Below are positions 1 to 64,000 of a stretch of 64,000 bases of DNA, one piece after another. Numbering within the stretch: the stretch's first letter is position 1; each line of letters opens with the position of its first letter. The notes under the pieces are model-generated. The model had not been told where the DNA came from and searched no databases. It worked only from the letters and a program-made list of their open reading frames with translations. This DNA is from Parvularcula sp. BBD 1991-13. Its GTDB lineage: Bacteria > Pseudomonadota > Alphaproteobacteria > Caulobacterales > Parvularculaceae. A program made the position numbers and the translations under genes. The DNA lies in the NCBI GenBank assembly GCA_001657385.1, contig LYSZ01000011.1, forward strand, positions 45,776 to 109,775, in the 5' to 3' direction.

Positions 1-2053
1 TCGTAATTCGTCACTTCGTCCGTATCGATCGCGAAAGGCACGGTGAAGCCGTCCGGACCCTGCGCGCCGCCGGGGCGGTTGAGAAGGCCGGGGCGGAATC
101 CTTCCGAATAGGTGGCGTATAGCAGGACGCCGTCCGTCGGCGTCCAGCTCACATTGCCCTTGAAAATAAATCCGTCCGTAGACGCAGTATCCGGCGCGCT
201 CAGGGCGTTGAAGATCTGCGCCGCCTGCGCGTCGGTCAGGTCCGGATCGATCGCCTGGATGTCGGCGATGCTCTGTCCCTGGGTGTAGGTGATCTGGCGG
301 CTGAGGTCGCAGGTGCCGCGGAAGGTGAATTCTCCATCGCCGTTGTAGAGATCGCTGATGTCCGTGCCGAAGGCGTTTTCGTCGACCCCGGAGCTGTTGC
401 AGAACGAGGAGTTGGCGCCGCCCTCGAAATCGACCTCGATATCGTAATAGCGCGTGCCGAAGGTCAGCGTCAGCGTATCCGGGATGAGGTCGAAGTTCAC
501 TTCGCCGAAAAAGCCGAGTTGCTCGTCGGTGCGCTTGATGTCGTTGCGGAAGATCACGCCCGGCGGGAACGGTCCCGGATCGGAAGCGAAACCGGTGGTG
601 AAGGGGAAGTTCGGCGGAAAGCCTTGCTGCCCGAACAGGTCGATCTGGTCGAAACCGGTAGTGTAAGTAAAGTCGTTGCGTTCGGTCAGCTCCATGTCGC
701 TGTAGAACGCGCCGAAGGTGGCGCGCAGGCGATATTCCGACGGCGTGTTGAAACGCAGCTCGTGCGTGAAGATCTGGGTTTCGGTCGTCGAGCGAACGAA
801 GCCGTCCGGGGCCTGACAGGTTCCGCTCGGCGCGTCGGCGCCGGGATAGGTGACGGACCCGTCGCAGATATAATAGGGCAGGTACTGACCGATGAACAGG
901 TAGTCCGCGTAATCGACTGTCTGATCGGTGTCGCGGTCAGTATAGGCGCCGGTGTAGACCGCTTCCAGGGCGCCGAGGCGGCCTTCCAGCGTCCAGCTCG
1001 TGTTATTGAAGTCGTCTTCCAGCTCGTCGCCGGCGAAGCGCTGGATCTCGTATTCGTCAAGCTCCGGGTCGGCGAAGAACACGCCTTCCGTTTCAAGGCT
1101 CTGGCGCGCATGGGCGACCGTCAGCGTCCAGTCGTCGTTGATGGCGTAAAGGGCGCTGATGCGGAACCGGCATAGCTTGCGTCGTTGAAATCGTCTTCGA
1201 CCAGGGCGCCGTTGTTCGCCTGGAGGAAATTGACCCCCGACAGATCGGCGAGGTCGGGGTTGGCCCCCGGGTCCGCCGCGAGATTGTCGGCGACCTGGCT
1301 CTCGGACTGGAAGCCGTCCCGCGCGCGCGAGACCGGCACGCCGTTGCGGCGAACGGTTCCCGCGCTGCGGAAGCGCGCGCTTTCAGACGCATCGCGCGTT
1401 CCCGGCACGTTGTCGATGTATCCTCCGCGCTCGTCGGTATAGGCGACGCCGCGCAGCGCGAGGTTTTCCGTAACCGGAATGTTGATGATGCCTTCGACCT
1501 TGTTGCTCATCTCCCCGCCCTCGGTGAAGGAGACGCCGGCGTTGGCGATGGCCTCGAACTCGCCGAGCTTCGGCTTGTTCGTGATCAGGCGGATCGTGCC
1601 GGCCTGGGAGCTTGCGCCGAACAGCGTGCCCTGCGGGCCGGGCAGGACTTCCACCCGCTCGAGGTCGACGGCGTAGACGTCGAGGTTGCGGCCCGGCTGG
1701 GCGAGCGGCTGCTCGTCAAGATAGAGCGCCACGTTCGGCGCTAGGCCTGCGACGCCCGCCACGGTCAGGTTCGGCGTCGTCGAGGCGAGACCGCGGATAT
1801 AGATCGTGTTCTGTCCCGGTCCGCCGCCGCCTGCGGTCACGCCCGGCAACTGGACCAGATAATCGGTGAAGTTGTCGACGTTCAGTTCGTCAAGCTGCTG
1901 ACCGCCAAGCGCCTGGACCGCCACTGGAATGTCCTGGGCGTTCTCCGCGCGCTTGGTGGCGGTGACGACGATCTGGTCCACTTCCGCGAGAGCGGTCGAA
2001 AACAGCGCTGTTGTAACGGCGATCGCAGATGCGCCGATCATATGCTTTTTCAC
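1..2053 (-). pseudogene. TonB-dependent outer-membrane receptor, frameshifted and cut by the window edge
   Basis: The first 295 or so codons (from ATG at 2053) encode a signal peptide, a TonB-box-like DQIVVTA and a plug domain with the usual VEVLPGPQGTLFGASS motif. After FNDASYAG the reading frame runs into a stop at about 1121, but the next frame continues without a stop from about 1166 to base 1 with clear beta-barrel sequence (RISALYAINDDWTLTV, then FGTRYYDIEV, then ATYSEGFRPGLLN). One missing base near 1166-1168, inside a GG-TTC stretch, restores a single protein; the barrel end lies outside the window. The receptor would import a ligand across the outer membrane using TonB energy. Its upstream neighbour on the same strand is a PhoX phosphatase, so a phosphorylated ligand is possible but unproven. 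Either a recent pseudogene or a sequencing error. Confidence 0.85.
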
Positions 2054-2533
2054 AGGTTTTGCCCCTCGTTCTGTATTGCCTGCGTCCGCTCAAGCCTGTT
2101 GCGGGTCGAGAATGCGTTTTGCGGACGTCGCGCTGCGGCGCGGCATGCCTCGACCGGCTATGGGTAATGGCTGGCTTATAGCAAATAATTAGAAAAACGA
2201 AATAGTACCCGCAGAAAATCTGTCAGATGCGCCCTCGCATTCGCGTGAAAATTAAATAAACAAATAAAATCAATCTGTTGCCCGAAAATCGACGGCGCCG
2301 TTTGATTCGAAAATCAAATCATTGAGCGCCCCCGCTTCGTTGGGTCGCACGCCTCTGCCGGCCTTGCTCGCCCCAACACGCCTACCGCCGTGTGCGCCTG
2401 TCGCCGCCTCGCATGGGAAACCCGGTCATGGTTGCGCCCCGGCAAACCGCAACGCCGCCCGGAACAGGGCGGCGCGCGGCGTTCTTTCTCGTATGGGCTC
2501 GTATGGGGCGTTGGCGCGGGCTCGCGGCGCGGC
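2054..2533. other. Intergenic region upstream of the TonB receptor
   Basis: No gene could be supported here. The half next to the receptor (about 2170-2330) is AT-rich and presumably holds its promoter; the half next to the phosphatase is very GC-rich and open in several frames, but none of those frames resembles a protein family. A perfect inverted repeat is listed separately at 2301-2318. Confidence 0.5.
2301..2318. promoter_or_regulatory. Perfect inverted repeat upstream of the TonB receptor
   Basis: The arms TTTGATT and AATCAAA flank a four-base centre (CGAA). The repeat sits about 250 bp upstream of the receptor start, in the AT-rich part of the spacer, so it could be a regulator binding site. 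No cognate regulator is identifiable from the sequence alone. Confidence 0.3.
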
Positions 2534-4507
2534 TCAGCCGGTAAGCGGTCCGCCGATGGGCCCGCCGTCCTTGCGCCGGACGGCGACGACCGCCGGGCGG
2601 GGCGGGGCGGCGTCGTCGAAATCCGGCCAGCGCGTCGTCGGGGCCTCGAACGTCGCGCCGCGCCCGTCCCCCGGATGCTGCACGGACAAGAACAGGGTCG
2701 CGCCGTCGGCGGCGAAGCGCGGGCCGCAGACTTCCGCGCCGATCGGCGCCCGAAAGAAAGCGCGCCCCGCGCCGCGCCGCGCGCCATCCGTTTCGATCGC
2801 CCAGAGCCCGTCCGCCGCGCCGGTGCTCCGGTTGCCGTCGGTCGCCACCCACAGCCGGCCGAACGGGTCGACCGCGCAATTGTCCGGCGCGCCGAACCAT
2901 CCGTTCTCGGAGGTCAGCGGATTCCACATCGCGCCGAATTCCGGTTTGTCCGGGTCTCCGCATTTTATCAGGATTTCCCAGCGCGAGCGGGTCGCGGCGA
3001 AATCGCCGTCCGGCTCGGTTATCTCGATAATGTGGCCGAAGAGGTTCTCCGCCCGCGGATTGGCGGCGTCGGTCTGATCGGCCGTGCGCTGACTGTTATT
3101 GGTGAGCATGACCCATACGCGCCCGCCCTTGGGGTCGGCTTCCACATCTTCCGGCCGGTCCATCGGCGTCGCGCCCAGAAGGTCGGCCGCGCGCCGCGTC
3201 TCGATCAGGACCTCGCCCTGTGACGCGAAGCCGTTTTCCGGCGTCAACGGACCTTTCCCGAAAACCAGCGGCATCCACTCAAGCGTTCCGTCGTCCTCAA
3301 ATCGCGCGACGTAAAGGGTTCCCTCGTCGAGCAGGGAGAGGTTAGCCTCGCGGTCCCCCTCGTCATAGGCCCGCGCCGAGACGAATTTGTAGACATAGTC
3401 GAAGCGTTGATCGTCGCCCATATAGATGACGACGCGGCCGTCGGGCGCGAGGACGGTTTCCGCGCCTTCATGTTTGAACCGGCCGAGGGCCGTACGCTTT
3501 TTCGGCGTCGAGGCGGGATTGAGAATATCCACCTCCACCACCCATCCGAAGCGGTTGGGTTCGTTCGGCTCCGCCGCGACGTTGAACCGGTCGACGTGGC
3601 GGCCCCATTGATACCCCCCGCCCGGCAGGCCGTAGCGCCCGTAATTCTCTGCTTCCGGATGGTCTTCCGGCAGCGCGCCGAGGAAATAGGCGTTGAAGTT
3701 CTCTTCCGCCATCAGATAGGAGCCCCAGGGCGTGACCCCGCCGGCGCAGTTATTGACGGTGCCGGTCACGGCGCGCCCGGTCGGGTCCGCGCCGGTGCGC
3801 AGGCGCGGATGTCCCGCCGCGGGGCCGGTGATTTCCATTGCCGTGTCTCCGGCGGTGATGCGTCGATTATAGGTCGAGTCCAGCACCGGCGCCCACTTGC
3901 CGTTCCGTTGCGCGATTTCGACGACCGTTCCTCCGTGCGCGGCCATTTCCGTTTCGCAGCGCTCGCGCGTCATGCTCTCCGGATAGTCGGCGGCGAGCCC
4001 CGGCTGCATCAGCAAGGTCGAAACATATTCATGGTTGACGCAGAGAATGCCCCGCGCTTCCTCGCCGTCGCGCGGCGCCAGGGGCCAGAATCCGATGAAA
4101 TCGTTGTTGTAGCCGAATTGGCGGCGCTGGGCGTCGGCGCTTTGCGCCTGCGGGTCAAAGGCGGGCGAATCCGGAAAGAGGGCGTCGCCCCAGCGCAGGA
4201 GAATGTCGGCGTCGTAGTCGGCGGGGAGGTGGTGGGTCTCGTCAAGGCCGCGCGCAATCTCCTTGAAGTCGAAGGCCGGCGCCTCCATTGCGGCGCCCCC
4301 GTTGTCTCCGGCGGCGTTGCCGGCCGCGTTTCCGCCTAACCCGTCAGCGGCCCCGTCGCGGCCGCACGCCGCCAGGGCAAGCCCGGAGGCCGCCGCCATG
4401 CCGCTGACGAAACCGCGCCGTGTCAGGCGCGAAGCAATGATGTCGCCGATCGTCCGGGCGCCCGCCAATGCTCTCGGGTTGCTGGGCGTGTTGTCGTCGT
4501 CTTGCAT
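2534..4507 (-). CDS. phoX: PhoX family (DUF839) phosphatase with Tat signal
   Basis: Members of this family are periplasmic calcium/iron-dependent alkaline phosphatases. The N-terminus carries a twin-arginine signal (LTRRGFVSGMAAASGLALAAC, with a Cys that could also be lipidated), followed by a low-complexity Gly/Ala/Asn linker and the DUF839 beta-propeller core: ILCVNHEYVS, NNCAGGVTPWGSYLMAEEN, GWVVEVD, LGRFKHEGAE, YMGDDQRFDYVYKF and PDNCAVDPFGRLWVATDGN are all typical. The start at 4507 (MQDDDNTP) is preferred over the longer ATG at 4531 because GAGAGG lies about ten bases before it. At about 657 residues the length is normal. It lies upstream of, and on the same strand as, the TonB receptor but 480 bp away, so co-transcription is uncertain. 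Confidence 0.88.
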   Translation of the reverse strand: MQDDDNTPSNPRALAGARTIGDIIASRLTRRGFVSGMAAASGLALAACGRDGAADGLGGNAAGNAAGDNGGAAMEAPAFDFKEIARGLDETHHLPADYDADILLRWGDALFPDSPAFDPQAQSADAQRRQFGYNNDFIGFWPLAPRDGEEARGILCVNHEYVSTLLMQPGLAADYPESMTRERCETEMAAHGGTVVEIAQRNGKWAPVLDSTYNRRITAGDTAMEITGPAAGHPRLRTGADPTGRAVTGTVNNCAGGVTPWGSYLMAEENFNAYFLGALPEDHPEAENYGRYGLPGGGYQWGRHVDRFNVAAEPNEPNRFGWVVEVDILNPASTPKKRTALGRFKHEGAETVLAPDGRVVIYMGDDQRFDYVYKFVSARAYDEGDREANLSLLDEGTLYVARFEDDGTLEWMPLVFGKGPLTPENGFASQGEVLIETRRAADLLGATPMDRPEDVEADPKGGRVWVMLTNNSQRTADQTDAANPRAENLFGHIIEITEPDGDFAATRSRWEILIKCGDPDKPEFGAMWNPLTSENGWFGAPDNCAVDPFGRLWVATDGNRSTGAADGLWAIETDGARRGAGRAFFRAPIGAEVCGPRFAADGATLFLSVQHPGDGRGATFEAPTTRWPDFDDAAPPRPAVVAVRRKDGGPIGGPLTG

Positions 4508-4853
4508 GCTCTTCGGCCTCTCTGTTCGCAATTCTGCTGGGTTCGTCTTCGTGCAGGGTTCGGAATTGTGCTGGCAATCTTTACGCTACGCTGTCGAAGT
4601 GGCGCGCCTGTGACAGCAATCGCAAAGGTTTTTCAAGGGCGCGCATTTGCCTGGAATCGGTCCTGTCTCTCTTTTATTAGGCGGCTGGCTTTTTCAGCGC
4701 GGCAAAGAAAAGCGCGGCGGTGGATTTTTCAGGTCTGTTATAATATAACGCCTTTCCTGACAATATGAATCGGTTTCGCTTCGGCGAGGGTAAAGCCAGT
4801 TTAGGAAGCGACCTGCGGTCATAGGCCGCGGCGTCAAGGCAGGGTGCGTTTGC
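4508..4853. other. Divergent intergenic region between phoX and the M3 peptidase
   Basis: No gene is seen. It must contain the two divergent promoters. An AT-rich block at about 4735-4750 includes TATAAT and a near-palindrome GTTATAATATAAC, a plausible -10 region, but no convincing -35 partner or complete Pho box was found. Confidence 0.45.
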
Positions 4854-7094
4854 ATGGGGTTTCAAAATAAAGTGGCGTTGATGAATGGGCGCGCGGCGCG
4901 TCTCGCCGCGGTGAGCGCGTTTGCATTGCTCGCCGCCTGCGGCGGACAGGGCGAAACGGAACGCGGCGAGATGGGGCAAGGCGAGATGGTGCAAGGCGCG
5001 GCGGGCGAGGCCGTGTCCGAGGCCGAGGCGTCGAACCCGCTGCTCGCCCCATGGACGGCCCCTTTTGGCGCGCCCCCCTTCGACGATATCGACAGCGGCC
5101 ACTTCACGCCGGCGTTCGAGGCGGCCATGCGGGTCCATCGCGACGAAATCGCCGTCATCGCCGCCAATCCCCATGAGCCGACCTTCGACAACACCATCGC
5201 CGCGCTGGAGCGGTCCGGCGGCGCCCTGGCGCGGGTGCAGCGCACTTTCTCCGCATACGCCTCATCCGCGACGAATGATGACATCCGCGCCATCCAGCGT
5301 GAGATGGCGCCGCGACTCGCCGCGCACCGCAGCGCGATTTTTCTGAACGAAGCCCTGTTCGACCGCATTGACGCGGTCTACCGCAATCTGGAGACCCTGA
5401 ACCTCGCCGCGGAACAGGCGCGGGTCGTCGAGCGCACGCACACCGCCTTTGTCCGCGCGGGCGCGGAGCTTGACGGCGACGGGCGCGCGCGGCTGGCGGC
5501 GATCATCGAGGAACTGGCCGGGCTCTATACGGCCTTCAGCCAGAACGTTCAGAAAGACGCCGAAAGTTTCATGCTGGTCCTCGAAACCGACGCGGACACG
5601 GCCGGCCTGCCGGACGTCGCCCTCGGCGCCGCCGCGCAGGCCGCCGCCGAACGCGGCCTTGCGGGCAAGCATGTCGTCACCCTGGCGCGGTCGTCGTTCG
5701 AGCCGTTCATGACATTCTCCGAGCGCCGCGACTTGCGCGAGAAACTGTTCCGCGCCTGGACCAATCGCGGCGACAACGGCAACGCTTTCGACAACAAGGA
5801 GTCCATCCGCCGGATCCTGGACCTGCGTCTGGAGCGCGCGCGGCTTCTGGGCTACGACAATTTCGCGCAGTACCGCACGGCGAACACCATGGCGGCCACG
5901 CCGCAGAACGCCAGGGACCTGCTCGACGAGGTCTGGGCCGGCGCCCTCGCCAAGGCCGAGGCGGAGGCTGAAGAGATCCGCGCGGCGATGGCCGCGGACG
6001 GCGCCGAGCATCCGCTGGAGCCCTGGGACTGGTGGCGGTATGCGGAAAAATCCCGCGCCGCCCGCTATGATTTCAACGAGGATGAAGTCAAGGCCTACCT
6101 TTCCCTCGACAATGTGCTGAAGGCCCAGTTCGCCGTCGCCAACAGGCTGTTCGGCGTCACTTTCGAGGAGCGCTTCGACATCCCCGTCTATCACCACGAT
6201 GTTCGGGTGTGGGAAATGAAAGACGCCGGCGGAGCGCATATCGGTCTTTTCTACGGCGATTATTTCGCCCGCCAGGGAAAGCGTTCCGGCGCCTGGATGA
6301 GCGCGCTGCGCGTGCAGCACCGGCTCGACGGCGAGGTAACGCCGCTGATCATGAACAACTGCAACTATAACAAGCCCGCGCCCGGCGAGCCGGCGCTGAT
6401 TACCCTGCGCGAAGCCGAAGTGGTTTTCCATGAGTTCGGTCACGCCCTGCACGGACTGATGTCGGACGTTACCTATCCGTCGATCGCCGGAACGTCGGTC
6501 GACTACGATTTCGTGGAATTCCCGGCTCAGATCTACGAACACTGGATGCGGGCGCCCCAGGTGATCGAGGAATTCGCGCTGCATCACGAAACCGGCGAGC
6601 CGATGCCGGCGGCGTTGTTGGAAAAAGTCCGCGCGGCGGCGAACGCCAAGTCCGGTTTCGACAATGTTGAGTTCATCGCTTCGGCTTTCGTCGATCTTGC
6701 ATTGCACCGGATCGAGGATCGGCGCGTCATCGCCGCGCTCGACATCAATCAGTTCGAGGACGACATCCTTGACGCCGCAGGCAAGCCGGACGCCATCGCC
6801 ATGCGCCATCGCTCGCCGCATTTTCTCCACGCCTTCGCCGGAGAACTCTATGCGGGCGGCTATTACACCTATATGTGGGCCGGCGTGCTCGATAATGACG
6901 GCTTCGCCGCGTTTGAAGAGGCGGGCGACATTTTCGATCCCGCTCTCGCCGCTAAGCTTCGCGATTACGTCTACGCCGCCGGCAATTCGCGTCCGGCCAT
7001 GGACGCGTATATCGGCTTTCGCGGCCGCGCGCCGGAAACCGGGCCGCTGTTGCGCAATCGCGGCCTCGACCGCGGCGAAAAGCCGGAGAGCTGA
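4854..7094 (+). CDS. dcp: M3 family metallopeptidase (peptidyl-dipeptidase Dcp-like), lipoprotein
   Basis: This zinc peptidase would hydrolyse oligopeptides or remove C-terminal dipeptides. The N-terminus is a lipoprotein signal (FALLAACG), so the enzyme is probably anchored in the periplasm, unlike the cytoplasmic E. coli Dcp. The zinc motif HEFGH is at residues 526-530 (VVFHEFGHALHGLMSDV), and SVDYDFVEFPAQIYEHW, which supplies the third ligand region and is characteristic of the M3A subfamily, follows. The C-terminal GGYYTYMWAGVLDNDGF block is also typical. The length of 746 residues fits Dcp plus a signal peptide. An alternative ATG at 4881 would shorten the protein by nine residues; neither start has a strong ribosome-binding site. 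It is monocistronic as far as visible. Confidence 0.92.
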   Translation: MGFQNKVALMNGRAARLAAVSAFALLAACGGQGETERGEMGQGEMVQGAAGEAVSEAEASNPLLAPWTAPFGAPPFDDIDSGHFTPAFEAAMRVHRDEIAVIAANPHEPTFDNTIAALERSGGALARVQRTFSAYASSATNDDIRAIQREMAPRLAAHRSAIFLNEALFDRIDAVYRNLETLNLAAEQARVVERTHTAFVRAGAELDGDGRARLAAIIEELAGLYTAFSQNVQKDAESFMLVLETDADTAGLPDVALGAAAQAAAERGLAGKHVVTLARSSFEPFMTFSERRDLREKLFRAWTNRGDNGNAFDNKESIRRILDLRLERARLLGYDNFAQYRTANTMAATPQNARDLLDEVWAGALAKAEAEAEEIRAAMAADGAEHPLEPWDWWRYAEKSRAARYDFNEDEVKAYLSLDNVLKAQFAVANRLFGVTFEERFDIPVYHHDVRVWEMKDAGGAHIGLFYGDYFARQGKRSGAWMSALRVQHRLDGEVTPLIMNNCNYNKPAPGEPALITLREAEVVFHEFGHALHGLMSDVTYPSIAGTSVDYDFVEFPAQIYEHWMRAPQVIEEFALHHETGEPMPAALLEKVRAAANAKSGFDNVEFIASAFVDLALHRIEDRRVIAALDINQFEDDILDAAGKPDAIAMRHRSPHFLHAFAGELYAGGYYTYMWAGVLDNDGFAAFEEAGDIFDPALAAKLRDYVYAAGNSRPAMDAYIGFRGRAPETGPLLRNRGLDRGEKPES

Positions 7095-7161
7095 TTTCTC
7101 GCCGCGTGTCTACGTCCGGTCTTGATCCGCCCTTGATCCGTTTTTGTTAGGCCGCGCCCTG

Positions 7162-7190
7162 AAACAGTCGCAACACTAAACAGTCGCAAC
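7162..7190. repeat. 13-bp direct repeat
   Basis: AAACAGTCGCAAC occurs at 7162-7174 and again at 7178-7190, a 16-bp period. It lies between the M3 peptidase and the catabolic operon. Function unknown; it may be a regulator site or simple slippage. Confidence 0.6.
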
Positions 7191-7360
7191 GAAGCGCGCA
7201 GGACCGCCGGCCCGCTCGCTTTTTTATTGATACCCGCTGCGGCGCCCATGGGGCCTGTGCGCATCGTCCTGCGGGCTGAGGATCGAGGGGAGCTGCATCC
7301 CGCTTCGCATTCGCCGCCTTTTTGCGGGCGGCGGGTTTTCCGCCGCGTCCTGCATTAAAA

Positions 7361-7380
7361 GCTTGCGTAAACATACTAAC
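7361..7380 (+). promoter_or_regulatory. Shared catabolic-regulon element, copy A
   Basis: GCTTGCGTAAACATACTAAC lies about 140 bp upstream of the first thiolase start. Closely similar 20-mers precede the dioxygenase, the tannase-family gene and the TonB receptor, and no copy was noticed outside the island. It could be the operator of the tandem HxlR regulator encoded in the island, or a promoter core; which of these is inference. Confidence 0.65.
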
Positions 7381-7518
7381 ATGATACTCCTAAGACGTCT
7401 CCCGCGAATGGCGGCGATCGTGGAGCGCGGCATCCGGGCGATGCGGTCGAGACTGAAGCTGATGTTGGGGCGGCGCACAACCACAAGACCAGAGGGCAAA
7501 AGGCAGAGGGCAGGATCG

Positions 7519-8670
7519 TTGACGGCATTTCTCTACGACGCGGTGCGCACGCCGCGCGGCAAAGGAAAAACAGAAGGCGGGCTTGCATCGATGAAGCCGG
7601 AGGAGCTGGTCGCGGCGCTTGTCAACGCGGTCAGGCTGCGCACGGACCGGCGCATGAACCCGGATGCGCTGATCCTCGGCTGCGTCGGGCAGGTCGGCGC
7701 GCAGGGCGGCAATATCGCCCTTGTCTCCAAGCTCAAGGCCGGCCTGGCCGACGCCGCCGCCGCCTTTACAATCAACAATTACTGCGTCTCAGGCCTGACG
7801 GCGGTGGGCCAGGCGGCCGCCATGACGGCGGCGGGCCAGGCCGAGCGCGTGCTGGCCGGCGGGGTGGAGATGATGTCCCGCGTTCCGTTCATGGGCGACG
7901 CCGCGAGCTATTACGAGGACGACGCCCTGCCGACACGCAGCCGGTATCTGCCGGTGGCGCTCGCCGCCGACCGGCTGGCCGAGGACATGGAGATTTCCCG
8001 CCGCGAGATGGACGAGGCGGCGCTCCTGTCGCAGGAGCGCGCCGCCGCCGCCGAGGATACGGCGCTTGTCGCCTCGCGCATCGCCGTCAACGGGCTCGAC
8101 CGCGAGGAATGCGTGCGCCTGACCACGCAGGAAACGCTGAGCGGGCTGGAGCCGGCATTCGCGCCGCTTGCCGCTCAGTATAAGGACATACTCGGCCGGG
8201 ACATCGATCATCGCCACACCATCGCCCATGCGCCGCCGGTCTGCGACGGCGCCGCGCTCGCGCTCGTGGGGGCGGAAGGGGCGGTGGACGCCCCGCCCCG
8301 CGCGCGCATTGTCGCCTGGGCCGAGGCGGGCGGCGATCCGGCGGCGTCCCTGACCGCGGGCTTCGCCGCCATGGAACGCGCGCTCGCGCGCGCCGGTCTT
8401 TCCTTGAGCGACATGGACCGTATTGAATTCATGGAGGCCTTCGCCGTCACCATGGCGGCGTTCATCCGCGACTGGAGCCCGGACATGGACAAGGTCAATG
8501 TCGGCGGCGGCCACATGGCCAAGGGGCATCCGCTCGGCGCTTCGGGCGGCATCCTTCTGTCGTCTTTGATGGACGCTCTCGACCTGGCGCAAGGGCGGTA
8601 CGGGCTGGTGGTCGCCGCCGGCGCTTCCGGCATCGGCAGCGCCATGATCGTCGAGCGAATGGGAGGATAA
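7519..8670 (+). CDS. Thiolase family protein (acetyl-CoA acyltransferase-like)
   Basis: Thiolases cleave 3-ketoacyl-CoA with CoA or condense two acyl-CoAs. The start is probably TTG at 7519: the family N-terminus (TAFLYDAVRTPRGKG) begins there and CAGAGGGCAGGA precedes it. The nucleophilic Cys is at residue 89 in NNYCVSGLT, and the catalytic His is in GHMAKGHPLGASGG. The second catalytic Cys, normally in a C-terminal CxGGG(M/I)G motif, is replaced: the sequence reads VAAGASGIGSAM. Activity may therefore be altered. The gene is first in a tightly packed operon and is three bases from the PaaN-like gene. The upstream 20-bp element suggests HxlR-type control. Confidence 0.87.
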   Translation: MTAFLYDAVRTPRGKGKTEGGLASMKPEELVAALVNAVRLRTDRRMNPDALILGCVGQVGAQGGNIALVSKLKAGLADAAAAFTINNYCVSGLTAVGQAAAMTAAGQAERVLAGGVEMMSRVPFMGDAASYYEDDALPTRSRYLPVALAADRLAEDMEISRREMDEAALLSQERAAAAEDTALVASRIAVNGLDREECVRLTTQETLSGLEPAFAPLAAQYKDILGRDIDHRHTIAHAPPVCDGAALALVGAEGAVDAPPRARIVAWAEAGGDPAASLTAGFAAMERALARAGLSLSDMDRIEFMEAFAVTMAAFIRDWSPDMDKVNVGGGHMAKGHPLGASGGILLSSLMDALDLAQGRYGLVVAAGASGIGSAMIVERMGG

Positions 8671-8673
8671 GTT

Positions 8674-10380
8674 ATGTCCGAAAGCGAAAGGCGCGCAGCG
8701 CTCATCGAAGAACATGCGCCGCTCCTGGAGCGGGCGATCGAGGCTGTCAGGACACGCGAGAGCTGGAGTCCGTTCAAGGATTCTCCGTCCACGAAAATTC
8801 ATGGAGCCGAGAAACCCAAAGCCGGCAGGGCGGCGTTCGAGGCGCGCCTGGGCGGGCGGTTCGAGATCGATCAGCCCGGCATTGTCGGCTGGACCGGCGA
8901 AGAGGTCTCGCCATTTACCCAGGAGCCCCTCGGGATTGACTATCCGCTCTGCGACCCGCAGGCCCTGATTGGCGCGGCGAAATCGGCCATGGCGGGGTGG
9001 GCGAAGGCCGAGCCGGCGTTGCGCACGGCGCTTTGCGTTGAAATGGCCGAGCGCCTATACGACCGTAATTTCGAAATGGCGAACGCGGTCATGCACGTGG
9101 CCGGACAAAGCTACACCCAGGCCTATAGCGGTTCCGGTCCCAATGCGCTCGACCGCGGCCTGGAGGCGCTCGCCTATGCGTCGATCGCCATGGACGCGGT
9201 TGCCCCGGCGGGGACTTATCATCGCCATTTCGCAGGCGAACGGGTGGCGCTTGAGAAATCCTATGCGATGGTGCCGCGCGGGCTCGGCCTGGTGATCTGC
9301 TGCGCGTCGTTTCCAACGTGGAATGCATATCCCGCGATGTTCGCAAGCCTCGCCACGGGCAATCCCGTGATCGTGAAACCGCATCCGATCGCCGTCCTTC
9401 CGATGGCGATCGTCGTTGAGACCTGCCGCGAGGTCCTGTCCGACTACGGATTTGATCCCAACCTTGTGACCCTCGCCGTCGACTCCCTCGCCGACCCTGT
9501 TGCGGGGGTTTACGTCGACCATCCGGCGGTGCAGATCATCGATTTCACCGGCAGCCCCCGTTACGGCGGACGCCTGGAGCGCACGGTGACTGGAAAACTT
9601 CTCTATACGGAAACTGCCGGCGTCAACAGCGTCGTCATGGAGTCCGTCGGCGATCTGCGGGAGGCGGCCCGCGCGGTCGCCCGCGCCACATGCCTTTTCT
9701 CGGCGCAAATGTGCACCAGCCCGCAAGTCGTTTACGTTCCGCGGTCCGGCGTACAGACAGCCGACGGTCATGTCGGCTTCGATGCGGTCGCCGAGGCGAT
9801 CGTGGCCGAAATCGACGCCATCGCCGGCAACCCGAAAATGGCGGCCGGGATCATGGGCGCGGTTCAGGGGGCGGTCAGCCTCGACGTCGTCGCCGAGGCT
9901 GAAGCGATGGCGGCCCGCGAGCGGCTTTCGATCCTGCGCCATGCGACGCCCTACGATCATCCCGACTATCCCGATGCGCGCACCCTGACGCCGCTGGTGA
10001 TCTCGGCGACGCCTGAGGAAAAGGAGATGTATGCGGAGGAACGTTTCGGCCCGGTCCTGTTTATCGTCGCCGCCGAAGACGGCGACGCCGCCGCAGGCGA
10101 GGCGGTGGAGCTTGCCCGCACGCGGGGAACGATCGCCTGCTACATGTATTCGACCGACGACGATTTTATCGATCGCTGGGTCGACGCCTATGCCGAAGCG
10201 GGCGCCAACCTGACCATCAACCTTACCGGCGCCATGTGGATCAACTTCGCCGCCGCATACAGCGATTATCACGTGACCGGCCTGAATCCCGCGGGCAACG
10301 CCTGCCTGACCGACCTTTCCTTCGTCGCGTCGCGCTTTCGCATCGCGCAGCGCCGTCGGCCCATTCCCGACGCCGCATGA
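8674..10380 (+). CDS. paaN: PaaN-type aldehyde dehydrogenase
   Basis: The protein matches the shorter PaaN family (about 550 residues) of phenylacetate-type aldehyde dehydrogenases, which lack the MaoC hydratase domain of PaaZ. It would oxidise an aldehyde, perhaps CoA-linked, with NAD(P). The Rossmann/ALDH region is clear: VPRGLGLVICCASFPTWNAYPAMFASLATGNPVIVKPHP, the general-base Glu in LLYTETAGVNS, and the nucleophilic Cys in FSAQMCTSPQ. The C-terminal ALDH motif EERFGPVLFIV is also present. The start ATG at 8674 follows GGAGGATAAGTT. The stop overlaps the ATG of the next thiolase (ATGA), indicating translational coupling. The substrate is not determinable from sequence; the context points to an aldehyde made in the same pathway, for instance by the dioxygenase at 15.9 kb. 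Confidence 0.88.
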   Translation: MSESERRAALIEEHAPLLERAIEAVRTRESWSPFKDSPSTKIHGAEKPKAGRAAFEARLGGRFEIDQPGIVGWTGEEVSPFTQEPLGIDYPLCDPQALIGAAKSAMAGWAKAEPALRTALCVEMAERLYDRNFEMANAVMHVAGQSYTQAYSGSGPNALDRGLEALAYASIAMDAVAPAGTYHRHFAGERVALEKSYAMVPRGLGLVICCASFPTWNAYPAMFASLATGNPVIVKPHPIAVLPMAIVVETCREVLSDYGFDPNLVTLAVDSLADPVAGVYVDHPAVQIIDFTGSPRYGGRLERTVTGKLLYTETAGVNSVVMESVGDLREAARAVARATCLFSAQMCTSPQVVYVPRSGVQTADGHVGFDAVAEAIVAEIDAIAGNPKMAAGIMGAVQGAVSLDVVAEAEAMAARERLSILRHATPYDHPDYPDARTLTPLVISATPEEKEMYAEERFGPVLFIVAAEDGDAAAGEAVELARTRGTIACYMYSTDDDFIDRWVDAYAEAGANLTINLTGAMWINFAAAYSDYHVTGLNPAGNACLTDLSFVASRFRIAQRRRPIPDAA

Positions 10381-11612
10381 GCGCAGCGGTGTACATTGTC
10401 GGCGCGTCCATGACCGCCTTCGGCAAGCGGCCGGACGAAACCGTCAAGTCGCTGACCGCGAGCGCCGTCGATGCGGCGTTGAGGGATGCAGGGCTCGAAC
10501 GGGGCGACATCGAGGCGGCGTGGTTTTCCAATACGCGCCAGCCGATGCTGGAGGGACAGAACACGATCCGTGGGCAGATTGCCCTGCGGGCGGCGGGCGT
10601 TTCCGGCATCCCCATCGTTAACGTGGAGAACGCCTGTGCGTCCGGGTCCACGGCCCTGTGGCAGGCCATGGCGGCGATCCGCGCCGGCATGGCGGAGATC
10701 GCGCTGGTCGTCGGCGCTGAGAAGATGGCGTATCCGGACCGGCCCGAAAAAGTCGCGGCGGCGTTCGCCGGCGGAGTCGACGTTCACGATCGGCAGTCCG
10801 TCCTCGATTACATCGTTTCCATCGGCGGAGAGGAGCCCGGACCGGACCGCAGCCTGTTCATGGACCTTTATGCGGCGCAGGCGCGGGTGCACATGGACCG
10901 CTTCGGCACGACGCAGGAAGACTTCGCCCGCGTCGCCGCGAACACCCATCGCCATGGGCAGCATAATCCGAATGCGCAGTATCGCACGCCGTTCACGGTG
11001 GACGAGGTGCTGGCCGACAAGCCCGTCGTGTTTCCCTTTACCCGCGCGATGTGCGCGCCGATCAGCGACGGCGCGGCGGCGGCGGTTGTGTGTTCGCAAG
11101 GCGCGCTGAAGCGGATCGGCGCGACGCGGGCCGTGCGGGTTCGCGCCTGCGCGCTTGTGAGCACGATTGAGCGGTCCAGGGACGATTACCGGAACCATAT
11201 CGGTCGGCGCGGCGCCGACGCCGCCTATGCCCAGGCGGGCGTCGCGCCGGATGACGTCGACGTCGTCGAGGTGCACGACGCGACGGCGTTCGCGAGCATT
11301 CAGCAGATCGAAAATCTCCGGCTCGCCGGACCGGGCGAGACGGGCGCCCGTCTGCGGGCGGGCGACTTCGCGCTCGGCGGGCGCGCGCCGGTGAACCCGT
11401 CCGGCGGTTTGCTCGCCAGGGGGCATCCGGTGGGCGCTACCGGCGTTGCGCAGCTTTATGAACTGACGACGCAGCTTCGCGGCGAGGCCGGCGCGCGGCA
11501 GGTCGAGGGCGCGCGCATCGCCATCGCGGAAAACGGCGGCGGATTTCTCGGCGTCGAGGAGGGCGTCACCGCGGTCACGATCCTGGAGCGCGCCGGCGGC
11601 GGCGCCGCATGA
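10377..11612 (+). CDS. Thiolase family protein (SCP2/lipid-transfer-type)
   Basis: A thiolase-fold protein of 411 residues. The active-site Cys is at residue 87 (NVENACASGST) and the catalytic His region reads NPSGGLLARGHPVGATG. The C-terminal block is AENGGGFLG, as in SCP2-type thiolases and related acyl-CoA lyases, rather than the classical Cys-containing motif. The family includes enzymes that remove acetyl- or propionyl-CoA from sterol side chains or aromatic side chains. The ATG at 10377 overlaps the preceding stop; a longer open frame back to 10236 lies inside paaN and was discarded. It is in the same operon as the CoA ligase, which suggests side-chain shortening of a CoA ester. Confidence 0.85.
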   Translation: MSAAVYIVGASMTAFGKRPDETVKSLTASAVDAALRDAGLERGDIEAAWFSNTRQPMLEGQNTIRGQIALRAAGVSGIPIVNVENACASGSTALWQAMAAIRAGMAEIALVVGAEKMAYPDRPEKVAAAFAGGVDVHDRQSVLDYIVSIGGEEPGPDRSLFMDLYAAQARVHMDRFGTTQEDFARVAANTHRHGQHNPNAQYRTPFTVDEVLADKPVVFPFTRAMCAPISDGAAAAVVCSQGALKRIGATRAVRVRACALVSTIERSRDDYRNHIGRRGADAAYAQAGVAPDDVDVVEVHDATAFASIQQIENLRLAGPGETGARLRAGDFALGGRAPVNPSGGLLARGHPVGATGVAQLYELTTQLRGEAGARQVEGARIAIAENGGGFLGVEEGVTAVTILERAGGGAA

Positions 11613-11682
11613 TCGCCATGCGGAACCGTCGGCCGGGCGCGGCAACGCCATAACAGACGCCGCATCAACGGGAGGAAACACC

Positions 11683-13389
11683 ATGATTGTCGTTCCAGCG
11701 GACCGCATCGCAGCGTACAAGGAACAAAACTGGTGGGGCGACGTCAGGCTCGACGATCTGTTCCGGACCCATTTGCGCGCCAAGCCGGATGCGCAGGCCT
11801 GTGTCGATCCGCTGAATTGCGAGGCCATCGTCGGCAGGGCGCCGCTGCGCCTGACCTGGCGCGAACTGGACGATCTCGTCGCCCGCTACGCGGCCTTGCT
11901 GGTCGGCAAAGGCGTCGGCAAGGACGATGCGGTCGTCGTTCAGCTTCCGAACATTATTGAGTTGGGAGCGGTTTATCTCGCCTGCGCGCGTCTCGGCGTG
12001 ATCGTCAGTCCGGCGCCGGTGCAATATCGGGAAAACGAACTCGCCTATATCGCCGAGCGCGTCAATGCGCGCGCGATCATAACCGCAACGCGGATCGGCA
12101 AGCACGATCACGCCGCAATGGCGATGCGCGTCAAGGAGGCGCAGCCCGGCGTCGACTTCGTGCTGACGGTCGGCGCCGAGACGCAGGGCGCGCTCCAGGC
12201 CGATGCGGCGCTGGCCGCGCTTCAGCCCGCCGATCTCGTTGCGGCGCAGGCGGCGGCGCAGGCGGCGGACGTTACCGCGGACGACATCTTCACGATCTGC
12301 TGGACGTCCGGCACCGAGTCCGCCCCCAAGGGCGTGCCGCGAAGCCATAATGAATGGATCATCATGGGGCAGGGGATCGTCGACGCCGGCGATATCGAGC
12401 CGGGCGATCATCTGCTGAACCCGTTTCCCATGGTGAATATGGCCGGCATTTCAACGTCGTTCGTCAGTTGGCTGCTGGTCGGCGGTCTGCTGATCCAGCA
12501 TCATCCTTTCGATCTTCCGGTTTTCCTTCAGCAGATCCGGGAGGAGAAGGTCGATTATACGGTCGCGCCGCCCGCGGTCCTCAACCTGCTGTTGCAGAAC
12601 GAAGCGCTTCTGGAGGGGATCGATTTCAGCCGCCTGCAGAATATCGGGTCCGGCTCCGCGCCGCTCTCGGCGTGGATGGTGGGGACGTTCCACGAAAAAT
12701 ATGGCGTGCGGATCACCAATTTCTTCGGCTCCAACGAAGGCGCCTGTTTCACCAGCACATACAAGGACGTGCCGAACGCCGCGGATCGCGCGTCGTATTT
12801 TCCCCGCTTCGCCGACGGGTTTGAATGGAACGCGGTCCTGCATGACCGGATTCGGACACGGCTGGTCGATCCCGACACGGAAGAAGAGATCAGCGAGGCC
12901 GGGCGTGTCGGCGAGATGCGCATCAAGGGGCCGACGATATTCTCCGGCTATTGGAAGGCGCCCGAGATCACCGACCGCGCCTTCGACCGGGACGGCTGGT
13001 TCCGCACCGGCGATCTGTTCAGGATCGCGGGCGACGGCCTTCAATTCTATGAATTTGTCGGCCGTCTGAAAGACATTATCATTCGCGGCGGGATGAATAT
13101 TTCCTCCGAGGAAATCGAGGGATATCTTCAGGGTCATCCGGCGATCGCCGACGTGGCGCTGGTCGGCGCGCCCGATCCGAATCTGGGCGAACGTCTGTGC
13201 GCTTTCGTCGTGTTCAAGTCGGATCACACGGCGGACCTCGAAGCGATCAACCGTTACCTCACGGAAGAAAAGAAAGTCGCCGTGTTCAAACAGATCGAGC
13301 GGCTGGAGGCGGTGGACGCGCTTCCGCGCAACCCCGTGGGCAAAATTCTGAAACGCGATTTGAGAAAGCGGTTAAACGATGCATCATGA
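11683..13389 (+). CDS. Acyl-CoA ligase (AMP-dependent synthetase)
   Basis: A class I adenylate-forming ligase that would activate a carboxylic acid to its CoA thioester with ATP. Core motifs are all present: the P-loop-like CWTSGTESAPKGVPRSHNEW, the adenine-binding region FFGSNEGACFT, DGWFRTGDLFRI, GRLKDIIIRGGMNISSEEIE, and the C-terminal catalytic Lys in PRNPVGKILKRDLRKR. Length (568 residues) is normal for fatty-acid, cyclohexanecarboxylate or cinnamate CoA ligases. The start at 11683 follows GGGAGGAAACACC, an excellent ribosome-binding site. It overlaps the next gene by eleven bases. The exact acid is unknown; in this operon it probably feeds the thiolases. Confidence 0.92.
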   Translation: MIVVPADRIAAYKEQNWWGDVRLDDLFRTHLRAKPDAQACVDPLNCEAIVGRAPLRLTWRELDDLVARYAALLVGKGVGKDDAVVVQLPNIIELGAVYLACARLGVIVSPAPVQYRENELAYIAERVNARAIITATRIGKHDHAAMAMRVKEAQPGVDFVLTVGAETQGALQADAALAALQPADLVAAQAAAQAADVTADDIFTICWTSGTESAPKGVPRSHNEWIIMGQGIVDAGDIEPGDHLLNPFPMVNMAGISTSFVSWLLVGGLLIQHHPFDLPVFLQQIREEKVDYTVAPPAVLNLLLQNEALLEGIDFSRLQNIGSGSAPLSAWMVGTFHEKYGVRITNFFGSNEGACFTSTYKDVPNAADRASYFPRFADGFEWNAVLHDRIRTRLVDPDTEEEISEAGRVGEMRIKGPTIFSGYWKAPEITDRAFDRDGWFRTGDLFRIAGDGLQFYEFVGRLKDIIIRGGMNISSEEIEGYLQGHPAIADVALVGAPDPNLGERLCAFVVFKSDHTADLEAINRYLTEEKKVAVFKQIERLEAVDALPRNPVGKILKRDLRKRLNDAS

Positions 13390-14311
13390 AGGACTGAAGG
13401 GCCTGCGGCTGCCGGTTTTCTGCGCGCCTATGTTTCTCGTGTCGGGGCCTGATCTTGTGGTCGCCGCCTGCAAGGCGGGGGTTCCCGGGGCGTTCCCGTC
13501 CACCAATACGCGCTCCATCGAAGAACTTGATCAGTGGATGGACGAAATCGTCGATCGGCTCTCGCCGGGGGACGCGCCGTGGATCATGAACCTTATCACC
13601 CATTCCACCTATACGCGGCTTGAGGAGGAGTTGCGGCTTGTCGCGGCGTACAAGCCGGCAGTGGTGATCACGGCCCTTGGCTCGCCGAAGCCGGTGATGG
13701 ACACCGTCAAGTCCTATGGCGGGCTGGTCTTCGCCGACGTGGTCAATCTCAAACTGGCGAGGAAGGCGGTGGAGGCCGGGGTGGACGGCCTCGCCTGCAT
13801 CAGCGCCGGCGCCGGCGGGCACACGGGGCACCTCTCGCCGTTTGCTTTCATTTCGGCCATACGCGAATTTTTCGACGGTTTCATCGCCGTCGGCGGCGGC
13901 GTTTCAGACGGCGCCGGCGTCGCCGGCGCCATCGCCGCCGGGGCCGACTATGTCTACATGGGAACGCGCTTCCTGCCGACCTTTGAGAGCATGGCGCAGG
14001 ATGAATACAAGGATATGGTGATTGCGGCGGGAGCGGACGACCTTGTCGTCTCGTCGGCGGTGACGGGCACGCCCGCTTCGTGGCTGAAACCGAGCCTTGC
14101 CGCCGCCGGCATCGATCCGGACAATCCGGGAGACGCCGCTGCGCGGGACTATTCGGGCGGCGCGGCGAAACGCTGGCGCGATATCTGGGCCGCCGGGCAG
14201 GGCGTCGGGCGCAGCCGCTCAAGGGAGGCCGTCGCCGACGTGGTCGAGGCGCTTGAGCGGGAATTCATGGCGGCAGTCGAGCGTTTCGACCGCATCATCG
14301 CGCAATGCTAG
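13379..14311 (+). CDS. Nitronate monooxygenase family flavoprotein
   Basis: An FMN-dependent TIM-barrel enzyme of the NPD/2-nitropropane dioxygenase family. The N-terminal LPVFCAPMFLVSG, the catalytic-His region ISAGAGGHTGHLSPFAFI and the phosphate-binding GGGVSDGAGVAGAIAAGADYVYMGTRFL are typical. Family members oxidise nitronates, but many in catabolic operons act on unidentified substrates or as enoyl-type reductases, so the biochemical role here is open. Its start lies inside the end of the ligase gene (eleven-base overlap), implying co-translation. At 310 residues it is on the short side but complete. Confidence 0.87.
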   Translation: MHHEGLKGLRLPVFCAPMFLVSGPDLVVAACKAGVPGAFPSTNTRSIEELDQWMDEIVDRLSPGDAPWIMNLITHSTYTRLEEELRLVAAYKPAVVITALGSPKPVMDTVKSYGGLVFADVVNLKLARKAVEAGVDGLACISAGAGGHTGHLSPFAFISAIREFFDGFIAVGGGVSDGAGVAGAIAAGADYVYMGTRFLPTFESMAQDEYKDMVIAAGADDLVVSSAVTGTPASWLKPSLAAAGIDPDNPGDAAARDYSGGAAKRWRDIWAAGQGVGRSRSREAVADVVEALEREFMAAVERFDRIIAQC

Positions 14312-14363
14312 CGTCCGCCGCCGTGAGGCTTTTCCGATCAACGTTCAGGGAGCGGCGCAAGTC

Positions 14364-15548
14364 ATGAGCACGCTTCTGAGGGGCGTTCGCGTACTCGATT
14401 TCGGCCGTTATATCGCCGGTCCGTTCTGCGCGACGCTGCTCGCCGATCTGGGCGCTGACGTGATCCGCATCGAAAAACCCGCGGGCGGTGAAGACCGGTA
14501 CACGGTCCCGGTCAGCGCCGACGGCGAAGGCGCGTATCACATCCAGATCGGGCGCAACAAGCGCGGCATGACGCTGGACCCGCGCGCGCCGGAAGGCCGC
14601 GAGATCGTCCGCCGTCTCGTCAAGACCGCCGATGTGGTGGTCGCCAACCTTCCGTACCCGGCGCTGGAGAAACTGAGCCTTGATTACGACGCGCTCTGCG
14701 CGGTCAGGCCGGACATCATCCTGACCACCGGATCGGCTTTCGGGTCGACCGGTCCTTACGCAACGCGTGGCGGTTTCGACACGGTGGCGCAGGCCATGTC
14801 GGGCGCAATGCATCTCAGCGGGGTCCCTGGCGCCCCGGCGAAATCCTTCGCGCCTTATTGCGATTTCGGCGCCGCCGCCCTCAGCGCGTTCGGCACGCTG
14901 GCCGCATTGATGCACAGGCGCGAAACCGGCGAGGGGCAGGTGGTCGAGGGAACGCTGCTCGGTGCGGCGCTCGCCTTCAACAACGCCGCCCTCATGGAAG
15001 AAGCGGTGCTGGCGCTCGGGCGCGAAGGGTCGGGAACGCGCGGCCAGTACAACGCGCCGACGGATTCCTTTCGGACCAGGGACGGCTGGGTGACGGTCCA
15101 GATCGTCGGCGACGGCCTGTTCAGGCGCTGGGCGACCCTGGTCGGCGAGGAGGCGTGGCTCGACGATCCGCGCTTTTCGACCGATCAGGCGCGCGGCGAT
15201 CATGGCGAGGCGATCAGTGATCGCATGGCGGCGTGGTGCGCCGGCCGCACCAACGCCGAGGCCGTTTCCGCGCTTGTCGAGGCGGGCGTTCCCTGCGGCG
15301 AATTGCTGACCCCGCGTCAGTTGCTTGAAAACGACCATGTGCGCGCCGCCGGTATGTTTCAGTACACGGCTTATCCCGGCGTGAAGAAGTCCGCGCCGGT
15401 CGCGGAGCATCCGGTGCGGTATTCGAAAACACCCGTCGGCGCATTTTCACGGGCGCCGACGCTGGGCGAACACACCCAAGAGATCCTCCGCGAAATCGGC
15501 CTCGGCGACGAAGACTATCGGCGTCTGCGCGCCAAGGGAGTCGTTTAG
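14364..15548 (+). CDS. CaiB/BaiF family CoA-transferase
   Basis: A family III CoA-transferase that moves CoA between carboxylic acids through an aspartyl-CoA intermediate. The N-terminus GVRVLDFGRYIAGPFCATLLADLGADVIRIEKPAGGED is diagnostic, and the likely catalytic Asp lies in TRGGFDTVAQAMSG. Length is 394 residues, as usual. The start ATG at 14364 has GGGAG upstream; the longer open frame back to 14097 overlaps the flavoprotein and was not used. It is the last gene of the first catabolic operon. Together with the ligase it gives two ways to make CoA esters, an ATP-costing entry step and a CoA-recycling step. Confidence 0.9.
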   Translation: MSTLLRGVRVLDFGRYIAGPFCATLLADLGADVIRIEKPAGGEDRYTVPVSADGEGAYHIQIGRNKRGMTLDPRAPEGREIVRRLVKTADVVVANLPYPALEKLSLDYDALCAVRPDIILTTGSAFGSTGPYATRGGFDTVAQAMSGAMHLSGVPGAPAKSFAPYCDFGAAALSAFGTLAALMHRRETGEGQVVEGTLLGAALAFNNAALMEEAVLALGREGSGTRGQYNAPTDSFRTRDGWVTVQIVGDGLFRRWATLVGEEAWLDDPRFSTDQARGDHGEAISDRMAAWCAGRTNAEAVSALVEAGVPCGELLTPRQLLENDHVRAAGMFQYTAYPGVKKSAPVAEHPVRYSKTPVGAFSRAPTLGEHTQEILREIGLGDEDYRRLRAKGVV

Positions 15549-15948
15549 GAAGCGGGCCGTTTGTTGCGCGCTTCGGATTGACGCGCCGGTGCGGCGAAAG
15601 GGTTTGCAAAGAGCCTTGTTCGCAAGCAGTGTGGGCTCCTTGGCGTTGATTTGGCCGACATGCCCGATCGCCGGGCGCGACATGGCGCGTCGCGCCGAAA
15701 CGACGCGCGGACCGGGACGACGCCAGCCTTGATCCGGCCCGCCCGCCTGTCGGCGGATATGATCTATCCAATTGAAAAGATTATATAAAAAAGAAATCTC
15801 GACTTTGCTCGAAAGTATATAAGGCCCGCCTTGCCGGCGCGTCGCCGCATGTTGCCCGCTCTGCATTTGTGAGTTGAATTGCGGGCGGAGTTGCGGTCTA
15901 ATAGCTTGCGTAAGCATACTAACACGAGATTGCCGCGAGGAGGACGCC
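15549..15948. other. Intergenic region upstream of the dioxygenase
   Basis: No gene is supported. The first half is GC-rich; the second half is AT-rich (GATTATATAAAAAAGAAATC and AAAGTATATAAGG, around 15778-15826) and likely contains the promoter. The shared 20-bp element, copy B, is at 15904-15923, close to the ribosome-binding site. Confidence 0.5.
15904..15923 (+). promoter_or_regulatory. Shared catabolic-regulon element, copy B
   Basis: GCTTGCGTAAGCATACTAAC differs from copy A at one position. It ends 25 bp before the dioxygenase ATG, so a protein bound there would overlap the start of transcription or the leader, consistent with repression. Confidence 0.65.
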
Positions 15949-17403
15949 ATGAGCGCTGTGCTGGAAGACCTGGAAGCCCCGTTCGGACACAATCACGGTC
16001 CCATGCTGACGGGAAACTTTGCGCCGATCACGGACGAAGAGATCCTTGAGGACCTGCCGGTGGAAGGAAAGATCCCGACCGACCTTAACGGCGTCTACCT
16101 GCGTAACGGCCCGAATCCGCGTTTCGAGCCCAAGGGGTTTCATCACTATTTCGACGGCGACGGCATGCTCCATGCGGGACAGTTCCGCAATGGCGCGTTC
16201 ACCTACCGGAACAAATGGATCCGTACGGAAGGTTGGAACAGGAACGACCAAACCGGAGAAGAATCGTTCTGGGGCGTCATGGTGTCGGTAAAGGACAGCA
16301 AGGACATGCCGATGAACGACGTCTCCAACACGGATGTCATCGGCCATGGCGGCAAGGCGGTGACGAGCTGGTATCTCGCGGGCGTTCCTTACATCATCGA
16401 TCCGATGACGCTGGAAACCGTCAGGGCCGCGCCGGAATATGTCAGCGGGCCGGGCAAGGGCATGTCGGCGCATTTCAAGGTCGACGAACATACCGGGGAA
16501 CTTTTGTTTTTCGACTACTTCACCAAGAAGCCGCATATGAGTTACGGCGTTGTCAGCGCCGACGGGAAGCTGACCCATCATGTGCCCATTGACCTGCCGG
16601 GCGACCGGCTTATGCACGATATGGGCGTTACGGAGCATTATTCCATTCTCCATGACGTGCCCGTGTATCACGACGAGGAGGCGCTAAAGGCCGGGCGCCA
16701 CAAGATCCGTTTCGACGCCTCGCTGCCGATCCGGTTCGGCGTGATCCCGCGCTACGGCGCTTCCGACAGCATCCGCTGGTTCGAGTTTTCCTCCTGTTTT
16801 CTCTATCATGTCGTCAATTGCTGGGAAGAAGGCGACGAGGTAGTGATGGTCGCCTGCCGCTACATGCCGGCGAAACATGACGACGGCTCCATCGACGAGG
16901 AACGCACGGCGAAAATGATCGGCGGCCTGGAAATGGATGCGCGCCTGTGGCGGTATCGCATGAACCTGAAGACCGGCGAAGGCAGGGAGGAATGTCTGAA
17001 CCCGGACTATAACGTCGAGTTTCCCGGCTATAACAGCGCGCTGACCGGTCGCCATACGAAATGGGCCTACCTGATCGATCACGATCCGAAGATCCTGCGC
17101 TGGACCGGCATCCGCAAGTTCAATACGGACACGGGCGAAAGCGTGGGCGAATGGTCCGACGATCACGAGCATTGCTGGTACAGCGAGCCCTGGTTCGCGC
17201 CGGCGGATAACGCAACCGCGGAAGATCATGGCTATGTCGTCGCGTTTTGCTGGAACGACAAGACGCGGGTGCAGGAATTGCAGGTGTTCGACGCCCGGGA
17301 CATCGGCGCCGGCCCTGTCGCGCGGATCAAGTTTCCGCACCGCATCCCGCCCGGATTTCACGCCTGCTGGATGAAGCCAGACCAGATCGATTCCTGGAAC
17401 TGA
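15949..17403 (+). CDS. Carotenoid/lignostilbene-type cleavage dioxygenase
   Basis: A non-heme iron(II) beta-propeller dioxygenase (RPE65/CCD/LSD superfamily) that splits an alkene into two carbonyl compounds. The N-terminus is typical (DLPVEGKIPTDLNGVYLRNGPNPRF, HHYFDGDGMLHAG). Candidate iron ligands are the His residues in GKGMSAHFKVD, GVTEHYSILHD, CFLYHVVNCW and the C-terminal PPGFHACW. Length is 484 residues, right for bacterial lignostilbene or apocarotenoid oxygenases. The ATG at 15949 follows GCGAGGAGGACGCC; an open frame back to 15874 has no support. The aldehyde product could be the substrate of the PaaN-type dehydrogenase. Stilbene versus isoprenoid substrate cannot be decided from sequence. 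Confidence 0.9.
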   Translation: MSAVLEDLEAPFGHNHGPMLTGNFAPITDEEILEDLPVEGKIPTDLNGVYLRNGPNPRFEPKGFHHYFDGDGMLHAGQFRNGAFTYRNKWIRTEGWNRNDQTGEESFWGVMVSVKDSKDMPMNDVSNTDVIGHGGKAVTSWYLAGVPYIIDPMTLETVRAAPEYVSGPGKGMSAHFKVDEHTGELLFFDYFTKKPHMSYGVVSADGKLTHHVPIDLPGDRLMHDMGVTEHYSILHDVPVYHDEEALKAGRHKIRFDASLPIRFGVIPRYGASDSIRWFEFSSCFLYHVVNCWEEGDEVVMVACRYMPAKHDDGSIDEERTAKMIGGLEMDARLWRYRMNLKTGEGREECLNPDYNVEFPGYNSALTGRHTKWAYLIDHDPKILRWTGIRKFNTDTGESVGEWSDDHEHCWYSEPWFAPADNATAEDHGYVVAFCWNDKTRVQELQVFDARDIGAGPVARIKFPHRIPPGFHACWMKPDQIDSWN

Positions 17404-17417
17404 CCGGAGGTTGCGGG

Positions 17418-17446
17418 GGGCGGGGCCGTGCTTTCGCGGCCCGCCC
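17418..17446. terminator. Hairpin between convergent dioxygenase and HxlR genes
   Basis: GGGCGGGGCCG (17418-17428) pairs with CGGCCCGCCC (17437-17446) apart from one bulged base, around an eight-base loop. It sits exactly between two convergent genes, so it may serve as a bidirectional terminator, although there is no T-tract on either side. Confidence 0.35.
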
Positions 17447-18423
17447 TAGGCGCGGATTTTCGCGGCCGCGCCCCGGACGCTTTTCGCGGGCAGCAATTCG
17501 TAAGTGGTCTCGTGCGGCTCGACCCGCTCGTCGCACGCCGAACAGGCCATTATCGCCCTTAACCGCTTCCCGCACGGATTATGGGTCAGGAGGAGGGGCG
17601 GGCCTTCCGGCGCGGGGCGCCATTTATCGCCCCATTCGAGCAGGGTAAGGAGGATCGGGTACACGCTCCGGCCCTTGTCGGTCAGCTTGTAATTCGTGCG
17701 CCGCATATCGTTGGGATCTTCGATCCCGGCGATGATCTCGCGGTCGCAGAGGTCGGCGAGGCGGTCCGCGAGGATATTGGTCGAGATCGCGGTGTCCTCG
17801 ACGATTTCCTGAAACTGGTTAATCCCAGTGAAGATCGACCGCAGGATGAGCGTCGCCCAGCGGTCCCCGATAATCCGCACGATCTGGTCGGGAAGCGCGG
17901 TCTCGCGCGCCGAGGAGGATGTCTGACGCCGCCGCCGGCTGTAGGTCGCCGGCATCAGGCCGACGCCCGGCCCCGGCTTCCAGCTGACGTCCCGCGGATC
18001 GATGTCCTCGCCGCAGGCCTTGCACACCGGCCGGGGTTCCGTTGTCCGGCCGCAGGTGGCGTGCGTCAGGCGAATATCGATTTTGCCCGTCCGTACGCCC
18101 CATTTACGCTCCCACCACAGCATCGCGAGAGCGGTCGGAAAAAAATCCAGGAATTGCCGGGTCGCTTTGTACTCGTAGCGTTTCGGGCGTTCGCTGTAAG
18201 CGATCTTGACAAGGCAGTCATTGTCGATGAGGCGCTTCAACCGGTCGCTGATCACTGTTTTCAGCAGCCCCGTCTGCTGGCAGAAATCGTCAAATCGCCT
18301 CGCCCCGAGCCAGTAACTCTGCGCGATCAGCAATGTGGGCGTGTCGCCGATGATTTCCAGCGCGCGCCAGATCGAGCAGGTGCGGATCAACTGCACGTTT
18401 TTTGAGGCGGTTTTCACTCTCAC
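17446..18423 (-). CDS. Tandem-domain HxlR family transcriptional regulator with duplicated His/Cys motifs
   Basis: The protein holds two HxlR winged-helix domains in one chain, at about residues 10-115 and 178-275. Each is followed by the same spaced motif H-x2-C-x9-C-x2-C: His121, Cys124, Cys134, Cys137 and His281, Cys284, Cys294, Cys297, set in LTHATCG...VCKAC and LTHNPCG...ACSAC. This looks like two small metal-binding knuckles. HxlR proteins normally act as dimers of one domain; here a single chain may be a pseudo-dimer. It is transcribed divergently from the tannase-family gene, with the shared element copy C in the spacer, and lies in the middle of the island, so it is the best candidate regulator. 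The effector is unknown. Confidence 0.85.
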   Translation of the reverse strand: MRVKTASKNVQLIRTCSIWRALEIIGDTPTLLIAQSYWLGARRFDDFCQQTGLLKTVISDRLKRLIDNDCLVKIAYSERPKRYEYKATRQFLDFFPTALAMLWWERKWGVRTGKIDIRLTHATCGRTTEPRPVCKACGEDIDPRDVSWKPGPGVGLMPATYSRRRRQTSSSARETALPDQIVRIIGDRWATLILRSIFTGINQFQEIVEDTAISTNILADRLADLCDREIIAGIEDPNDMRRTNYKLTDKGRSVYPILLTLLEWGDKWRPAPEGPPLLLTHNPCGKRLRAIMACSACDERVEPHETTYELLPAKSVRGAAAKIRA

Positions 18424-18513
18424 TCATTCCTTGCGTGCCTTGCGGGCGCTGTCGCGGCGTCGCCAGGGAAATAATCTGTGCAATCGCATCCGAATTTGCA
18501 ATCCTTTCCTATG

Positions 18514-18533
18514 CCTTGTATAAATGTACTAAC
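18514..18533 (+). promoter_or_regulatory. Shared catabolic-regulon element, copy C
   Basis: CCTTGTATAAATGTACTAAC lies in the divergent spacer between the HxlR regulator and the tannase-family gene, about 90 bp from the regulator start and 150 bp from the hydrolase start. It could therefore serve both autoregulation and pathway control. Confidence 0.6.
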
Positions 18534-18684
18534 TTGGCCGGCCGGCGGCCGTGTTGCGCCTGGACTGGTCATGAACAGGTATGGGCCGGTCATGGGCCTG
18601 CTCCAAGAGCCGCCGGACGCCGGTGAAGCGGCGTAAGTTCCGCCGCGCCGTCTGACATGCGGCACGCCTTGACGAGGAACGACT

Positions 18685-20271
18685 GTGGGCGCTTCGGCCT
18701 TGCTTTTTCTTGCTCTCGCGGCCCTCGGCGCCGGGCCCGCGGACACCTGCGCGACGACGCCGGCCCGGATCGCCGACGTCCACACAAGCGACGTCCACAC
18801 AAGCGATGTCCAGGCCGGCGATGTCCAGGCCGGCGATGCATTGCTCGACGTCGCGGCGGCGGAAGCCGTCTCGCCCGCGCTTGGTCTGCCGGGCTATTGC
18901 CGAGTGCGCGGCGTCATCGGACCGAGCATCGGATTCGAGGCGCGGCTGCCGCTCAGCGGGTGGAACGGCAAATACTACCAGACCGGCTGCGGCGGTTTCT
19001 GCGGTGCGGTCCTGCCTGACAAGGGCGGGCGGTCGAACGCGATCAACCATGCGCTGAAGCGCGGTTATGCGGTGATCACGACCGATGGCGGGCACGAAGG
19101 CGCCCATATCGGGGATGCGCGCTGGGCGCGCGACAATCCGCAGGCGGAGGCGCTGTTCGCGCACCGCGCCATCGCGCTGACCTATCGGGCGGGGCGCGCC
19201 CTTGTCCGCGCCTTTTACGGCGAAGATCCGGACTACGCCTATTTTTCCGGATGCTCCAATGGCGGACGCATGGCGCTGATCGCGGCGCAGCGGTACCCGG
19301 CGCTTTTTGACGGGATCGTCAGCGGCTGTCCGGTCGTGGATCTTGCCGGATCCGGCGGCGTGTTCGGCGCCTGGGTGTTGCAGGCGAACCAGGACCCGCG
19401 CGCGGAAAGCGGACGCATTCTCGATGCGTCCTTTCGCGGCAAGCTTGCTTATCTGGAGGGGCTCGTCGAAGCGCAGTGCGACGGGCTCGACGGTTCGCTC
19501 GACGGGCTGATCGCGGCGCCGGACCGTTGCGCGGTCGATCTCGACGGGGCCGCGTCCTGCGAGGGAAGGTCCGAGGCGGGCGCGCCGGCCTGCCTGAGCG
19601 ACGCGGAAAAGCGAGCCGTCGCCGCCTGGTATCGCGGGCCGCATGACAGCGCCGGCGCACGGCTTTTTTCCGGCATGCCGCCGGGCAGCGAACGCTTCTG
19701 GGGCGTGTGGTATCTCGGCGATGAAAACGGTCCCGGCCCCGGGATGCTGCTCGCCGACGGGTACGGACGGTATATGGCGTTTCCGGAAGACCCGGAGGAT
19801 TACGCGCCGGAGGATTTCGATTTCGACCGCGACGTCGCCGGGCTCGCCGCGCAGGGCGCGCTTTACAACGCGACCGATCCCGATCTGCGCGCCTTCCGCG
19901 ACGCGGGCGGCAAGCTTTTGCTCTGGCACGGCATGGCCGATCCGCTCGTGGTCCCGCAACAATCCGTCGATTATTACCGCTCGGTCATCGCCAAGATCGG
20001 CGGCGTTCGCGAGACGCAGGCGTTTTTCCGGATGTTTCTCGCGCCCGGCGTCGGCCATTGCTGGGAGGCGCCGGGGGCCGGACCGGACGACTTCGATCCC
20101 CTCGCCGCGCTTGAGGCCTGGGTGGAAGACGGCGTCGCGCCCGACGTCATCGAGGCGGCGCCGTCCCCCGCCCAGGCGGGGCTGACGGTCAGCGGCGTTT
20201 CCTATCGGCCGTACCCGGCCGAGCCGGTAATCCATCACGACCAGCCAGCAGGCGAAGGAGCCAGGCCATGA
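18685..20271 (+). CDS. Tannase/feruloyl esterase family hydrolase, exported
   Basis: An alpha/beta-hydrolase of the tannase and feruloyl esterase family that would release an aromatic acid from an ester outside the cytoplasm. A signal peptide (ALLFLALAALGAGPADT) precedes the core. The nucleophile motif is Cys-Ser-x-Gly-Gly (FSGCSNGGRMAL); this CS pair, with a second Cys near the catalytic His, is a family hallmark. The acid and base regions are LLWHGMADPLVVPQQS and VGHCWEAPGAG. The start is GTG at 18685 after GACGAGGAAC. Residues about 31-50 are encoded by four 15-bp tandem repeats. The stop overlaps the ATG of the next thiolase. An extracytoplasmic esterase next to a TonB receptor fits uptake of a plant-derived ester. 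Confidence 0.87.
   Translation: MGASALLFLALAALGAGPADTCATTPARIADVHTSDVHTSDVQAGDVQAGDALLDVAAAEAVSPALGLPGYCRVRGVIGPSIGFEARLPLSGWNGKYYQTGCGGFCGAVLPDKGGRSNAINHALKRGYAVITTDGGHEGAHIGDARWARDNPQAEALFAHRAIALTYRAGRALVRAFYGEDPDYAYFSGCSNGGRMALIAAQRYPALFDGIVSGCPVVDLAGSGGVFGAWVLQANQDPRAESGRILDASFRGKLAYLEGLVEAQCDGLDGSLDGLIAAPDRCAVDLDGAASCEGRSEAGAPACLSDAEKRAVAAWYRGPHDSAGARLFSGMPPGSERFWGVWYLGDENGPGPGMLLADGYGRYMAFPEDPEDYAPEDFDFDRDVAGLAAQGALYNATDPDLRAFRDAGGKLLLWHGMADPLVVPQQSVDYYRSVIAKIGGVRETQAFFRMFLAPGVGHCWEAPGAGPDDFDPLAALEAWVEDGVAPDVIEAAPSPAQAGLTVSGVSYRPYPAEPVIHHDQPAGEGARP
18775..18834 (+). repeat. Four 15-bp tandem repeats inside the tannase-family gene
   Basis: Two copies of GACGTCCACACAAGC (18775-18804) are followed by two copies of GATGTCCAGGCCGGC (18805-18834). 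They encode DVHTS twice and DVQAG twice, just after the signal peptide, and probably arose by replication slippage in a linker that tolerates length change. Confidence 0.85.
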
Positions 20272-21497
20272 GCGAGACGATTTACATTCTCGGCGGGACG
20301 CAGACGGACTTTTCGAAAAACTGGACGCGCGACAACCGAACCCTGTTCGATCTGTTTTCCGACACGGTGCTTGCCGGCCTCGAGGCCGCCAGGATCGAGC
20401 CGAAAGACGTCGAGGTCGGGCATGTGGGCAACTTCGTCGCCGAGCTGTTTACGGGGCAGGGCATGCTGGGCGGGTATTTCGGCCATGTCCATCCGGATTT
20501 TTCCGGCATGCCGGCCTCGCGGCACGAGGGCGCCTGCGCTTCGGGGTCCCTCGCCATGCTGGCGGCGATGGCCGACATCGAAAGCGGGCGGTACGATCTT
20601 GCCTGTGTCGTCGGGCTGGAGCTGATGCGCAACGTGCCCGGCGATCTCGCCGCCGATCATCTCGGCGCCGCGGCGTGGCGCGGCAAGGAAGCCGCCGCCG
20701 CCAAATATGTCTGGCCCGCCATGTTTTCCGGCCTCGCGGAGGAATACGACCGCCGCTACGGCCTGAACTACGAGCATCTCGCCGGCATTTCGAAAATCAA
20801 CTTCGACAACGGGCGCCGCAATCCGAACGCCCAAGCGCGAAACTGGACATTCACCGAAAAGAGTTTCTCCACGGACGATGAGGCGAACCCGGTCATCGAG
20901 GGATGGATGCGCCGGCAGGACTGCGGTCAGGTGACGGACGGCGCCGCGGTGGTCTTCCTGGCGTCCGAACAGCGCGCGCGCGAATACGCCCTGGCGACCG
21001 ACACGCCGCTCGACGCCATCGCCCGCATCAAGGGATGGGGCCACACGACGGCGCCGATGCTGATGAAAACCAAGCTGGAGGAGAGCGCCGGCGGCGGTTA
21101 TGTCTTCCCCTGGGTGCGCAAAGCCGTCACCGATGCGTATGCGCGCGCCGGCGTCAGCGGGCCCGAGGCGCTGGACGCGATCGAGACCCATGACTGCTTT
21201 TCCATCACCGAGTACATGGCGATCGAACATTTCGGGATCACTGCGCCGGGAGAGGCATGGAAAGCCGTCGAGGACGGGCGCATTGCGTTTGACGGGGCGA
21301 TCCCCGTCAATCCTTCGGGCGGCCTCATCGGCCTCGGCCATCCGGTCGGCGCGACGGGCGTGCGCATGGTGCTGGATGCGATGAAACAGACCACGGGACA
21401 GGCGGGCGACTATCAGGTTGGGGGGGCGAAAACCGTCGCCACCTATAATGTGGGCGGTTCGGGTACGACCAATTGCGCCTTCGTCGTCGGCGTCTGA
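20268..21497 (+). CDS. Thiolase family protein (SCP2-type acetyl-CoA acetyltransferase)
   Basis: A second SCP2-type thiolase-fold protein of 409 residues. The nucleophilic Cys is residue 90 (SRHEGACASGS), the His region reads NPSGGLIGLGHPVGATG, and HDCFSITEYMAIEHFG provides the conserved motif before it. The C-terminal YNVGGSGTTNCAFVV includes a Cys, though in a context unlike classical thiolases. Translation is coupled to the preceding hydrolase by an ATGA overlap. It would cleave a CoA-activated intermediate, possibly the side chain of the acid released by the hydrolase. It is followed, after a spacer with two copies of the shared element, by the TonB receptor. Confidence 0.86.
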   Translation: MSETIYILGGTQTDFSKNWTRDNRTLFDLFSDTVLAGLEAARIEPKDVEVGHVGNFVAELFTGQGMLGGYFGHVHPDFSGMPASRHEGACASGSLAMLAAMADIESGRYDLACVVGLELMRNVPGDLAADHLGAAAWRGKEAAAAKYVWPAMFSGLAEEYDRRYGLNYEHLAGISKINFDNGRRNPNAQARNWTFTEKSFSTDDEANPVIEGWMRRQDCGQVTDGAAVVFLASEQRAREYALATDTPLDAIARIKGWGHTTAPMLMKTKLEESAGGGYVFPWVRKAVTDAYARAGVSGPEALDAIETHDCFSITEYMAIEHFGITAPGEAWKAVEDGRIAFDGAIPVNPSGGLIGLGHPVGATGVRMVLDAMKQTTGQAGDYQVGGAKTVATYNVGGSGTTNCAFVVGV

Positions 21498-21738
21498 CCG
21501 CTGCGCCGCCGCATCGGGGAGCTGCGGCGCTACGGAAGCGATGGCGGGAAACCGGCGGAACCTGTTTGTAGGCTGAGGGCCCAGGCGCCGGGCTGCTGCA
21601 AGCTTGCGTGTTTGCGCGGCGCAGCATACCCGCCCGACGGCGTATCCGGCTTGCGCGGTTGAATGCGGCCGGCTGCGGGAGGTGTGGTTTTTACGTATCA
21701 CTCCGCCTCCGTCCTTACCATACAAGGCCGGTCAAATA

Positions 21739-21758
21739 GATTGCATAATTAAACTAAC
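21739..21758 (+). promoter_or_regulatory. Shared catabolic-regulon element, copy D
   Basis: GATTGCATAATTAAACTAAC is the more divergent of two copies in front of the TonB receptor. It keeps the TTGC-TAA core and the terminal ACTAAC. Confidence 0.5.
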
Positions 21759-21788
21759 TTGTGCCGGATCGGCAAACGTAATAGGGTC

Positions 21789-21808
21789 GCTTGCATAAAT
21801 ACACCAAC
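21789..21808 (+). promoter_or_regulatory. Shared catabolic-regulon element, copy E
   Basis: GCTTGCATAAATACACCAAC lies 50 bp downstream of copy D, centre to centre, and 45 bp before the TonB receptor start. Fifty base pairs is close to five helical turns, so proteins on both sites could interact on one face of the DNA. Confidence 0.55.
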
Positions 21809-21853
21809 GTACGGCTTGACGATCGGCGTTGCAGGACAGGGAGGGTCAACTCA

Positions 21854-24067
21854 ATGAAGCCATTGAAAAAACTGCTTAACTCAAGCTCCGCGGTCGTGAG
21901 CGCGGGCGCCGTCGTCGGGGCCTCGCTCGCGACGTCCGCGTTCGCCCAGGAGGGGGCGCAAAACGCCGCCGTCGAGATTGCTCAGTCTGGGAACGACACC
22001 ATCGTCGTCACGGCGCAAAAGCGCGCCGAGAGCATTCAGGACGTGCCGCTCGCCGTGACCGCCTTCGGCGAAAACGACCTCGAGGCCATCAAGGCGGTGG
22101 ATGTGAGCGACATTGCGGTGCGCACCCCCAACTTTACCGCAACGCAGTTCAATCTGGGCGAACCGCAATATTATATTCGCGGCGTCGGCTCCACATCGGA
22201 CTCCGCTGCGAGCGACCCCACCGTTCCGGTCTTCATCGACGAGGTTTATATCGGCCGCGCGGCCGGTTCGAATTTCGATTTCTTCGATCTTGAGCGGATC
22301 GAGGTTCTGCGCGGGCCGCAGGGCACGCTTTACGGGCGCAACACGACCGGCGGCGCGATTTCCGTCGTGACCAAAAAGCCGAGCACGGAAGACCCGTATC
22401 TGCGTCTTCAAGGCGTCGCCGGAAACTACGACACCTATGAGGGGCGTGTCGTGGGCAACATGCCGCTGTCCGACGCCGCCGCCGTCAAGGCCGCCGTCTC
22501 GTACCGCACGCAGGATGGTTTCTCTACGAACCTTTTCACCGGCGAGGAATTGGGCGGACGCGAAAACATCAGCGCCCGGCTGCAGGGGCTTTTCGAACCG
22601 ACCGACCGAGCCTCCATCCTGATCAGCGCCGATTACGCCAAGGACGACAATGGCGGCAATGCGCGCGTCCCGTTCCCGCTTTTCGACGATGAACCGACGA
22701 CGCCCGCCTTCCGGGCGGTGTATCCGGAGGGAACGGACATTCGCGTCTCGCCCTCTAATCCCGACGGTTTTCAGGACCGGGAGTTGTGGGGCGTCATGGC
22801 GCGCGGCGAGGTGGAGACCGATATCGGCGTCGTCACGTCCATCACCAGCTATCGCGAGGTCGAACTGAACTGGTTCGAGGATCTCGCCGCCGCGCCGCTG
22901 CTGCCACGGAACGACGACCGCGTGCTGGAGGAGTCGAACCAGTTCAGTCAGGAACTGCGACTGTCTTCGACCGCTGAAAGCGAGATCCAGTGGGTCGCCG
23001 GGCTTTATTACTTTACGGAGAATGTCGACCGGAACGAAACCTTCGACGTCGTTTTCGCGCCGGTGCCGATCGCCGGGGGCTCGACGGAATTTATTCAGGA
23101 TGCGAAGAACACCAGTTACGCGGCCTTCGCTCAGGCGACCATTCCGATCACCGACGCGCTCAATTTCACCGGCGGGGTTCGCTACACCTATGATGAGAAG
23201 GAAATCCGCCAGATCGCGCTCGACAACGAGACGCCGCCGGACGGCTTTCCGGGCGTGCCGCTGTTCCCCGGGCAGCCTTATGACATCTCCGCGGAGGAGG
23301 ATTTCGACGCCGTCACCGGCCGGGCGAGCCTTGAATACACCATGCCTACCGGCGATCTCATCTACGTATCCTACAGCCGCGGGTTCAAGTCGGGCGTCTT
23401 CCCGAGCCAGAACAACATTCTTCAGAATGTCGGCGAGGCCCTGGCGCCGGAAAAGGTCAACAACTACGAAATCGGCGTCAAGACCGACTCGTTCAACAAC
23501 CGGCTTCGCCTCAATGCGACGGCGTTTTATCTTGATTACGCCGACCTGCAACAGTTTATTCTCGACGCCGGTCTCAACCTCGTCACCTTCAGCGTCGACG
23601 CGGAAGTCTACGGGTTCGAGTTCGAATCAGTCGCGCGCCCGGTCGACTGGCTGGAGCTTGGCGGCACGCTTTCGATTTTGGAGACGGAAATTCAGGGGTC
23701 GGTGGTCAACAATATTGATCTTGACGGGAACGACCTTCCGCGGTCGCCGAATGTTTCCTTCAACGCCTTCGCCGCGACGACGTTTGATGCGCCGGGCGGA
23801 GAGGTTTTCATTCGCGGCAACTATTCCTGGCGGGATGATTTCTTCCATGAGGCGACCAACCTGCGCGAGACGGAGATCGGCAGTTACGGCCTTTTCGACG
23901 CCCGCATCGCTTATCGTCCGGACAACGCCAATGTCGAAATCGCCATGTGGGGCAAGAACCTCGCCGACGCGGAATACCAGACCCATGTCATTCCCTTTCT
24001 CGGCAACGGGTTCTCCCTGTTCGGTCCGCCGCGCACTTTTGGCGGCTCCATCACCGTGGAGTTCTGA
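21854..24067 (+). CDS. TonB-dependent outer-membrane receptor
   Basis: A complete receptor of 737 residues. It has a signal peptide ending near ATSAFAQ, a TonB box-like DTIVVTAQKR, a plug domain with IEVLRGPQGTLYGRNTTGGAISVVTKKP, and a 22-strand-type barrel ending with the expected aromatic-terminal strand (GGSITVEF). It imports a ligand across the outer membrane. The ATG at 21854 follows GGACAGGGAGGG. Two copies of the island element precede it and an intrinsic terminator follows, so it is a single-gene unit under the same control. Sequence style (SIQDVPLAVTAFGENDLEAIKAVDVSDIAVRTPN) is that of the large sphingomonad-type family used for aromatic or terpenoid compounds, an inference from the family only. 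Confidence 0.93.
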   Translation: MKPLKKLLNSSSAVVSAGAVVGASLATSAFAQEGAQNAAVEIAQSGNDTIVVTAQKRAESIQDVPLAVTAFGENDLEAIKAVDVSDIAVRTPNFTATQFNLGEPQYYIRGVGSTSDSAASDPTVPVFIDEVYIGRAAGSNFDFFDLERIEVLRGPQGTLYGRNTTGGAISVVTKKPSTEDPYLRLQGVAGNYDTYEGRVVGNMPLSDAAAVKAAVSYRTQDGFSTNLFTGEELGGRENISARLQGLFEPTDRASILISADYAKDDNGGNARVPFPLFDDEPTTPAFRAVYPEGTDIRVSPSNPDGFQDRELWGVMARGEVETDIGVVTSITSYREVELNWFEDLAAAPLLPRNDDRVLEESNQFSQELRLSSTAESEIQWVAGLYYFTENVDRNETFDVVFAPVPIAGGSTEFIQDAKNTSYAAFAQATIPITDALNFTGGVRYTYDEKEIRQIALDNETPPDGFPGVPLFPGQPYDISAEEDFDAVTGRASLEYTMPTGDLIYVSYSRGFKSGVFPSQNNILQNVGEALAPEKVNNYEIGVKTDSFNNRLRLNATAFYLDYADLQQFILDAGLNLVTFSVDAEVYGFEFESVARPVDWLELGGTLSILETEIQGSVVNNIDLDGNDLPRSPNVSFNAFAATTFDAPGGEVFIRGNYSWRDDFFHEATNLRETEIGSYGLFDARIAYRPDNANVEIAMWGKNLADAEYQTHVIPFLGNGFSLFGPPRTFGGSITVEF

Positions 24068-24575
24068 TTACTGAGGGCATGCGGATGAGCGACTACGTGT
24101 CGCGCATGCCCTCGCGCCCGGTCCTCTTTTGCGGCATCCGGAGCCGCGCCTAGAGCGCTGGGACTCGCTGTTTTTTCAAGCCGTTAAGGTTACTGGCGCA
24201 AAGCCCTCTCCCTGGGGTTTTGCGCCTTTTTATCGTTCCGGCGGGGCTTTGGGCTCGCCCGGCGCCAGCCCCCGCGCGCGACGGCGCGCCTTTCCGTATC
24301 ATGATGGCTTTTAGAATTGGATTTAACGCGCCGATGTCCCGCCGGCCGCCGCGATCCGCCGTGTAGGGAGCTAGTTTCCTAAGTTGAGGCAATCGTTATT
24401 GGAAAGCCGTGTTTTCAGTATCCTCGCGGCGCACTGCTGTCTCACCAGCAAGAGTTCCGTCATTGATCCGTAGGAAGCCTGTCCGCGATCTCTAACGGGG
24501 CTTTTAAGCAATTAGTATTATTTGCGGTGTACAGACTTATTCGAACGAAGAACTCAGTCCAAGGAAGACAGAACG
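24068..24575. other. Intergenic region between the catabolic island and the chemotaxis operon
   Basis: No gene is supported. A strong terminator closes the island at 24195-24231. The part from about 24360 to 24570 is of lower GC and must hold the chemotaxis promoter; no convincing sigma-54 or sigma-28 consensus was recognised. Confidence 0.5.
24195..24231 (+). terminator. Rho-independent terminator
   Basis: GGCGCAAA pairs with TTTGCGCC, and the stem extends with CCC/GGG around a short loop; five T residues follow directly. It lies about 130 bp after the TonB receptor stop and marks the right-hand end of the catabolic island. Confidence 0.85.
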
Positions 24576-24887
24576 TTGGATACGAATTGCTCCCAAAGCG
24601 AAGTCAATCGCCTTACCCTTGAGCCGGTGCTCGATCTTCGGGCGGCCAAGCCGCTTACCGACGAGCTTCTGGCGCTCAAGGGCGCCGACCTTAACGTCGA
24701 TGCGTCAAAGGTCGAGCGCATCGGCGCCCAGTGCGCCCAGGTGCTGTTGTCAGCAATGAAGACCTGGGAAGCGGATCACCACGCATTTTCACTTGTCGAC
24801 GAGTCCGAGGCGTTTCGGGACGGGGCGTCCCTGCTTGGCTTGTCATTGCCGAACAGTCAAACAGAAGAGGGCTCGCTATGCCTTTAA
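24576..24887 (+). CDS. STAS-domain protein of the chemotaxis operon
   Basis: A small single-domain protein resembling anti-anti-sigma-type STAS domains. The central motif LNVDASKVERIGAQCAQVLLSAMKTWE matches the STAS phospho-acceptor loop, with Ser in the expected DxS position, and VDESEAFRDGASLLGL forms the last helix. Such proteins occur at the head of many chemotaxis operons in this class; their role is not firmly established. The likely start is TTG at 24576 (LDTNCSQSE) because AAGGAAG lies nine bases before it; a longer TTG-started frame begins at 24522. Its end overlaps the start of cheY by ten bases, so it is co-translated with it. Confidence 0.75.
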   Translation: MDTNCSQSEVNRLTLEPVLDLRAAKPLTDELLALKGADLNVDASKVERIGAQCAQVLLSAMKTWEADHHAFSLVDESEAFRDGASLLGLSLPNSQTEEGSLCL

Positions 24888-25243
24888 CCATCCTTGCGGT
24901 AGACGATTCCCGCACCATGCGGGACATGATCTGCATGGCGCTTAACGAAGCGGGCTTCGACGTTTCGCTGGCGGAAGACGGCGAACATGGCCTGGAAGTT
25001 CTTCAGGGCATGTCGCCGAATGTTATCATCACCGATATCAACATGCCGAAGCTTGACGGATTCGGCTTTATAGAAGGCGTCCGCCAGACCAGCGCTCATC
25101 GCGTGACGCCGATCCTGGTGCTGACGACGGAGTCCGATCCGAAGCTGAAAATGCGGGCGAAAGCCGCCGGCGCCACCGGCTGGATTGTCAAGCCTTTCGA
25201 CAAAACGAAACTCATCGCCGCGATCAAGCGCGTGGCCGCATAG
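24878..25243 (+). CDS. cheY: CheY chemotaxis response regulator
   Basis: A single receiver domain of 121 residues. The acidic pocket is VDDS at residues 8-11, the phospho-acceptor is Asp53 (IITDINMPKLDG), Thr in LTTES and Lys in IVKPFDKTKL complete the active site. When phosphorylated by CheA it would bind the flagellar switch. ATG at 24878 follows AGAAGAGGG; a longer open frame back to 24731 is only overlap with the STAS gene. No cheZ is visible in the window; the second CheY at 29.0 kb may act as a phosphate sink, as in other alphaproteobacteria. Confidence 0.94.
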   Translation: MPLTILAVDDSRTMRDMICMALNEAGFDVSLAEDGEHGLEVLQGMSPNVIITDINMPKLDGFGFIEGVRQTSAHRVTPILVLTTESDPKLKMRAKAAGATGWIVKPFDKTKLIAAIKRVAA

Positions 25244-25263
25244 AGACGAGGGGAGCGCGTCAC

Positions 25264-27570
25264 ATGGATTCGATGGCGGAAATCAAGCAGACGTTCTTTC
25301 AGGAATGCGAAGACCTGCTCAGCGAGATGGAGGCGGGCCTTCTTGACATGGACGCTGGCGAAACCGACAGCGAAACCGTCAACGCCGTCTTCCGCGCTGT
25401 GCATTCGATCAAGGGCGGCGCCGGCGCTTTCGGTCTCGATGATCTCGTCGCCTTCGCCCACAGTTTCGAGACGACGCTGGATGCGGTGCGTTCGGATAAT
25501 CTTGAAGCCGGCCCCGATGTGATGAAGGTGCTTCTGCGCTCCGCGGACGTCCTTGCGGACCTTGTGCGCGCGGCCCGCGACGAGGAAGAGCACGATGCGG
25601 CGCGGTGTGAAGCGTTGATCGGCGAGCTTTCCGCGCTGATCGGCGTCGAACCCGCCGCCGCTGATGACGCTGACGGCGAGGCCGGCGGCGGCGATATCGA
25701 TTTTACGCCGCTGCCGATCGACATTGACCTCGATCTTGGCGACGGGGACGACGGGGGTGACTGGGACGACGAAGACGGCGACCAGGTTTTCGTCATCACC
25801 TTCCGCCCGCTGCCTTCCCTTTACTCGACGGGCAATGAAGCCGCGCTCCTGCTGCGCAATCTCGCGGCCATGGGCGAGGCTGAGATCGAGTGCGATGCGT
25901 CGGACCTTCCCGAACTAGACGAGCTTGATCCGGAAGGGGCTTTCCTCGCCTGGACCATCACGCTGCGGAGTGATTGCGACGAGGCCGACATTCGGGAAGT
26001 CTTTGATTTCGTCGAAAGCGAATGCGACCTGGAGATCGAGGTTCGGTCCGCCGCCGAAAGCGAGGACGCTGACGATCATAACGGCGACGATGACCCTGAC
26101 GGCGACGAGGACGGCGACGCCGATAAGGCCGAGGCGGCCGAGACCGGCGCGCCGGGGGAGGAAGAGCCTTTGGAAGAGCCGTTGGAGGCGTCGTCCCAGG
26201 ACATGTCGGACGGAACGCCGGCAGCGGTCCCTGCTGACATTCAGGCTCCGGAGAGTCCGGCCGGCGGCGCGGCCATGGAACAGGCCGCAAATGATAGTGC
26301 GCTCAAGGAAGATCCGAAAGCCGCGGCGCGCGGCCGCGGCGGCGCCGGGCGGGACGCGGCGGCGGACGCCACCATTCGCGTCAATCTCGGCCGGGTCGAC
26401 CGGCTCGTCAATCTCGTCGGGGAGCTTGTGATCAACCAGGCGATGCTGACGCAGGGCGTTTACGAGGCCGGCCTTGAGCGCGGCGACGCCATCGAGTCCG
26501 GCTTGGAGGAATTGAAACAGCTGACGCGGGAAATCCAGGAAAGCGTCATGGCGATCCGCGCCCAGCCCGTCAAGGCGCTGTTCCAGCGCATGTCGCGTAT
26601 CGTTCGCGAAGCAGGCGAGGCCACCAACAAATCCGTGCGCCTTGTCATGGAAGGCGAAGCGACCGAAGTCGACAAGACCGTCATCGAACGTCTTGCCGAT
26701 CCGCTGACGCACATGATTCGCAACGCGGTCGATCACGGCCTTGAGTCCCAGGAAGCCCGGGTTGAAGCCGGCAAAACGCCGCAGGGAACGGTCTCGCTTA
26801 CCGCGGCCCACCGGTCCGGGCGCGTCGTGATCGAGGTTTCCGACGACGGCGCCGGCATCAACCGGCAGCGCGTCAAGCAGAAAGCCGCGGAAAACGGCCT
26901 GATCTCTCCCGACGATCCGCTGACGGACAGCGAGATCGACAATCTCCTGTTCATGCCCGGGTTTTCCACGGCCGCTGAAGTGTCCCAATTGTCGGGCCGC
27001 GGCGTCGGCATGGACGTGGTCAAACGCGCCATTCAGGCGGTCGGCGGAAAGATTTCCATCTCTTCCCAGCCCGGCAAGGGATCGACGTTCACCATCAGCC
27101 TGCCGCTGACCCTTGCGATCCTTGACGGCATGGTTGTCGAGGTCGCCGATCAGACGCTTGTCATTCCGCTGACCGCGATAACCGAAACCCTGAAGCCGCA
27201 GCCGGACGACCTGCACGATCTGGGTTCGGACGGCCGCGTGATGTCCATTCGCGGGGAATTCATCCCGCTGATCGACATCGGCGTTTCCATGGGCTACCGG
27301 TCCGAGCCCGCCGATCCGCTGAAAGGCGTGGCGCTGTCGGTCGAAACCGAAAGCGGCGGCCGGGCCGCCCTGATCGTCGACATGATCCAGGACCAGCGCC
27401 AGGTCGTGATCAAAAGTCTTGAAGAAAACTACGGCAATGTTTCCAGCGTCGCCGCCGCCACCATTCTCGGCGACGGCAGGATCGCGCTCATTCTCGATAT
27501 CGAAGCCATACTCAGCCGCAATGGCGGCGCCCGCGCATATTATGAAACTAAATTGGCAGCAACGGGGTAA
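25264..27570 (+). CDS. cheA: CheA chemotaxis histidine kinase
   Basis: The protein has the expected order of domains. The HPt (P1) domain has phospho-accepting His47 in AVHSIKGGAGAFGL. A region with VFVITFRPLPSLYSTGNE and a repeat-like WTITLRSDCDEADIREVFDFV probably forms the P2 regulator-binding domain. A long acidic linker of Asp/Glu/Gly residues (about 265-370) follows, then the dimerisation helices (VNLGRVDRLVNLVGELVINQ), the ATPase domain (HMIRNAVDHGLE, DDGAGI, GRGVGMDVV, GKGSTFTISLPLTLAI) and the CheW-like P5 domain. It phosphorylates CheY and CheB under control of the MCP. Five bases separate it from cheW. The linker length and acidity are unusual but not unprecedented. Confidence 0.95.
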   Translation: MDSMAEIKQTFFQECEDLLSEMEAGLLDMDAGETDSETVNAVFRAVHSIKGGAGAFGLDDLVAFAHSFETTLDAVRSDNLEAGPDVMKVLLRSADVLADLVRAARDEEEHDAARCEALIGELSALIGVEPAAADDADGEAGGGDIDFTPLPIDIDLDLGDGDDGGDWDDEDGDQVFVITFRPLPSLYSTGNEAALLLRNLAAMGEAEIECDASDLPELDELDPEGAFLAWTITLRSDCDEADIREVFDFVESECDLEIEVRSAAESEDADDHNGDDDPDGDEDGDADKAEAAETGAPGEEEPLEEPLEASSQDMSDGTPAAVPADIQAPESPAGGAAMEQAANDSALKEDPKAAARGRGGAGRDAAADATIRVNLGRVDRLVNLVGELVINQAMLTQGVYEAGLERGDAIESGLEELKQLTREIQESVMAIRAQPVKALFQRMSRIVREAGEATNKSVRLVMEGEATEVDKTVIERLADPLTHMIRNAVDHGLESQEARVEAGKTPQGTVSLTAAHRSGRVVIEVSDDGAGINRQRVKQKAAENGLISPDDPLTDSEIDNLLFMPGFSTAAEVSQLSGRGVGMDVVKRAIQAVGGKISISSQPGKGSTFTISLPLTLAILDGMVVEVADQTLVIPLTAITETLKPQPDDLHDLGSDGRVMSIRGEFIPLIDIGVSMGYRSEPADPLKGVALSVETESGGRAALIVDMIQDQRQVVIKSLEENYGNVSSVAAATILGDGRIALILDIEAILSRNGGARAYYETKLAATG

Positions 27571-27575
27571 TTCCA

Positions 27576-28049
27576 ATGTCAGAAAATGGCGCCACTGAAC
27601 ACGAAAACGCGATCGAACTTGTCGCATTTCGCATCCGTAAGCAGGAATACTGCGTCAATATAATGTCCGTACGCGAAATTCGCGGATGGACACGTGAAAC
27701 GGTGCTTCCGCTGGCGCCGGATTATGTCCGTGGCGTGATCAATCTGCGCGGATCGGTGGTGCCGATCGTCGACCTTTCCGGACGTCTGGGGCTTGAGCCG
27801 GTCGAGCCCTGTGCGCGGCATGTCATCATCATTACCCAGATCGAAAATCAACTGGTCGGCCTCGTGGTCGACGCGGTCTCCGACATTCTCACCATCACGT
27901 CGGACAGCATTCAGCCGACGCCGGATGTTTCCTCCGATTCCGTCCGCGAGTTCGTCGAAGGCGTGCTGGCCATGGAAGACCGGATGATCAACCTGCTCGA
28001 CCTCAGCAGCATTCTGCCCACCGACGCAGTAGAAGGCATAGCGGCGTAA
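27576..28049 (+). CDS. cheW: CheW coupling protein
   Basis: A 157-residue SH3-like adaptor that links the chemoreceptor to CheA. Typical motifs are ELVAFRIRKQEYCVNIMSVREI, PDYVRGVINLRGSVVPIVDLSGRLG, and GLVVDAVSDILTI; the end forms the usual VEGVLAMEDRMINLLDLSSIL. It lies five bases behind cheA and its stop codon overlaps the ATG of cheR (TAATG), so the three proteins are likely made together. Confidence 0.95.
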   Translation: MSENGATEHENAIELVAFRIRKQEYCVNIMSVREIRGWTRETVLPLAPDYVRGVINLRGSVVPIVDLSGRLGLEPVEPCARHVIIITQIENQLVGLVVDAVSDILTITSDSIQPTPDVSSDSVREFVEGVLAMEDRMINLLDLSSILPTDAVEGIAA

Positions 28050-28948
28050 TGTCCGAACAACGGCGACGGCATAAAAGCAAGCAGGCGATTACGCCCGGGG
28101 AGTTTCTCTTCACGGAGGACGACTTCCACCAGATCGCCGCCTTGATCAAGGAAGTGGCGGGCATTCACCTGGTGGCCGCGAAGGCGCCGCTTGTTTATTC
28201 CCGCCTCGCCAAGCGGCTTCGCGCGATCAAACTGACGACATTCGCCGAATACTGCGCGCTTGTCGCCAGCGAAGAGGGCGTCGAAGAACGCGGACATATG
28301 CTGAACGCGCTGACGACGAATGTCACGCGCTTTTTCCGGGAACCGCATCATTTCGAGATGCTGAAAACCAGGACCCTTCCGCCCCTGCTGGCGCAGGCGA
28401 AACAGGGCGCGCGCATCAGGCTCTGGTCTTCGGCCTGTTCGACCGGCGAGGAGCCTTATTCCATGGCGCTGACGATCCTGTCGGTCTTGCCGGACGCGGC
28501 GTCCTACGACATCAAGATTCTCGCCACCGATATCGACCAGAACGTCATCGCCAAGGCGAAACGCGGCGTATACGCGGCGTCAAACGTGGAGGCGGCGCCG
28601 GTCGATTTGCGAAACAAGTATTTTTCCAAGGCGGATGCGTCGGGGACGGAGCTTGTCGTCGACGATCGCGTGAAATCGCTGATTACCTTTCGTCCGCTCA
28701 GCCTGACGAAGCCATGGCCGGTCAAGGGTCCGTTCGACGCCATCTTCTGCCGCAATGTCGTGATCTATTTCGACCGGGAAACGCAGCAGGCCCTGTGGCG
28801 GAAGTTCGCCGATGTTCTGTCTCCGGACGGCTGGCTTTTCATTGGTCACTCCGAGCGCATCACCGGCGTGGCGCAGGACAGTTTCGCCTCGGAAGGGTTT
28901 ACGGCCTTCCGCAAACTCTCGGCGGCCGATGCGAGAAAGATAGCCTGA
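28049..28948 (+). CDS. cheR: CheR chemoreceptor methyltransferase
   Basis: An S-adenosylmethionine-dependent enzyme that methylates glutamates of the chemoreceptor for adaptation. The N-terminal helical domain is followed by the SAM-binding motif LWSSACSTGEEPYSMAL, the acidic motif ILATDIDQNVI, the catalytic region PFDAIFCRNVVIYFD and the final WLFIGHSERI. At 299 residues it is of normal length. The receptor at 30.1 kb ends in an aromatic pentapeptide of the kind that binds the beta-subdomain of CheR, so adaptation by this pair is expected. Confidence 0.95.
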   Translation: MSEQRRRHKSKQAITPGEFLFTEDDFHQIAALIKEVAGIHLVAAKAPLVYSRLAKRLRAIKLTTFAEYCALVASEEGVEERGHMLNALTTNVTRFFREPHHFEMLKTRTLPPLLAQAKQGARIRLWSSACSTGEEPYSMALTILSVLPDAASYDIKILATDIDQNVIAKAKRGVYAASNVEAAPVDLRNKYFSKADASGTELVVDDRVKSLITFRPLSLTKPWPVKGPFDAIFCRNVVIYFDRETQQALWRKFADVLSPDGWLFIGHSERITGVAQDSFASEGFTAFRKLSAADARKIA

Positions 28949-28995
28949 TATACGTAAGCGATTTGATGTAGCGATATATTTGTCTGGAGATAGAA

Positions 28996-29385
28996 GTGGC
29001 GAATAAGAAAGATTTGCGGGTCATGGTCGTCGACGACATGACGACCAGCCGCGCCCTGATTTACGATTGTTTCGATACGTTAGGCATCACTAATGTCAGC
29101 GCCGCCAAAAACGGCGCCGACGCGCTGAAATCGCTCAAGAAAAATCCCGTGCACCTGGTGATTTCGGATTACAACATGCCGAGCATGGACGGGTTGCAGC
29201 TCCTGAAGGCGCTGCGCAGCAACCCAAAGACGGCGAAGACAGGGTTTATCCTCGTTTCCGGCAGTCCGGACCAGACGCTCATCGACAAGGGGCGCAAGCT
29301 CGGCATGAACAATTACCTTCAAAAACCTTTCAAGCTCGCGGATCTGAGACGGTGCGTCGTTCAGATTTTCGGACGGCTCGACTAG
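28996..29385 (+). CDS. Second CheY-like response regulator
   Basis: A single receiver domain of 129 residues starting at GTG 28996 after TCTGGAGATAG. The acidic pair is in VVDDMTTSR, the phospho-acceptor is Asp58 (LVISDYNMPSMDG) and the conserved Lys is in LQKPFKLADL. The Thr/Ser position is Ser (LVSGSPD). It differs clearly from the first CheY, so the two are not a recent duplication. In alphaproteobacteria one of two CheY proteins often acts at the motor and the other drains phosphate from CheA; which does which here cannot be read from the sequence. Confidence 0.92.
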   Translation: MANKKDLRVMVVDDMTTSRALIYDCFDTLGITNVSAAKNGADALKSLKKNPVHLVISDYNMPSMDGLQLLKALRSNPKTAKTGFILVSGSPDQTLIDKGRKLGMNNYLQKPFKLADLRRCVVQIFGRLD

Positions 29386-29435
29386 GCCGTCCCTGAAAGG
29401 ACGAATTCCGATTTCGCCAAGGGGGAGCGGCGCGC

Positions 29436-29885
29436 GTGTCTGCGATTAGAAAAACTGAGACCCAGCCTGTTGAGGTCCCGTCGGTTGAGGCCCCGTCAGT
29501 TGAGGCCGGGCCCGTTGAGACCAGGCCCGCCGAGGCGTTGCTTGCCGTCGTCCTGAGCGCAATGGGCGCGGAGCTGAAAGCGCTCGCGCTTCGCAATGAG
29601 CGCTTGCAGCTTCTGATCGGCCAGTTGCTGTCCGACGCCGGTCCGGATGCGAACCTTCCGCCATCCGTTTACGAATTGCAGGAAATCGACCGCGCCACGC
29701 AGATCGCCGACAATCTTGCAGCGTTTACGGAAGAACTGGCGCGACAGGCGGGGCCGGACTGGGCCGTCGACATGGATCGCGCGCTAGCATCCGTCACCCT
29801 GCGGGACCTGGCGGTGCGTCTCGCCGACGAGCCGCGAGGCGGCGGCGATGCTGGGGCGGGCGACGGGGATTGCTCCTTTTTCTGA
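29436..29885 (+). CDS. Hypothetical protein of the chemotaxis operon
   Basis: A 149-residue protein of no recognised family, starting at GTG 29436 behind GGGGGAGCGG. The N-terminal 35 residues are a Pro/Val/Glu-rich repeat encoded by 15-bp tandem units. The rest is predicted mostly helical (LLAVVLSAMGAELKALALRNERLQLLIGQLLSDAG, then YELQEIDRATQIADNLAAFTEELARQ), with a coiled-coil-like central stretch, and it ends in an acidic/Gly tail with a terminal SFF. Position between cheY2 and the receptor, in phase with the operon, suggests a chemotaxis accessory such as a CheZ- or phosphatase-like helper, but no catalytic motif is seen and this is only a guess from context. Confidence 0.6.
   Translation: MSAIRKTETQPVEVPSVEAPSVEAGPVETRPAEALLAVVLSAMGAELKALALRNERLQLLIGQLLSDAGPDANLPPSVYELQEIDRATQIADNLAAFTEELARQAGPDWAVDMDRALASVTLRDLAVRLADEPRGGGDAGAGDGDCSFF
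29469..29528 (+). repeat. Four degenerate 15-bp tandem repeats
   Basis: Units starting GTTGAGG at 29469, 29484, 29499 and 29514 share the pattern GTTGAGGYCCCGTCR with increasing divergence. They encode the Val-Glu-x-Pro-Ser-type repeat at the N-terminus of the hypothetical chemotaxis-operon protein. Confidence 0.8.
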
Positions 29886-30114
29886 AAATTATAAGGCTGC
29901 AGTATATTCAGTGCACAATATAAAATTGTAATCATTCCCGGCGGAAGGTCCACTGGCATGGAAAAATAATCAGCTTACCATATAATACATACTGCCATTA
30001 AATATCTATATCCTGAGATATTCCCCATACAGAACGCATACGGAAAACCAATATTAACTATTGTCGTGTACTGAATCTTTTGCAGTCGTCGACGCCCAGA
30101 AGGAGACTTTCGAC

Positions 30115-32682
30115 ATGAATATGAAACGCCAGGTCGCTTTGATTATAGCGCCTCCTATTCTTTTCTTGCTTATTACGCCAATTTACGGTGCGACTGTCGG
30201 TTGGAACGGATTTGTGTTCCCCGTACTGATCACCACTATTATGATATTGGCAAGCGTTTGTTTATCATACTTTTTTGCACGTCCTATTATCAGCAAACTG
30301 TCGGAAGCCTCCAGGGCGATTAACGGTCTGCGTCGCTCCAACCCGTCTCTGTTCGGCGCCGATGAGCGCGGCGGAGACGGGTTGGGCGATCTGCCCCAGC
30401 TTTTGAAGAAGTTCACGCAGGAGCATGAAGAGGTCGAGAGCGCGCGCAGTACGTTGACGGATGTCAACGCCAAGCTCGACGCGATCGACCGCTCCCAGGC
30501 GCGGATCGAGTTCGAGCTTGACGGGACGATCATTACCGCCAACGAGAACTTCCTCGCCACGGTGGGCTACCGGCTTGAAGAAATTCAAGGCCAGCATCAC
30601 TCCATGTTCGTCGACCCGGAAGATCGCAACAGCGCCGAGTACAGCGCCTTCTGGAAAGCGCTCGCACGCGGTGAATATCAGGCTGCGGAGTACAAGCGTT
30701 TCGGCAAGGGCGGCAAGGAAGTCTGGATTCAGGCGAGTTACAACCCGATCCTCGGCCCCGACGGCAAGCCGGTGAAAGTCGTCAAGTTCGCCACGGACAT
30801 CACCGAAGGGCAGAAGATCAGGCAAGAGGCGGTCTACAAAAGCGCGGCCTTCGACGGCACGTCGGTTGCGATGATGATGATCGACCGTGACTTCATGGTC
30901 ACCTATGCGAACGGCGCAACGAGGAAGCTCCTTTCCCAGAACGCCGCCGTTTTCAAGGAATTCTGGCCGAGCTTCGATCCGGACAAGATCATCGGGTCGT
31001 GCATCGACATGTTCCACAAGAACCCGGCGCACCAGCGTCAGCTCCTGTCCGACCCTGCGCGGCTGCCTTACAGCACGGACATCGCCATCGGCGATTTCCG
31101 CTTCGCGCTGAACGTCAGCGGCGTTTTCGGCCCGAAAGGCGAGTATGTCGGCAATGTGCTTGAATGGGCGGACGTTACGCAATCGCGCATCAATGAAGGC
31201 AAGCTCAGGGCCATCGACCGCGCCCAGGCGACGATCGAGTTCACGCTCGAAGGCAAGATCGTCGAGGCGAACGAGAACTTCCTGACCGTGATGGGCTACA
31301 CCCAGGACGAAATCAAAGGCAAGCACCATTCGATCTTCGTCGACTCCGACTACAAGAACAGCCCGGAGTACCGGGAATTCTGGGCGGCGCTCGGCCGCGG
31401 CGAACCGCACACCGGCGAGTTCAAACGCCGCGCGCGGGACGGTTCGGACGTCTGGATCCAGGCGATCTACAACCCCATCCTCGACGGCAACGGCAAGCCG
31501 TTCAAAGTCATCAAATTCGCGACCGACATCACGAACGAAGTGGTGCTGCGTCACAAGACCGAGAAAGAACGCAAGGAGAAAGCCGACGCGCAGGCGCTGG
31601 TCGTGACCTCCCTCGCCGACGGATTGCGCAAGCTGTCGAAAGGCGACCTGACGGAGACGATCGACGTGACGTTCTCCGAGGAGTACGAACAGCTGCGTCA
31701 CGATTTCAATGACGCGGTGGCCAACCTGAAGGGCACCCTGTCGACGATTATCGCCACGGTCGGCGGCATTCGTCACGGTTCGTCGGAAATCAGCAACGCC
31801 GCGGACGATCTTTCCAAACGCACGGAAAACCAGGCGGCGACGCTGGAGCAGACCGCCGCGGCCCTCGACGAAATCACCTCGACCGTCAAACAGACGGCCG
31901 AAGGCGCGACGGAAGCCAACTCGGTCGCCTCCGATGCGCGCAAGGAAGCCCAGCAGAGCGGCGAAATCGTCAAGGAAACCGTCGAGGCCATGGGCGAAAT
32001 CGAAAAGTCGTCCGGCCAGATCTCCCAGATCATCGGCGTCATCGACGACATCGCCTTCCAGACCAACCTCCTCGCCCTCAACGCCGGCGTCGAGGCGGCG
32101 CGGGCGGGCGACGCAGGCCGAGGCTTCGCGGTCGTCGCGCAGGAAGTTCGCGCCCTGGCGCAACGCTCCTCCGATGCGGCCAAGGAGATCAAGGGTCTCA
32201 TCACCGCAAGCTCGCAGCATGTGGAGACCGGCGTCGACCGCGTCGGCCGCGCCGGCAAGGCGCTGGAGGAGATCATCACGCGCGTTGAAAGCGTGAGCAG
32301 CCTCGTCTCCGACATCGCGGCCTCCGCGAAAGAGCAGTCGACCAGCCTTTCGGAGGTCAACACCGCCGTCAACAAGATGGACCAGGTCACGCAGCAGAAC
32401 GCGTCGATGGTGGAAGAAACCACCGCGGCCAGCCATTCGCTGGCGAAAGACGCCGACGAGCTGATGAACCAGGTGTCGCACTTCAACATCGGCGGCCAGT
32501 CGGGCGCCGGGGGCAAAGGGGCGGCGAGGTCCGGCCAGCGCGCCGGCGGCGCGGTGAAAAAACCGTCCGTCGCCGAACAGCAGGACCGGGTTGCGTCCTT
32601 CGCGGCGAGTTCGGCGATGAACGGATCGGCGGCCCTGCAAATGGAGCCCGAAGCGGGCGCAGAAGACTGGACTGACTTCTAA
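30115..32682 (+). CDS. Methyl-accepting chemotaxis protein with PAS domains and C-terminal tether
   Basis: The start at 30115 (MNMKRQV) follows AAGGAGAC. Two hydrophobic segments (about residues 7-24 and 32-54) with almost no periplasmic loop anchor a protein whose sensing is cytoplasmic. Three PAS-like domains follow; the first and third are near copies ([19 protein letters not shown] and [19 protein letters not shown]), the middle one is divergent. Then come a HAMP-like linker and the signalling hairpin ([32 protein letters not shown]). The last five residues are DWTDF, matching the aromatic-x-x-aromatic pentapeptide that tethers CheR and CheB. It probably senses redox state, oxygen or an internal ligand. 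A separate promoter is likely in the AT-rich 230 bp before it. Confidence 0.93.
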
Positions 32683-32698
32683 GCTCCTCGCAAGAACG

Positions 32699-32734
32699 GC
32701 CCCCGCGCGCTTCATGAAACCGGCGCGCGGGGGC
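32699..32734 (+). terminator. Strong GC hairpin between mcp and cheB
   Basis: GCCCCCGCGCGC (32699-32710) pairs perfectly with GCGCGCGGGGGC (32723-32734) around a 12-base loop. There is no T-tract, so it may act as a partial terminator or an RNA-stabilising element that keeps receptor transcript levels above those of cheB and cheD. Confidence 0.6.
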
Positions 32735-32766
32735 TTCGCCACCAGCCAGAAGAGAAGGGTCAGAAG

Positions 32767-33807
32767 ATGCCGGTTCGTGTACTGATTGTCGACGATTCTC
32801 CGATTATGCGCGGCCTGATGACGCGCGCGCTCGAAAAAGACGCCGACATTGAAGTCGTGGGAACCGCAAGCGACCCTTACGACGCGCGGCAGGCGATCAA
32901 GAAACTCAATCCCGACGTCCTGACGCTCGACGTCGAAATGCCCAAGATGAACGGGCTTGAATTCCTCGAAAAACTGATGCGCCTGCGCCCGATGCCCGTG
33001 GTGATGGTCTCGACGCTGACCCACAAGGGGGCGGAGGCGGCGGTCAAGGCGCTGGAGCTTGGCGCGGTCGACTGCCTCGGCAAGCCGGAAAACGGCAACG
33101 CCAAGGAAGTTTTCGAAACGCTGACGCAGCTTGTGAAAAACGCCGCCAAGGCGAAAGTGGGGCACGCGGGGCAGGGTGCGGTGAGGCCGACGCCGCCGGC
33201 GGGGTTCCAGCCCAATGGAAGAATTGTGGCGATCGGATCCTCGACCGGCGGCGTCGAAGCCCTGACGGAAGTGCTTTCCGGCTTTCCCGAAAACTGTCCG
33301 CCCACGGTCATCGTGCAACATATGCCGGCGCTTTTCACCGGCAGTTTCGCCCGGCGGCTCGACGGCATCTGCGCGCCGAAGGTGGCCGAAGCCGAGGACG
33401 GCGCGCCGCTTGAGACCGGGCGCGTTTACATCGCGCCGGGGGGCGCGCGCCATCTTTCCCTGAAAGGCGGCAAGCAGCTCGCCTGCCAGCTTCGCGCCGG
33501 CGATACGGTAAGCGGCCACAGGCCATCGGTAGACGTATTGTTCAGGAGCGTCGCCTCGATTGTCGGGCGGCGCGCGGTCGGCGCGATCCTGACCGGCATG
33601 GGCCGGGACGGCGCCTCGGGGCTGTTGAAGATCCGCCAGGCCGGCGGCGCGACGATCGGCCAGGACGAGGCGTCCTGCGTGATCTACGGCATGCCGAAGG
33701 TCGCTTTTGAAATCAGCGCGGTGGAAAAACAGTGCTCGCTCTCGCGCATCGCGCCCGCCATCCTGGGCGTGTGCGGGCGCAAGTCATCGAACGAGGCGGC
33801 GGCATGA
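32767..33807 (+). CDS. cheB: CheB receptor methylesterase/deamidase
   Basis: An N-terminal receiver domain (phospho-acceptor Asp55 in [12 protein letters not shown], Lys in CLGKPENG) is joined by a short linker to the methylesterase domain. The catalytic triad regions are visible: Ser in [15 protein letters not shown], His in VIVQHMP and Asp in [14 protein letters not shown]. It removes methyl groups from the receptor and so opposes CheR. The start at 32767 follows AGAGAAGGGTCAGAAG. Its stop overlaps the ATG of cheD. Normal length of 346 residues. Confidence 0.95.
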
Positions 33808-34376
33808 GCGCGGGTTTGCACAAGCGCCAGACAGACGACGCCAGTCCGTCCGGCCGCGACGAGCGGCGGTTTCATGTCTATCAGGGCAAGTACAAGGTTT
33901 CCAACACGCCCAACGCGGTGTTGTGCACCATTCTCGGCTCCTGCGTTTCCGTCTGCCTGCATGATCCGGTGGCCCATATCGGGGGCATGAACCATTTCCT
34001 CGTGCCGGGGGGCGACGCGACCACCCAGAGCCTCAGTCACGGCGCCTATTCGATGGAGCTTTTGATCAACGGGATGTTGAAACGCGGGGCGGAACGCTCC
34101 CGTCTCGTGGCCAAGCTGTTCGGCGGCGCCGCCGTCATGTCCGGCCTGTCGGATATCGGCCGGCAGAATTCGGAATTCGCCTGCGATTTTCTGCACCGGG
34201 AAAAAATTCCCTGTCTGGCGAAAAGCCTTGGCGGCGTTTCCGCGCGGCGGCTGAAATTCTGGCCCTATGACGGAAAGGCCCGGGTGTTGCTCATCCCGAT
34301 CAGCGAAGCGCCGGTCGTCGAGGAGCCCGTCGCGCCGCCGCCGGCGCCCGAGGGCAACGACGTCGAGCTGTTCTAG
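33804..34376 (+). CDS. cheD: CheD chemoreceptor glutamine deamidase
   Basis: CheD deamidates receptor glutamines to create methylation sites. The catalytic Cys lies in [15 protein letters not shown] and the His in [20 protein letters not shown] and the later [10 protein letters not shown] are also typical. The ATG at 33804 overlaps the cheB stop, so the 24-residue upstream extension of the open frame was dropped, giving 190 residues. The N-terminal 20 residues are charged and variable. It is the last gene of the operon and its stop codon overlaps the stop of the convergent MerR gene. Confidence 0.93.
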
Positions 34377-34870
34377 CGCATTGCCTTCCCGGTTCGGTCG
34401 CTTCGGGGCTTTCCGTCCCCGGGCCTGCGCCCGCGCCGCGGCTCCTGCTTGAGCCGCGCGTCCAGCGGCGGGAGCAGCCCGCGCCCAGCGGCGGCGAGGA
34501 TGCGGCGAAAGGTCGGGCACTGCAAATGACTCGGCGCCCCGCAGGCCGCGGTGTGGCGCAGGCCGTCGCGGATCGCTTTCAGGCGCCTGATCTGTTCGTC
34601 GAGATCGTCGGCCTTTTCGATCAGTTTTTCCCGGTCGATGTCCATGCCGTCGCCGGCGGCGAACATGCCGGCGATCTCCTCAAGGGAAAACCCGCCCGCG
34701 CGGCCGAGCGCGATCAGGGCGAGCCGCTCAAGCACGCTCGGATGGAACGTCCGGCGAAGCCCCTTGCGGCCGGCGGAGACAATCAGTCCGCGCGCTTCGT
34801 AATATCGCAGGGTCGATGCGGGCTGGCCGCTGCGCCGGGCGACCTCGGCGATATCGATCGTCGTCTGCAT
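34373..34870 (-). CDS. MerR family transcriptional regulator (SoxR-like, two cysteines)
   Basis: The N-terminus is a MerR winged helix (DIAEVARRSGQPASTLRYYEARGLIVSAGR), followed by the dimerisation helix with DEQIRRLKAIRDGLRHTA. The effector region reads CGAPSHLQCPTF, with Cys110 and Cys118: it resembles the SoxR iron-sulfur loop but has two cysteines where SoxR has four. The start at 34870 (MQTTIDI) is chosen because it matches the family N-terminus; the longer frame to 34963 would run through the operator. It is divergent from a methyltransferase whose promoter has MerR-type architecture. A redox, metal or ligand signal is possible; the C-terminal 30 residues are basic and probably disordered. 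Confidence 0.85.
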   Translation of the reverse strand: MQTTIDIAEVARRSGQPASTLRYYEARGLIVSAGRKGLRRTFHPSVLERLALIALGRAGGFSLEEIAGMFAAGDGMDIDREKLIEKADDLDEQIRRLKAIRDGLRHTAACGAPSHLQCPTFRRILAAAGRGLLPPLDARLKQEPRRGRRPGDGKPRSDRTGKAMR

Positions 34871-34878
34871 GGCGGCGC

Positions 34879-34909
34879 TTGACCTCAAGTTGACTTCAAG
34901 TGGTGTTAT
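34879..34909 (+). promoter_or_regulatory. MerR-type promoter and operator
   Basis: A -35 box TTGACC (34879-34884) and a -10-like TGTTAT (34904-34909) are separated by 19 bp, the overlong spacing typical of MerR-activated promoters. The spacer holds an imperfect dyad (CCTCAAG-TTGA-CTTCAAG) close to the SoxR-type operator CCTCAAG-TTAA-CTTGAGG. It directs transcription toward the methyltransferase and overlaps the regulator's own promoter region. Confidence 0.65.
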
Positions 34910-35059
34910 ATGACCGACATCCCAGGGCGGCAATGCGCCGTCGCCACTTTGAAGGACCATCATGATGACGCCTCAATCGCCGCGCGCATCGTTCCGCTCC
35001 GCCGGACAATGCGCCATCGGGTTCCGCAACGCCGCCCCCGACGCCGGGAGGGCGCGGCC

Positions 35060-35920
35060 ATGACGTCTGTGGACGAGCTGAAACAGCAGCAGCAAGCGTT
35101 CTGGAACGGTCCGCGCGGAGAGGTCTGGAGCCGGCGGCGCGCGTTCATGGACGCGATGTTGCAGCCGTTCGAGGACCGCCTCGTCGACGAGGTCAGGCGC
35201 CTGTCGCCGGCCGACGGGCCGGTCCACGTGCTCGATGTCGGCTGCGGCGCGGGCGCCACGACCCTCGCCCTCAAGCGCGCCCTGCCGGCGGCGGCGAGCT
35301 GCCTCGGCGTCGACATTTCCGGGCCGCTGCTCGACACCGCCAGGGCGCGGGCGGACAAATCCGGTCTCAACGTGCGGTTCCTGTGCGCCGACGCCGGCGC
35401 CCATGATTTCCGGCGGGGCGAGTTCGATATCCTCGCATCGCGTTTCGGCGTCATGTTTTTCGCCGACCCGGCCGCGGCCTTCGCCAATCTCCGCCGGGCG
35501 GCGTCGGATGACGGGCGGCTCGCCTTCGTCGTCTGGCGCAGCGCGGAGGAGAACGATTTCATGACCGCCGGGCATCGCGCCGCGGCGCCGCACCTGCCGG
35601 AGCCGCCGCCCCGCGATCCGCATGCGCCGGGGCCGTTTTCGCTCGGCGATCCCGACCGGGTCCGCGCCATACTGGACGCGGGCGGCTGGGGGCGGGTCGA
35701 ACTGGCGCCGCTTGACCTGCCATGCGCGTTCCCGGCGGAGCGGCTTGACCTCTTTGTCGACGAACTGGCGCCGAACGCCCAGGATGTCGCCGCCCTTGAG
35801 CCCGGCCTGGGCGATACGGTTCGCGCCGCCGTCCGCGACGCCTATGGACGGTACGTCCAGGGCGGCGAGGTCCGCTTCACCGCGCGCTGCTGGATGATCG
35901 GCGCGGCGGCGTCGGGCTGA
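35060..35920 (+). CDS. Class I SAM-dependent methyltransferase
   Basis: A Rossmann-fold methyltransferase of 286 residues. Motif I is HVLDVGCGAGATTLAL, motif II region CLGVDISGPLLDTARARA, and FDILASRFGVMFFADPAAAFANLRR covers the central strand; the arrangement is like UbiE/Methyltransf_11 proteins. The start at 35060 (MTSVDELKQQQ) is chosen because GGGAGGG precedes it; an ATG at 34910 would lie at the -10 box of the MerR promoter. The substrate is not identifiable. It is the evident target of the divergent MerR regulator, so its job may be detoxification or methylation of the inducer. Confidence 0.87.
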   Translation: MTSVDELKQQQQAFWNGPRGEVWSRRRAFMDAMLQPFEDRLVDEVRRLSPADGPVHVLDVGCGAGATTLALKRALPAAASCLGVDISGPLLDTARARADKSGLNVRFLCADAGAHDFRRGEFDILASRFGVMFFADPAAAFANLRRAASDDGRLAFVVWRSAEENDFMTAGHRAAAPHLPEPPPRDPHAPGPFSLGDPDRVRAILDAGGWGRVELAPLDLPCAFPAERLDLFVDELAPNAQDVAALEPGLGDTVRAAVRDAYGRYVQGGEVRFTARCWMIGAAASG

Positions 35921-35942
35921 CGCGGCGCTTCGCGGGAATATG

Positions 35943-35996
35943 ATCGCCGGCCCGCAATCGCCGGCCCGTGATCGCAGCTCCGTGATTGCTGGCGCG
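35943..35996. repeat. Four 14-bp tandem repeats upstream of moaA
   Basis: ATCGCCGGCCCG starts at 35943 and 35957, with degenerate copies ATCGCAGCTCCG at 35971 and ATTGCTGGCGCG at 35985, all on a 14-bp period. They fill most of the spacer between the methyltransferase and moaA. No riboswitch fold could be assigned. Confidence 0.7.
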
Positions 35997-36033
35997 ATTG
36001 GAGCCGCGCCCGGCCCGTGCTAGGAGAAACCGC

Positions 36034-37035
36034 ATGTCTTCAGGCGTTCTCAGCGACCGTTTCGGGCGGCGCATCTCCTACCTGCGGCTGTCCGTGACCG
36101 ACCGCTGCGACCTCAGATGCGTCTACTGCATGGCGGAGAACATGCGCTTCCTGCCGAAGCAGGAGGTCCTGAGCCTGGAGGAACTGGAGCGGCTGTCCGC
36201 CGCCTTCATCGACCGCGGCGTCGAGAAGATCCGCATCACCGGCGGAGAGCCGCTGGTCCGGCGCGACGTCTTGCGCCTGATCGAGCGGCTGGGCGGGCGT
36301 TTGGGGCGCGGCCTGGAAGAGCTGACCCTGACCACCAACGCAACCCAGTTGTCGCGCCATGCGGCGGATCTGAAGGCCGCCGGCGTCAGGCGCGTCAACG
36401 TCTCGCTCGACACCCTGGACGACGCCGTTTTCGAGCGGCTGACCCGGCGCCGCGCGCTCAGCCTGGCGCTCGCCGGAATCGACGCGGCGCAGGCGGCGGG
36501 GCTTGAGGTCAAGATCAACACCGTCGCCCTCAAGGACGCCAACCGCGACGAAATCCCGGCGATGATCGAATGGGCCCATGGGCGCGGCATGGCGATGACC
36601 CTGATCGAGGTGATGCCGCTCGGCGATGTGGGCGCCGACCGCTTCGACCAGTACCTGCCGCTGAGCGCCGTGCGCGAGGACCTGGAGGCGCGCTGGACGC
36701 TGACCCCGTCCCCCATGCGCACGGGCGGGCCGTCCCGCTATATGACCGTGGCGCATACCGGGGGCGTTCTCGGTTTCATTACGCCGCTTACGAATAATTT
36801 CTGCGACGGTTGCAATCGCGTGCGCGTCACCTGCACCGGCCAGATCTACATGTGCCTCGGCCATATGGACCGCATCGACCTTCGCGCGGCGCTGCGCGGG
36901 CCCGATCCGCAACGCGATCTTGCGCGCGCGCTCGACCTCGCCATGGCGCGCAAGCCGGAGCGGCATGGCTTCGATATTTCCGGACCTGGCCAGGCGCCGG
37001 CGGCGCCGCGGCATATGTCCGTTACCGGAGGGTAG
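36034..37035 (+). CDS. moaA: GTP 3',8-cyclase MoaA
   Basis: A radical-SAM enzyme that, with MoaC, converts GTP to cyclic pyranopterin monophosphate, the first step of molybdenum cofactor synthesis. The SAM-cluster motif is CDLRCVYC near the N-terminus, ITGGEPL binds SAM, and the C-terminal cluster uses CDGCNRVRVTCTGQIYMCLG. The protein ends in GG (SVTGG), which is functionally important in the family. ATG at 36034 follows TAGGAGAAACCGC. Length of 333 residues is normal. It heads a compact Moco operon that runs to moeA. Confidence 0.96.
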   Translation: MSSGVLSDRFGRRISYLRLSVTDRCDLRCVYCMAENMRFLPKQEVLSLEELERLSAAFIDRGVEKIRITGGEPLVRRDVLRLIERLGGRLGRGLEELTLTTNATQLSRHAADLKAAGVRRVNVSLDTLDDAVFERLTRRRALSLALAGIDAAQAAGLEVKINTVALKDANRDEIPAMIEWAHGRGMAMTLIEVMPLGDVGADRFDQYLPLSAVREDLEARWTLTPSPMRTGGPSRYMTVAHTGGVLGFITPLTNNFCDGCNRVRVTCTGQIYMCLGHMDRIDLRAALRGPDPQRDLARALDLAMARKPERHGFDISGPGQAPAAPRHMSVTGG

Positions 37036-37037
37036 CC

Positions 37038-37289
37038 ATGGCGCGGCTGATGTTTTTCGGAAAGCTCGCCGATCTCGCCGCCGGGCGCGAAAGGGACTGG
37101 CCGCTCGACGGCGAGGCGCGCACGGTCGCCGGCCTGATCGACGCGATCGCGGCGGCGGATGCGGCGCTGGGCGCCGCGCTGTCTGCGCCGTCCGTGCGCT
37201 GCGCGGTGAACGAGGCGATGGTCGGCCGCGACGCGCCGATCGCCGATGGCGACGAGATCGCCTTCCTGCCCCCGGTCAGCGGCGGTTAG
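37038..37289 (+). CDS. moaD: Molybdopterin synthase sulfur-carrier subunit MoaD
   Basis: A ubiquitin-fold carrier of 83 residues ending in the essential Gly-Gly (AFLPPVSGG), which becomes a thiocarboxylate. The middle carries CAVNEAMVGRDAPIADGDEIAFLPP, the family signature. The ATG lies two bases after the moaA stop, with GGAGGGTAG upstream; open frames that start earlier are overlap with moaA. It partners with MoaE encoded next. Confidence 0.93.
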   Translation: MARLMFFGKLADLAAGRERDWPLDGEARTVAGLIDAIAAADAALGAALSAPSVRCAVNEAMVGRDAPIADGDEIAFLPPVSGG

Positions 37290-37294
37290 GCGTC

Positions 37295-37768
37295 ATGGGC
37301 GCTTCCTCCGCTCCGCGCATCCGCATCGAAAGCGCGCCGTTCGATCCGGCGGCGGAACTGGCGGCCTTCGAGACGGACGCCGGCCGGACCGCCGGCGCGG
37401 TGGTCTGTTTTCTCGGCAAGGTGCGCGAGGGCGCGAGCGACGATCCGGTGCGCGCCCTTTACCTCGAACATTATCCGGGCATGACGGAACGCGCGATCGA
37501 GGCGACCGCGGCCGAGGCGCAACGCCGCTGGAGCCTGTTCGACTGCCTCGTCATTCACCGCGTCGGCGCCATGGCGCCGGGCGAGCCGATCGTCTTCGTC
37601 TGCGCCAGTGCGGCCCACCGACGGGACGCTTTCCAGGCCGCGGACCGGCTCATGGATTATCTCAAGACGAAAGCGCTTTTCTGGAAGAAGGAAATGCGCG
37701 ACAACAGCGAGGCGTGGATCGAGCCGCGGCCGGCGGATCATGCGGACGAAGCGCGATGGAAAGACTAG
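37295..37768 (+). CDS. moaE: Molybdopterin synthase catalytic subunit MoaE
   Basis: The large subunit that transfers sulfur from MoaD to precursor Z to make molybdopterin. Typical motifs are GAVVCFLGKVRE, LYLEHYPGMTE, VIHRVGAMAPGEPIVFVCASAAHR and the catalytic Lys region DYLKTKALFWKKE. The ATG at 37295 follows moaD by five bases. At 157 residues it is of normal size; the C-terminal dozen residues are variable. Confidence 0.95.
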   Translation: MGASSAPRIRIESAPFDPAAELAAFETDAGRTAGAVVCFLGKVREGASDDPVRALYLEHYPGMTERAIEATAAEAQRRWSLFDCLVIHRVGAMAPGEPIVFVCASAAHRRDAFQAADRLMDYLKTKALFWKKEMRDNSEAWIEPRPADHADEARWKD

Positions 37769-37894
37769 CGGAACGGCGGGACGCGGCCATAGGAGAGGGC
37801 GACCGACCGGGAGGACGATCCACCGAAACGGCGCGCGGGGCGGCCCGGACAATGCGCAAGACCGACACGCGGGAACAACATACAGGATAACGCC

Positions 37895-38425
37895 ATGCAC
37901 GGCATCAATGAGAGCCTTGATTTCATCCCGGTGCGGATCGCGGTGCTGACGGTAAGCGATACGCGTACGGAGGAAACGGATACGTCCGGCGACACGCTCG
38001 CGCGGCGGATCGAGGCGGCGGGCCACGAGGTCGCCGCCCGCGCCATCGTACCGGATGACAAAGACGCGATCCGCGAGACGGTCTCGGCCTGGATCGACGA
38101 TGCGAGCGTCGATGCGGTGATCTCCACCGGCGGGACCGGGCTGACCGGCCGCGACGTGACGCCGGAGGCGGTCAGGCCCCTGTTCGAGAAGGAGATCGAG
38201 GGCTTTTCGGTAATCTTCCATCAGGTGAGCTTCGAAAGCGTCGGGCTTTCCACGCTGCAATCGCGGGCCTGCGCCGGGGTGGCGAAGGGCGCCTTCATCT
38301 TCTGCCTGCCGGGATCGAACGGCGCGGTGAAAGACGGCTGGGACAAGGTGATCTCGTATCAGCTCGACGCGCGCCATCGCCCCTGCAATCTTGTCGAGCT
38401 GATGCCGCGGCTGACCGAACGCTGA
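37895..38425 (+). CDS. moaB: Molybdenum cofactor biosynthesis protein B
   Basis: A MoaB/MogA-type protein of 176 residues that adenylates molybdopterin or supports that step. TGGTGLTGRDVTPEAV and the following FSVIFHQVSFESVGLSTLQSRACAGVAKGAFIFCLPGS are diagnostic, and the C-terminal LDARHRPCNLVELMPRL favours MoaB over MogA. It lies 126 bp after moaE and nine bases before moaC. The short spacer before it contains no other gene. Confidence 0.94.
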   Translation: MHGINESLDFIPVRIAVLTVSDTRTEETDTSGDTLARRIEAAGHEVAARAIVPDDKDAIRETVSAWIDDASVDAVISTGGTGLTGRDVTPEAVRPLFEKEIEGFSVIFHQVSFESVGLSTLQSRACAGVAKGAFIFCLPGSNGAVKDGWDKVISYQLDARHRPCNLVELMPRLTER

Positions 38426-38434
38426 GAGGGGCCG

Positions 38435-38920
38435 TTGACCGACGCCAGGCTCACCCATTTCGACGAGACCGGCCGTTCGCGCATGGTGGACGTGTCGTCC
38501 AAGGACGAAACGGTCCGCCGCGCCGTGGCGCGCGGGCGCGTGGTGTTCTCCCCGGACGCCTATCGCACGGTGCGCGCCCATGGCGTCAAAAAGGGCGACA
38601 TCGGACCGGTCGCCGAGCTTGCCGGCGTCATGGGCGCCAAGCGCACGGCGGACCTGATCCCGCTTTGCCATCCCCTGCCGATCACCGGGCTCCGGGTCGC
38701 GGTTGAGCCCGACGACGAGGCCGGGGCGTTCATCGTCACCGCCGAGGTGAAAACCGCCGGCAAGACCGGCGTCGAGATGGAAGCGCTGACCGCCGTCATG
38801 ACCGCGTGCCTCACGATTTACGACATGGCGAAGGCGGTGGACAAATCCATGATCATCGACGACGTGAAGCTGCTTGAAAAATCCGGCGGCGCGTCGGGCG
38901 ATTTCAGCCGCGGGGAATAG
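38435..38920 (+). CDS. moaC: Cyclic pyranopterin monophosphate synthase MoaC
   Basis: Acts after MoaA to form cyclic pyranopterin monophosphate. Hallmarks are KKGDIGPVAELAGVMGAKRTADLIPLCHPLPI, VEMEALTAVMTACLTIYDM and the active-site Lys in KSMIIDDVKLLEKSGG. The start is TTG at 38435 with GAGAGGGG upstream; this restores the family N-terminus LTHFDETGRSRMVDVSSK. Its 161 residues are normal and it sits three bases before moeA. Confidence 0.95.
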   Translation: MTDARLTHFDETGRSRMVDVSSKDETVRRAVARGRVVFSPDAYRTVRAHGVKKGDIGPVAELAGVMGAKRTADLIPLCHPLPITGLRVAVEPDDEAGAFIVTAEVKTAGKTGVEMEALTAVMTACLTIYDMAKAVDKSMIIDDVKLLEKSGGASGDFSRGE

Positions 38921-38923
38921 CCG

Positions 38924-40111
38924 ATGCTGAGCGTGGACGACGCCCTGTCCGCCGTGCTCGACGGCGTTGACGCGCTCGACGCGGAAGACGCGCCGTTAAC
39001 GGCGCTTTGCGGGCGCATCCTTGCGCGCGACGCCCTGGCGGGCGCGACGCAGCCGCCTTTCGCCGCCTCGGCGATGGACGGATACGCGGTGCGCTTCGCC
39101 GACATGGCGGTCGGCGCGCGGCTCTCGGTCATCGGCGAGGCGCCGGCGGGCGCGCCCTTCGCCGGCGCGGTGGGCGCGGGGCAGGCGGTGCGGATTTTCA
39201 CCGGCGCCGTCGTTCCGGCGGGCGCCGACCATGTTCTCATCCAGGAAGACGCCGCCCGCGAGGGCGATGCGATTACGGTGCAGGCGGAGCAACCGGCGCC
39301 GCGGCACATCCGCGAGGCGGGGCTCGATTTTCGTCAAGGCGACGTCCTGGCGCCGGCGGGAACGCGCCTGCATGAATTGCACGGCGCCATTTTCGCCGCC
39401 GGCAATCTCGCGGCCGTCAGCGTGCATCGTCGTCCGCGCGTTGCGTTTTTCGCCAATGGCGACGAACTGGTCGATCCCGGAAGCGCGCTTCGCCCCGGCC
39501 AGGTGGTCAACGCCAATCCCTTCGCCCTGTCGGAAATGGTCCGCACATGGGGCGGCGCGCCGGATTATCTCGGCCGCGCGCCGGACGATCCGGATGCGGT
39601 GCGCCGGGCGTTCGAGCGCGCCCGCGACGCGGACCTGATTCTGCCGATCGGCGGCGCTTCGGTTGGCGACCATGATTATGTGAAATCTGCGTTTGCGGCG
39701 GCGGGCGGCGAAATCGTTTTCGACAAAGTCGCCATGCGGCCCGGCAAGCCGACCTGGTTCGGTCGCCTTGGCGCGGCGCGCGTCGTCGGCCTGCCGGGCA
39801 ACCCGGCGTCGGCGGTCGTGGCGTCGGCGCTGTTCGCGCAGCCCCTGTTGCGCCGTCTTGCCGGCGAGCGATGGCGCGCGCCGTTTGTCGAGGGGCGCCT
39901 TGCCGAGCCGCTGCCGCCGAACGGCCGGCGGGAGAGCTATCTGCGCGCCGAGGCCGTCGCGTCGGCGGCGGGATATTCGCTCGACCCCGCCGACAATCAG
40001 GACAGCGCGCTTTTATCGCCTTTCGCGCGCGCCAATGCGCTGATCCGCCGCGCGCCGGACGCGCCCGCCGCCGCGGCGGGCGATCCGGCGGATTTCGTCC
40101 GCCTGCGGTAA
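38924..40111 (+). CDS. moeA: Molybdopterin molybdenumtransferase MoeA
   Basis: Inserts molybdate into adenylated molybdopterin. The family motifs are in order: QPPFAASAMDGYAVRFAD, IFTGAVVPAGADHVLIQED, LPIGGASVGDHDYV, and MRPGKPTWFGRLG with VVGLPGNPASAVV. Length is 395 residues. It closes the Moco operon; the next gene, malate synthase, is convergent with only 32 bases between the stops. No molybdate transporter or molybdoenzyme gene is present in the window. Confidence 0.95.
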   Translation: MLSVDDALSAVLDGVDALDAEDAPLTALCGRILARDALAGATQPPFAASAMDGYAVRFADMAVGARLSVIGEAPAGAPFAGAVGAGQAVRIFTGAVVPAGADHVLIQEDAAREGDAITVQAEQPAPRHIREAGLDFRQGDVLAPAGTRLHELHGAIFAAGNLAAVSVHRRPRVAFFANGDELVDPGSALRPGQVVNANPFALSEMVRTWGGAPDYLGRAPDDPDAVRRAFERARDADLILPIGGASVGDHDYVKSAFAAAGGEIVFDKVAMRPGKPTWFGRLGAARVVGLPGNPASAVVASALFAQPLLRRLAGERWRAPFVEGRLAEPLPPNGRRESYLRAEAVASAAGYSLDPADNQDSALLSPFARANALIRRAPDAPAAAAGDPADFVRLR

Positions 40112-40143
40112 CGAAAAGACTGCATACGAAGGACGGCGCCGGG

Positions 40144-41751
40144 TCAGATTTTCTCGTAGGCGCCGAGGGTGAGGAAGGTGTCGAACGCTTCCGACACGCA
40201 AAGATGTTCCAGCAGGCCGGCGGCTTCGTCAAAGCGGCCCGCATTCCAGCGCGCCTCGCCGACTTCGGATTTCACGACCTCCAACTCCTCGGCCATGACT
40301 TTGCGGAAATAGTCCGCCGTCATCTTTTCGCCGTTGGAGAGCGTCGCGCCGTTTCTGATCCACTGCCAGATCGAGGCGCGGGAAATCTCCGCCGTCGCCG
40401 CGTCTTCCATCAGGCCGTAAATCGCGACCGCGCCGAGCCCGCCGAGCCACGCCTCGATATACTGCGCGGCGACTCGGATGTTGTTGCGCAGCCCTTCATC
40501 CGTGAACGGGCCTTCCGGCGCCGCCAGAAGGTGCGCCGCCGCGATCTCCCCGTCATTGTCGCGGGAGACGTCGAGCTGGTTGGTCGCCCCGGGCTTGAAG
40601 GCGTTCGAATACACCGCGTTCACCACTTCGGCCAGCGCCGGGTGGGCGACCCACGAGCCGTCATGGCCGTTGTCGGCCTCGCGCTGCTTGTCCTGGCGCA
40701 CCTTTTCCTTGTTCGCCGCGTCCTGGTCAGGCGTCTTGGCCGGAAGGAAGGCGGACATCCCGCCCATCGCGAGCGCGCCGCGGCGGTGGCAGGTTTTCAC
40801 GAGCAGCCGCGAATAGGCGTCGAGGAAGGGCTTGTCCATGCCGACCGCATGACGGTCGGGGAGCATCCGGTCGGGATGGGCTTTCAGTGTCTTGATATAG
40901 CTGAAGATGTAATCCCAGCGCCCGCAATTGAGCGCAGCAGCGTGATCTTTCAGTTCAAAGAGGATCTCGTCCATCTCGAACACCGCCGGCAGGGTCTCGA
41001 TCAGCATGGTCGCCTTGATCGCGCCGACCGGCAGGCCGACCTTGTTCTGGGCGTGGACGAAGACGTCGTTCCACCAGCGCGCTTCCTCGTAATGCTCAAG
41101 CTTGGGCACGTAGAAATAAGGGCCGGACCCGTTCTTGCGAAGCCGTTCCTGATTATGCAGGAAATAGAGCGCGAAATCCATGAGGCAGCCGGGGATCGCC
41201 TTGCCGTTTCGCAGCACGTGCTTTTCGTCGAGATGCAGGCCGCGCACGCGGGCGATCAGCACCGCCGGGTCGTCGCCGAGGGCGTAGCTTTTGCCGGATT
41301 TCGGATCTTCGAAGCTGATGTTGCGGTTGACCGCGTCGCGCAGATTCGTCTGCCCCTCGATCAGGTTACGCCAGGTCGGCGAGAGGGCGTCCTCGAAATC
41401 GGCCATGAAGACCTTCACATCCGCATTCAGGGCGTTGATGACCATCTTGCGGTCGGTCGGGCCGGTGATTTCCACCCGTCGGTCGAGAAGATCGGCGGGC
41501 AGCGCGCCGACTTTCCAGTCGCCCTCGCGCACGGCTTTCGAATCCTCGCGGAAGTCCGGCAGCGCGCCGGCGTCGATCTTCGCCTGCCAGTCCGCCCGCG
41601 CGCTCAGGAGCGCGTCGCGGCGATCGGCGAATGCGTCTACAAGCTCGCACAGGAACGCGCATGCGTCCGCCGTCAGGATGTCGTCATCGGCCGAGGTCAG
41701 CTCTTCGGTAAACTCAAGTCCGCCGCGCTCCGTCGCGTGTTGGGTCGCCAT
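40144..41751 (-). CDS. aceB: Malate synthase A
   Basis: Condenses glyoxylate with acetyl-CoA to malate in the glyoxylate shunt. The 535-residue length fits isoform A (the G form is about 720). Conserved stretches are MVINALNADVKVFMADFEDALSPTW, the catalytic Arg region IARVRGLHLDEKHV, ETLPAVFEMDEILFELKDH, and CGRWDYIFSYIK. C-terminal catalytic-loop residues are also recognisable (RASIWQWIRNGA). The ATG at 41751 follows AAAGGCGAAGG. Isocitrate lyase is not within the window. The shunt would let the cell grow on the acetyl-CoA made by the thiolases upstream, a logical but not genetic link. Confidence 0.95.
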   Translation of the reverse strand: MATQHATERGGLEFTEELTSADDDILTADACAFLCELVDAFADRRDALLSARADWQAKIDAGALPDFREDSKAVREGDWKVGALPADLLDRRVEITGPTDRKMVINALNADVKVFMADFEDALSPTWRNLIEGQTNLRDAVNRNISFEDPKSGKSYALGDDPAVLIARVRGLHLDEKHVLRNGKAIPGCLMDFALYFLHNQERLRKNGSGPYFYVPKLEHYEEARWWNDVFVHAQNKVGLPVGAIKATMLIETLPAVFEMDEILFELKDHAAALNCGRWDYIFSYIKTLKAHPDRMLPDRHAVGMDKPFLDAYSRLLVKTCHRRGALAMGGMSAFLPAKTPDQDAANKEKVRQDKQREADNGHDGSWVAHPALAEVVNAVYSNAFKPGATNQLDVSRDNDGEIAAAHLLAAPEGPFTDEGLRNNIRVAAQYIEAWLGGLGAVAIYGLMEDAATAEISRASIWQWIRNGATLSNGEKMTADYFRKVMAEELEVVKSEVGEARWNAGRFDEAAGLLEHLCVSEAFDTFLTLGAYEKI

Positions 41752-41953
41752 GGGCCTTCGCCTTTCTTTTTCCGTAAAACCAGATCAGGCCGTGAAACCA
41801 GATCGTGTCCGTGTTTATCCGAGCCCCCTTCGCGGTGGCAAGGCGCCGGGTGCAGCCGGGCCGGAGAAAACGCCGCACCCCCGGGGCCGATCCTTCGATC
41901 GCGTCAGTGCGTAAAAGTTTCACATTCAAGTTTTTCAACGCGAAAGAAGGTTT

Positions 41954-42292
41954 ATGCCCGGTCCGTCCTCCCTCAAAACCGACATCAACGCCATTATCGT
42001 CTGGACCATTGCAACGCCGGTTCTCGCGGCCTGGATGCTGTTGTCCATTCTGCCGCTGTTCAGCCTGTTCGGGCCGGACCAGACCGCGCTCACCATCGCC
42101 CTTGACATCGCGTTTCTCGGGACCGGGTTTTACGCATTCCTGTTCGGCCTCATCGCGGCGCGCGCGATGGCGGCGAATTTCGAGGCCCGCGAAAGCGTCA
42201 TGTCCGCGGTGCGCGGTGCAGGTCTGAAACTCGCCGCTTATGGCGGCCTTTGGCTGCTGGCCTATTGGGGCTATCGCGCCTTCGTCGTCTGA
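41954..42292 (+). CDS. Small membrane protein of unknown function
   Basis: A 112-residue protein with three likely membrane helices: about residues 13-40 (IIVWTIATPVLAAWMLLSIL), 44-70 (with LDIAFLGTGFYAFLFGLIAA) and 92-109 (LAAYGGLWLLAYWGYRAF). No family was recognised. The start at 41954 has AAGAAGG seven bases upstream. It is alone between two minus-strand genes, preceded by a 200-bp spacer that contains a short direct repeat (AAACCAGATC twice). Confidence 0.6.
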   Translation: MPGPSSLKTDINAIIVWTIATPVLAAWMLLSILPLFSLFGPDQTALTIALDIAFLGTGFYAFLFGLIAARAMAANFEARESVMSAVRGAGLKLAAYGGLWLLAYWGYRAFVV

Positions 42293-42316
42293 GGGCGCCG
42301 GACGCGGCAAGCCGCC

Positions 42317-43690
42317 TTACATGGGCGGTTTGAATTTTTCCTTCATGGTCACCAGTTCCTCCGCGATCGTCGGGTGGAGGGCAACCGTCTCGTCAAACTG
42401 CTTCTTGGTGCAGCCGGCTTTCACGGCGATGGCGACGCACTGGATCATCTCCGCGGCTTCCGCCCCGACAATGTGACAGCCCAGCACACGGTCGGTGTCG
42501 CCGTCGACGACGAGCTTCATCAGCACCCGTTCTTCCGAACCTGTGAGCATGTTCTTCATGGCGCGGAAGTTCGTCTTGTAGATGTCGATATTCCGGTACT
42601 TGCGCCGCGCCTCGTGTTCGGCGTAGCCGACCGTGCCGACGGGCGGCTGTGAGAATACGGCTTTCGGAATGAAGGTGTAATCCATTTTTTGCGGGTTGTC
42701 GTTATACGTGGTCTCGGCGAAGGCCGCGCCCTCGCGGATGGCCACGGGCGTCAGATTGACCCGGTTGGTGACGTCGCCGACCGCGTAAATGCTGTCTACG
42801 GAAGACTTGGAATAATCGTCGACGACGACGGCGCCGTGCCTGTCCAGTTCGACCCCGGCGCTTTCAAGGCCAAGCCCTTTCGTCGCCGGTTTGCGGCCGA
42901 TGGCCCACAAGACGAGATCCGTGTCCACATGGCTCCCATTGGACAGGTGAACGCGCTTGTTGTCGCCGTCGAGCTGTTCGATCTTGTCGAACACCGACTG
43001 GGTGACGACGCGGATGCCCTGGCGCTTCAGCTCCGCATGCACCTGGACCGAGATATCGGTGTCGAAATAGCGCAGGATGTCCTCGCCGCGATAGACGAGG
43101 CATACCTCGCAGCCGAGCCCGCGGAAAATGCAGGCGAATTCGATGGCGATGTAGCCGCCCCCGGCGACGACCACGTGTTTCGGCAGCGTTTCGAGATGGA
43201 ACACCTCGTTGGATGTGATCCCGAGATCGTGCCCCGGCACCGTTTCGTCGACAAAGGGCGCGCCGCCCGTCGCGATCAGGATGCGCTCGGCGGTCACGTC
43301 GCGCCCCTCCGCGGTCAGGTGAACGGTGTGCGCGTCCTTGACGATCGCGCGGGACTGAAAAATGTCCGCGCCCGCGTTTTTCAGGTTACGGATGTAAATG
43401 CCGTTCAGCCGGTCGATTTCCGCGTCCTTGTTCTCGATCAGCCGCGCCCAGTCGAATGCGACGCTTTCCGCCGACCAGCCATAGCCGCGCGCGTCGGCGA
43501 AGGCGTGGCCGTACTCGCTGGCGAAGACGAGGAACTTCTTCGGCACGCAGCCGCGAATGACGCAGGTGCCGCCGACGCGGTATTCCTCCGCCACGCCCAC
43601 CCGGGCGCCGTAGATCGACGCCAGCCTTGAGGCGCGCACGCCGCCCGAGCCCGCGCCGATGGTGAATAGATCGTAGTCAAACTTTGTCAT
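42317..43690 (-). CDS. gor: Glutathione-disulfide reductase
   Basis: An FAD- and NADPH-dependent enzyme that reduces oxidised glutathione. The N-terminal FAD motif is FTIGAGSGGVRASRLAS, the redox-active disulfide is in GGTCVIRGCVPKK, the NADPH motif is VVVAGGGYIAIEFACIFRGLG, and the C-terminal catalytic His/Glu is in ALHPTIAEELVTM. The start is placed at 43690 (MTKFDYDL); an upstream extension to 43759 overlaps the preceding gene's end and adds no family sequence. Length is 457 residues. It follows an unidentified gene and the rpiA-glmU pair on the same strand. Confidence 0.95.
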   Translation of the reverse strand: MTKFDYDLFTIGAGSGGVRASRLASIYGARVGVAEEYRVGGTCVIRGCVPKKFLVFASEYGHAFADARGYGWSAESVAFDWARLIENKDAEIDRLNGIYIRNLKNAGADIFQSRAIVKDAHTVHLTAEGRDVTAERILIATGGAPFVDETVPGHDLGITSNEVFHLETLPKHVVVAGGGYIAIEFACIFRGLGCEVCLVYRGEDILRYFDTDISVQVHAELKRQGIRVVTQSVFDKIEQLDGDNKRVHLSNGSHVDTDLVLWAIGRKPATKGLGLESAGVELDRHGAVVVDDYSKSSVDSIYAVGDVTNRVNLTPVAIREGAAFAETTYNDNPQKMDYTFIPKAVFSQPPVGTVGYAEHEARRKYRNIDIYKTNFRAMKNMLTGSEERVLMKLVVDGDTDRVLGCHIVGAEAAEMIQCVAIAVKAGCTKKQFDETVALHPTIAEELVTMKEKFKPPM

Positions 43691-43755
43691 AATCCGTGTC
43701 GCCGCCTTGCTGCTGGTGGTGGTCCGCCGGGCCCCGCCGATCGACTGCCCGTCAA

Positions 43756-44289
43756 TCAACTGAAAGGAATGAAGCCGATGCCGGTCTCGAACCGCTTGTC
43801 ATTAAATTCGAGCACTTCCAACCGAAACGTGTTCAAAAATTCTTGATAGATCGCCTCCAGCACCGGGGCGAGCTTGCCGTCATATTCGAGCGGCGTGTGG
43901 ATCACCCGCTGCTGCGCGACGAAGACGTCGAAACTGTCGCCGGTGACTTCCACGGCGATCGCGGTGCGCAGCCAGAGCGAGCCGGAATCCTCCTGGTTGC
44001 GCACCGTCAGGGCGAGGCCGAACTGCACCGGCTCCAGGACGATGACCGGCTTGCGGCTGTAGCTGAAAGCCTCCTCGCCGTAATCGCGCAAGGGGTCGAA
44101 CGGACCGATCGGCGGGGCCGGCCGGACGCAGCCCGGATCGCAGTCCATATAGGCCGGAAACTCGCGGATGATCGCATCGGCAAGTCCCTTGCAGCGCAGG
44201 AGATTTTCGAAAGCGGCCGCGCCGTAGGCGGTAATCGCCTGTTTCAGCGTTTCAAATCGCGACGGGGCGTTCGCGGGGTCAGTCGTCAT
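43756..44289 (-). CDS. Conserved-looking hypothetical protein between rpiA and gor
   Basis: A 177-residue soluble protein without a recognised family. No signal peptide or membrane segment is visible. Regions that look structured are ETLKQAITAYGAAAFENLLRC, a Cys pair in MDCDPGCVRPAPP, and a predicted beta-rich second half (KPVIVLEPVQFGLALTVRNQEDSGSLWLRTAIAVEV...DSFDVFVAQQRVIHTPL). It lies 65 bp upstream of gor and about 80 bp downstream of rpiA on the same strand, so it may be co-transcribed. Function unknown. Confidence 0.65.
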   Translation of the reverse strand: MTTDPANAPSRFETLKQAITAYGAAAFENLLRCKGLADAIIREFPAYMDCDPGCVRPAPPIGPFDPLRDYGEEAFSYSRKPVIVLEPVQFGLALTVRNQEDSGSLWLRTAIAVEVTGDSFDVFVAQQRVIHTPLEYDGKLAPVLEAIYQEFLNTFRLEVLEFNDKRFETGIGFIPFS

Positions 44290-44368
44290 CGCTTCAATGG
44301 TCCTTCGCGCTGCCTTGCGCCTTACGGGCGAGGCTAGCGCGTTGCGCGCGGCGGCGCAAAAACCTTCC

Positions 44369-45064
44369 TCACGCGCGCTCGACCGTCACGCCGGTTTCAT
44401 CGCCGAAAATCGCCATATCCGCCATGGCGCAGAACAGCCCGGTTTCGATGACGCCGGGAAGGGCGCACAGGGCGTCGTTGAGGGCCGCGGGCGCGTCGAT
44501 GCGGCCGAGCGCGCAATCGACGATGTAGTTGCCGCCGTCGGTTGCGGCGCGCGCCCCCGGACCGCCGCGCAGGGTGAGGCCCGGCGCGGCGAAGCCGTGG
44601 ATCGCCAGCGCTTCGCGGATGCGCGCGACCGTGAGCGGCCACGCGAAGGCGTCGATCTCCACGGGCAGGGGGAAAGCGCCGAGATGCGCGACGCGCTTGG
44701 TCTTGTCGGCGATGACGATGAACCGCTTCGCGGCCGCGGCGACGATCTTTTCTCGCAGCAGCGCGCCGCCGCCGCCCTTGACGAGGTTAAGGTTCGGGTC
44801 GGCCTCGTCCGCGCCGTCCACGGCGAGGTCGAGTACGGTGGTTTCGTCCGGGGCGATGATCTCGACCCCCGCCGCCACGGCGAGCCGTTTCGTTTCCTCC
44901 GAGGTCGGAACGCCGCGCAGGACCCACCCTCCGGCGATCCGGTCACGGAGAATATCGATGAAGTGCGCCGCCGTCGAGCCGGTGCCGAGCCCCAGCGTCA
45001 TGCCGTCCTCGACATAAGTCGCCGCTTCCTCCGCGGCCTTGCGCTTGCCGAGTTCCTTGTCCAT
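44369..45064 (-). CDS. rpiA: Ribose-5-phosphate isomerase A
   Basis: Interconverts ribose 5-phosphate and ribulose 5-phosphate in the pentose phosphate pathway. Signature regions are DGMTLGLGTGSTAAHFI, the active-site LAVDGADEADPNLNLVKGGGGALLREKIVA and KRFIVIADKTKRVAHLG. The start is at 45064, because the ATG there overlaps the glmU stop by one base (TGATG) and gives the family N-terminus; the frame extends to 45109 inside glmU. Length is 231 residues. Confidence 0.95.
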   Translation of the reverse strand: MDKELGKRKAAEEAATYVEDGMTLGLGTGSTAAHFIDILRDRIAGGWVLRGVPTSEETKRLAVAAGVEIIAPDETTVLDLAVDGADEADPNLNLVKGGGGALLREKIVAAAAKRFIVIADKTKRVAHLGAFPLPVEIDAFAWPLTVARIREALAIHGFAAPGLTLRGGPGARAATDGGNYIVDCALGRIDAPAALNDALCALPGVIETGLFCAMADMAIFGDETGVTVERA

Positions 45065-46413
45065 CAGTCCTTCTTTCCCTTGTGTATCTCGTGAAAGCGC
45101 GCCGCCCAACCCTCGATGGCGGCCTGGCGCCCGCGCGCGACGGCGAGATCGCCGGGCGCGACGGTTTTGGTGATGACCGAGCCGGACCCCACATACGCGC
45201 CGTCGCCGATCGACAGGGGCGCAACCAGCGCGGAGTTCGATCCGATGAAGGCGCCCGCGCCGATGGTCGTCTTGTGTTTGTTGTAGCCGTCATAGTTGCA
45301 GGTGATGGTCCCGGCGCCGATATTCGCCCCCGCGCCGATCTCCGCGTCGCCGATATAGCTCAGATGGCTGACTTTCGCGCCGTCGCCGATCGCCGCCTTC
45401 TTCACCTCGACGAAATTGCCGATCCTGGCGGCGGCGCCGATCTCCGCGCCGGGGCGCAGGCGCGCGAACGGCCCGACGACCGCGCCCGCGGCGATGCGCG
45501 CGCCTTCAAGATGCGAGAAGGGGTTGATCCGCGCGCCGTCCGCGATCTCGACGCCCGGCCCGAACACCACGTTCTGACCGATCACGACGTCGCGGCCGAC
45601 GATCGTGTCATGGGAGAAATAGACCGTGGACGGATCGGCGAGCGTCGCGCCGTTTTCCATCGCCCGCTCGCGCATCCGCTTCTGGAACGCCGCTTCGGCG
45701 TCGGCGAGTTCGGATCGGGCGTTGACGCCCATCACTTCCGCCGCGTCGGCTTCGATCACGGCGCAGGCGCGCCCGTCCGCGCGGGCGAGGGCGACGATGT
45801 CGGTGAGGTAGTATTCTCCCTTGGCGTTGTCGTTGCCGATATCCTTGAGACGCGCCCGCAAAAACGCGCCGTCGATCGCCATGACGCCGGAATTGCACAA
45901 GGCGATTGCAAGCTCTTCGGGGCTTGCGTCCCGCGCTTCGACGATGGCGGCGAGGGCGCCCGTTTCATCGCGCTTCAGCCGGCCATAGGCGCCGGGATCG
46001 CCGGGCGTGAAGCCGAGGACGGCCACCGCCGCGCCGGCGGCGATTTCGTCGGCCAGCGCGTGCATGGTTTCCGGTCGGACCAGCGGCGTGTCGGCGTAGA
46101 GCACCAGCGCTGCGCCGCAAAAGCCCTCAAGCGCGGGCAGGGCCTGCGCGACCGCGTGGGCGGTGCCCTGCGGCGGGGTCTGAACCGCCGTCGTAATCCG
46201 CGGATCGATCCCCTTTGCGACCTCGCCGACCTCCGGCGCGTGGTCGCCGATGACCACCGCCATGCGTTCCGGGTCAAGTCGTCGGGCTGCGTCGATGATA
46301 TGGCCGATCATCGGCAGGGCGCCGATTTCGTGCAACACCTTGGGCGTGGCGGATCGCATCCGGGTCCCATGACCGGCGGCGAGAATGACGGCGGCGATGG
46401 CGGGATCGGTCAT
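45064..46413 (-). CDS. glmU: Bifunctional UDP-N-acetylglucosamine pyrophosphorylase/glucosamine-1-phosphate N-acetyltransferase
   Basis: Makes UDP-GlcNAc for peptidoglycan and lipopolysaccharide. The N-terminal uridyltransferase motif is VILAAGHGTRMRSATPKVLHEIG. The C-terminal half is a left-handed beta-helix of hexapeptide repeats (for example RIGNFVEVKKAAIGDGAKVSHLSYIGDAEIGAGANIGAGT), with the acetyltransferase motif TCNYDGYNKHKTTIGAGAFIGSN. The start at 46413 (MTDPAIAAV) has GGACGAG upstream and is preferred to the ATG at 46434. Length is 449 residues. It is coupled to rpiA and divergent from gph. Confidence 0.96.
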   Translation of the reverse strand: MTDPAIAAVILAAGHGTRMRSATPKVLHEIGALPMIGHIIDAARRLDPERMAVVIGDHAPEVGEVAKGIDPRITTAVQTPPQGTAHAVAQALPALEGFCGAALVLYADTPLVRPETMHALADEIAAGAAVAVLGFTPGDPGAYGRLKRDETGALAAIVEARDASPEELAIALCNSGVMAIDGAFLRARLKDIGNDNAKGEYYLTDIVALARADGRACAVIEADAAEVMGVNARSELADAEAAFQKRMRERAMENGATLADPSTVYFSHDTIVGRDVVIGQNVVFGPGVEIADGARINPFSHLEGARIAAGAVVGPFARLRPGAEIGAAARIGNFVEVKKAAIGDGAKVSHLSYIGDAEIGAGANIGAGTITCNYDGYNKHKTTIGAGAFIGSNSALVAPLSIGDGAYVGSGSVITKTVAPGDLAVARGRQAAIEGWAARFHEIHKGKKD

Positions 46414-46612
46414 GGGCGGCTCGTCCTGTTGCAATGGGCGCGCGTCGTGCGGCTTCTACACGCCGGCGGCGGCGCTGCGAACGCCTAGCGTGCTGGCGCG
46501 ATTCGCCATAAGACGCGCGTAAAAGTAAAGTGCGTGAACGGCGAAATCGAGGCGTCGACGGCGCGGCGGGGCGAAGAAGAAAAAGAAAAAAGGGGTGAGG
46601 GGGGATGCGACG

Positions 46613-47299
46613 ATGCTGAAGGGCGCGACAGTGATCTTCGACCTAGACGGCACGCTGATCGACACCGCGGCCGATCTCGCCGCGTCCATGAACCATGCCC
46701 TTGCGGCGGCGGGCCTGGCGCCGGTTCCCGTCGGGGAGGTGCGTCACCTGGTCGGTCACGGCGGGCGCATGATGCTCATGCGCGGGTATGAGCTTGTCGC
46801 CGGCCGGGCTGCCGACACGGCCGAACTGGATTTAGCCTTTGATCGTTTCACCGAGCATTATCAAGAAAATATAGCTGTTTCTTCAACTCCTTTTGAGGGT
46901 GTGGTCGGCCTGATCGAGCGATTGCGCGCCGAGCGCGCGGCGATCGCGATCTGCACCAACAAGCGCGAGGCGCTTGCGGCGCGGCTTATTGATGCGCTTG
47001 GCCTGCGCGCGCATTTCGACGTGATCGTCGGCGCCGACACCGCCGGCGTCGCCAAGCCCGACCCGGCGCCCGTGCGTCTCTGTCTGAAGGCGACGGGAGC
47101 GGCCCACGCGGCGTTTATCGGCGACAGCGACACCGATATCCGTGCGGCGCAGGCTGCGGGCCTGCCCTGTCTGCTCGCGACGTTCGGCTACGGGCCTGTT
47201 GCGCTCAGGGCGCAGGCCGCAGCGTCATTCGATGCCTATGACGGCGCTTTCGAGGCGCTGTTGCGGTCCGTCCTGTCGGCGCCGGCCCCGTTTTCCTGA
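46613..47299 (+). CDS. gph: HAD-family phosphoglycolate phosphatase
   Basis: Dephosphorylates 2-phosphoglycolate, clearing a damage product of DNA repair and Calvin-type side reactions. HAD motif I is VIFDLDGTLIDTAADLA, motif II IAICTNKREA, motif III KPDPAPVRLCL and motif IV FIGDSDTDIRAAQAAG. The ATG at 46613 has a G-rich ribosome-binding site (GAGGGGGG) just far enough upstream; an ATG at 46595 lies inside that G-run and is less likely. Length is 228 residues. It is divergent from glmU, a common alphaproteobacterial pairing. Confidence 0.9.
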   Translation: MLKGATVIFDLDGTLIDTAADLAASMNHALAAAGLAPVPVGEVRHLVGHGGRMMLMRGYELVAGRAADTAELDLAFDRFTEHYQENIAVSSTPFEGVVGLIERLRAERAAIAICTNKREALAARLIDALGLRAHFDVIVGADTAGVAKPDPAPVRLCLKATGAAHAAFIGDSDTDIRAAQAAGLPCLLATFGYGPVALRAQAAASFDAYDGAFEALLRSVLSAPAPFS

Positions 47300-47337
47300 G
47301 CGGTCCGCGCCTCGAAACAGCGGCGGTTGCCCTCGTC

Positions 47338-47538
47338 TTAGCTCGCCTCGGCGGCGGCCATGCGCGTCGGCATGCCGTTCACCATGTCGCTGCGGACATC
47401 CGTGCGGGCAGATCGCATGGTCGATACGAACCCTTCGTCTTTCATTTCGACCACGACGTCGAAGCCGCGTTTGCGCCAGAAGTCCTGGATTTTTTGAGCG
47501 AGGCGGTTTGCACCATCTTTGTCGCACAGGTCAGCCAT
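47338..47538 (-). CDS. Small hypothetical protein
   Basis: A 66-residue protein starting MADLCDKDGANRLAQKIQDF; the frame continues to an ATG at 47607, but the shorter form removes a poorly conserved-looking prefix. It has a helix (ANRLAQKIQDFWRKRGF), a strand (DVVVEMKDEG) and a second basic region rich in Arg and Met (STMRSARTDVRSDMVNGMPTRM). No known motif was recognised, although the look is that of a small conserved alphaproteobacterial regulator. It is divergent from the S24-like repressor, with an AT-rich 200-bp spacer between them. Confidence 0.55.
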   Translation of the reverse strand: MADLCDKDGANRLAQKIQDFWRKRGFDVVVEMKDEGFVSTMRSARTDVRSDMVNGMPTRMAAAEAS

Positions 47539-47707
47539 TGAGTAACCCCGAGCTATGCTTTGAACGTTTCCACCATTGCACGATATAAGATATGCTGATT
47601 TTTTCAAGACTGTAATTTCAAATTTTATACTCCTCAGTTTCCATTATACTCCTGAAACAGTCACGTTTTAGAAATTTTTAGTGGTGTTTTATCGCGCGAT
47701 AAGCTAA

Positions 47708-47733
47708 GCTTATATAAGCCTGGCTTATATAAT
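47708..47733. promoter_or_regulatory. Palindromic operator and -10 region of the S24-like repressor gene
   Basis: GCTTATATAAGC (47708-47719) is a perfect 12-bp palindrome and is repeated as GCTTATATAAT at 47723-47733, a 15-bp period. The second copy contains a TATAAT-like -10, right before the ribosome-binding site (GGAGGG). Binding of the encoded protein here would repress its own transcription. Confidence 0.65.
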
Positions 47734-47745
47734 GGAGGGCGTGTT

Positions 47746-48405
47746 ATGAAGGTTGCGGATCCTCCCCCCGCAGCGCGTTCCATCGGCGAACGCATCAAGC
47801 AGGCGCGCAAGGCGCAAGGGCTGAGCCAGGCGGATCTGGCCCGCCGCCTCGGGGTCAGCCAGCCGGCCGTCGCCAACTGGGAAAGCGGCGTGCACGACCC
47901 GCGGCGGCTGATGCTCGCGGCGCTCGCCGAGGCGCTGGAAACCCCCCTCGACTGGCTTTCGGCCGGCGACCGCTCGGCGGCGGAGAGCGACAAGCACGCC
48001 GCGGCGGCCTATATCCGCCGGCCCCTGCGCCACGTGCCCTTGATCAGCATGCGCGCGGCCGGGCTGTTCGCCCGCGACCCGGAGGCCGATCCGCACGCCA
48101 TGGCGGAAGACTATATCCCTGTCACCGCCGGCTCGACCAAGCTGTTCGCCGTGTTCCTGAACGATCCCGCGGTCAATCTCGCATTCCTGCCGGACACGCT
48201 CGTCGTGGTCGACTACCAGGACCGTGCCCCGGACGACGGCGATTACTGCCTCGCCTATGTCAATGAGCGGCCGCTCCTGCGGCGGTGGCGGGCGGCCCCG
48301 CCCCGATTCGATCCGCATACGAGCGAAACCGGCTATGAGGCGATCCCCTACAACGCCGCGATGATCGTCATCGGCTGCGTGCGGTTTTCGATCCGGCTGC
48401 ACTGA
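47746..48405 (+). CDS. XRE-family repressor with degenerate S24 (LexA/CI-like) domain
   Basis: A two-domain repressor of 219 residues. An N-terminal Cro/CI helix-turn-helix (residues 13-70, GLSQADLARRLGVSQPAVANWESG) is joined to a C-terminal domain with the S24 peptidase fold. The AAG at 104-106 is a vestigial cleavage-site candidate. The usual nucleophile motif GDSM aligns to NDPAV (139-143) and the general-base Lys region reads NERPLLRRW, so both catalytic residues seem to be missing and RecA-stimulated self-cleavage is unlikely. It more probably senses a ligand through the fold. Palindromes directly upstream suggest autoregulation. No phage genes surround it. Confidence 0.82.
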   Translation: MKVADPPPAARSIGERIKQARKAQGLSQADLARRLGVSQPAVANWESGVHDPRRLMLAALAEALETPLDWLSAGDRSAAESDKHAAAAYIRRPLRHVPLISMRAAGLFARDPEADPHAMAEDYIPVTAGSTKLFAVFLNDPAVNLAFLPDTLVVVDYQDRAPDDGDYCLAYVNERPLLRRWRAAPPRFDPHTSETGYEAIPYNAAMIVIGCVRFSIRLH

Positions 48406-48445
48406 CGCCGGCTGGCGCGCCTCCGGGGCGCCCCAATGCGGGCGG

Positions 48446-48475
48446 CCCCGATTCAAGCGACCCCGATTCAAGCGA
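48446..48475. repeat. Two 15-bp tandem repeats
   Basis: CCCCGATTCAAGCGA occurs at 48446-48460 and 48461-48475, with partial copies on both sides. It fills the spacer between the convergent repressor and hybrid-kinase genes. Confidence 0.75.
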
Positions 48476-48506
48476 TCCCGACGACCCTGATTGGGCGGCC
48501 CTTGCA

Positions 48507-51416
48507 TCATGCGGCTTTGCGTTCGTAGTCGGCGATGACGTCGGGCAGGGCTTTCATGGTCTTGCGATAGATCGCGGCGGTCGCCTTGACGCTGTTTGCA
48601 AGTTCATGGGCGGGCGCATCGTCGGCGGCCTTGCGCTCGAGCGCGCCGCAGGACTGCGCCAGCAGCGTGGCGCCGACATTGAGGCTCATGGATTTCAGCG
48701 CATGCGCCGCGCTGCGCAACGCCGCATTGCCGGCGCCGTCATTGGCGACGAGGATTTTCTGCATGGCGCCGCGCGCGTGTTCCCCGAACAGCGTCAGCGC
48801 CCGCAGGGGCAGGGCGCCTGCGCCGTCGTTCGACCCCTGCATGGCGGAAAGCTGATTGAGCGTGTGCGGATCGAAATAGGCGTACCCGCCGGCCGCGTCG
48901 CTGGACGCGTCACGGGGGGCGTCGCCATTCGCATCGCCGGTCTGATCGAGGGGGGCCTCAAGCGCGCCCGGTTGCGGCGCCGGCGGCGAGGTGCGCTCGA
49001 GAATCGGCTTTTGCAGGCTGTTATGGGCGAGTTTCGACGTCAGGTGCTTGGCGATGACCGCGGACAGAGCGTCGATGGTGAACGGCTTGGGCAGGAAGTC
49101 GTTCATTCCCGCCTCGCGCCAGGGAATGTTGCTGTTCGCCACATGGGCGGTGAGGGCGACGATCGGCGCCGGTTTCCTGCGCAGGCGATCTTCAAGGGCG
49201 CGGATCGCGCGGGTCGCTTCGAACCCGTCCATTTCCGGCATGGAGCAATCCATCAGGATAAGGTCGAACCGTTGCGTTTCGACCGCGCGCACCGCGTCGA
49301 GACCGTTTTCGGCCAGCGTCGGCTGAAGGTTGAGACGCTGCAGGGCTTCCCTGACGACCTCGCGGTTGACGATGCTGTCGTCCGCCGCGAGGATCCGCTG
49401 TCCCTCGAAGGTGGTGAAGCCAGGCGCGCCCCGCGCGCCATTGTTGACGGCCGCGCGGCCGCGCAACGCGCCATCGAAAATCCGTGCGATCTGGTCCATC
49501 ACGTCCGGCCGCGACAGCGGCGACAGCAGGATGTCCCCGGCGAGCCCCTGTTCGAGCAGCGCGTCCGGCGCGGCGTCACCAAGCTCGCATACGCACACCC
49601 GCGCGGGTATCCACCGGTCCGGCGCCCGCCTGACGCTTTCTTCGAGCCGGCCGTAGAAGTCGGGCGACGCAAAGATCATGTCCGCATGGGAAAGACTGGC
49701 CGCGCGGGCCTTTCCGGCGTCGACGATCTGCGCCGCGACGCCGGTTTCCTTCAGGTAATGGGCGAGCGCTTTCGCCGTCGCGGGGCCGTCAATGGCGATG
49801 ACGGCGCGTTTTTTCTCATGGCGCCGGGGCGCGGCGGCGGGCGGCTCGAGGGTCTTCGCGGGCAGGCTGAAGTAAAACCGCGACCCCTTGTCCTTGCGGC
49901 TGGCGACGCCGATCGAACCGCCCATCGCCTCCACCAGCCGGCGGCTGATCGCAAGGCCGAGGCCGGTGCCGCCGAAGCGCCGGGTCGTCGTCTGATCCGC
50001 TTGGGAAAAGGCGTCGAAGATGATGTTCTGCTTGTCGGCGCAGATGCCCGGGCCGGTGTCGGTGACGGAAAACTCGATCACGTCTTCGTCGTCCGCGCCC
50101 GCCTCAACGCCCTTGCCGGTCAGGCGCCGCGCGGAGACAAGAACGTACCCGGACTGGGTGAATTTAAGCGCGTTGCTGACCAGGTTGGAGATGACCTGGT
50201 TAATTCGCACCGGGTCGCCCTCGATTCTGGCCGGGGTGTTCGGCGCGACGTAGACGGCGAGGTCGATACCCTTCGATGCGGCATGCTCCCAGAACAGGCT
50301 GACCACGTCGTCGATGACGTCGGTCGGCGCGACGGGAATTTTCTCGATTTCGAGCCGTCCCGCCTCGATCTTGGAAAAATCGAGGATGTCGTTGATGATG
50401 GCGAGCAGGCTCTTGCCCGATTTCGCGATCACGTCGGCGTAGCGTTTCTGCCGCGGCGCCAGCTGGGCCTTGCTGAGAAGTTCGGCCATCACCATCATCC
50501 CGTTCATTGGCGTACGGATTTCATGGCTCATGATGGCGAGAAACTCCGACTTGGCGAGGTTGGCCGCCTCGGCGGCCTCCTTGGCTTTCTGCAACTGTTC
50601 GGTGCGGCTCTGGACCACCTTCTGCAGATCCCGCTGGTGCGCCTGTAATTTGGCGTCCCGCTCCTGAAGCTGATCAAGCATGTTGTTGAGCGTGCCGGCG
50701 AGCTGGCCCGTTTCGTCGTCGGCGTCCTGTCTGGCGCGCACCGAGAAGTCCCCGGTCTCGCGCACCCGGCGCATGACGCTGACGAGTTCGAGCAGCGGTC
50801 CGGTGATGGACCGCTGAAGCCGCAGCGCGATGAGAACGCCGATGCCGCCGGCGAACACCGCCGCGATGGCGGCGTCGTAGATCAACAGGCCGATGCGGTT
50901 AGCGAGCGACTCGCCTGTCGCGAAGATCGTCAGTTCACCGACGGCGCCCGCGCCGTCCGGCGCCTCGATCGCGACGCTGGCGCGCACGGTCCGGTGCGCG
51001 GCGGTGAAGAGGTAATGCGGCAGGAAGGAGGGCCGCGGTCCTGAGGGCGGCGGGATGGCGCGCTCGCGCACGGCCCCGTCCCCGGTTTCGATAAACAGGG
51101 CGCCGTCCGGGGTTCTGATGCGGGCATAGTCGATCGCCGGCACCAGCGTCAGGTTTTTCTGCAAGCCGGCCAGCGCCCTTTCGGGATCGTTCCGCGCCAC
51201 CGGCGCCGCCGCCGTCGAGGCGAGGACGTTGGCGATGATCGTCAGCTCTTTCTGCCGGTCGCGGTTGTGATGCTGCACCTCGCGGCCGATTGACGACGCG
51301 GTGGCGATGCATACGGCGCCGAAAATGGCGATCACCACAAAGGTGGTCAGCCGTGAGCGCAAGGATTTCTCAGGCTTGGGGCTTTCAGGCTTCAACAAGG
51401 CGGACGTCCGGCGCAT
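48507..51416 (-). CDS. Hybrid sensor histidine kinase with receiver and HPt domains (BarA-like layout)
   Basis: A 969-residue membrane kinase. Two transmembrane helices (about 23-45 and 176-199) bracket a 130-residue periplasmic sensor. A HAMP domain (200-252) and a coiled coil lead to the HisKA domain with His298 ([15 protein letters not shown]) and the ATPase domain ([18 protein letters not shown]). The first receiver-like region (about 530-650) lacks an acceptor Asp at the expected position ([10 protein letters not shown]) and is probably a pseudo-receiver. The second is intact ([21 protein letters not shown]). The C-terminal HPt has its His in [14 protein letters not shown]. The output is a phosphorelay; its partner may be the neighbouring response regulator-kinase. 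Confidence 0.92.
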
Positions 51417-51548
51417 TGACTACCATGGGCGCGCATCATCGCGTCAATTGCTTGCCAATGTATTTCCCGCCGGGTTGTGAAAAGACTTTTTAATACAATT
51501 TTGGTTGTTTAACGACAGGCGGATCGCTCCGGCGGAAAAACTTGGTTA

Positions 51549-52826
51549 ATGATGAGCCCTGCGCGAATCCTTCTCGTGGACGACGACCCGATCATGCTGG
51601 AGCTGGCTTCGACGCGGCTTCGCGAGGCGGGGTACGACGTCAACGCCTGCGCCGACGGCGTTCGCGCCCTGGTGGCGCTGGAGCGGGACGGGGCGGATCT
51701 CGTCATTTCCGATATCGACATGCCGATCCTGAACGGGTTCGAACTGACGAAGATCATTCGCGCTCATCCCCGCCTGAGCGAAAAGCCGGTCATCGTCATC
51801 ACCTCCAGCGATGGCGGCGAGGCGGTGGACGAGGCGTTCGCCGCCGGCGCCACGTCGTTCCTCTCCAAGCCGATCAACTGGTCGTTGTTCAACCACTCGG
51901 TGCGCTTTGTCCTGCGCGCCAGCGAGACCCAGCGCGCCCTGCGCGAGGCGCGCGACCGGGCCGAGGCGGGGGACCGTTTCAAGGACAATCTCATGTCCGT
52001 GATGAGCCATGAGTTGCGCACGCCCCTGAACGCCATCATCGGCTTCGGACAGCTCGTCGCCGCCCATTTCGACAAGCAGGACGACACGGTCAATAAAGAG
52101 TATACGGATTATATTCTCGAAAGCGGAAAGCGGTTGCTGAATTCTGTATCCGACATGTTGCTTGCGTCGGAGGCGCGCACCGGCTCGATCGCCATCAGCG
52201 AGACGAGCGCAACCGTCGAGGAAATCGTCGCGGACGCGCTTGCGTCCCTTGAAAAGTCCATCGCCATTTCCGGCGCGAAGATCTCGGTCAAGCTGCAGAA
52301 CCCGCGCCAGGAGGTCCGCTGCGACCAGGCGCTCCTGTCCCGGGCGATCGGGAAGCTGGTCGACAATTCGATCAAGTTCGGCCGGCGCGGCGTTCGCGTC
52401 TTGATCGCCTCGGCGCTGACCCCCGCCGGCGACCTGGCGCTGCTGGTCAAGGACGACGGGCCCGGCGTGCCGCGCGACAAGGTTGACGAGTTCAAGGCGA
52501 TGTTCGCCCAGTCGGACATGTCAATCAGCCGCTCGAAGGAGGGGCTGGGCCTCGGCATTCCCCTGACTCAGGCGATCGCCCAGGCCCACGGCGCCGCTTT
52601 CCGGCTGAGTTCGCGGGGCGACGGAGCCGCCGAAGATGTCGGTGCGGACGGATGCGAAAAGGCGCGCGCGCAAGGCGGCACGGAATGCGTCGTCGTCCTC
52701 CCCGCGGCCCGCCTTCGTCCCCTGGCGGCGGACATGGCCGCGCCCGGCGACGGCGCATCTTCCGACGATCCGGGGCGCGCTGCCCCGGAGGCGGCGACAC
52801 CTGGGCCGGCTCGGCGCACGGCCTGA
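51549..52826 (+). CDS. Response regulator-histidine kinase hybrid
   Basis: A soluble 425-residue protein with the inverted order receiver first, kinase second. The receiver has its acceptor at Asp55 (LVISDIDMPILNGFEL) and Lys in FLSKPINW. A short helix leads to HisKA with His154 (VMSHELRTPLNAIIGF) and an ATPase domain with N-box DNSIKFG, DDGPGVP and GLGLGIPLTQAIAQAHG. No membrane segment is present. The 90-residue C-terminal tail is Ala/Arg/Pro-rich and looks disordered. It is divergent from the BarA-like kinase, with about 130 bp between the genes, so the two probably form a multi-step relay in which this receiver takes phosphate from the other's HPt domain. Confidence 0.88.
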   Translation: MMSPARILLVDDDPIMLELASTRLREAGYDVNACADGVRALVALERDGADLVISDIDMPILNGFELTKIIRAHPRLSEKPVIVITSSDGGEAVDEAFAAGATSFLSKPINWSLFNHSVRFVLRASETQRALREARDRAEAGDRFKDNLMSVMSHELRTPLNAIIGFGQLVAAHFDKQDDTVNKEYTDYILESGKRLLNSVSDMLLASEARTGSIAISETSATVEEIVADALASLEKSIAISGAKISVKLQNPRQEVRCDQALLSRAIGKLVDNSIKFGRRGVRVLIASALTPAGDLALLVKDDGPGVPRDKVDEFKAMFAQSDMSISRSKEGLGLGIPLTQAIAQAHGAAFRLSSRGDGAAEDVGADGCEKARAQGGTECVVVLPAARLRPLAADMAAPGDGASSDDPGRAAPEAATPGPARRTA

Positions 52827-53018
52827 CGTTCCTGGCGGTGGTTATCGCGTCTTCACCCTATGCGACCGAACCGCGCGGCTTGATCTCGACGCGGAATGGC
52901 AGATGTCTCTCATATTCTTGAGGGCGTGCCGCTCAGCGGGAGAGCGCTGCGTTCACGCCGTATCGGCTCAATCTTCTTTAAACGGCTATGTCACCGAGAA
53001 TCAGCGGCATGACGCGTC

Positions 53019-53270
53019 TTACAAATACCGGCGACGCATGTAGTAGCTCAAGTTCTGCCGTTGCATCTCCTCGATGTAAGTAGTATCTGCGCGGTCTTTA
53101 TCGCTCATACGTCCACTTTCATCAGCTTGCTGCTGATTGGCGTCTTGCGTTTCCGCATTAAACAATCCCGTGTTATCCAATGGCGGACCGGCCAGGAACA
53201 TAAGAAAGCTTCGTATCCATTTTGCGACGCCCCGTTCTCCGTGCGTGTCATGATTGGCGACTGGTTTCAT
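53019..53270 (-). CDS. Small hypothetical protein at the end of the peptide-modification operon
   Basis: An 83-residue protein of unknown family, starting at 53270 with GAGGAGCG upstream. It has a hydrophobic stretch (WIRSFLMFLAGPPL, residues 17-30), a Gln/Asp-rich middle and a basic aromatic C-terminus (YYMRRRYL). It follows the aminoacyl-tRNA-synthetase-like gene on the same strand by about 50 bp. It could be a second peptide substrate, an immunity or transport helper, or unrelated; nothing in the sequence decides this. Confidence 0.55.
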   Translation of the reverse strand: MKPVANHDTHGERGVAKWIRSFLMFLAGPPLDNTGLFNAETQDANQQQADESGRMSDKDRADTTYIEEMQRQNLSYYMRRRYL

Positions 53271-53316
53271 GCTGCGGCGCTCCTCGGAAAAATACCTTGA
53301 ATCTAAAAAGACGTTT

Positions 53317-54303
53317 CTACGATGGCCTCTCATATTCACTTAAAAACTCAGGCGACAAAGCAAACCCTTGAATAGTCGTTAAACCCAGGCAGACCGCGCA
53401 TAATCTTTCAAGGCCGATGGCGCCCCCCGCGCTGTGACGGGGCGCTTGGCCAGATTCGACAAGTTCGCGTATGATATCGTCTTCAGGCCCGTAGTGACCG
53501 TAAACCTTCGCACGCTCCACGAAACCGCGCACATCAGGGTCATCCTCATAAAGATGAACGACTTCGACGCCCTGGATCTGAAACTCAACCCGGTCTGCGA
53601 CGGCAATGGTCCCGTGCTTTGGTTTTGCTCGCGCTTCCGCTGCATATGGAAACTCGGAAACGATCAGACATTTGTTAAGCGATAACGGTTCGACTTCTTC
53701 AGAAATCCAACGATCCAGCATGGGAAAGAGTTTTTCGTCAGGGCTCCCGTATGCTTCCGCCAATTTGGCGTGTAGCGCAGTCATGCTGTCCGGGTCTTTG
53801 AATAAGTCGACGCCGAAATCGGTTCTAAGTTTTTGGGCTACTGACAGCCTTTCCACAGGCCCGTCGAACACGATTGCGACAATCTCCCTGAACAAGTCGA
53901 CGATTTCCGTAAGCGATGCGTCGCGAATATAAATGTCGAGCATATGGAATTGCTGGAGATGGGTGTCATCGATACGGTCCGGACGGAAACACTGTCCAAC
54001 AGAGAAGACTTTGTCATGCCGACCCAACTGTCGACGCAGCGCCAAAGCAGGGGAGTCCTGCAAGTAACGGCCGTCCAATAGTGGAATACGGGGAATGACG
54101 TCGCAGCTGTCATGAGCGCGAATCACCGGGGTTGAAAATTCGATGAAGCCTTTGTCCCAAAGATGCAGGCGCATGGCTTGTATCGTTTCAGCGAGCATCA
54201 GGAGGGGATCGTCGCGCAACATTGAAAGGCGTTTTTCATCGAAACGCGGCGCGTTCGAGAACTGCGTCATCGAAGCGCTGATCTTGGGCGGTGAAAGATT
54301 CAT
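53317..54303 (-). CDS. Stand-alone class II aminoacyl-tRNA synthetase-like protein
   Basis: A 328-residue catalytic core of a class II synthetase without anticodon-binding or editing domains. Motif 1 is in LWDKGFIEFSTPVI (Pro59), motif 2 reads KVFSVGQCFRPDRIDDTHLQQFHMLD (about 98-123, with the ATP-binding Arg107), and motif 3 is GGAIGLERL (293-301, with Arg300). The motif 2 loop resembles PheRS/PylRS-type or EpmA-type sequences, so the amino acid cannot be assigned. Relatives such as EpmA attach an amino acid to a protein instead of tRNA. Here, in an operon with a repetitive peptide, it may activate an amino acid or a peptide carboxylate; this is inference. The start at 54303 (MNLSPPK) is chosen on the adjacent AAGGCAG; the frame extends to 54414. 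Confidence 0.8.
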   Translation of the reverse strand: MNLSPPKISASMTQFSNAPRFDEKRLSMLRDDPLLMLAETIQAMRLHLWDKGFIEFSTPVIRAHDSCDVIPRIPLLDGRYLQDSPALALRRQLGRHDKVFSVGQCFRPDRIDDTHLQQFHMLDIYIRDASLTEIVDLFREIVAIVFDGPVERLSVAQKLRTDFGVDLFKDPDSMTALHAKLAEAYGSPDEKLFPMLDRWISEEVEPLSLNKCLIVSEFPYAAEARAKPKHGTIAVADRVEFQIQGVEVVHLYEDDPDVRGFVERAKVYGHYGPEDDIIRELVESGQAPRHSAGGAIGLERLCAVCLGLTTIQGFALSPEFLSEYERPS

Positions 54304-54439
54304 TGTTCTGCCTTTTTGATCAAGAATGACTCGTCGCCGCGTTTGAACGCATGTGCGCTTCATCGCTCTTTTCCTGCGATCAACGGCAACGATAAGGGCG
54401 CTGAAGATCGCCAATCATTGCAAGCATTGCCCGTAAAAA

Positions 54440-54898
54440 TTATGACGCCGCGGTGTGCTTTTCCTCAAGCCGCGAGTCGTTTGTTGCGCTTTTTTGCTTG
54501 CGTGGTCCGGTAACGTCGACTATAGGCCGCCACCATTTCGGCCGGAAAGACTTGTAGCTATGCTGAACGTCCGGCGCGATCAGGTTTGGCCGGTCCAGGC
54601 TCCCTATGACGATGGATATGTTGTCATATCCATCGTCAATGGCGCATATGGCGCTGCCGCATTTCGGGCAATTGCCGCGGCGGGTCTTTTCCGAAGACCG
54701 GTACAAGGCGGGCGTTCCGCCGGGCCCGGTCCACGAGAAGTCATCAAGCGGAAATTCAACCCACGCCACCGTGGGCGCGCCGCTCCAGCGGCGGCACATT
54801 TTGCAAGAGCAAAGATGAGGAAAGATCGGATCTGCGGTCACGGTGTAGCGTATCTCGCCGCACAGGCATCCTCCCTCATAAGTTTTCGGTTTCGCCAT
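54440..54898 (-). CDS. GFA/CENP-V family zinc-binding protein
   Basis: A 152-residue protein of the glutathione-dependent formaldehyde-activating (GFA) family. Zinc-ligand cysteines are plain: GGCLCGEIRY, then HLCSCKMCRRWSGAP, then GNCPKCGSAIC. The family carries out thiol-dependent lyase or activation reactions on small electrophiles; a related role in trapping formaldehyde or another aldehyde released by the oxygenases is possible but speculative. The start at 54898 (MAKPKTYEGG) lies 11 bases after the previous gene's stop, so the two are co-transcribed; the open frame reaches 54970 inside that gene. The C-terminal 25 residues are charged and variable. Confidence 0.88.
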   Translation of the reverse strand: MAKPKTYEGGCLCGEIRYTVTADPIFPHLCSCKMCRRWSGAPTVAWVEFPLDDFSWTGPGGTPALYRSSEKTRRGNCPKCGSAICAIDDGYDNISIVIGSLDRPNLIAPDVQHSYKSFRPKWWRPIVDVTGPRKQKSATNDSRLEEKHTAAS

Positions 54899-54909
54899 GA
54901 ATAAGTGTC

Positions 54910-55770
54910 CTATGCAACTTTTGCGTCGGAACGACGTTCCTTTTGTATCAATGAAGTAATCTCTATCCATTGATCAGAAAACGGATAAAGCATTTGCAGG
55001 AAACCGTCTATGATTTGAGGTTGCAGAAAGTGAAAGGTATCCGCGTCTTTTATGAAACGCGCGATGCCTTCTTGATGGCCCTGTTCCACAGCAACGCCGT
55101 CGGTCGCCGCGTCATGGCTTTCGTCAAGGTGCATCCGATAATAGAAATCGAGGTTTTCGAGACTTTCATTGGAGCCTTTTCCGAGCAGGTGTCCGAGGCG
55201 GTTTGTGATGTCGCGCATTTGTTCCGTTTCGGAAATCGCGACCGCCTCGGTGGCGTAGTACATGCCGAGAATAGTCGATGGACAATGCGACCAGGCCAAA
55301 ATGTCTATGATCGAGGACAGGGCGAGCGTGGTCATGGTTCGCGGCGTCCAGCCATTGACGCGGAAATCGAGGTCCTTGGCCAGCGCGCCGCTGAAGATGA
55401 CATAATGCGCCGGCAGCTTTCCCCGCTCGCCGCCCTCTTCAAGGTAGTTGCGCGTCAGTTCCTGCGCGAGTTCCGGACTGTACCCCCGCATGGTGTCCGC
55501 CGCTCTCAGCAGCAGCGTCGAATTATAGCGCGCGAAGACGGAAATTTCGCCGATGTAATAGCGCGCTTCGTCCGCGGAGAGGTTCGTTGCGTCGACCGTT
55601 TTCGCAATTCGTTCGTAAATCCACAAAACCATTGGGTCAAAGTGATTTTCGACCAGTTCCCGGCCGGAGACGAGTGCTTTTCCCTCTCCGATTGTAGCGT
55701 TGAAAAGGGACGACGTTTCGGGGTGCTGTTCGAAAAACGCATCAACGAGACTATCAAATGAACGGTACAT
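54910..55770 (-). CDS. Heme-oxygenase-like diiron oxidase candidate (HDO/CADD-like)
   Basis: A 286-residue all-helical protein matching the iron-containing redox enzyme/HDO superfamily. Candidate metal ligands follow the family order: Glu in RNYLEEGGERGKLPAHY (about 111-112) with His122, Glu175 in YYATEAVAIS, and His214 and His219 in FYYRMHLDESHDA with Asp216 or Glu217 nearby. HDO enzymes use two irons and oxygen for N-oxygenation, C-C cleavage, desaturation or self-sacrificing chemistry. It is 23 bases behind the JmjC-like gene, thus in the same operon. The substrate could be the repetitive peptide or a free amino acid; not determinable. Confidence in the fold is good, in the reaction low. 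Confidence 0.75.
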   Translation of the reverse strand: MYRSFDSLVDAFFEQHPETSSLFNATIGEGKALVSGRELVENHFDPMVLWIYERIAKTVDATNLSADEARYYIGEISVFARYNSTLLLRAADTMRGYSPELAQELTRNYLEEGGERGKLPAHYVIFSGALAKDLDFRVNGWTPRTMTTLALSSIIDILAWSHCPSTILGMYYATEAVAISETEQMRDITNRLGHLLGKGSNESLENLDFYYRMHLDESHDAATDGVAVEQGHQEGIARFIKDADTFHFLQPQIIDGFLQMLYPFSDQWIEITSLIQKERRSDAKVA

Positions 55771-55793
55771 AAGGCAGGCCCTCTTTCTAAGGA

Positions 55794-57056
55794 TTAAATT
55801 CGCTCAAGCGCGCCGGTGCGGGACAGTTCCTGCAGAAACGCGATTTCGGCATGCGTTGCCGCGGCGACCGGTTCATGGCGGCCCAGCTGGCCGCAAATCC
55901 TTTCGACATCGACATCCTGCGCATCGGCAACGACGCTGCGGGCCGCCAGGAAAACGCGCGTTTGCGTCGCGGCGCAGTCAAGATCGGGCTCGACGATCGG
56001 CGCGTATGGCTTGAGAAGGCGCACGCTCTGTCCAGGCGACAGATCGAAAGCCGGCGCATTGTTGCAGTCAGCGAACATGTCCGCAGCCAGGCGTTGCGGC
56101 AAATCCCATCCGCCGTTGCTTCGCAAGCGATTCCAGTAATAGGACAGAAAGCGCGGCAACTCGCGCGTGAACCATTGATCGCAGGTTGAGTGCAGGAGAT
56201 CCGTAATCGGCGCCGCAAAAGGATTTTTACCGTTGAGCGGAAGGAACGGCGACATGCCCTCCTGATCGAACGGCAGCGAGAGATCGCAAAGCGCCGGCAG
56301 TACGGCGCGCGACACAAAGCGCGTGTAAGGATAAGTGTATAGCGGCAACGCGACCGAGACCGAATACTCGTTCTGTCGACCGATGTGATAGACCGCCGCC
56401 GGAAGGTAAAGCACGTCGCCGGGCTTCAGCACAAAAAGCTCGGCGTTGTCGAACAGCCGGTCAAAGGCCGGCGCATTGGAAAATGTCGGCTCTCTTCCGT
56501 CCGCGATGCTGAGATAAGCCTCGCGAGACCAGCAGTAAAAGTTTTTTACGCCTGGACCCAGATGGCAAAGAAGCGCGTGCTCAAAACCTTCGTGAACGCC
56601 AAAGGCCGTACCGGAATAATTGCCGCAAAAGACGGCCTGCTCCGTGCCGCCGATCGGAAATCCGCGCGCCGAGAAGAACGATTGGGCAAAATCGCTGAAG
56701 TCCGCGGCGAGGCGTGCGCTCGCCTGTTCGAGATTGTTCAGCACAAGACTAAAGCGCGGCGCGCCGGTGTACTCCTGCATGAATTCAACAAGGCCGCCGG
56801 CATTTCGCGGGGTTTGTGCATAAAGCTCTTCGACGAGGTCGTCGCGCCGGTCTTCCCCTACATAGATGCGGGCGCGACAGTCGGTTTCGGCGCGGCGTTG
56901 TTCATCGAACAAGGAAAAAAACGCTTTTTCGACTTCGCGAAATCCAGCAAAGCCGTCGCTTAACGGCAAGACGCCCTCAAACAGATAGGGCGCAATGCCG
57001 TCCTTCGTCTGATCATCGAAATCACCCCATATATCTGAAGAAAATGTGAAGGACAT
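55794..57056 (-). CDS. JmjC/cupin-like protein, probable Fe(II)-dependent peptide oxygenase
   Basis: A 420-residue protein whose central part (about 95-240) resembles cupin_8/JmjC oxygenases: GTAFGVHEGFEHALLCHLGPGVKNFYCW and then LKPGDVLYLPAAVYHIG. The first metal His would be His155 and the distal one His224. At the usual HxD/E position the sequence is His155-Glu156-Gly157, so the acidic ligand appears replaced by Gly, with Glu156 and Glu159 adjacent. In 2-oxoglutarate enzymes a Gly or Ala there is the mark of halogenases, but an alternative ligand is possible. The C-terminal 170 residues have no recognised domain and could bind the peptide. It is the first enzyme after the precursor-like gene, separated from it by a hairpin. 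Confidence 0.75.
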   Translation of the reverse strand: MSFTFSSDIWGDFDDQTKDGIAPYLFEGVLPLSDGFAGFREVEKAFFSLFDEQRRAETDCRARIYVGEDRRDDLVEELYAQTPRNAGGLVEFMQEYTGAPRFSLVLNNLEQASARLAADFSDFAQSFFSARGFPIGGTEQAVFCGNYSGTAFGVHEGFEHALLCHLGPGVKNFYCWSREAYLSIADGREPTFSNAPAFDRLFDNAELFVLKPGDVLYLPAAVYHIGRQNEYSVSVALPLYTYPYTRFVSRAVLPALCDLSLPFDQEGMSPFLPLNGKNPFAAPITDLLHSTCDQWFTRELPRFLSYYWNRLRSNGGWDLPQRLAADMFADCNNAPAFDLSPGQSVRLLKPYAPIVEPDLDCAATQTRVFLAARSVVADAQDVDVERICGQLGRHEPVAAATHAEIAFLQELSRTGALERI

Positions 57057-57111
57057 GCTTTTCAGCCTTTTTGCCGTTCGTTAACGGACTGTATCTGCGG
57101 GCCTGCGGATT

Positions 57112-57142
57112 GAGGCGAGCGGATCGAAGATCCGCCCGCCTC
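57112..57142 (-). promoter_or_regulatory. RNA hairpin between the precursor-like gene and the first enzyme
   Basis: On the minus strand GAGGCGGGCGGATC pairs with GATCCGCTCGCCTC around a TTC loop, a 14-bp stem with one G-T pair. It begins 15 bases after the precursor stop and has no T-tract. Such a hairpin would slow transcription or protect the short upstream message, giving far more peptide than enzyme. Confidence 0.7.
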
Positions 57143-57156
57143 GCATCTTGCCGAGC

Positions 57157-57279
57157 TTAGGCGTCGGGACGAACACCGGCTTTCAGATCAGCATCCGGAC
57201 GGATGCCGGCTTTCAGAGCGTCCGGGCGGATGCCGGCTTTAAGAACGGCGTCGGGGCGGATTCCAGACTTCAGGCTCAT
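57157..57279 (-). CDS. Repetitive 40-residue peptide, candidate RiPP precursor
   Basis: The frame ATG 57279 to TAA 57157 has an ideal ribosome-binding site (AAAGGAG, seven bases before ATG). After Met-Ser the whole product consists of four near-identical 9-residue units: LKSGIRPDA (3-11), LKAGIRPDA (13-21 and 22-30) and LKAGVRPDA (32-40), with single residues Val12 and Asp31 between some of them. Codons vary between units (GAC/GAT, CGC/CGT, ATC/GTT), so the protein repeat, not the DNA, seems to be kept. There is no leader peptide, Cys, Ser or Thr-rich core, or double-Gly site. It lies at the head of an operon of oxygenase-like and ligase-like genes. It is inferred to be the modified substrate; Lys, Arg, Pro and Asp of each unit are the candidate sites. 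Confidence 0.78.
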   Translation of the reverse strand: MSLKSGIRPDAVLKAGIRPDALKAGIRPDADLKAGVRPDA

Positions 57280-57656
57280 TCTCGTCTCCTTTGTGATAGC
57301 TGTGACTGTGATAAGAAGGGCGGCTTACACGCCTTTCGTGCGCCGCGTTATCTACCTAGCTTATCGATTAATCTTTACAATGAATATTTTTCGAAAATCT
57401 TGTCGATCAGTAGGGGGAGAAAAAATTTTGTCGAGAATAAAAAAATACTTGACTGTAATTGTTTTGGTTTTGCGTTTCTCAATTAAATCAATCCTGATGA
57501 TAGTTTTTTGCAATTGATTTTCGCGTCCGACACTCCCTTATGATAGGCGGGCGTTATCGTCTTAAGCCGTATGCAAATAATTATTCATGCCGCGGATTTC
57601 ATAAAATCGACGTGCTTGCGACTTTGATCCATTTCTCCGTTAAAAAGGAACGCAGA
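57280..57656. other. Divergent promoter region of the peptide-modification locus
   Basis: No further gene is seen. The DNA is strikingly AT-rich from about 57360 to 57520 compared with its surroundings, as expected for two divergent promoters, one for the precursor operon and one for the decarboxylase operon. Open frames on the plus strand across the repeats are mirror images of the precursor and were rejected. Confidence 0.6.
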
Positions 57657-58865
57657 ATGACGTTACTGTTTCCGAGCGCTTTTTCGCGCGTTGCAGACGT
57701 TGTCAAGGAAAGTCCCGCCGAGCCCGTGCTTTGCTTCGATCCCAGCCGCGTTCGCGAAAATGTCGATACGTTTCTGGCCGGCTTTCCAGGCGCCGTATCG
57801 TGGGCGATCAAGTCTAACCCCCATCCCGAAGTCGTGCGCGCCGTTGCGATGGCCGGGATCAACGCATTTGACGTTTCGTCTCGCGGCGAAATCGAACAGT
57901 TAAGATACCAGCATCCATGGGCCAAGCTCTACTTTAACCACCCGATAAAATCGCCTGAAGACATCGCTTACGCCTATGCGGCGGCCGGCGTCCGCGATTT
58001 TGCCGTCGATCATCCCGGCGAGATTGAGAAAGTTCATGAAAGCCTCAAAAAAGCGGGCGCCGATAAAATCGCCGACGTTACGCTGATGGTGCGCTTTAGA
58101 GATCCGTCTTATCGTGGAAATGTCAACTACGATTTTGGCAGCAAGTTCGGCGCGGCGCCGGATCTCGCCGCGGAGATGTTAAGGGATTGCGAGCGCAGGG
58201 GGTTTTCCCTCGGGCTGAGTTTCAACCCCGGATCGCAGGAACGCGATCCGAACGTCTACGCTCGGCTCATGCGGCTTGCGCGGAAAGTCGCCGCGCGCGC
58301 GGGCGAGGGCGTTCCGCAACGGATCGCCAAGCTCAGCGTCGGCGGCGGTTTCCCCTGCCGTTATCCGAATGGCGGAGAGCCTGCGTTGCAGCGCTACTTC
58401 GAAGCGGTCTCGGACGCGTCAGATTTTGGCGATTGTCTGGTTTATTGCGAGCCGGGCCGGTCGATCGTCGCGGACAGCGTTAGCGTGGTCGCCAAAATCA
58501 TGCTTGTAAAGCCGGAAAGCGGGCTTCTTTATCTGAATGATGGTTTCTACGGCTCGTTCATGGAGTCGAAGTTTGTCGACTTTAGCCCGCCGGTGCGGGC
58601 TTACACCCCCCGCGGCGCCGAGATAAAAGCCGACAGTGAAGGCGCCGCGCTCTACACGATCATGGGGCCCACATGCGACAGCATCGACCAGTTGCCGAAA
58701 CAGGTCAGGCTGCCAAAAATCCTGAAAACCGGCGACTATCTGGAGTTCGGCATGATGGGCGCGTATTCGAACGCAACGGCGACGCAGTTCAACGGGTTTG
58801 CGCGCGCGCGACTGGCGCTTGTGGACAGCATTGCGCCATGGGGGAGCGCTTCCTATGCACAGTGA
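57657..58865 (+). CDS. PLP-dependent decarboxylase of the ornithine/lysine/DAP fold III family
   Basis: A 402-residue alanine-racemase-fold decarboxylase. The PLP lysine is Lys52 (SWAIKSNPHPEVV), the phosphate-binding Gly motif is LSVGGGFPCRY, CEPGRSIVADS contacts PLP, and GPTCDSIDQL carries the Cys-Asp pair typical of ornithine/lysine decarboxylases rather than diaminopimelate decarboxylases. It would yield putrescine, cadaverine or a related amine, or act on a modified residue. The start at 57657 follows AAAAAGGAACGCAG; the frame open from 57540 was not used. It overlaps the next gene and is divergent from the precursor operon. In this setting the amine could be a peptide conjugate, an idea that is not proven. 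Confidence 0.85.
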   Translation: MTLLFPSAFSRVADVVKESPAEPVLCFDPSRVRENVDTFLAGFPGAVSWAIKSNPHPEVVRAVAMAGINAFDVSSRGEIEQLRYQHPWAKLYFNHPIKSPEDIAYAYAAAGVRDFAVDHPGEIEKVHESLKKAGADKIADVTLMVRFRDPSYRGNVNYDFGSKFGAAPDLAAEMLRDCERRGFSLGLSFNPGSQERDPNVYARLMRLARKVAARAGEGVPQRIAKLSVGGGFPCRYPNGGEPALQRYFEAVSDASDFGDCLVYCEPGRSIVADSVSVVAKIMLVKPESGLLYLNDGFYGSFMESKFVDFSPPVRAYTPRGAEIKADSEGAALYTIMGPTCDSIDQLPKQVRLPKILKTGDYLEFGMMGAYSNATATQFNGFARARLALVDSIAPWGSASYAQ

Positions 58866-59829
58866 GCGCGAAGGCTCGATAGCGCAGACAACTCGGCCGG
58901 AACCGAGCGGCGGCGGACCGCGTGCAAGTAATCCCGAACAGGCCGCCCGCGCGCTGGTCCATTATTCCTATGCGATTTTGCATATGCCGGACGATGTTTT
59001 CAGCCACGCCTACAACATTCTCGACGCAGGGCGGCGTTTCTTCGAACAGCCCCTGGAGGTTAAAACGCAGCGCCGAAGCGCGGCGGACGATCTGGAGGGG
59101 TATCGCAGCTTCGGTGAAGAACTCGATCCGGAAACCGGGCTTGAAGATCTTTCCGAAGGTTTTGCCGTCTGGCGTCGAAATCAACATAGCGAGGATGTGC
59201 GCCGATGGGCGAGATCCTGCGAATTGCACGGGCTGATGAGCAATGCGCTCGATGCATATGCGACTCTTGCAGAGGACATTCTCTCGGCGTTGCGTCGCGA
59301 GGTCGCCCAAGAGGACGGCGGCGCCGCTGCTGGCGATATCAACATTCGGGCCCTGTCCTATCTACAGCAAAACTACTATCGCCCCGCGGACCATGCCGGC
59401 GACGGGCGCGCGAATGTCATGGAGCCTCATGAAGACGGCCATGTGCTGACAATTCTGAAACCTACCGCGCCCGGGCTGGCGGTTAGTCCGCGCGAACTCA
59501 TTGAGCCGCCAACGCCTGAAAATCGACTTGGCGTTTACGGCCCGCCCACGGGCTACCTGGATATTGACCTCGGGCCGAGGGAGGCCATTGTGATCCCAAG
59601 CACGCCCACGGCCTTGTTAACGGGCGGCCTCGTCAAGCCTTTATGGCATGGCGTGCGGAACACCGGAAGCAAGCGCCGTCAGTCTCTTATGTTTTTTGTT
59701 AATCCGGACCCCGCCTTTAGCTGCAGGCCGTGGGTCCGCAACAGAATTTTTGCAAAATACGATATTCACGAAATCATAGACATAATGTCTTCAAATTACG
59801 GGAAAACATCTATTTCACAAGTGATGTGA
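58855..59829 (+). CDS. 2-oxoglutarate/Fe(II) oxygenase (isopenicillin N synthase-like)
   Basis: A 324-residue jelly-roll oxygenase of the isopenicillin N synthase/2OG family. The iron triad is intact: His192 and Asp194 in VMEPHEDGHVLTI and His265 in PLWHGVRNT; the 2-oxoglutarate- or substrate-carboxylate-binding Arg lies about ten residues later (SKRRQSLMFF). It would hydroxylate, desaturate or cyclise a small molecule or peptide. The ATG at 58855 lies inside the end of the decarboxylase gene, so the two are translationally coupled and probably act in sequence, for example on the same amino acid or amine. It is followed by the MATE exporter. Confidence 0.87.
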   Translation: MHSEREGSIAQTTRPEPSGGGPRASNPEQAARALVHYSYAILHMPDDVFSHAYNILDAGRRFFEQPLEVKTQRRSAADDLEGYRSFGEELDPETGLEDLSEGFAVWRRNQHSEDVRRWARSCELHGLMSNALDAYATLAEDILSALRREVAQEDGGAAAGDINIRALSYLQQNYYRPADHAGDGRANVMEPHEDGHVLTILKPTAPGLAVSPRELIEPPTPENRLGVYGPPTGYLDIDLGPREAIVIPSTPTALLTGGLVKPLWHGVRNTGSKRRQSLMFFVNPDPAFSCRPWVRNRIFAKYDIHEIIDIMSSNYGKTSISQVM

Positions 59830-59896
59830 AAGTGATAATTTCGAAAGTTCTTTTCATGGGAGCGCCTTGAAAGGGCGAGCTTCGGCCAGGGCGGGC

Positions 59897-61294
59897 ATGT
59901 TGATCCAGAAACGAAAAAGCGACTGGTCGTCCGAGTTTTCGGGGCTGCTGTTGATCGGTATTCCGATTGTTTTAACGCAACTGGTGCAATTTTCGGTCAA
60001 CACGATTGACATTATCATGATCGGCCGGTTGGGGCCGGAAGCCCTGGCGGCTTCCACGCTCGGCTTTGTGCTGTACTTGTCGGTCTGGTTGTTTGCGTGC
60101 GGACCTGCAATGGCGGTCTCGCCGATGGTTTCGCATGCTGTCGGGGCGGGCGGCGATCCCCGTGACGACGTTCGCGTTTCGGTTCGGATGGGATTGTGGG
60201 CGGTCGCCATGCTCTTCCCGGCCGCATTGGCGCTTTTTCTGATAACGGACAAGGTCGCCCTTGCTCTCGGCCAGCCAGAGGTTTTGGCCGCGTCTGCGCG
60301 AAATTATGTTCTGGCCCTGGCCTTCGGTTTGCCCTTTTCGCTCGGCATTCTCGTGCTGCGGAATTTCCTCGCCGCCCTCGAAAAAATGCGTGTTCCTTTG
60401 TTGATCGTCATCGTCACAACGATTCTGAATGCGCTCCTCAATTACATGTTGATTTACGGCAATTTCGGCATGCCTCGGCTTGAATTGATCGGGGCGGGCG
60501 TCGCGTCCTCGCTATCCCACCTCATCGGCTTCCTCGCATTGGCGGCTTACGTCGCGCTGGACAGGGAAGCGAAGTCGTATCGTATCTTTTCCGGCTTGCT
60601 GAAACCGGACTGGCCGCGGCTGCGTGAGGTTTTCGGTCTTGGCGCGCCGATCGGCGCCGACGTCGCTTTTGAGGCGATGCTGTTCAACGCCGCTGTATTT
60701 CTCATGGGGCGGATTGGCGTTCTTGAGGTTGCGGCCTATCAGGTTGCCTTCAATGTCGCGCAAATCGCTTACATGATCGCCGTCGGCCTGGCCATGGCGG
60801 GGGCGGTGCGCGTTGGGCTTGCGGCCGGCGCGGGCGATATCGATCGTATCCGCCGCGCATCGGCGTTGACGATTGGCGTGTGTACAATCTCGGTGCTGGC
60901 CGTCGCCGGCCCCGCTCTCTTTGCGCCGGTTTTTGTCGCGTCCCTGTATCTCGAAAGCGACAAGGCTGCGAACGCGGCGCTGTTCGACCTGGTCGTTGTA
61001 TTCCTTCCCATTGCGGGCGCGTTTGCGCTGTTTGACGCCGTGCAGATGGGCGCTAATCAGTGTCTGCGAGGTTTGAAGGACGTGCGTATACCAATGGTTT
61101 TGACGGGCGTCAGTTACTGGGTAATCGGTTTCCCGCTTGCCGCCTGGTTCGGGCTGTTTACGTCAATGGGCGCCATGGGCGTCTGGCTTGGGCTTTTCTG
61201 CGGCGTCGCCGCGGACGCCGCGTTGCAAAGCAGCAGGTTATGGCGCCTAACGCGCCGCCCGATAGCTGCGACGAAGCAGGAAGTTTTCAGCTGA
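59897..61294 (+). CDS. MATE family efflux transporter
   Basis: A cation-coupled multidrug and toxin extrusion transporter of about 465 residues with twelve membrane helices in two halves. Recognisable parts are GIPIVLTQLVQFSVNTIDIIMIGRLGPEALAA at the first helices and QMGANQCLRGLKDVRIPM in the second half. The start is given at 59897 (MLIQKRKSD) with AGGGCGG upstream; a TTG at 59867 with GGGAG only four bases away would add ten residues. It follows the oxygenase by about 70 bp on the same strand. It may export the product of this locus, as MATE proteins do in other natural-product clusters. Confidence 0.92.
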   Translation: MLIQKRKSDWSSEFSGLLLIGIPIVLTQLVQFSVNTIDIIMIGRLGPEALAASTLGFVLYLSVWLFACGPAMAVSPMVSHAVGAGGDPRDDVRVSVRMGLWAVAMLFPAALALFLITDKVALALGQPEVLAASARNYVLALAFGLPFSLGILVLRNFLAALEKMRVPLLIVIVTTILNALLNYMLIYGNFGMPRLELIGAGVASSLSHLIGFLALAAYVALDREAKSYRIFSGLLKPDWPRLREVFGLGAPIGADVAFEAMLFNAAVFLMGRIGVLEVAAYQVAFNVAQIAYMIAVGLAMAGAVRVGLAAGAGDIDRIRRASALTIGVCTISVLAVAGPALFAPVFVASLYLESDKAANAALFDLVVVFLPIAGAFALFDAVQMGANQCLRGLKDVRIPMVLTGVSYWVIGFPLAAWFGLFTSMGAMGVWLGLFCGVAADAALQSSRLWRLTRRPIAATKQEVFS

Positions 61295-61633
61295 TAACGC
61301 GGATTGGCTTTGGCGGGACTTGCCGTGGTCGCGCGCGCTGCGGCTCGCTGACATGTCCGTCGGGTACAGACCGAGGCGCTTCAACTCGGAGCGCGCCGTT
61401 TCGGCCGGAACCACCACCCATGTCGCGGCATGATCGGACGTGTGGCCGCCCGCTCGGCTGACAATCACATTCATCCGGGACGCGCTATAGATATCCGCGA
61501 TGGCGTCCTTGATTTTTTCTTCAAGAGCGTCGAGACGCGGCGCGCGCGCGTAGAGCCCTTTCATGTTGCCGCTCACCGCGACATAGTTCCCGTCGTCTAA
61601 CCTCTCAACAACGATATTAACAATATCTGTCAT
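61247..61633 (-). CDS. Small DUF1902-like protein
   Basis: A protein of about 128 residues. The N-terminal 60 residues (IVNIVVERLDDGNYVAVSGNMKGLYARAPRLDALEEKIKDAI) have the beta-beta-alpha pattern of DUF1902/HicB-like domains, which often regulate small RNases or toxins. The second half is basic and ends in an Arg/Ser-rich tail. The start at 61633 is preferred to the ATG at 61648 on the weak GAGAATC preceding it. Its 3' end overlaps the MATE gene's 3' end by 48 bases in antisense. No HicA-type partner is seen next to it. Assignment is tentative. Confidence 0.6.
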   Translation of the reverse strand: MTDIVNIVVERLDDGNYVAVSGNMKGLYARAPRLDALEEKIKDAIADIYSASRMNVIVSRAGGHTSDHAATWVVVPAETARSELKRLGLYPTDMSASRSARDHGKSRQSQSALSAENFLLRRSYRAAR

Positions 61634-61768
61634 ACGATTCTCATTCATCTGTTTGCGGAAGAAGTGAGTAAATGGATGGATTTGTGCATCATAGTCGTAT
61701 ATAAACTTATCTGCACCAAGAAAAAAAGATATTGAGATATTTTATCGATACTAGACCGGGGAAAGGCT

Positions 61769-62935
61769 ATGAAAAAAATTTTCAGGGCTGGCGTCCTTTA
61801 TACGATCGGCGAAGGCGTTCAAGAGACGTCCCCTCGGGAGGGGGGCGCGACCTCGGCCTTGCCGGCGAGGTTCGTGCTGGCCGCGCTGTTGTTCGCCTTG
61901 CCGCCTTTTGCAAATGCGCACGCCTCCCCGTTCGACGGGTTGTCGACGCCGTCATTGATGTCTCCCTGGTTCTTTGCGCTTTGTGCTGCGTTCGCCGTCT
62001 TGGTGCTGTTCTTGATTGGGTTGATCGCATCGCCCGGAAGCCGCAAGGCGCAGACCCATGAGGCCGAATTCTGGGAGCCGAGCGTTGAGTACGCCCACAA
62101 TCGGCCGGTTGAAAAAACCGCGGCGGAAAGAGTTGTCGAAGAAAAAGGCCGTGTTGCGCAGTTTCGTGGTCAAGCCTCGGGCGAAGTTTACAACGATTCC
62201 GGCAATGGCCTCATCGCGCCGGACATGGTCGTCATTCCATCCGGGCGTTTTATCATGGGATCGCCTCCCGACGAAGAGGGCCGGAATGCGTTTTCAGAAG
62301 GCGAGCAGCGAGAAGTCGTCATATCCAAGCCTTTTGCGGTGTCGCGCTACCTCATCACTTTTGAGGAGTATGACGCTTTTTGCTGGGATCGTCGGTGGGC
62401 GACGTGTGGCGACGAAGGCTGGGGCCGCGGCGCAATGCCGATCATCAATGTTTCCTGGATCGATGCCCTGGAGTATGTGAAATGGCTAAGCGCGAAAACC
62501 GGGAAGATGTATCGTTTACTGAGCGAAACGGAATGGGAGTATTGCTGTCGCGCCGGATCGCAGACCGTGTTTGCTTTTGGGGATACGATCAATACTGACC
62601 AGGCTAACTATAACGGCGGTTATGTTTATGGCGATGGGCGCAAGGGAGAGTATCGCGGACAGACGACGCCTGTTTACGCCTTTCCTCCGAACGCGTTCGG
62701 TCTTCATGACATGCACGGCAATGTCTGGGAATGGGTGGAAGACGTCTGGAGCGAAGGCTACGCCGGCGCGCCGAACGACGAGACGCCGGCGTTAAGAGGC
62801 GACACGGAGCGTCGCGTGTTGCGCGGCGGGTCGTGGTACAGTTTGCCGGTGTTTCTGAGATCCGCGAACCGTGTTCGATATGTACGTGATTTTCGCGATG
62901 ATGATATTGGGTTCCGGGTTGCCTGCACGTTGTAG
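61769..62935 (+). CDS. Membrane-anchored SUMF1/formylglycine-generating-enzyme-like protein
   Basis: A 388-residue protein with two hydrophobic segments (about 33-50 and 66-88), a Glu/Arg-rich linker and a C-terminal FGE-sulfatase domain. Domain hallmarks are MVVIPSGRFIMGSPPDEEGR, VSRYLITFEEYDAFC, INVSWIDALEYVKWLSAKTGKMYRLLSETEWEYCCRAG, DMHGNVWEWVEDVW and RVLRGGSWYS. Members generate formylglycine, catalyse C-S or N-oxidative steps, or are non-catalytic ligand-binding modules. No sulfatase lies nearby. The copper-binding cysteines of true FGEs are not clearly present, so a non-FGE role is likely. It is divergent from the DUF1902-like gene and may or may not belong to the peptide locus. Confidence 0.85.
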   Translation: MKKIFRAGVLYTIGEGVQETSPREGGATSALPARFVLAALLFALPPFANAHASPFDGLSTPSLMSPWFFALCAAFAVLVLFLIGLIASPGSRKAQTHEAEFWEPSVEYAHNRPVEKTAAERVVEEKGRVAQFRGQASGEVYNDSGNGLIAPDMVVIPSGRFIMGSPPDEEGRNAFSEGEQREVVISKPFAVSRYLITFEEYDAFCWDRRWATCGDEGWGRGAMPIINVSWIDALEYVKWLSAKTGKMYRLLSETEWEYCCRAGSQTVFAFGDTINTDQANYNGGYVYGDGRKGEYRGQTTPVYAFPPNAFGLHDMHGNVWEWVEDVWSEGYAGAPNDETPALRGDTERRVLRGGSWYSLPVFLRSANRVRYVRDFRDDDIGFRVACTL

Positions 62936-63246
62936 CATTTGTGCGATGTGCTCAGACCGGAATCTTGAAGCGGCATGCGGCCAGTGTAGTGAACATTCAG
63001 AGGTCAGACTGCCGCCCGCTTTGGCTTTGTGAAATCTGCTTCTGTCGAAGAAGCATAGTCACAACAGAATAATTTTCTGTTGATCAATCCGTTCCGCAAT
63101 GGGTTTGCCTGTCGGAATATCCCATGGCCTGATTTCAGCGGAGCCTCGTTTCCGGAGACAAAGAGGTGCGCCCTTACAGCTTTAGGCCGGATATCCCGTC
63201 AACATGCCCGAATGGGTCGGGTTGCGTTTCTGCCGCCAGGCCGTAT
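62936..63246. other. Intergenic region without recognised features
   Basis: An open frame at 63080-63340 on the plus strand overlaps the VOC gene and resembles no protein. No terminator, repeat or RNA gene was recognised. Confidence 0.4.
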
Positions 63247-63618
63247 TCAGTCCTGCGCTTGTGAAAGCGCAATTCGATTGCCCTCGCTGTCCTCGAATTC
63301 GGCTACAAAGCCGGCTTCGCCAATATCTTTCTTTTCGTAAAGTATATGCGCGCCAAGAGCTTTTGCTCGCTTGAGCACATCGTCGATATCGGCGACATCG
63401 AAGTAGATGACTGGTCCGTCATGCGACGGTTTGTAGACGTCTCCTTTAGCCAAGGCGCCGCTCGCGCCGGGGTGAAGATCGCTGCGGGGGAAAAACGCCA
63501 TTTCATAACCGTCTACGGACTGTCTGCGCAACTCAAGGCCGAGCACATTTTGGTAAAAGGCGAGGGCGCGGTCCATGTCGGATACAGGGATTTCGAAATG
63601 AAAGACGGGATTGCTCAT
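63247..63618 (-). CDS. VOC family protein (glyoxalase/bleomycin-resistance fold)
   Basis: A 123-residue single-domain VOC protein. FHFEIPVSDMDRALAFYQNVLGLELRR begins the first beta-alpha-beta-beta-beta unit, PVIYFDVADIDDVLKRAKALGAHILYEKKDIGEAGFVAEFEDSEGNRIAL the second. Possible metal ligands are His in the first strand and Glu in the last (FEDSEGN). Family members include glyoxalases, ring-cleavage dioxygenases and resistance proteins, so the reaction is unassigned. Length is typical. It stands alone on the minus strand. Confidence 0.9.
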   Translation of the reverse strand: MSNPVFHFEIPVSDMDRALAFYQNVLGLELRRQSVDGYEMAFFPRSDLHPGASGALAKGDVYKPSHDGPVIYFDVADIDDVLKRAKALGAHILYEKKDIGEAGFVAEFEDSEGNRIALSQAQD

Positions 63619-63748
63619 TAGAAAAGCCTTTGCATATGATTTTTGATAGTATCATTAAAAAATAATTTTTCAATATGTAGGGTGTATAGAGAATATTGTA
63701 TGTGATTTTCTTCTTGTTCCACCGCACCGGTTTGGCTGACTGATCCGG

Positions 63749-64000
63749 TTAACATCCAGCGTCCGGCCAGGCTGAAGCGTTTGAGAAGCAAGGAGGCGGG
63801 GTGAAGGCGTCGGCGTCCTTCCGACCGCTCAAACGGTGTCCGGCCTCGACTGCGGACGCCGGGCTCGGTATCGCGGCGAGCCATTTCGCTACGTCGCCGC
63901 CCTTTTCGTAGGCGATCTGCTGGCCCCCGTTCTGGTACAGGCGCACCGTTCCGGTATTCGCCGGCTCATCGAAGAAAATCACCAGTTGCGAACCGTTCTG
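63749..64000 (-). CDS. 3' end of an unidentified gene, cut by the window edge
   Basis: The minus-strand frame is open from base 64000 to a stop at 63749 and reads QNGSQLVIFFDEPANTGTV, then RLYQNGGQQIAYEKGGDVAKWLAAI, ending in a Pro/Ala/Cys-containing tail. The start lies outside the window. The first 50 residues look like real, folded protein; the last 30 are low-complexity. No family was recognised. Confidence 0.4.
   Translation of the reverse strand, partial: QNGSQLVIFFDEPANTGTVRLYQNGGQQIAYEKGGDVAKWLAAIPSPASAVEAGHRLSGRKDADAFTPPPCFSNASAWPDAGC

Follow-up and report, generated by a model that had tools for sequence, protein, structure and literature searches.

A leaderless repeat peptide and its oxidative enzymes very likely form a RiPP gene cluster shared by distant bacteria

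The locus at 53019..61294 of the 64,000-nucleotide stretch of Parvularcula DNA analysed here (the window) is very likely a RiPP gene cluster, and it is shared by distantly related bacteria of several phyla, in which it is also plasmid-borne. The cluster likely makes an undescribed natural product, possibly a DNA-damaging one. We assign a probability of roughly 0.5 to the complete scheme that we favor, in which lysines of a repeat peptide are oxidised and aminoacylated, the peptide is cleaved, and a DNA-reactive product leaves through a MATE exporter. The preliminary description had noted two divergent operons at this site, and this observation is confirmed on stronger evidence than was first claimed.

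Results

The leftward operon starts with the precursor gene (57157..57279, minus strand; 40 aa), identified by its tandem repeat and by homologous precursors. The peptide consists of four near-identical LKxG(I/V)RPDA units without a leader, the lysine of the first unit being residue 4, and no Pfam or NCBIfam model matches it. An AT-rich intergenic region (57280..57656), evident from the ORF map and the sequence, separates the divergent operons and presumably contains both promoters. A precursor gene beside modifying enzymes, the arrangement by which RiPP loci are recognised, is present here and in the relatives. We compared 24 loci, namely that of the window and those of Xenorhabdus, Streptomyces, Nocardia, Nostoc and one further genome; among 24 plasmid records that matched JmjC, 11 were examined. 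Precursor and HDO accompany the JmjC-fold protein in 23 of the 24, the adjoining peptides having 4-10 units of the same formula; these and later co-occurrence counts are conditional, because JmjC, precursor or HDO served as the entry point to each locus, and they are not independent, several Streptomyces plasmids being close kin.

Arginine is conserved in 154 of 156 precursor units counted across loci, a count made without L006, P0131 and P0134, the latter two left out as unlike. The L006 precursor contains two units with a K-to-Q replacement. Aspartate can be ruled out as an obligatory target because L047 and L049 carry RPG in every unit (4/4), and the idea that the ligase is an AsnA-like activator of aspartate was dropped on the same grounds. 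Three weak Nocardia precursor matches (E 8.8e-5 to 5.8e-4), with no cluster genes nearby, were counted as chance, and matches of a relaxed repeat pattern to GC-rich frames were discounted by eye.

Next to the precursor lies a gene for a 420-aa protein (55794..57056, minus strand) whose family match, fold and motifs identify a JmjC-fold Fe/2OG-type enzyme. It had first been read as a JmjC/cupin-like oxygenase, which holds for the JmjC fold but not for the usual iron carboxylate ligand: the protein carries H155-x-G157 ... H224, with G157 replacing the Asp of the RoxA-type HxD...H facial triad. The ribosomal-protein arginine hydroxylase RoxA/YcfD has the same fold and motif order but keeps HxD. 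Among the matches listed (120 homologues, of 131), HxG occurs in 120/120 (recognised by pattern in 110 and by eye in 10), the presumed 2OG-site lysine K171 is kept in 120/120, and the distal histidine was found by pattern in 114/120. Replacement of the HxD carboxylate by Gly or Ala with retention of the 2OG site is the hallmark of Fe/2OG halogenases, and the window protein displays it. The lost carboxylate is, however, also a feature of AspH, and the available text of one report describes such two-His enzymes as able to hydroxylate (PMC6817910). Cupin relatives from Pantoea (27% identity) belong to a different cluster, with an adjoining arginase gene and no annotated HDO, and the JmjC gene of L046 stands alone, without precursor or HDO; both were set aside.

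The candidate diiron HDO (54910..55770, minus strand) has the heme-oxygenase-like fold of its group. Residues E75, E112, H122 and E175 are invariant among its homologues and align with E, E, H and E of BesC, which we take to be diiron ligands; ligands of the last helix were not located. Its best characterised matches are BesC by sequence (weak) and HrmI by fold, both of which act on lysine. Within the window's class the HDO is present in 1 of 385 genomes, the window's own, and the system is rare and patchy in distribution. A reverse search of 626 genomes anchored on the HDO gave four strong matches and one distant match. The whole cluster accompanies all four strong matches (three already known, one new); the distant HDO, in G1768 (E 1.7e-16), has no cluster genes around it and was not accepted as a member.

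The formaldehyde-activating-enzyme (GFA) family protein (54440..54895, minus strand; 151 aa with the ATG at 54895 as start; 72.7 bits) is present in 21 of the 24 loci, truncated in two of them, and the class II ligase that follows (53317..54303, minus strand; 328 aa) in 22. In Nostoc carneum, precursor, JmjC and HDO are kept and no EpmA-like ligase was found. The preliminary assignment of a class II synthetase-like ligase can be refined, since family match and alignment indicate a class II catalytic core lacking the anticodon-binding domain, as in EpmA, with which the protein can be aligned throughout. The lysine-binding residues of EpmA are not kept: the Glu of SPE/APE, which presumably binds the alpha-amino group, is lost, and NGF(H/S)E, presumably the lysine side-chain pocket, is replaced by H(G/L)Y.(D/E). 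The enzyme is therefore EpmA-like, not EpmA. Behind it is a small ORF (53019..53339, minus strand; 106 aa from a GTG, with an in-frame ATG at about 53270) without a match in the family-model scan.

The rightward operon encodes a fold III PLP decarboxylase (57657..58865, plus strand), assigned by family match and by its nearest solved relatives, lysine/ornithine decarboxylases; a 2OG/Fe(II) oxygenase (58855..59829, plus strand), assigned by family match and a relative in Nostoc commune HK-02; and a MATE-family exporter (59897..61294, plus strand; family match). Both arms of the cluster are present on the Nostoc commune plasmid, where the decarboxylase has a 43% identical counterpart and the oxygenase is 42% identical to the last gene. 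Of the 24 loci, only those of the window and of that plasmid have this decarboxylase/2OG arm, and the search of the other compared loci gave no MATE relative. All eight families had been proposed as one unit; the core of JmjC, HDO, GFA and ligase stands, whereas the decarboxylase/2OG arm is accessory. Rather than lying mostly apart in relatives, the core genes are found together in the compared loci, and the HDO-anchored search agrees. Cluster genes also occur on plasmids, and codon use diverges among the loci.

Accessory operons vary among taxa. Actinobacterial clusters contain genes with amidinotransferase and arginine-deiminase family annotations, although no Pfam model matched the annotated amidinotransferase. 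Of 18 actinobacterial clusters, 15 have an AlkC gene, and one of the two Nostoc clusters has the 3-methyladenine DNA glycosylase Tag; the window has no such DNA glycosylase.

Discussion

No description of this cluster was found in the full-text literature searched, which excludes most subscription papers, and no paper there contains the precursor repeat strings. The preliminary claim that no known RiPP class corresponds stands insofar as no described cluster was found, but thiovarsolin, which combines repeats with an HDO, is a partial precedent. In the available text on the VarA/VarO system of Streptomyces varsoviensis (PMC6511847), imperfect repeats of variable copy number likewise accompany a heme-oxygenase-like enzyme and an amidinotransferase, the latter dispensable, and short peptides are released without a specific protease. 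In contrast to the present system, that pathway requires YcaO/TfuA, makes thioamides and uses an APR repeat with a predicted leader, and the same text names no JmjC, GFA, EpmA-like ligase or AlkC (PMC6511847). No YcaO and TfuA pair occurs among the ten window proteins scanned. For the biphenomycin RiPPs, the portion of the source at hand describes a JmjC protein (BipG) that hydroxylates a RiPP residue, but those clusters hold MNIO, radical SAM and arginase genes (PMC12707348), none of which was seen among the window cluster proteins scanned. If our reading is correct, leaderless tandem repeats with a core of JmjC (HxG), HDO, GFA and EpmA-like enzymes would define a new RiPP family that spans distant phyla and is carried on plasmids.

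We infer a path from oxidation through conjugation to export. The JmjC-fold enzyme and the HDO would oxidise the repeat lysines, and the EpmA-like ligase would then add an amino acid. Proteases of the cell would release short units from the repeats, and the MATE protein would export a product that is likely DNA-reactive. The decarboxylase and 2OG oxygenase of the window may provide the amino acid to be added or modify it. The EpmA-like enzyme probably joins an aminoacyl group to the repeat unit, and we somewhat favor lysine over arginine as the oxidised residue. Chlorination rather than hydroxylation by the two-His JmjC enzyme is a tentative proposal, toward which we lean a little less than not; this natural enzyme makes the boundary between hydroxylase and halogenase testable in a new fold family. 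BesD, which acts on free L-Lys, is not known to have the JmjC/RoxA-type fold, and the likeness of the HDO to BesC is weak by sequence. The beta-ethynylserine pathway offers an analogy, as the accessible parts of two reports describe lysine chemistry by an Fe/2OG enzyme without the carboxylate ligand (BesD) followed by an HDO (BesC), and BesC-like release of formaldehyde would explain the GFA protein (PMC10187165, PMC13108848). That the HDO would similarly break up the modified side chain or close it into a ring, with GFA taking up the formaldehyde, seems possible but unlikely.

Alternatively, the chemistry could be directed at arginine as in thiovarsolin, with dehydrogenation by the HDO, hydroxylation of the GxRP arginine by the JmjC enzyme, and release of short arginine peptides by peptidases. 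The nearest JmjC fold is that of the L16 arginine hydroxylase, RoxA is an arginine hydroxylase, and the near-invariant repeat arginine and the annotated arginine-related genes of actinobacterial clusters fit this route. The lysine-directed matches of the HDO, the EpmA-like ligase and the lysine/ornithine-type decarboxylase argue against it, and we consider it rather improbable. To the same degree we doubt a route to a DNA-methylating compound in which the HDO N-hydroxylates lysine like HrmI, the ligase acylates the hydroxylamine and a JmjC/cupin-fold enzyme promotes or tailors an N-N or N-O group. HrmI, a lysine N6-oxygenase, offers the model, although its substrate is free lysine in a non-ribosomal pathway; the JmjC protein is RoxA-type, with its 2OG-site lysine universal among the matches listed, rather than a small cupin, and the conserved GFA protein would have no role.

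A reusable carrier, on which the ligase loads a free amino acid onto lysine for maturation by the oxygenases and release, is quite unlikely. The product name of epmA denotes the joining of an amino acid to a protein lysine, the many near-identical sites of a leaderless peptide would suit loading, and accessory operons varying by taxon would suit building-block suppliers, but the Nostoc carneum locus, where no EpmA-like ligase was found, speaks against it. Chance or drift joining a repeat protein to housekeeping oxygenases would accord with the generic small ORF and MATE gene, but is very improbable given the conserved company across several phyla and on plasmids, despite divergent codon use, and the HDO-anchored search contradicts it as well.

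Under our preferred reading of oxidised and aminoacylated lysine repeats, the glycosylases of the relatives bear on the product: because AlkC/Tag genes lie beside related clusters, their presence suggests that it may alkylate DNA. We regard it as an even question whether the finished compound does so, with AlkC/Tag serving self-resistance. A far more specific version, in which JmjC-chlorinated lysines would yield an HDO-made electrophile and AlkC and Tag would have been recruited separately as protection, we hold to be improbable. According to the text available (PMC9040887), self-resistance glycosylases of the AlkZ/YtkR2 type occur inside genotoxin clusters, as glycosylases do in the relatives here, although these are AlkC and Tag and are confined to relatives of the window. 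The AlkC and Tag genes would predict a genotoxic ribosomal product. The KxGxRP precursor motif can serve directly as a query in genome mining. Two lists of homologues, one of them for the HDO (119 entries), have at least 31 source-sequence lengths in common, which is suggestive only. A polyamine link in Xenorhabdus was dropped, the speD/speE-like genes near L005 being, as judged by eye, presumably the ordinary yacC-speE-speD neighbourhood.

Results and Discussion

The existence of the repeat-peptide cluster as a real, conserved RiPP family is well supported, and no description of it was found within the searches made, so that the earlier claim that it fits no known RiPP class stands as far as these searches go. 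The two opposed gene sets of the preliminary description are present in the window. The minus strand carries a 40-residue precursor peptide (MSLKSGIRPDAVLKAGIRPDALKAGIRPDADLKAGVRPDA, 57157-57279), a JmjC-type protein, a DUF3865-group heme-oxygenase-like diiron oxidase (HDO), a GFA protein, an EpmA-like ligase and a small ORF, and the plus strand a fold III decarboxylase, a 2OG oxygenase and a MATE exporter. The precursor's repeat array is the top-scoring tandem repeat of the window (score 106). Just right of the cluster, the ORF at 61769-62935 resembles, by eye, formylglycine-generating (SUMF1-type) proteins.

Scanning the JmjC alignment against 84,980 species genomes yielded nine loci, and plasmid and genome searches added more (11 of 24 plasmid records were examined for comparison). 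The resulting 24 loci include the window and exclude duplicates, although several Streptomyces plasmids are closely related and thus not independent. The core genes, which might have occurred apart in relatives, stay together in these loci: precursor and HDO are each present in 23 of 24 loci (exception L046), and the ligase in 22 (missing in L012 and L046, encoded as two fragments in L040). GFA is present in 21, counting truncated genes in L014 and L043. GFA was not found in L008, L046 or L010, whose contig stops just behind the ligase. In L014 and L043, two Streptomyces plasmids, the shortened GFA gene lies behind HDO and adjoins integrase genes. Another Streptomyces plasmid has a JmjC gene (L046:7950-9293; 76% relative to the cluster type) and neither HDO nor precursor; close by are genes whose annotations read adenylation-domain and ketosynthase-like.

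The cluster is a rare, patchy system. The precursor profile gave 6 convincing matches among 128 Nocardia genomes (three further weak ones were judged chance). Among 119 genomes of the family to which Xenorhabdus budapestensis belongs it matched one, the search centre itself. The JmjC profile matched 4 of 295 Streptomyces, one being the search centre, and in the class that includes Xenorhabdus a single genome of 369, again the search centre. HDO was found in 1 of 385 genomes of the window's own class, namely its own, and in 3/394 and 2/232 of two further classes, search centres included; the four strong matches there all accompany the cluster (three already known, G1374 new), and the fifth, distant match in these 394 and 232 genomes has no cluster beside it. 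Several copies sit on Streptomyces and Nostoc plasmids, and the cluster is probably mobile. A Pantoea plasmid cluster (L015:7754-13114), distantly related through its counterpart of JmjC, comprises an arginase-family protein, two cupin proteins and an MFS exporter.

The window copy looks acquired. Seven regions, out of 17 same-genus genomes found, were compared, and in 7/7 the gene order agrees with the window as far as the gene that ends at 52826; none of the window genes to its right (ORFs of at least 100 aa) occurs in the 8-11 kb beyond in these seven regions. Window GC is 0.54-0.59 from 52 kb to the end versus 0.58-0.70 before.

On a Nostoc commune HK-02 plasmid, a single run comprises precursor, JmjC, HDO, GFA, an LVIVD-repeat protein, ligase, decarboxylase and a DIOX_N-type oxygenase, the last two 43% and 42% identical to their counterparts in the window's right operon. 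The window's two operons are probably two arms of one pathway. Of the eight families initially proposed as a set, the core recurs across relatives, and the decarboxylase/2OG arm recurs in Nostoc commune HK-02. The fuller actinobacterial clusters carry another second arm: desaturase, amidinotransferase (so annotated, without a Pfam hit), arginine-deiminase family, TauD, cation/proton antiporter and nitroreductase. Behind the Xenorhabdus clusters (L005:5007-6605 and L004:5567-7165), a LysE-type exporter is fused to a solute-binding-protein domain; this unusual combination may serve these clusters as their exporter. A Nostoc carneum variant (L013:11118-15642) has a class I glutamine amidotransferase-like protein and an adenylation-carrier-reductase protein, with no EpmA-like ligase.

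A HEAT-repeat protein encoded beside 15 of 18 actinobacterial clusters (exceptions L008, L010 and L040) is the alkylpurine DNA glycosylase AlkC (profile E 2.6e-82 to 5vi0). In Streptomyces plasmids its gene comes right after ligase and TauD and shares their strand. A gene for the 3-methyladenine glycosylase Tag lies 48 bases behind the cluster of Nostoc carneum. Neither AlkC nor Tag occurs in the loci of the window, Xenorhabdus and Nostoc commune. Self-resistance by DNA glycosylases is known in other genotoxin clusters, according to passages of PMC9040887. That two different enzymes with like specificity adjoin one pathway suggests self-resistance against a DNA-alkylating product.

The cluster ligase can be aligned with EpmA over the whole core and retains the residues of motifs 2 and 3, but lacks the amino-acid pocket of EpmA and LysU. 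The amino acid that it activates is likely not plain lysine. Lys-directed halogenation or oxidation of the precursor would be the foremost chemistry, with a correspondingly putative product, and both a hydrazine-type and an Arg-directed route are serious rivals to it. A relaxed count over 34 precursors and 156 units, picked by likeness and leaving out L006 with its two K-to-Q units, gave K in 153, R and P each in 154 and D in 144. Precursors carry 4 to 10 units. K-x-G-x-R-P stays constant across units whose third-codon-position GC ranges from 0.14 (Nostoc) to 1.00 (Streptomyces), which shows selection at the peptide level. In several Streptomyces precursors (L014, L039, L042), units alternate between KAG-like and KLG types, as if encoding two products, and metagenomic precursors P0121, P0122 and P0125 each hold a single degenerate Arg-rich unit amid normal ones.
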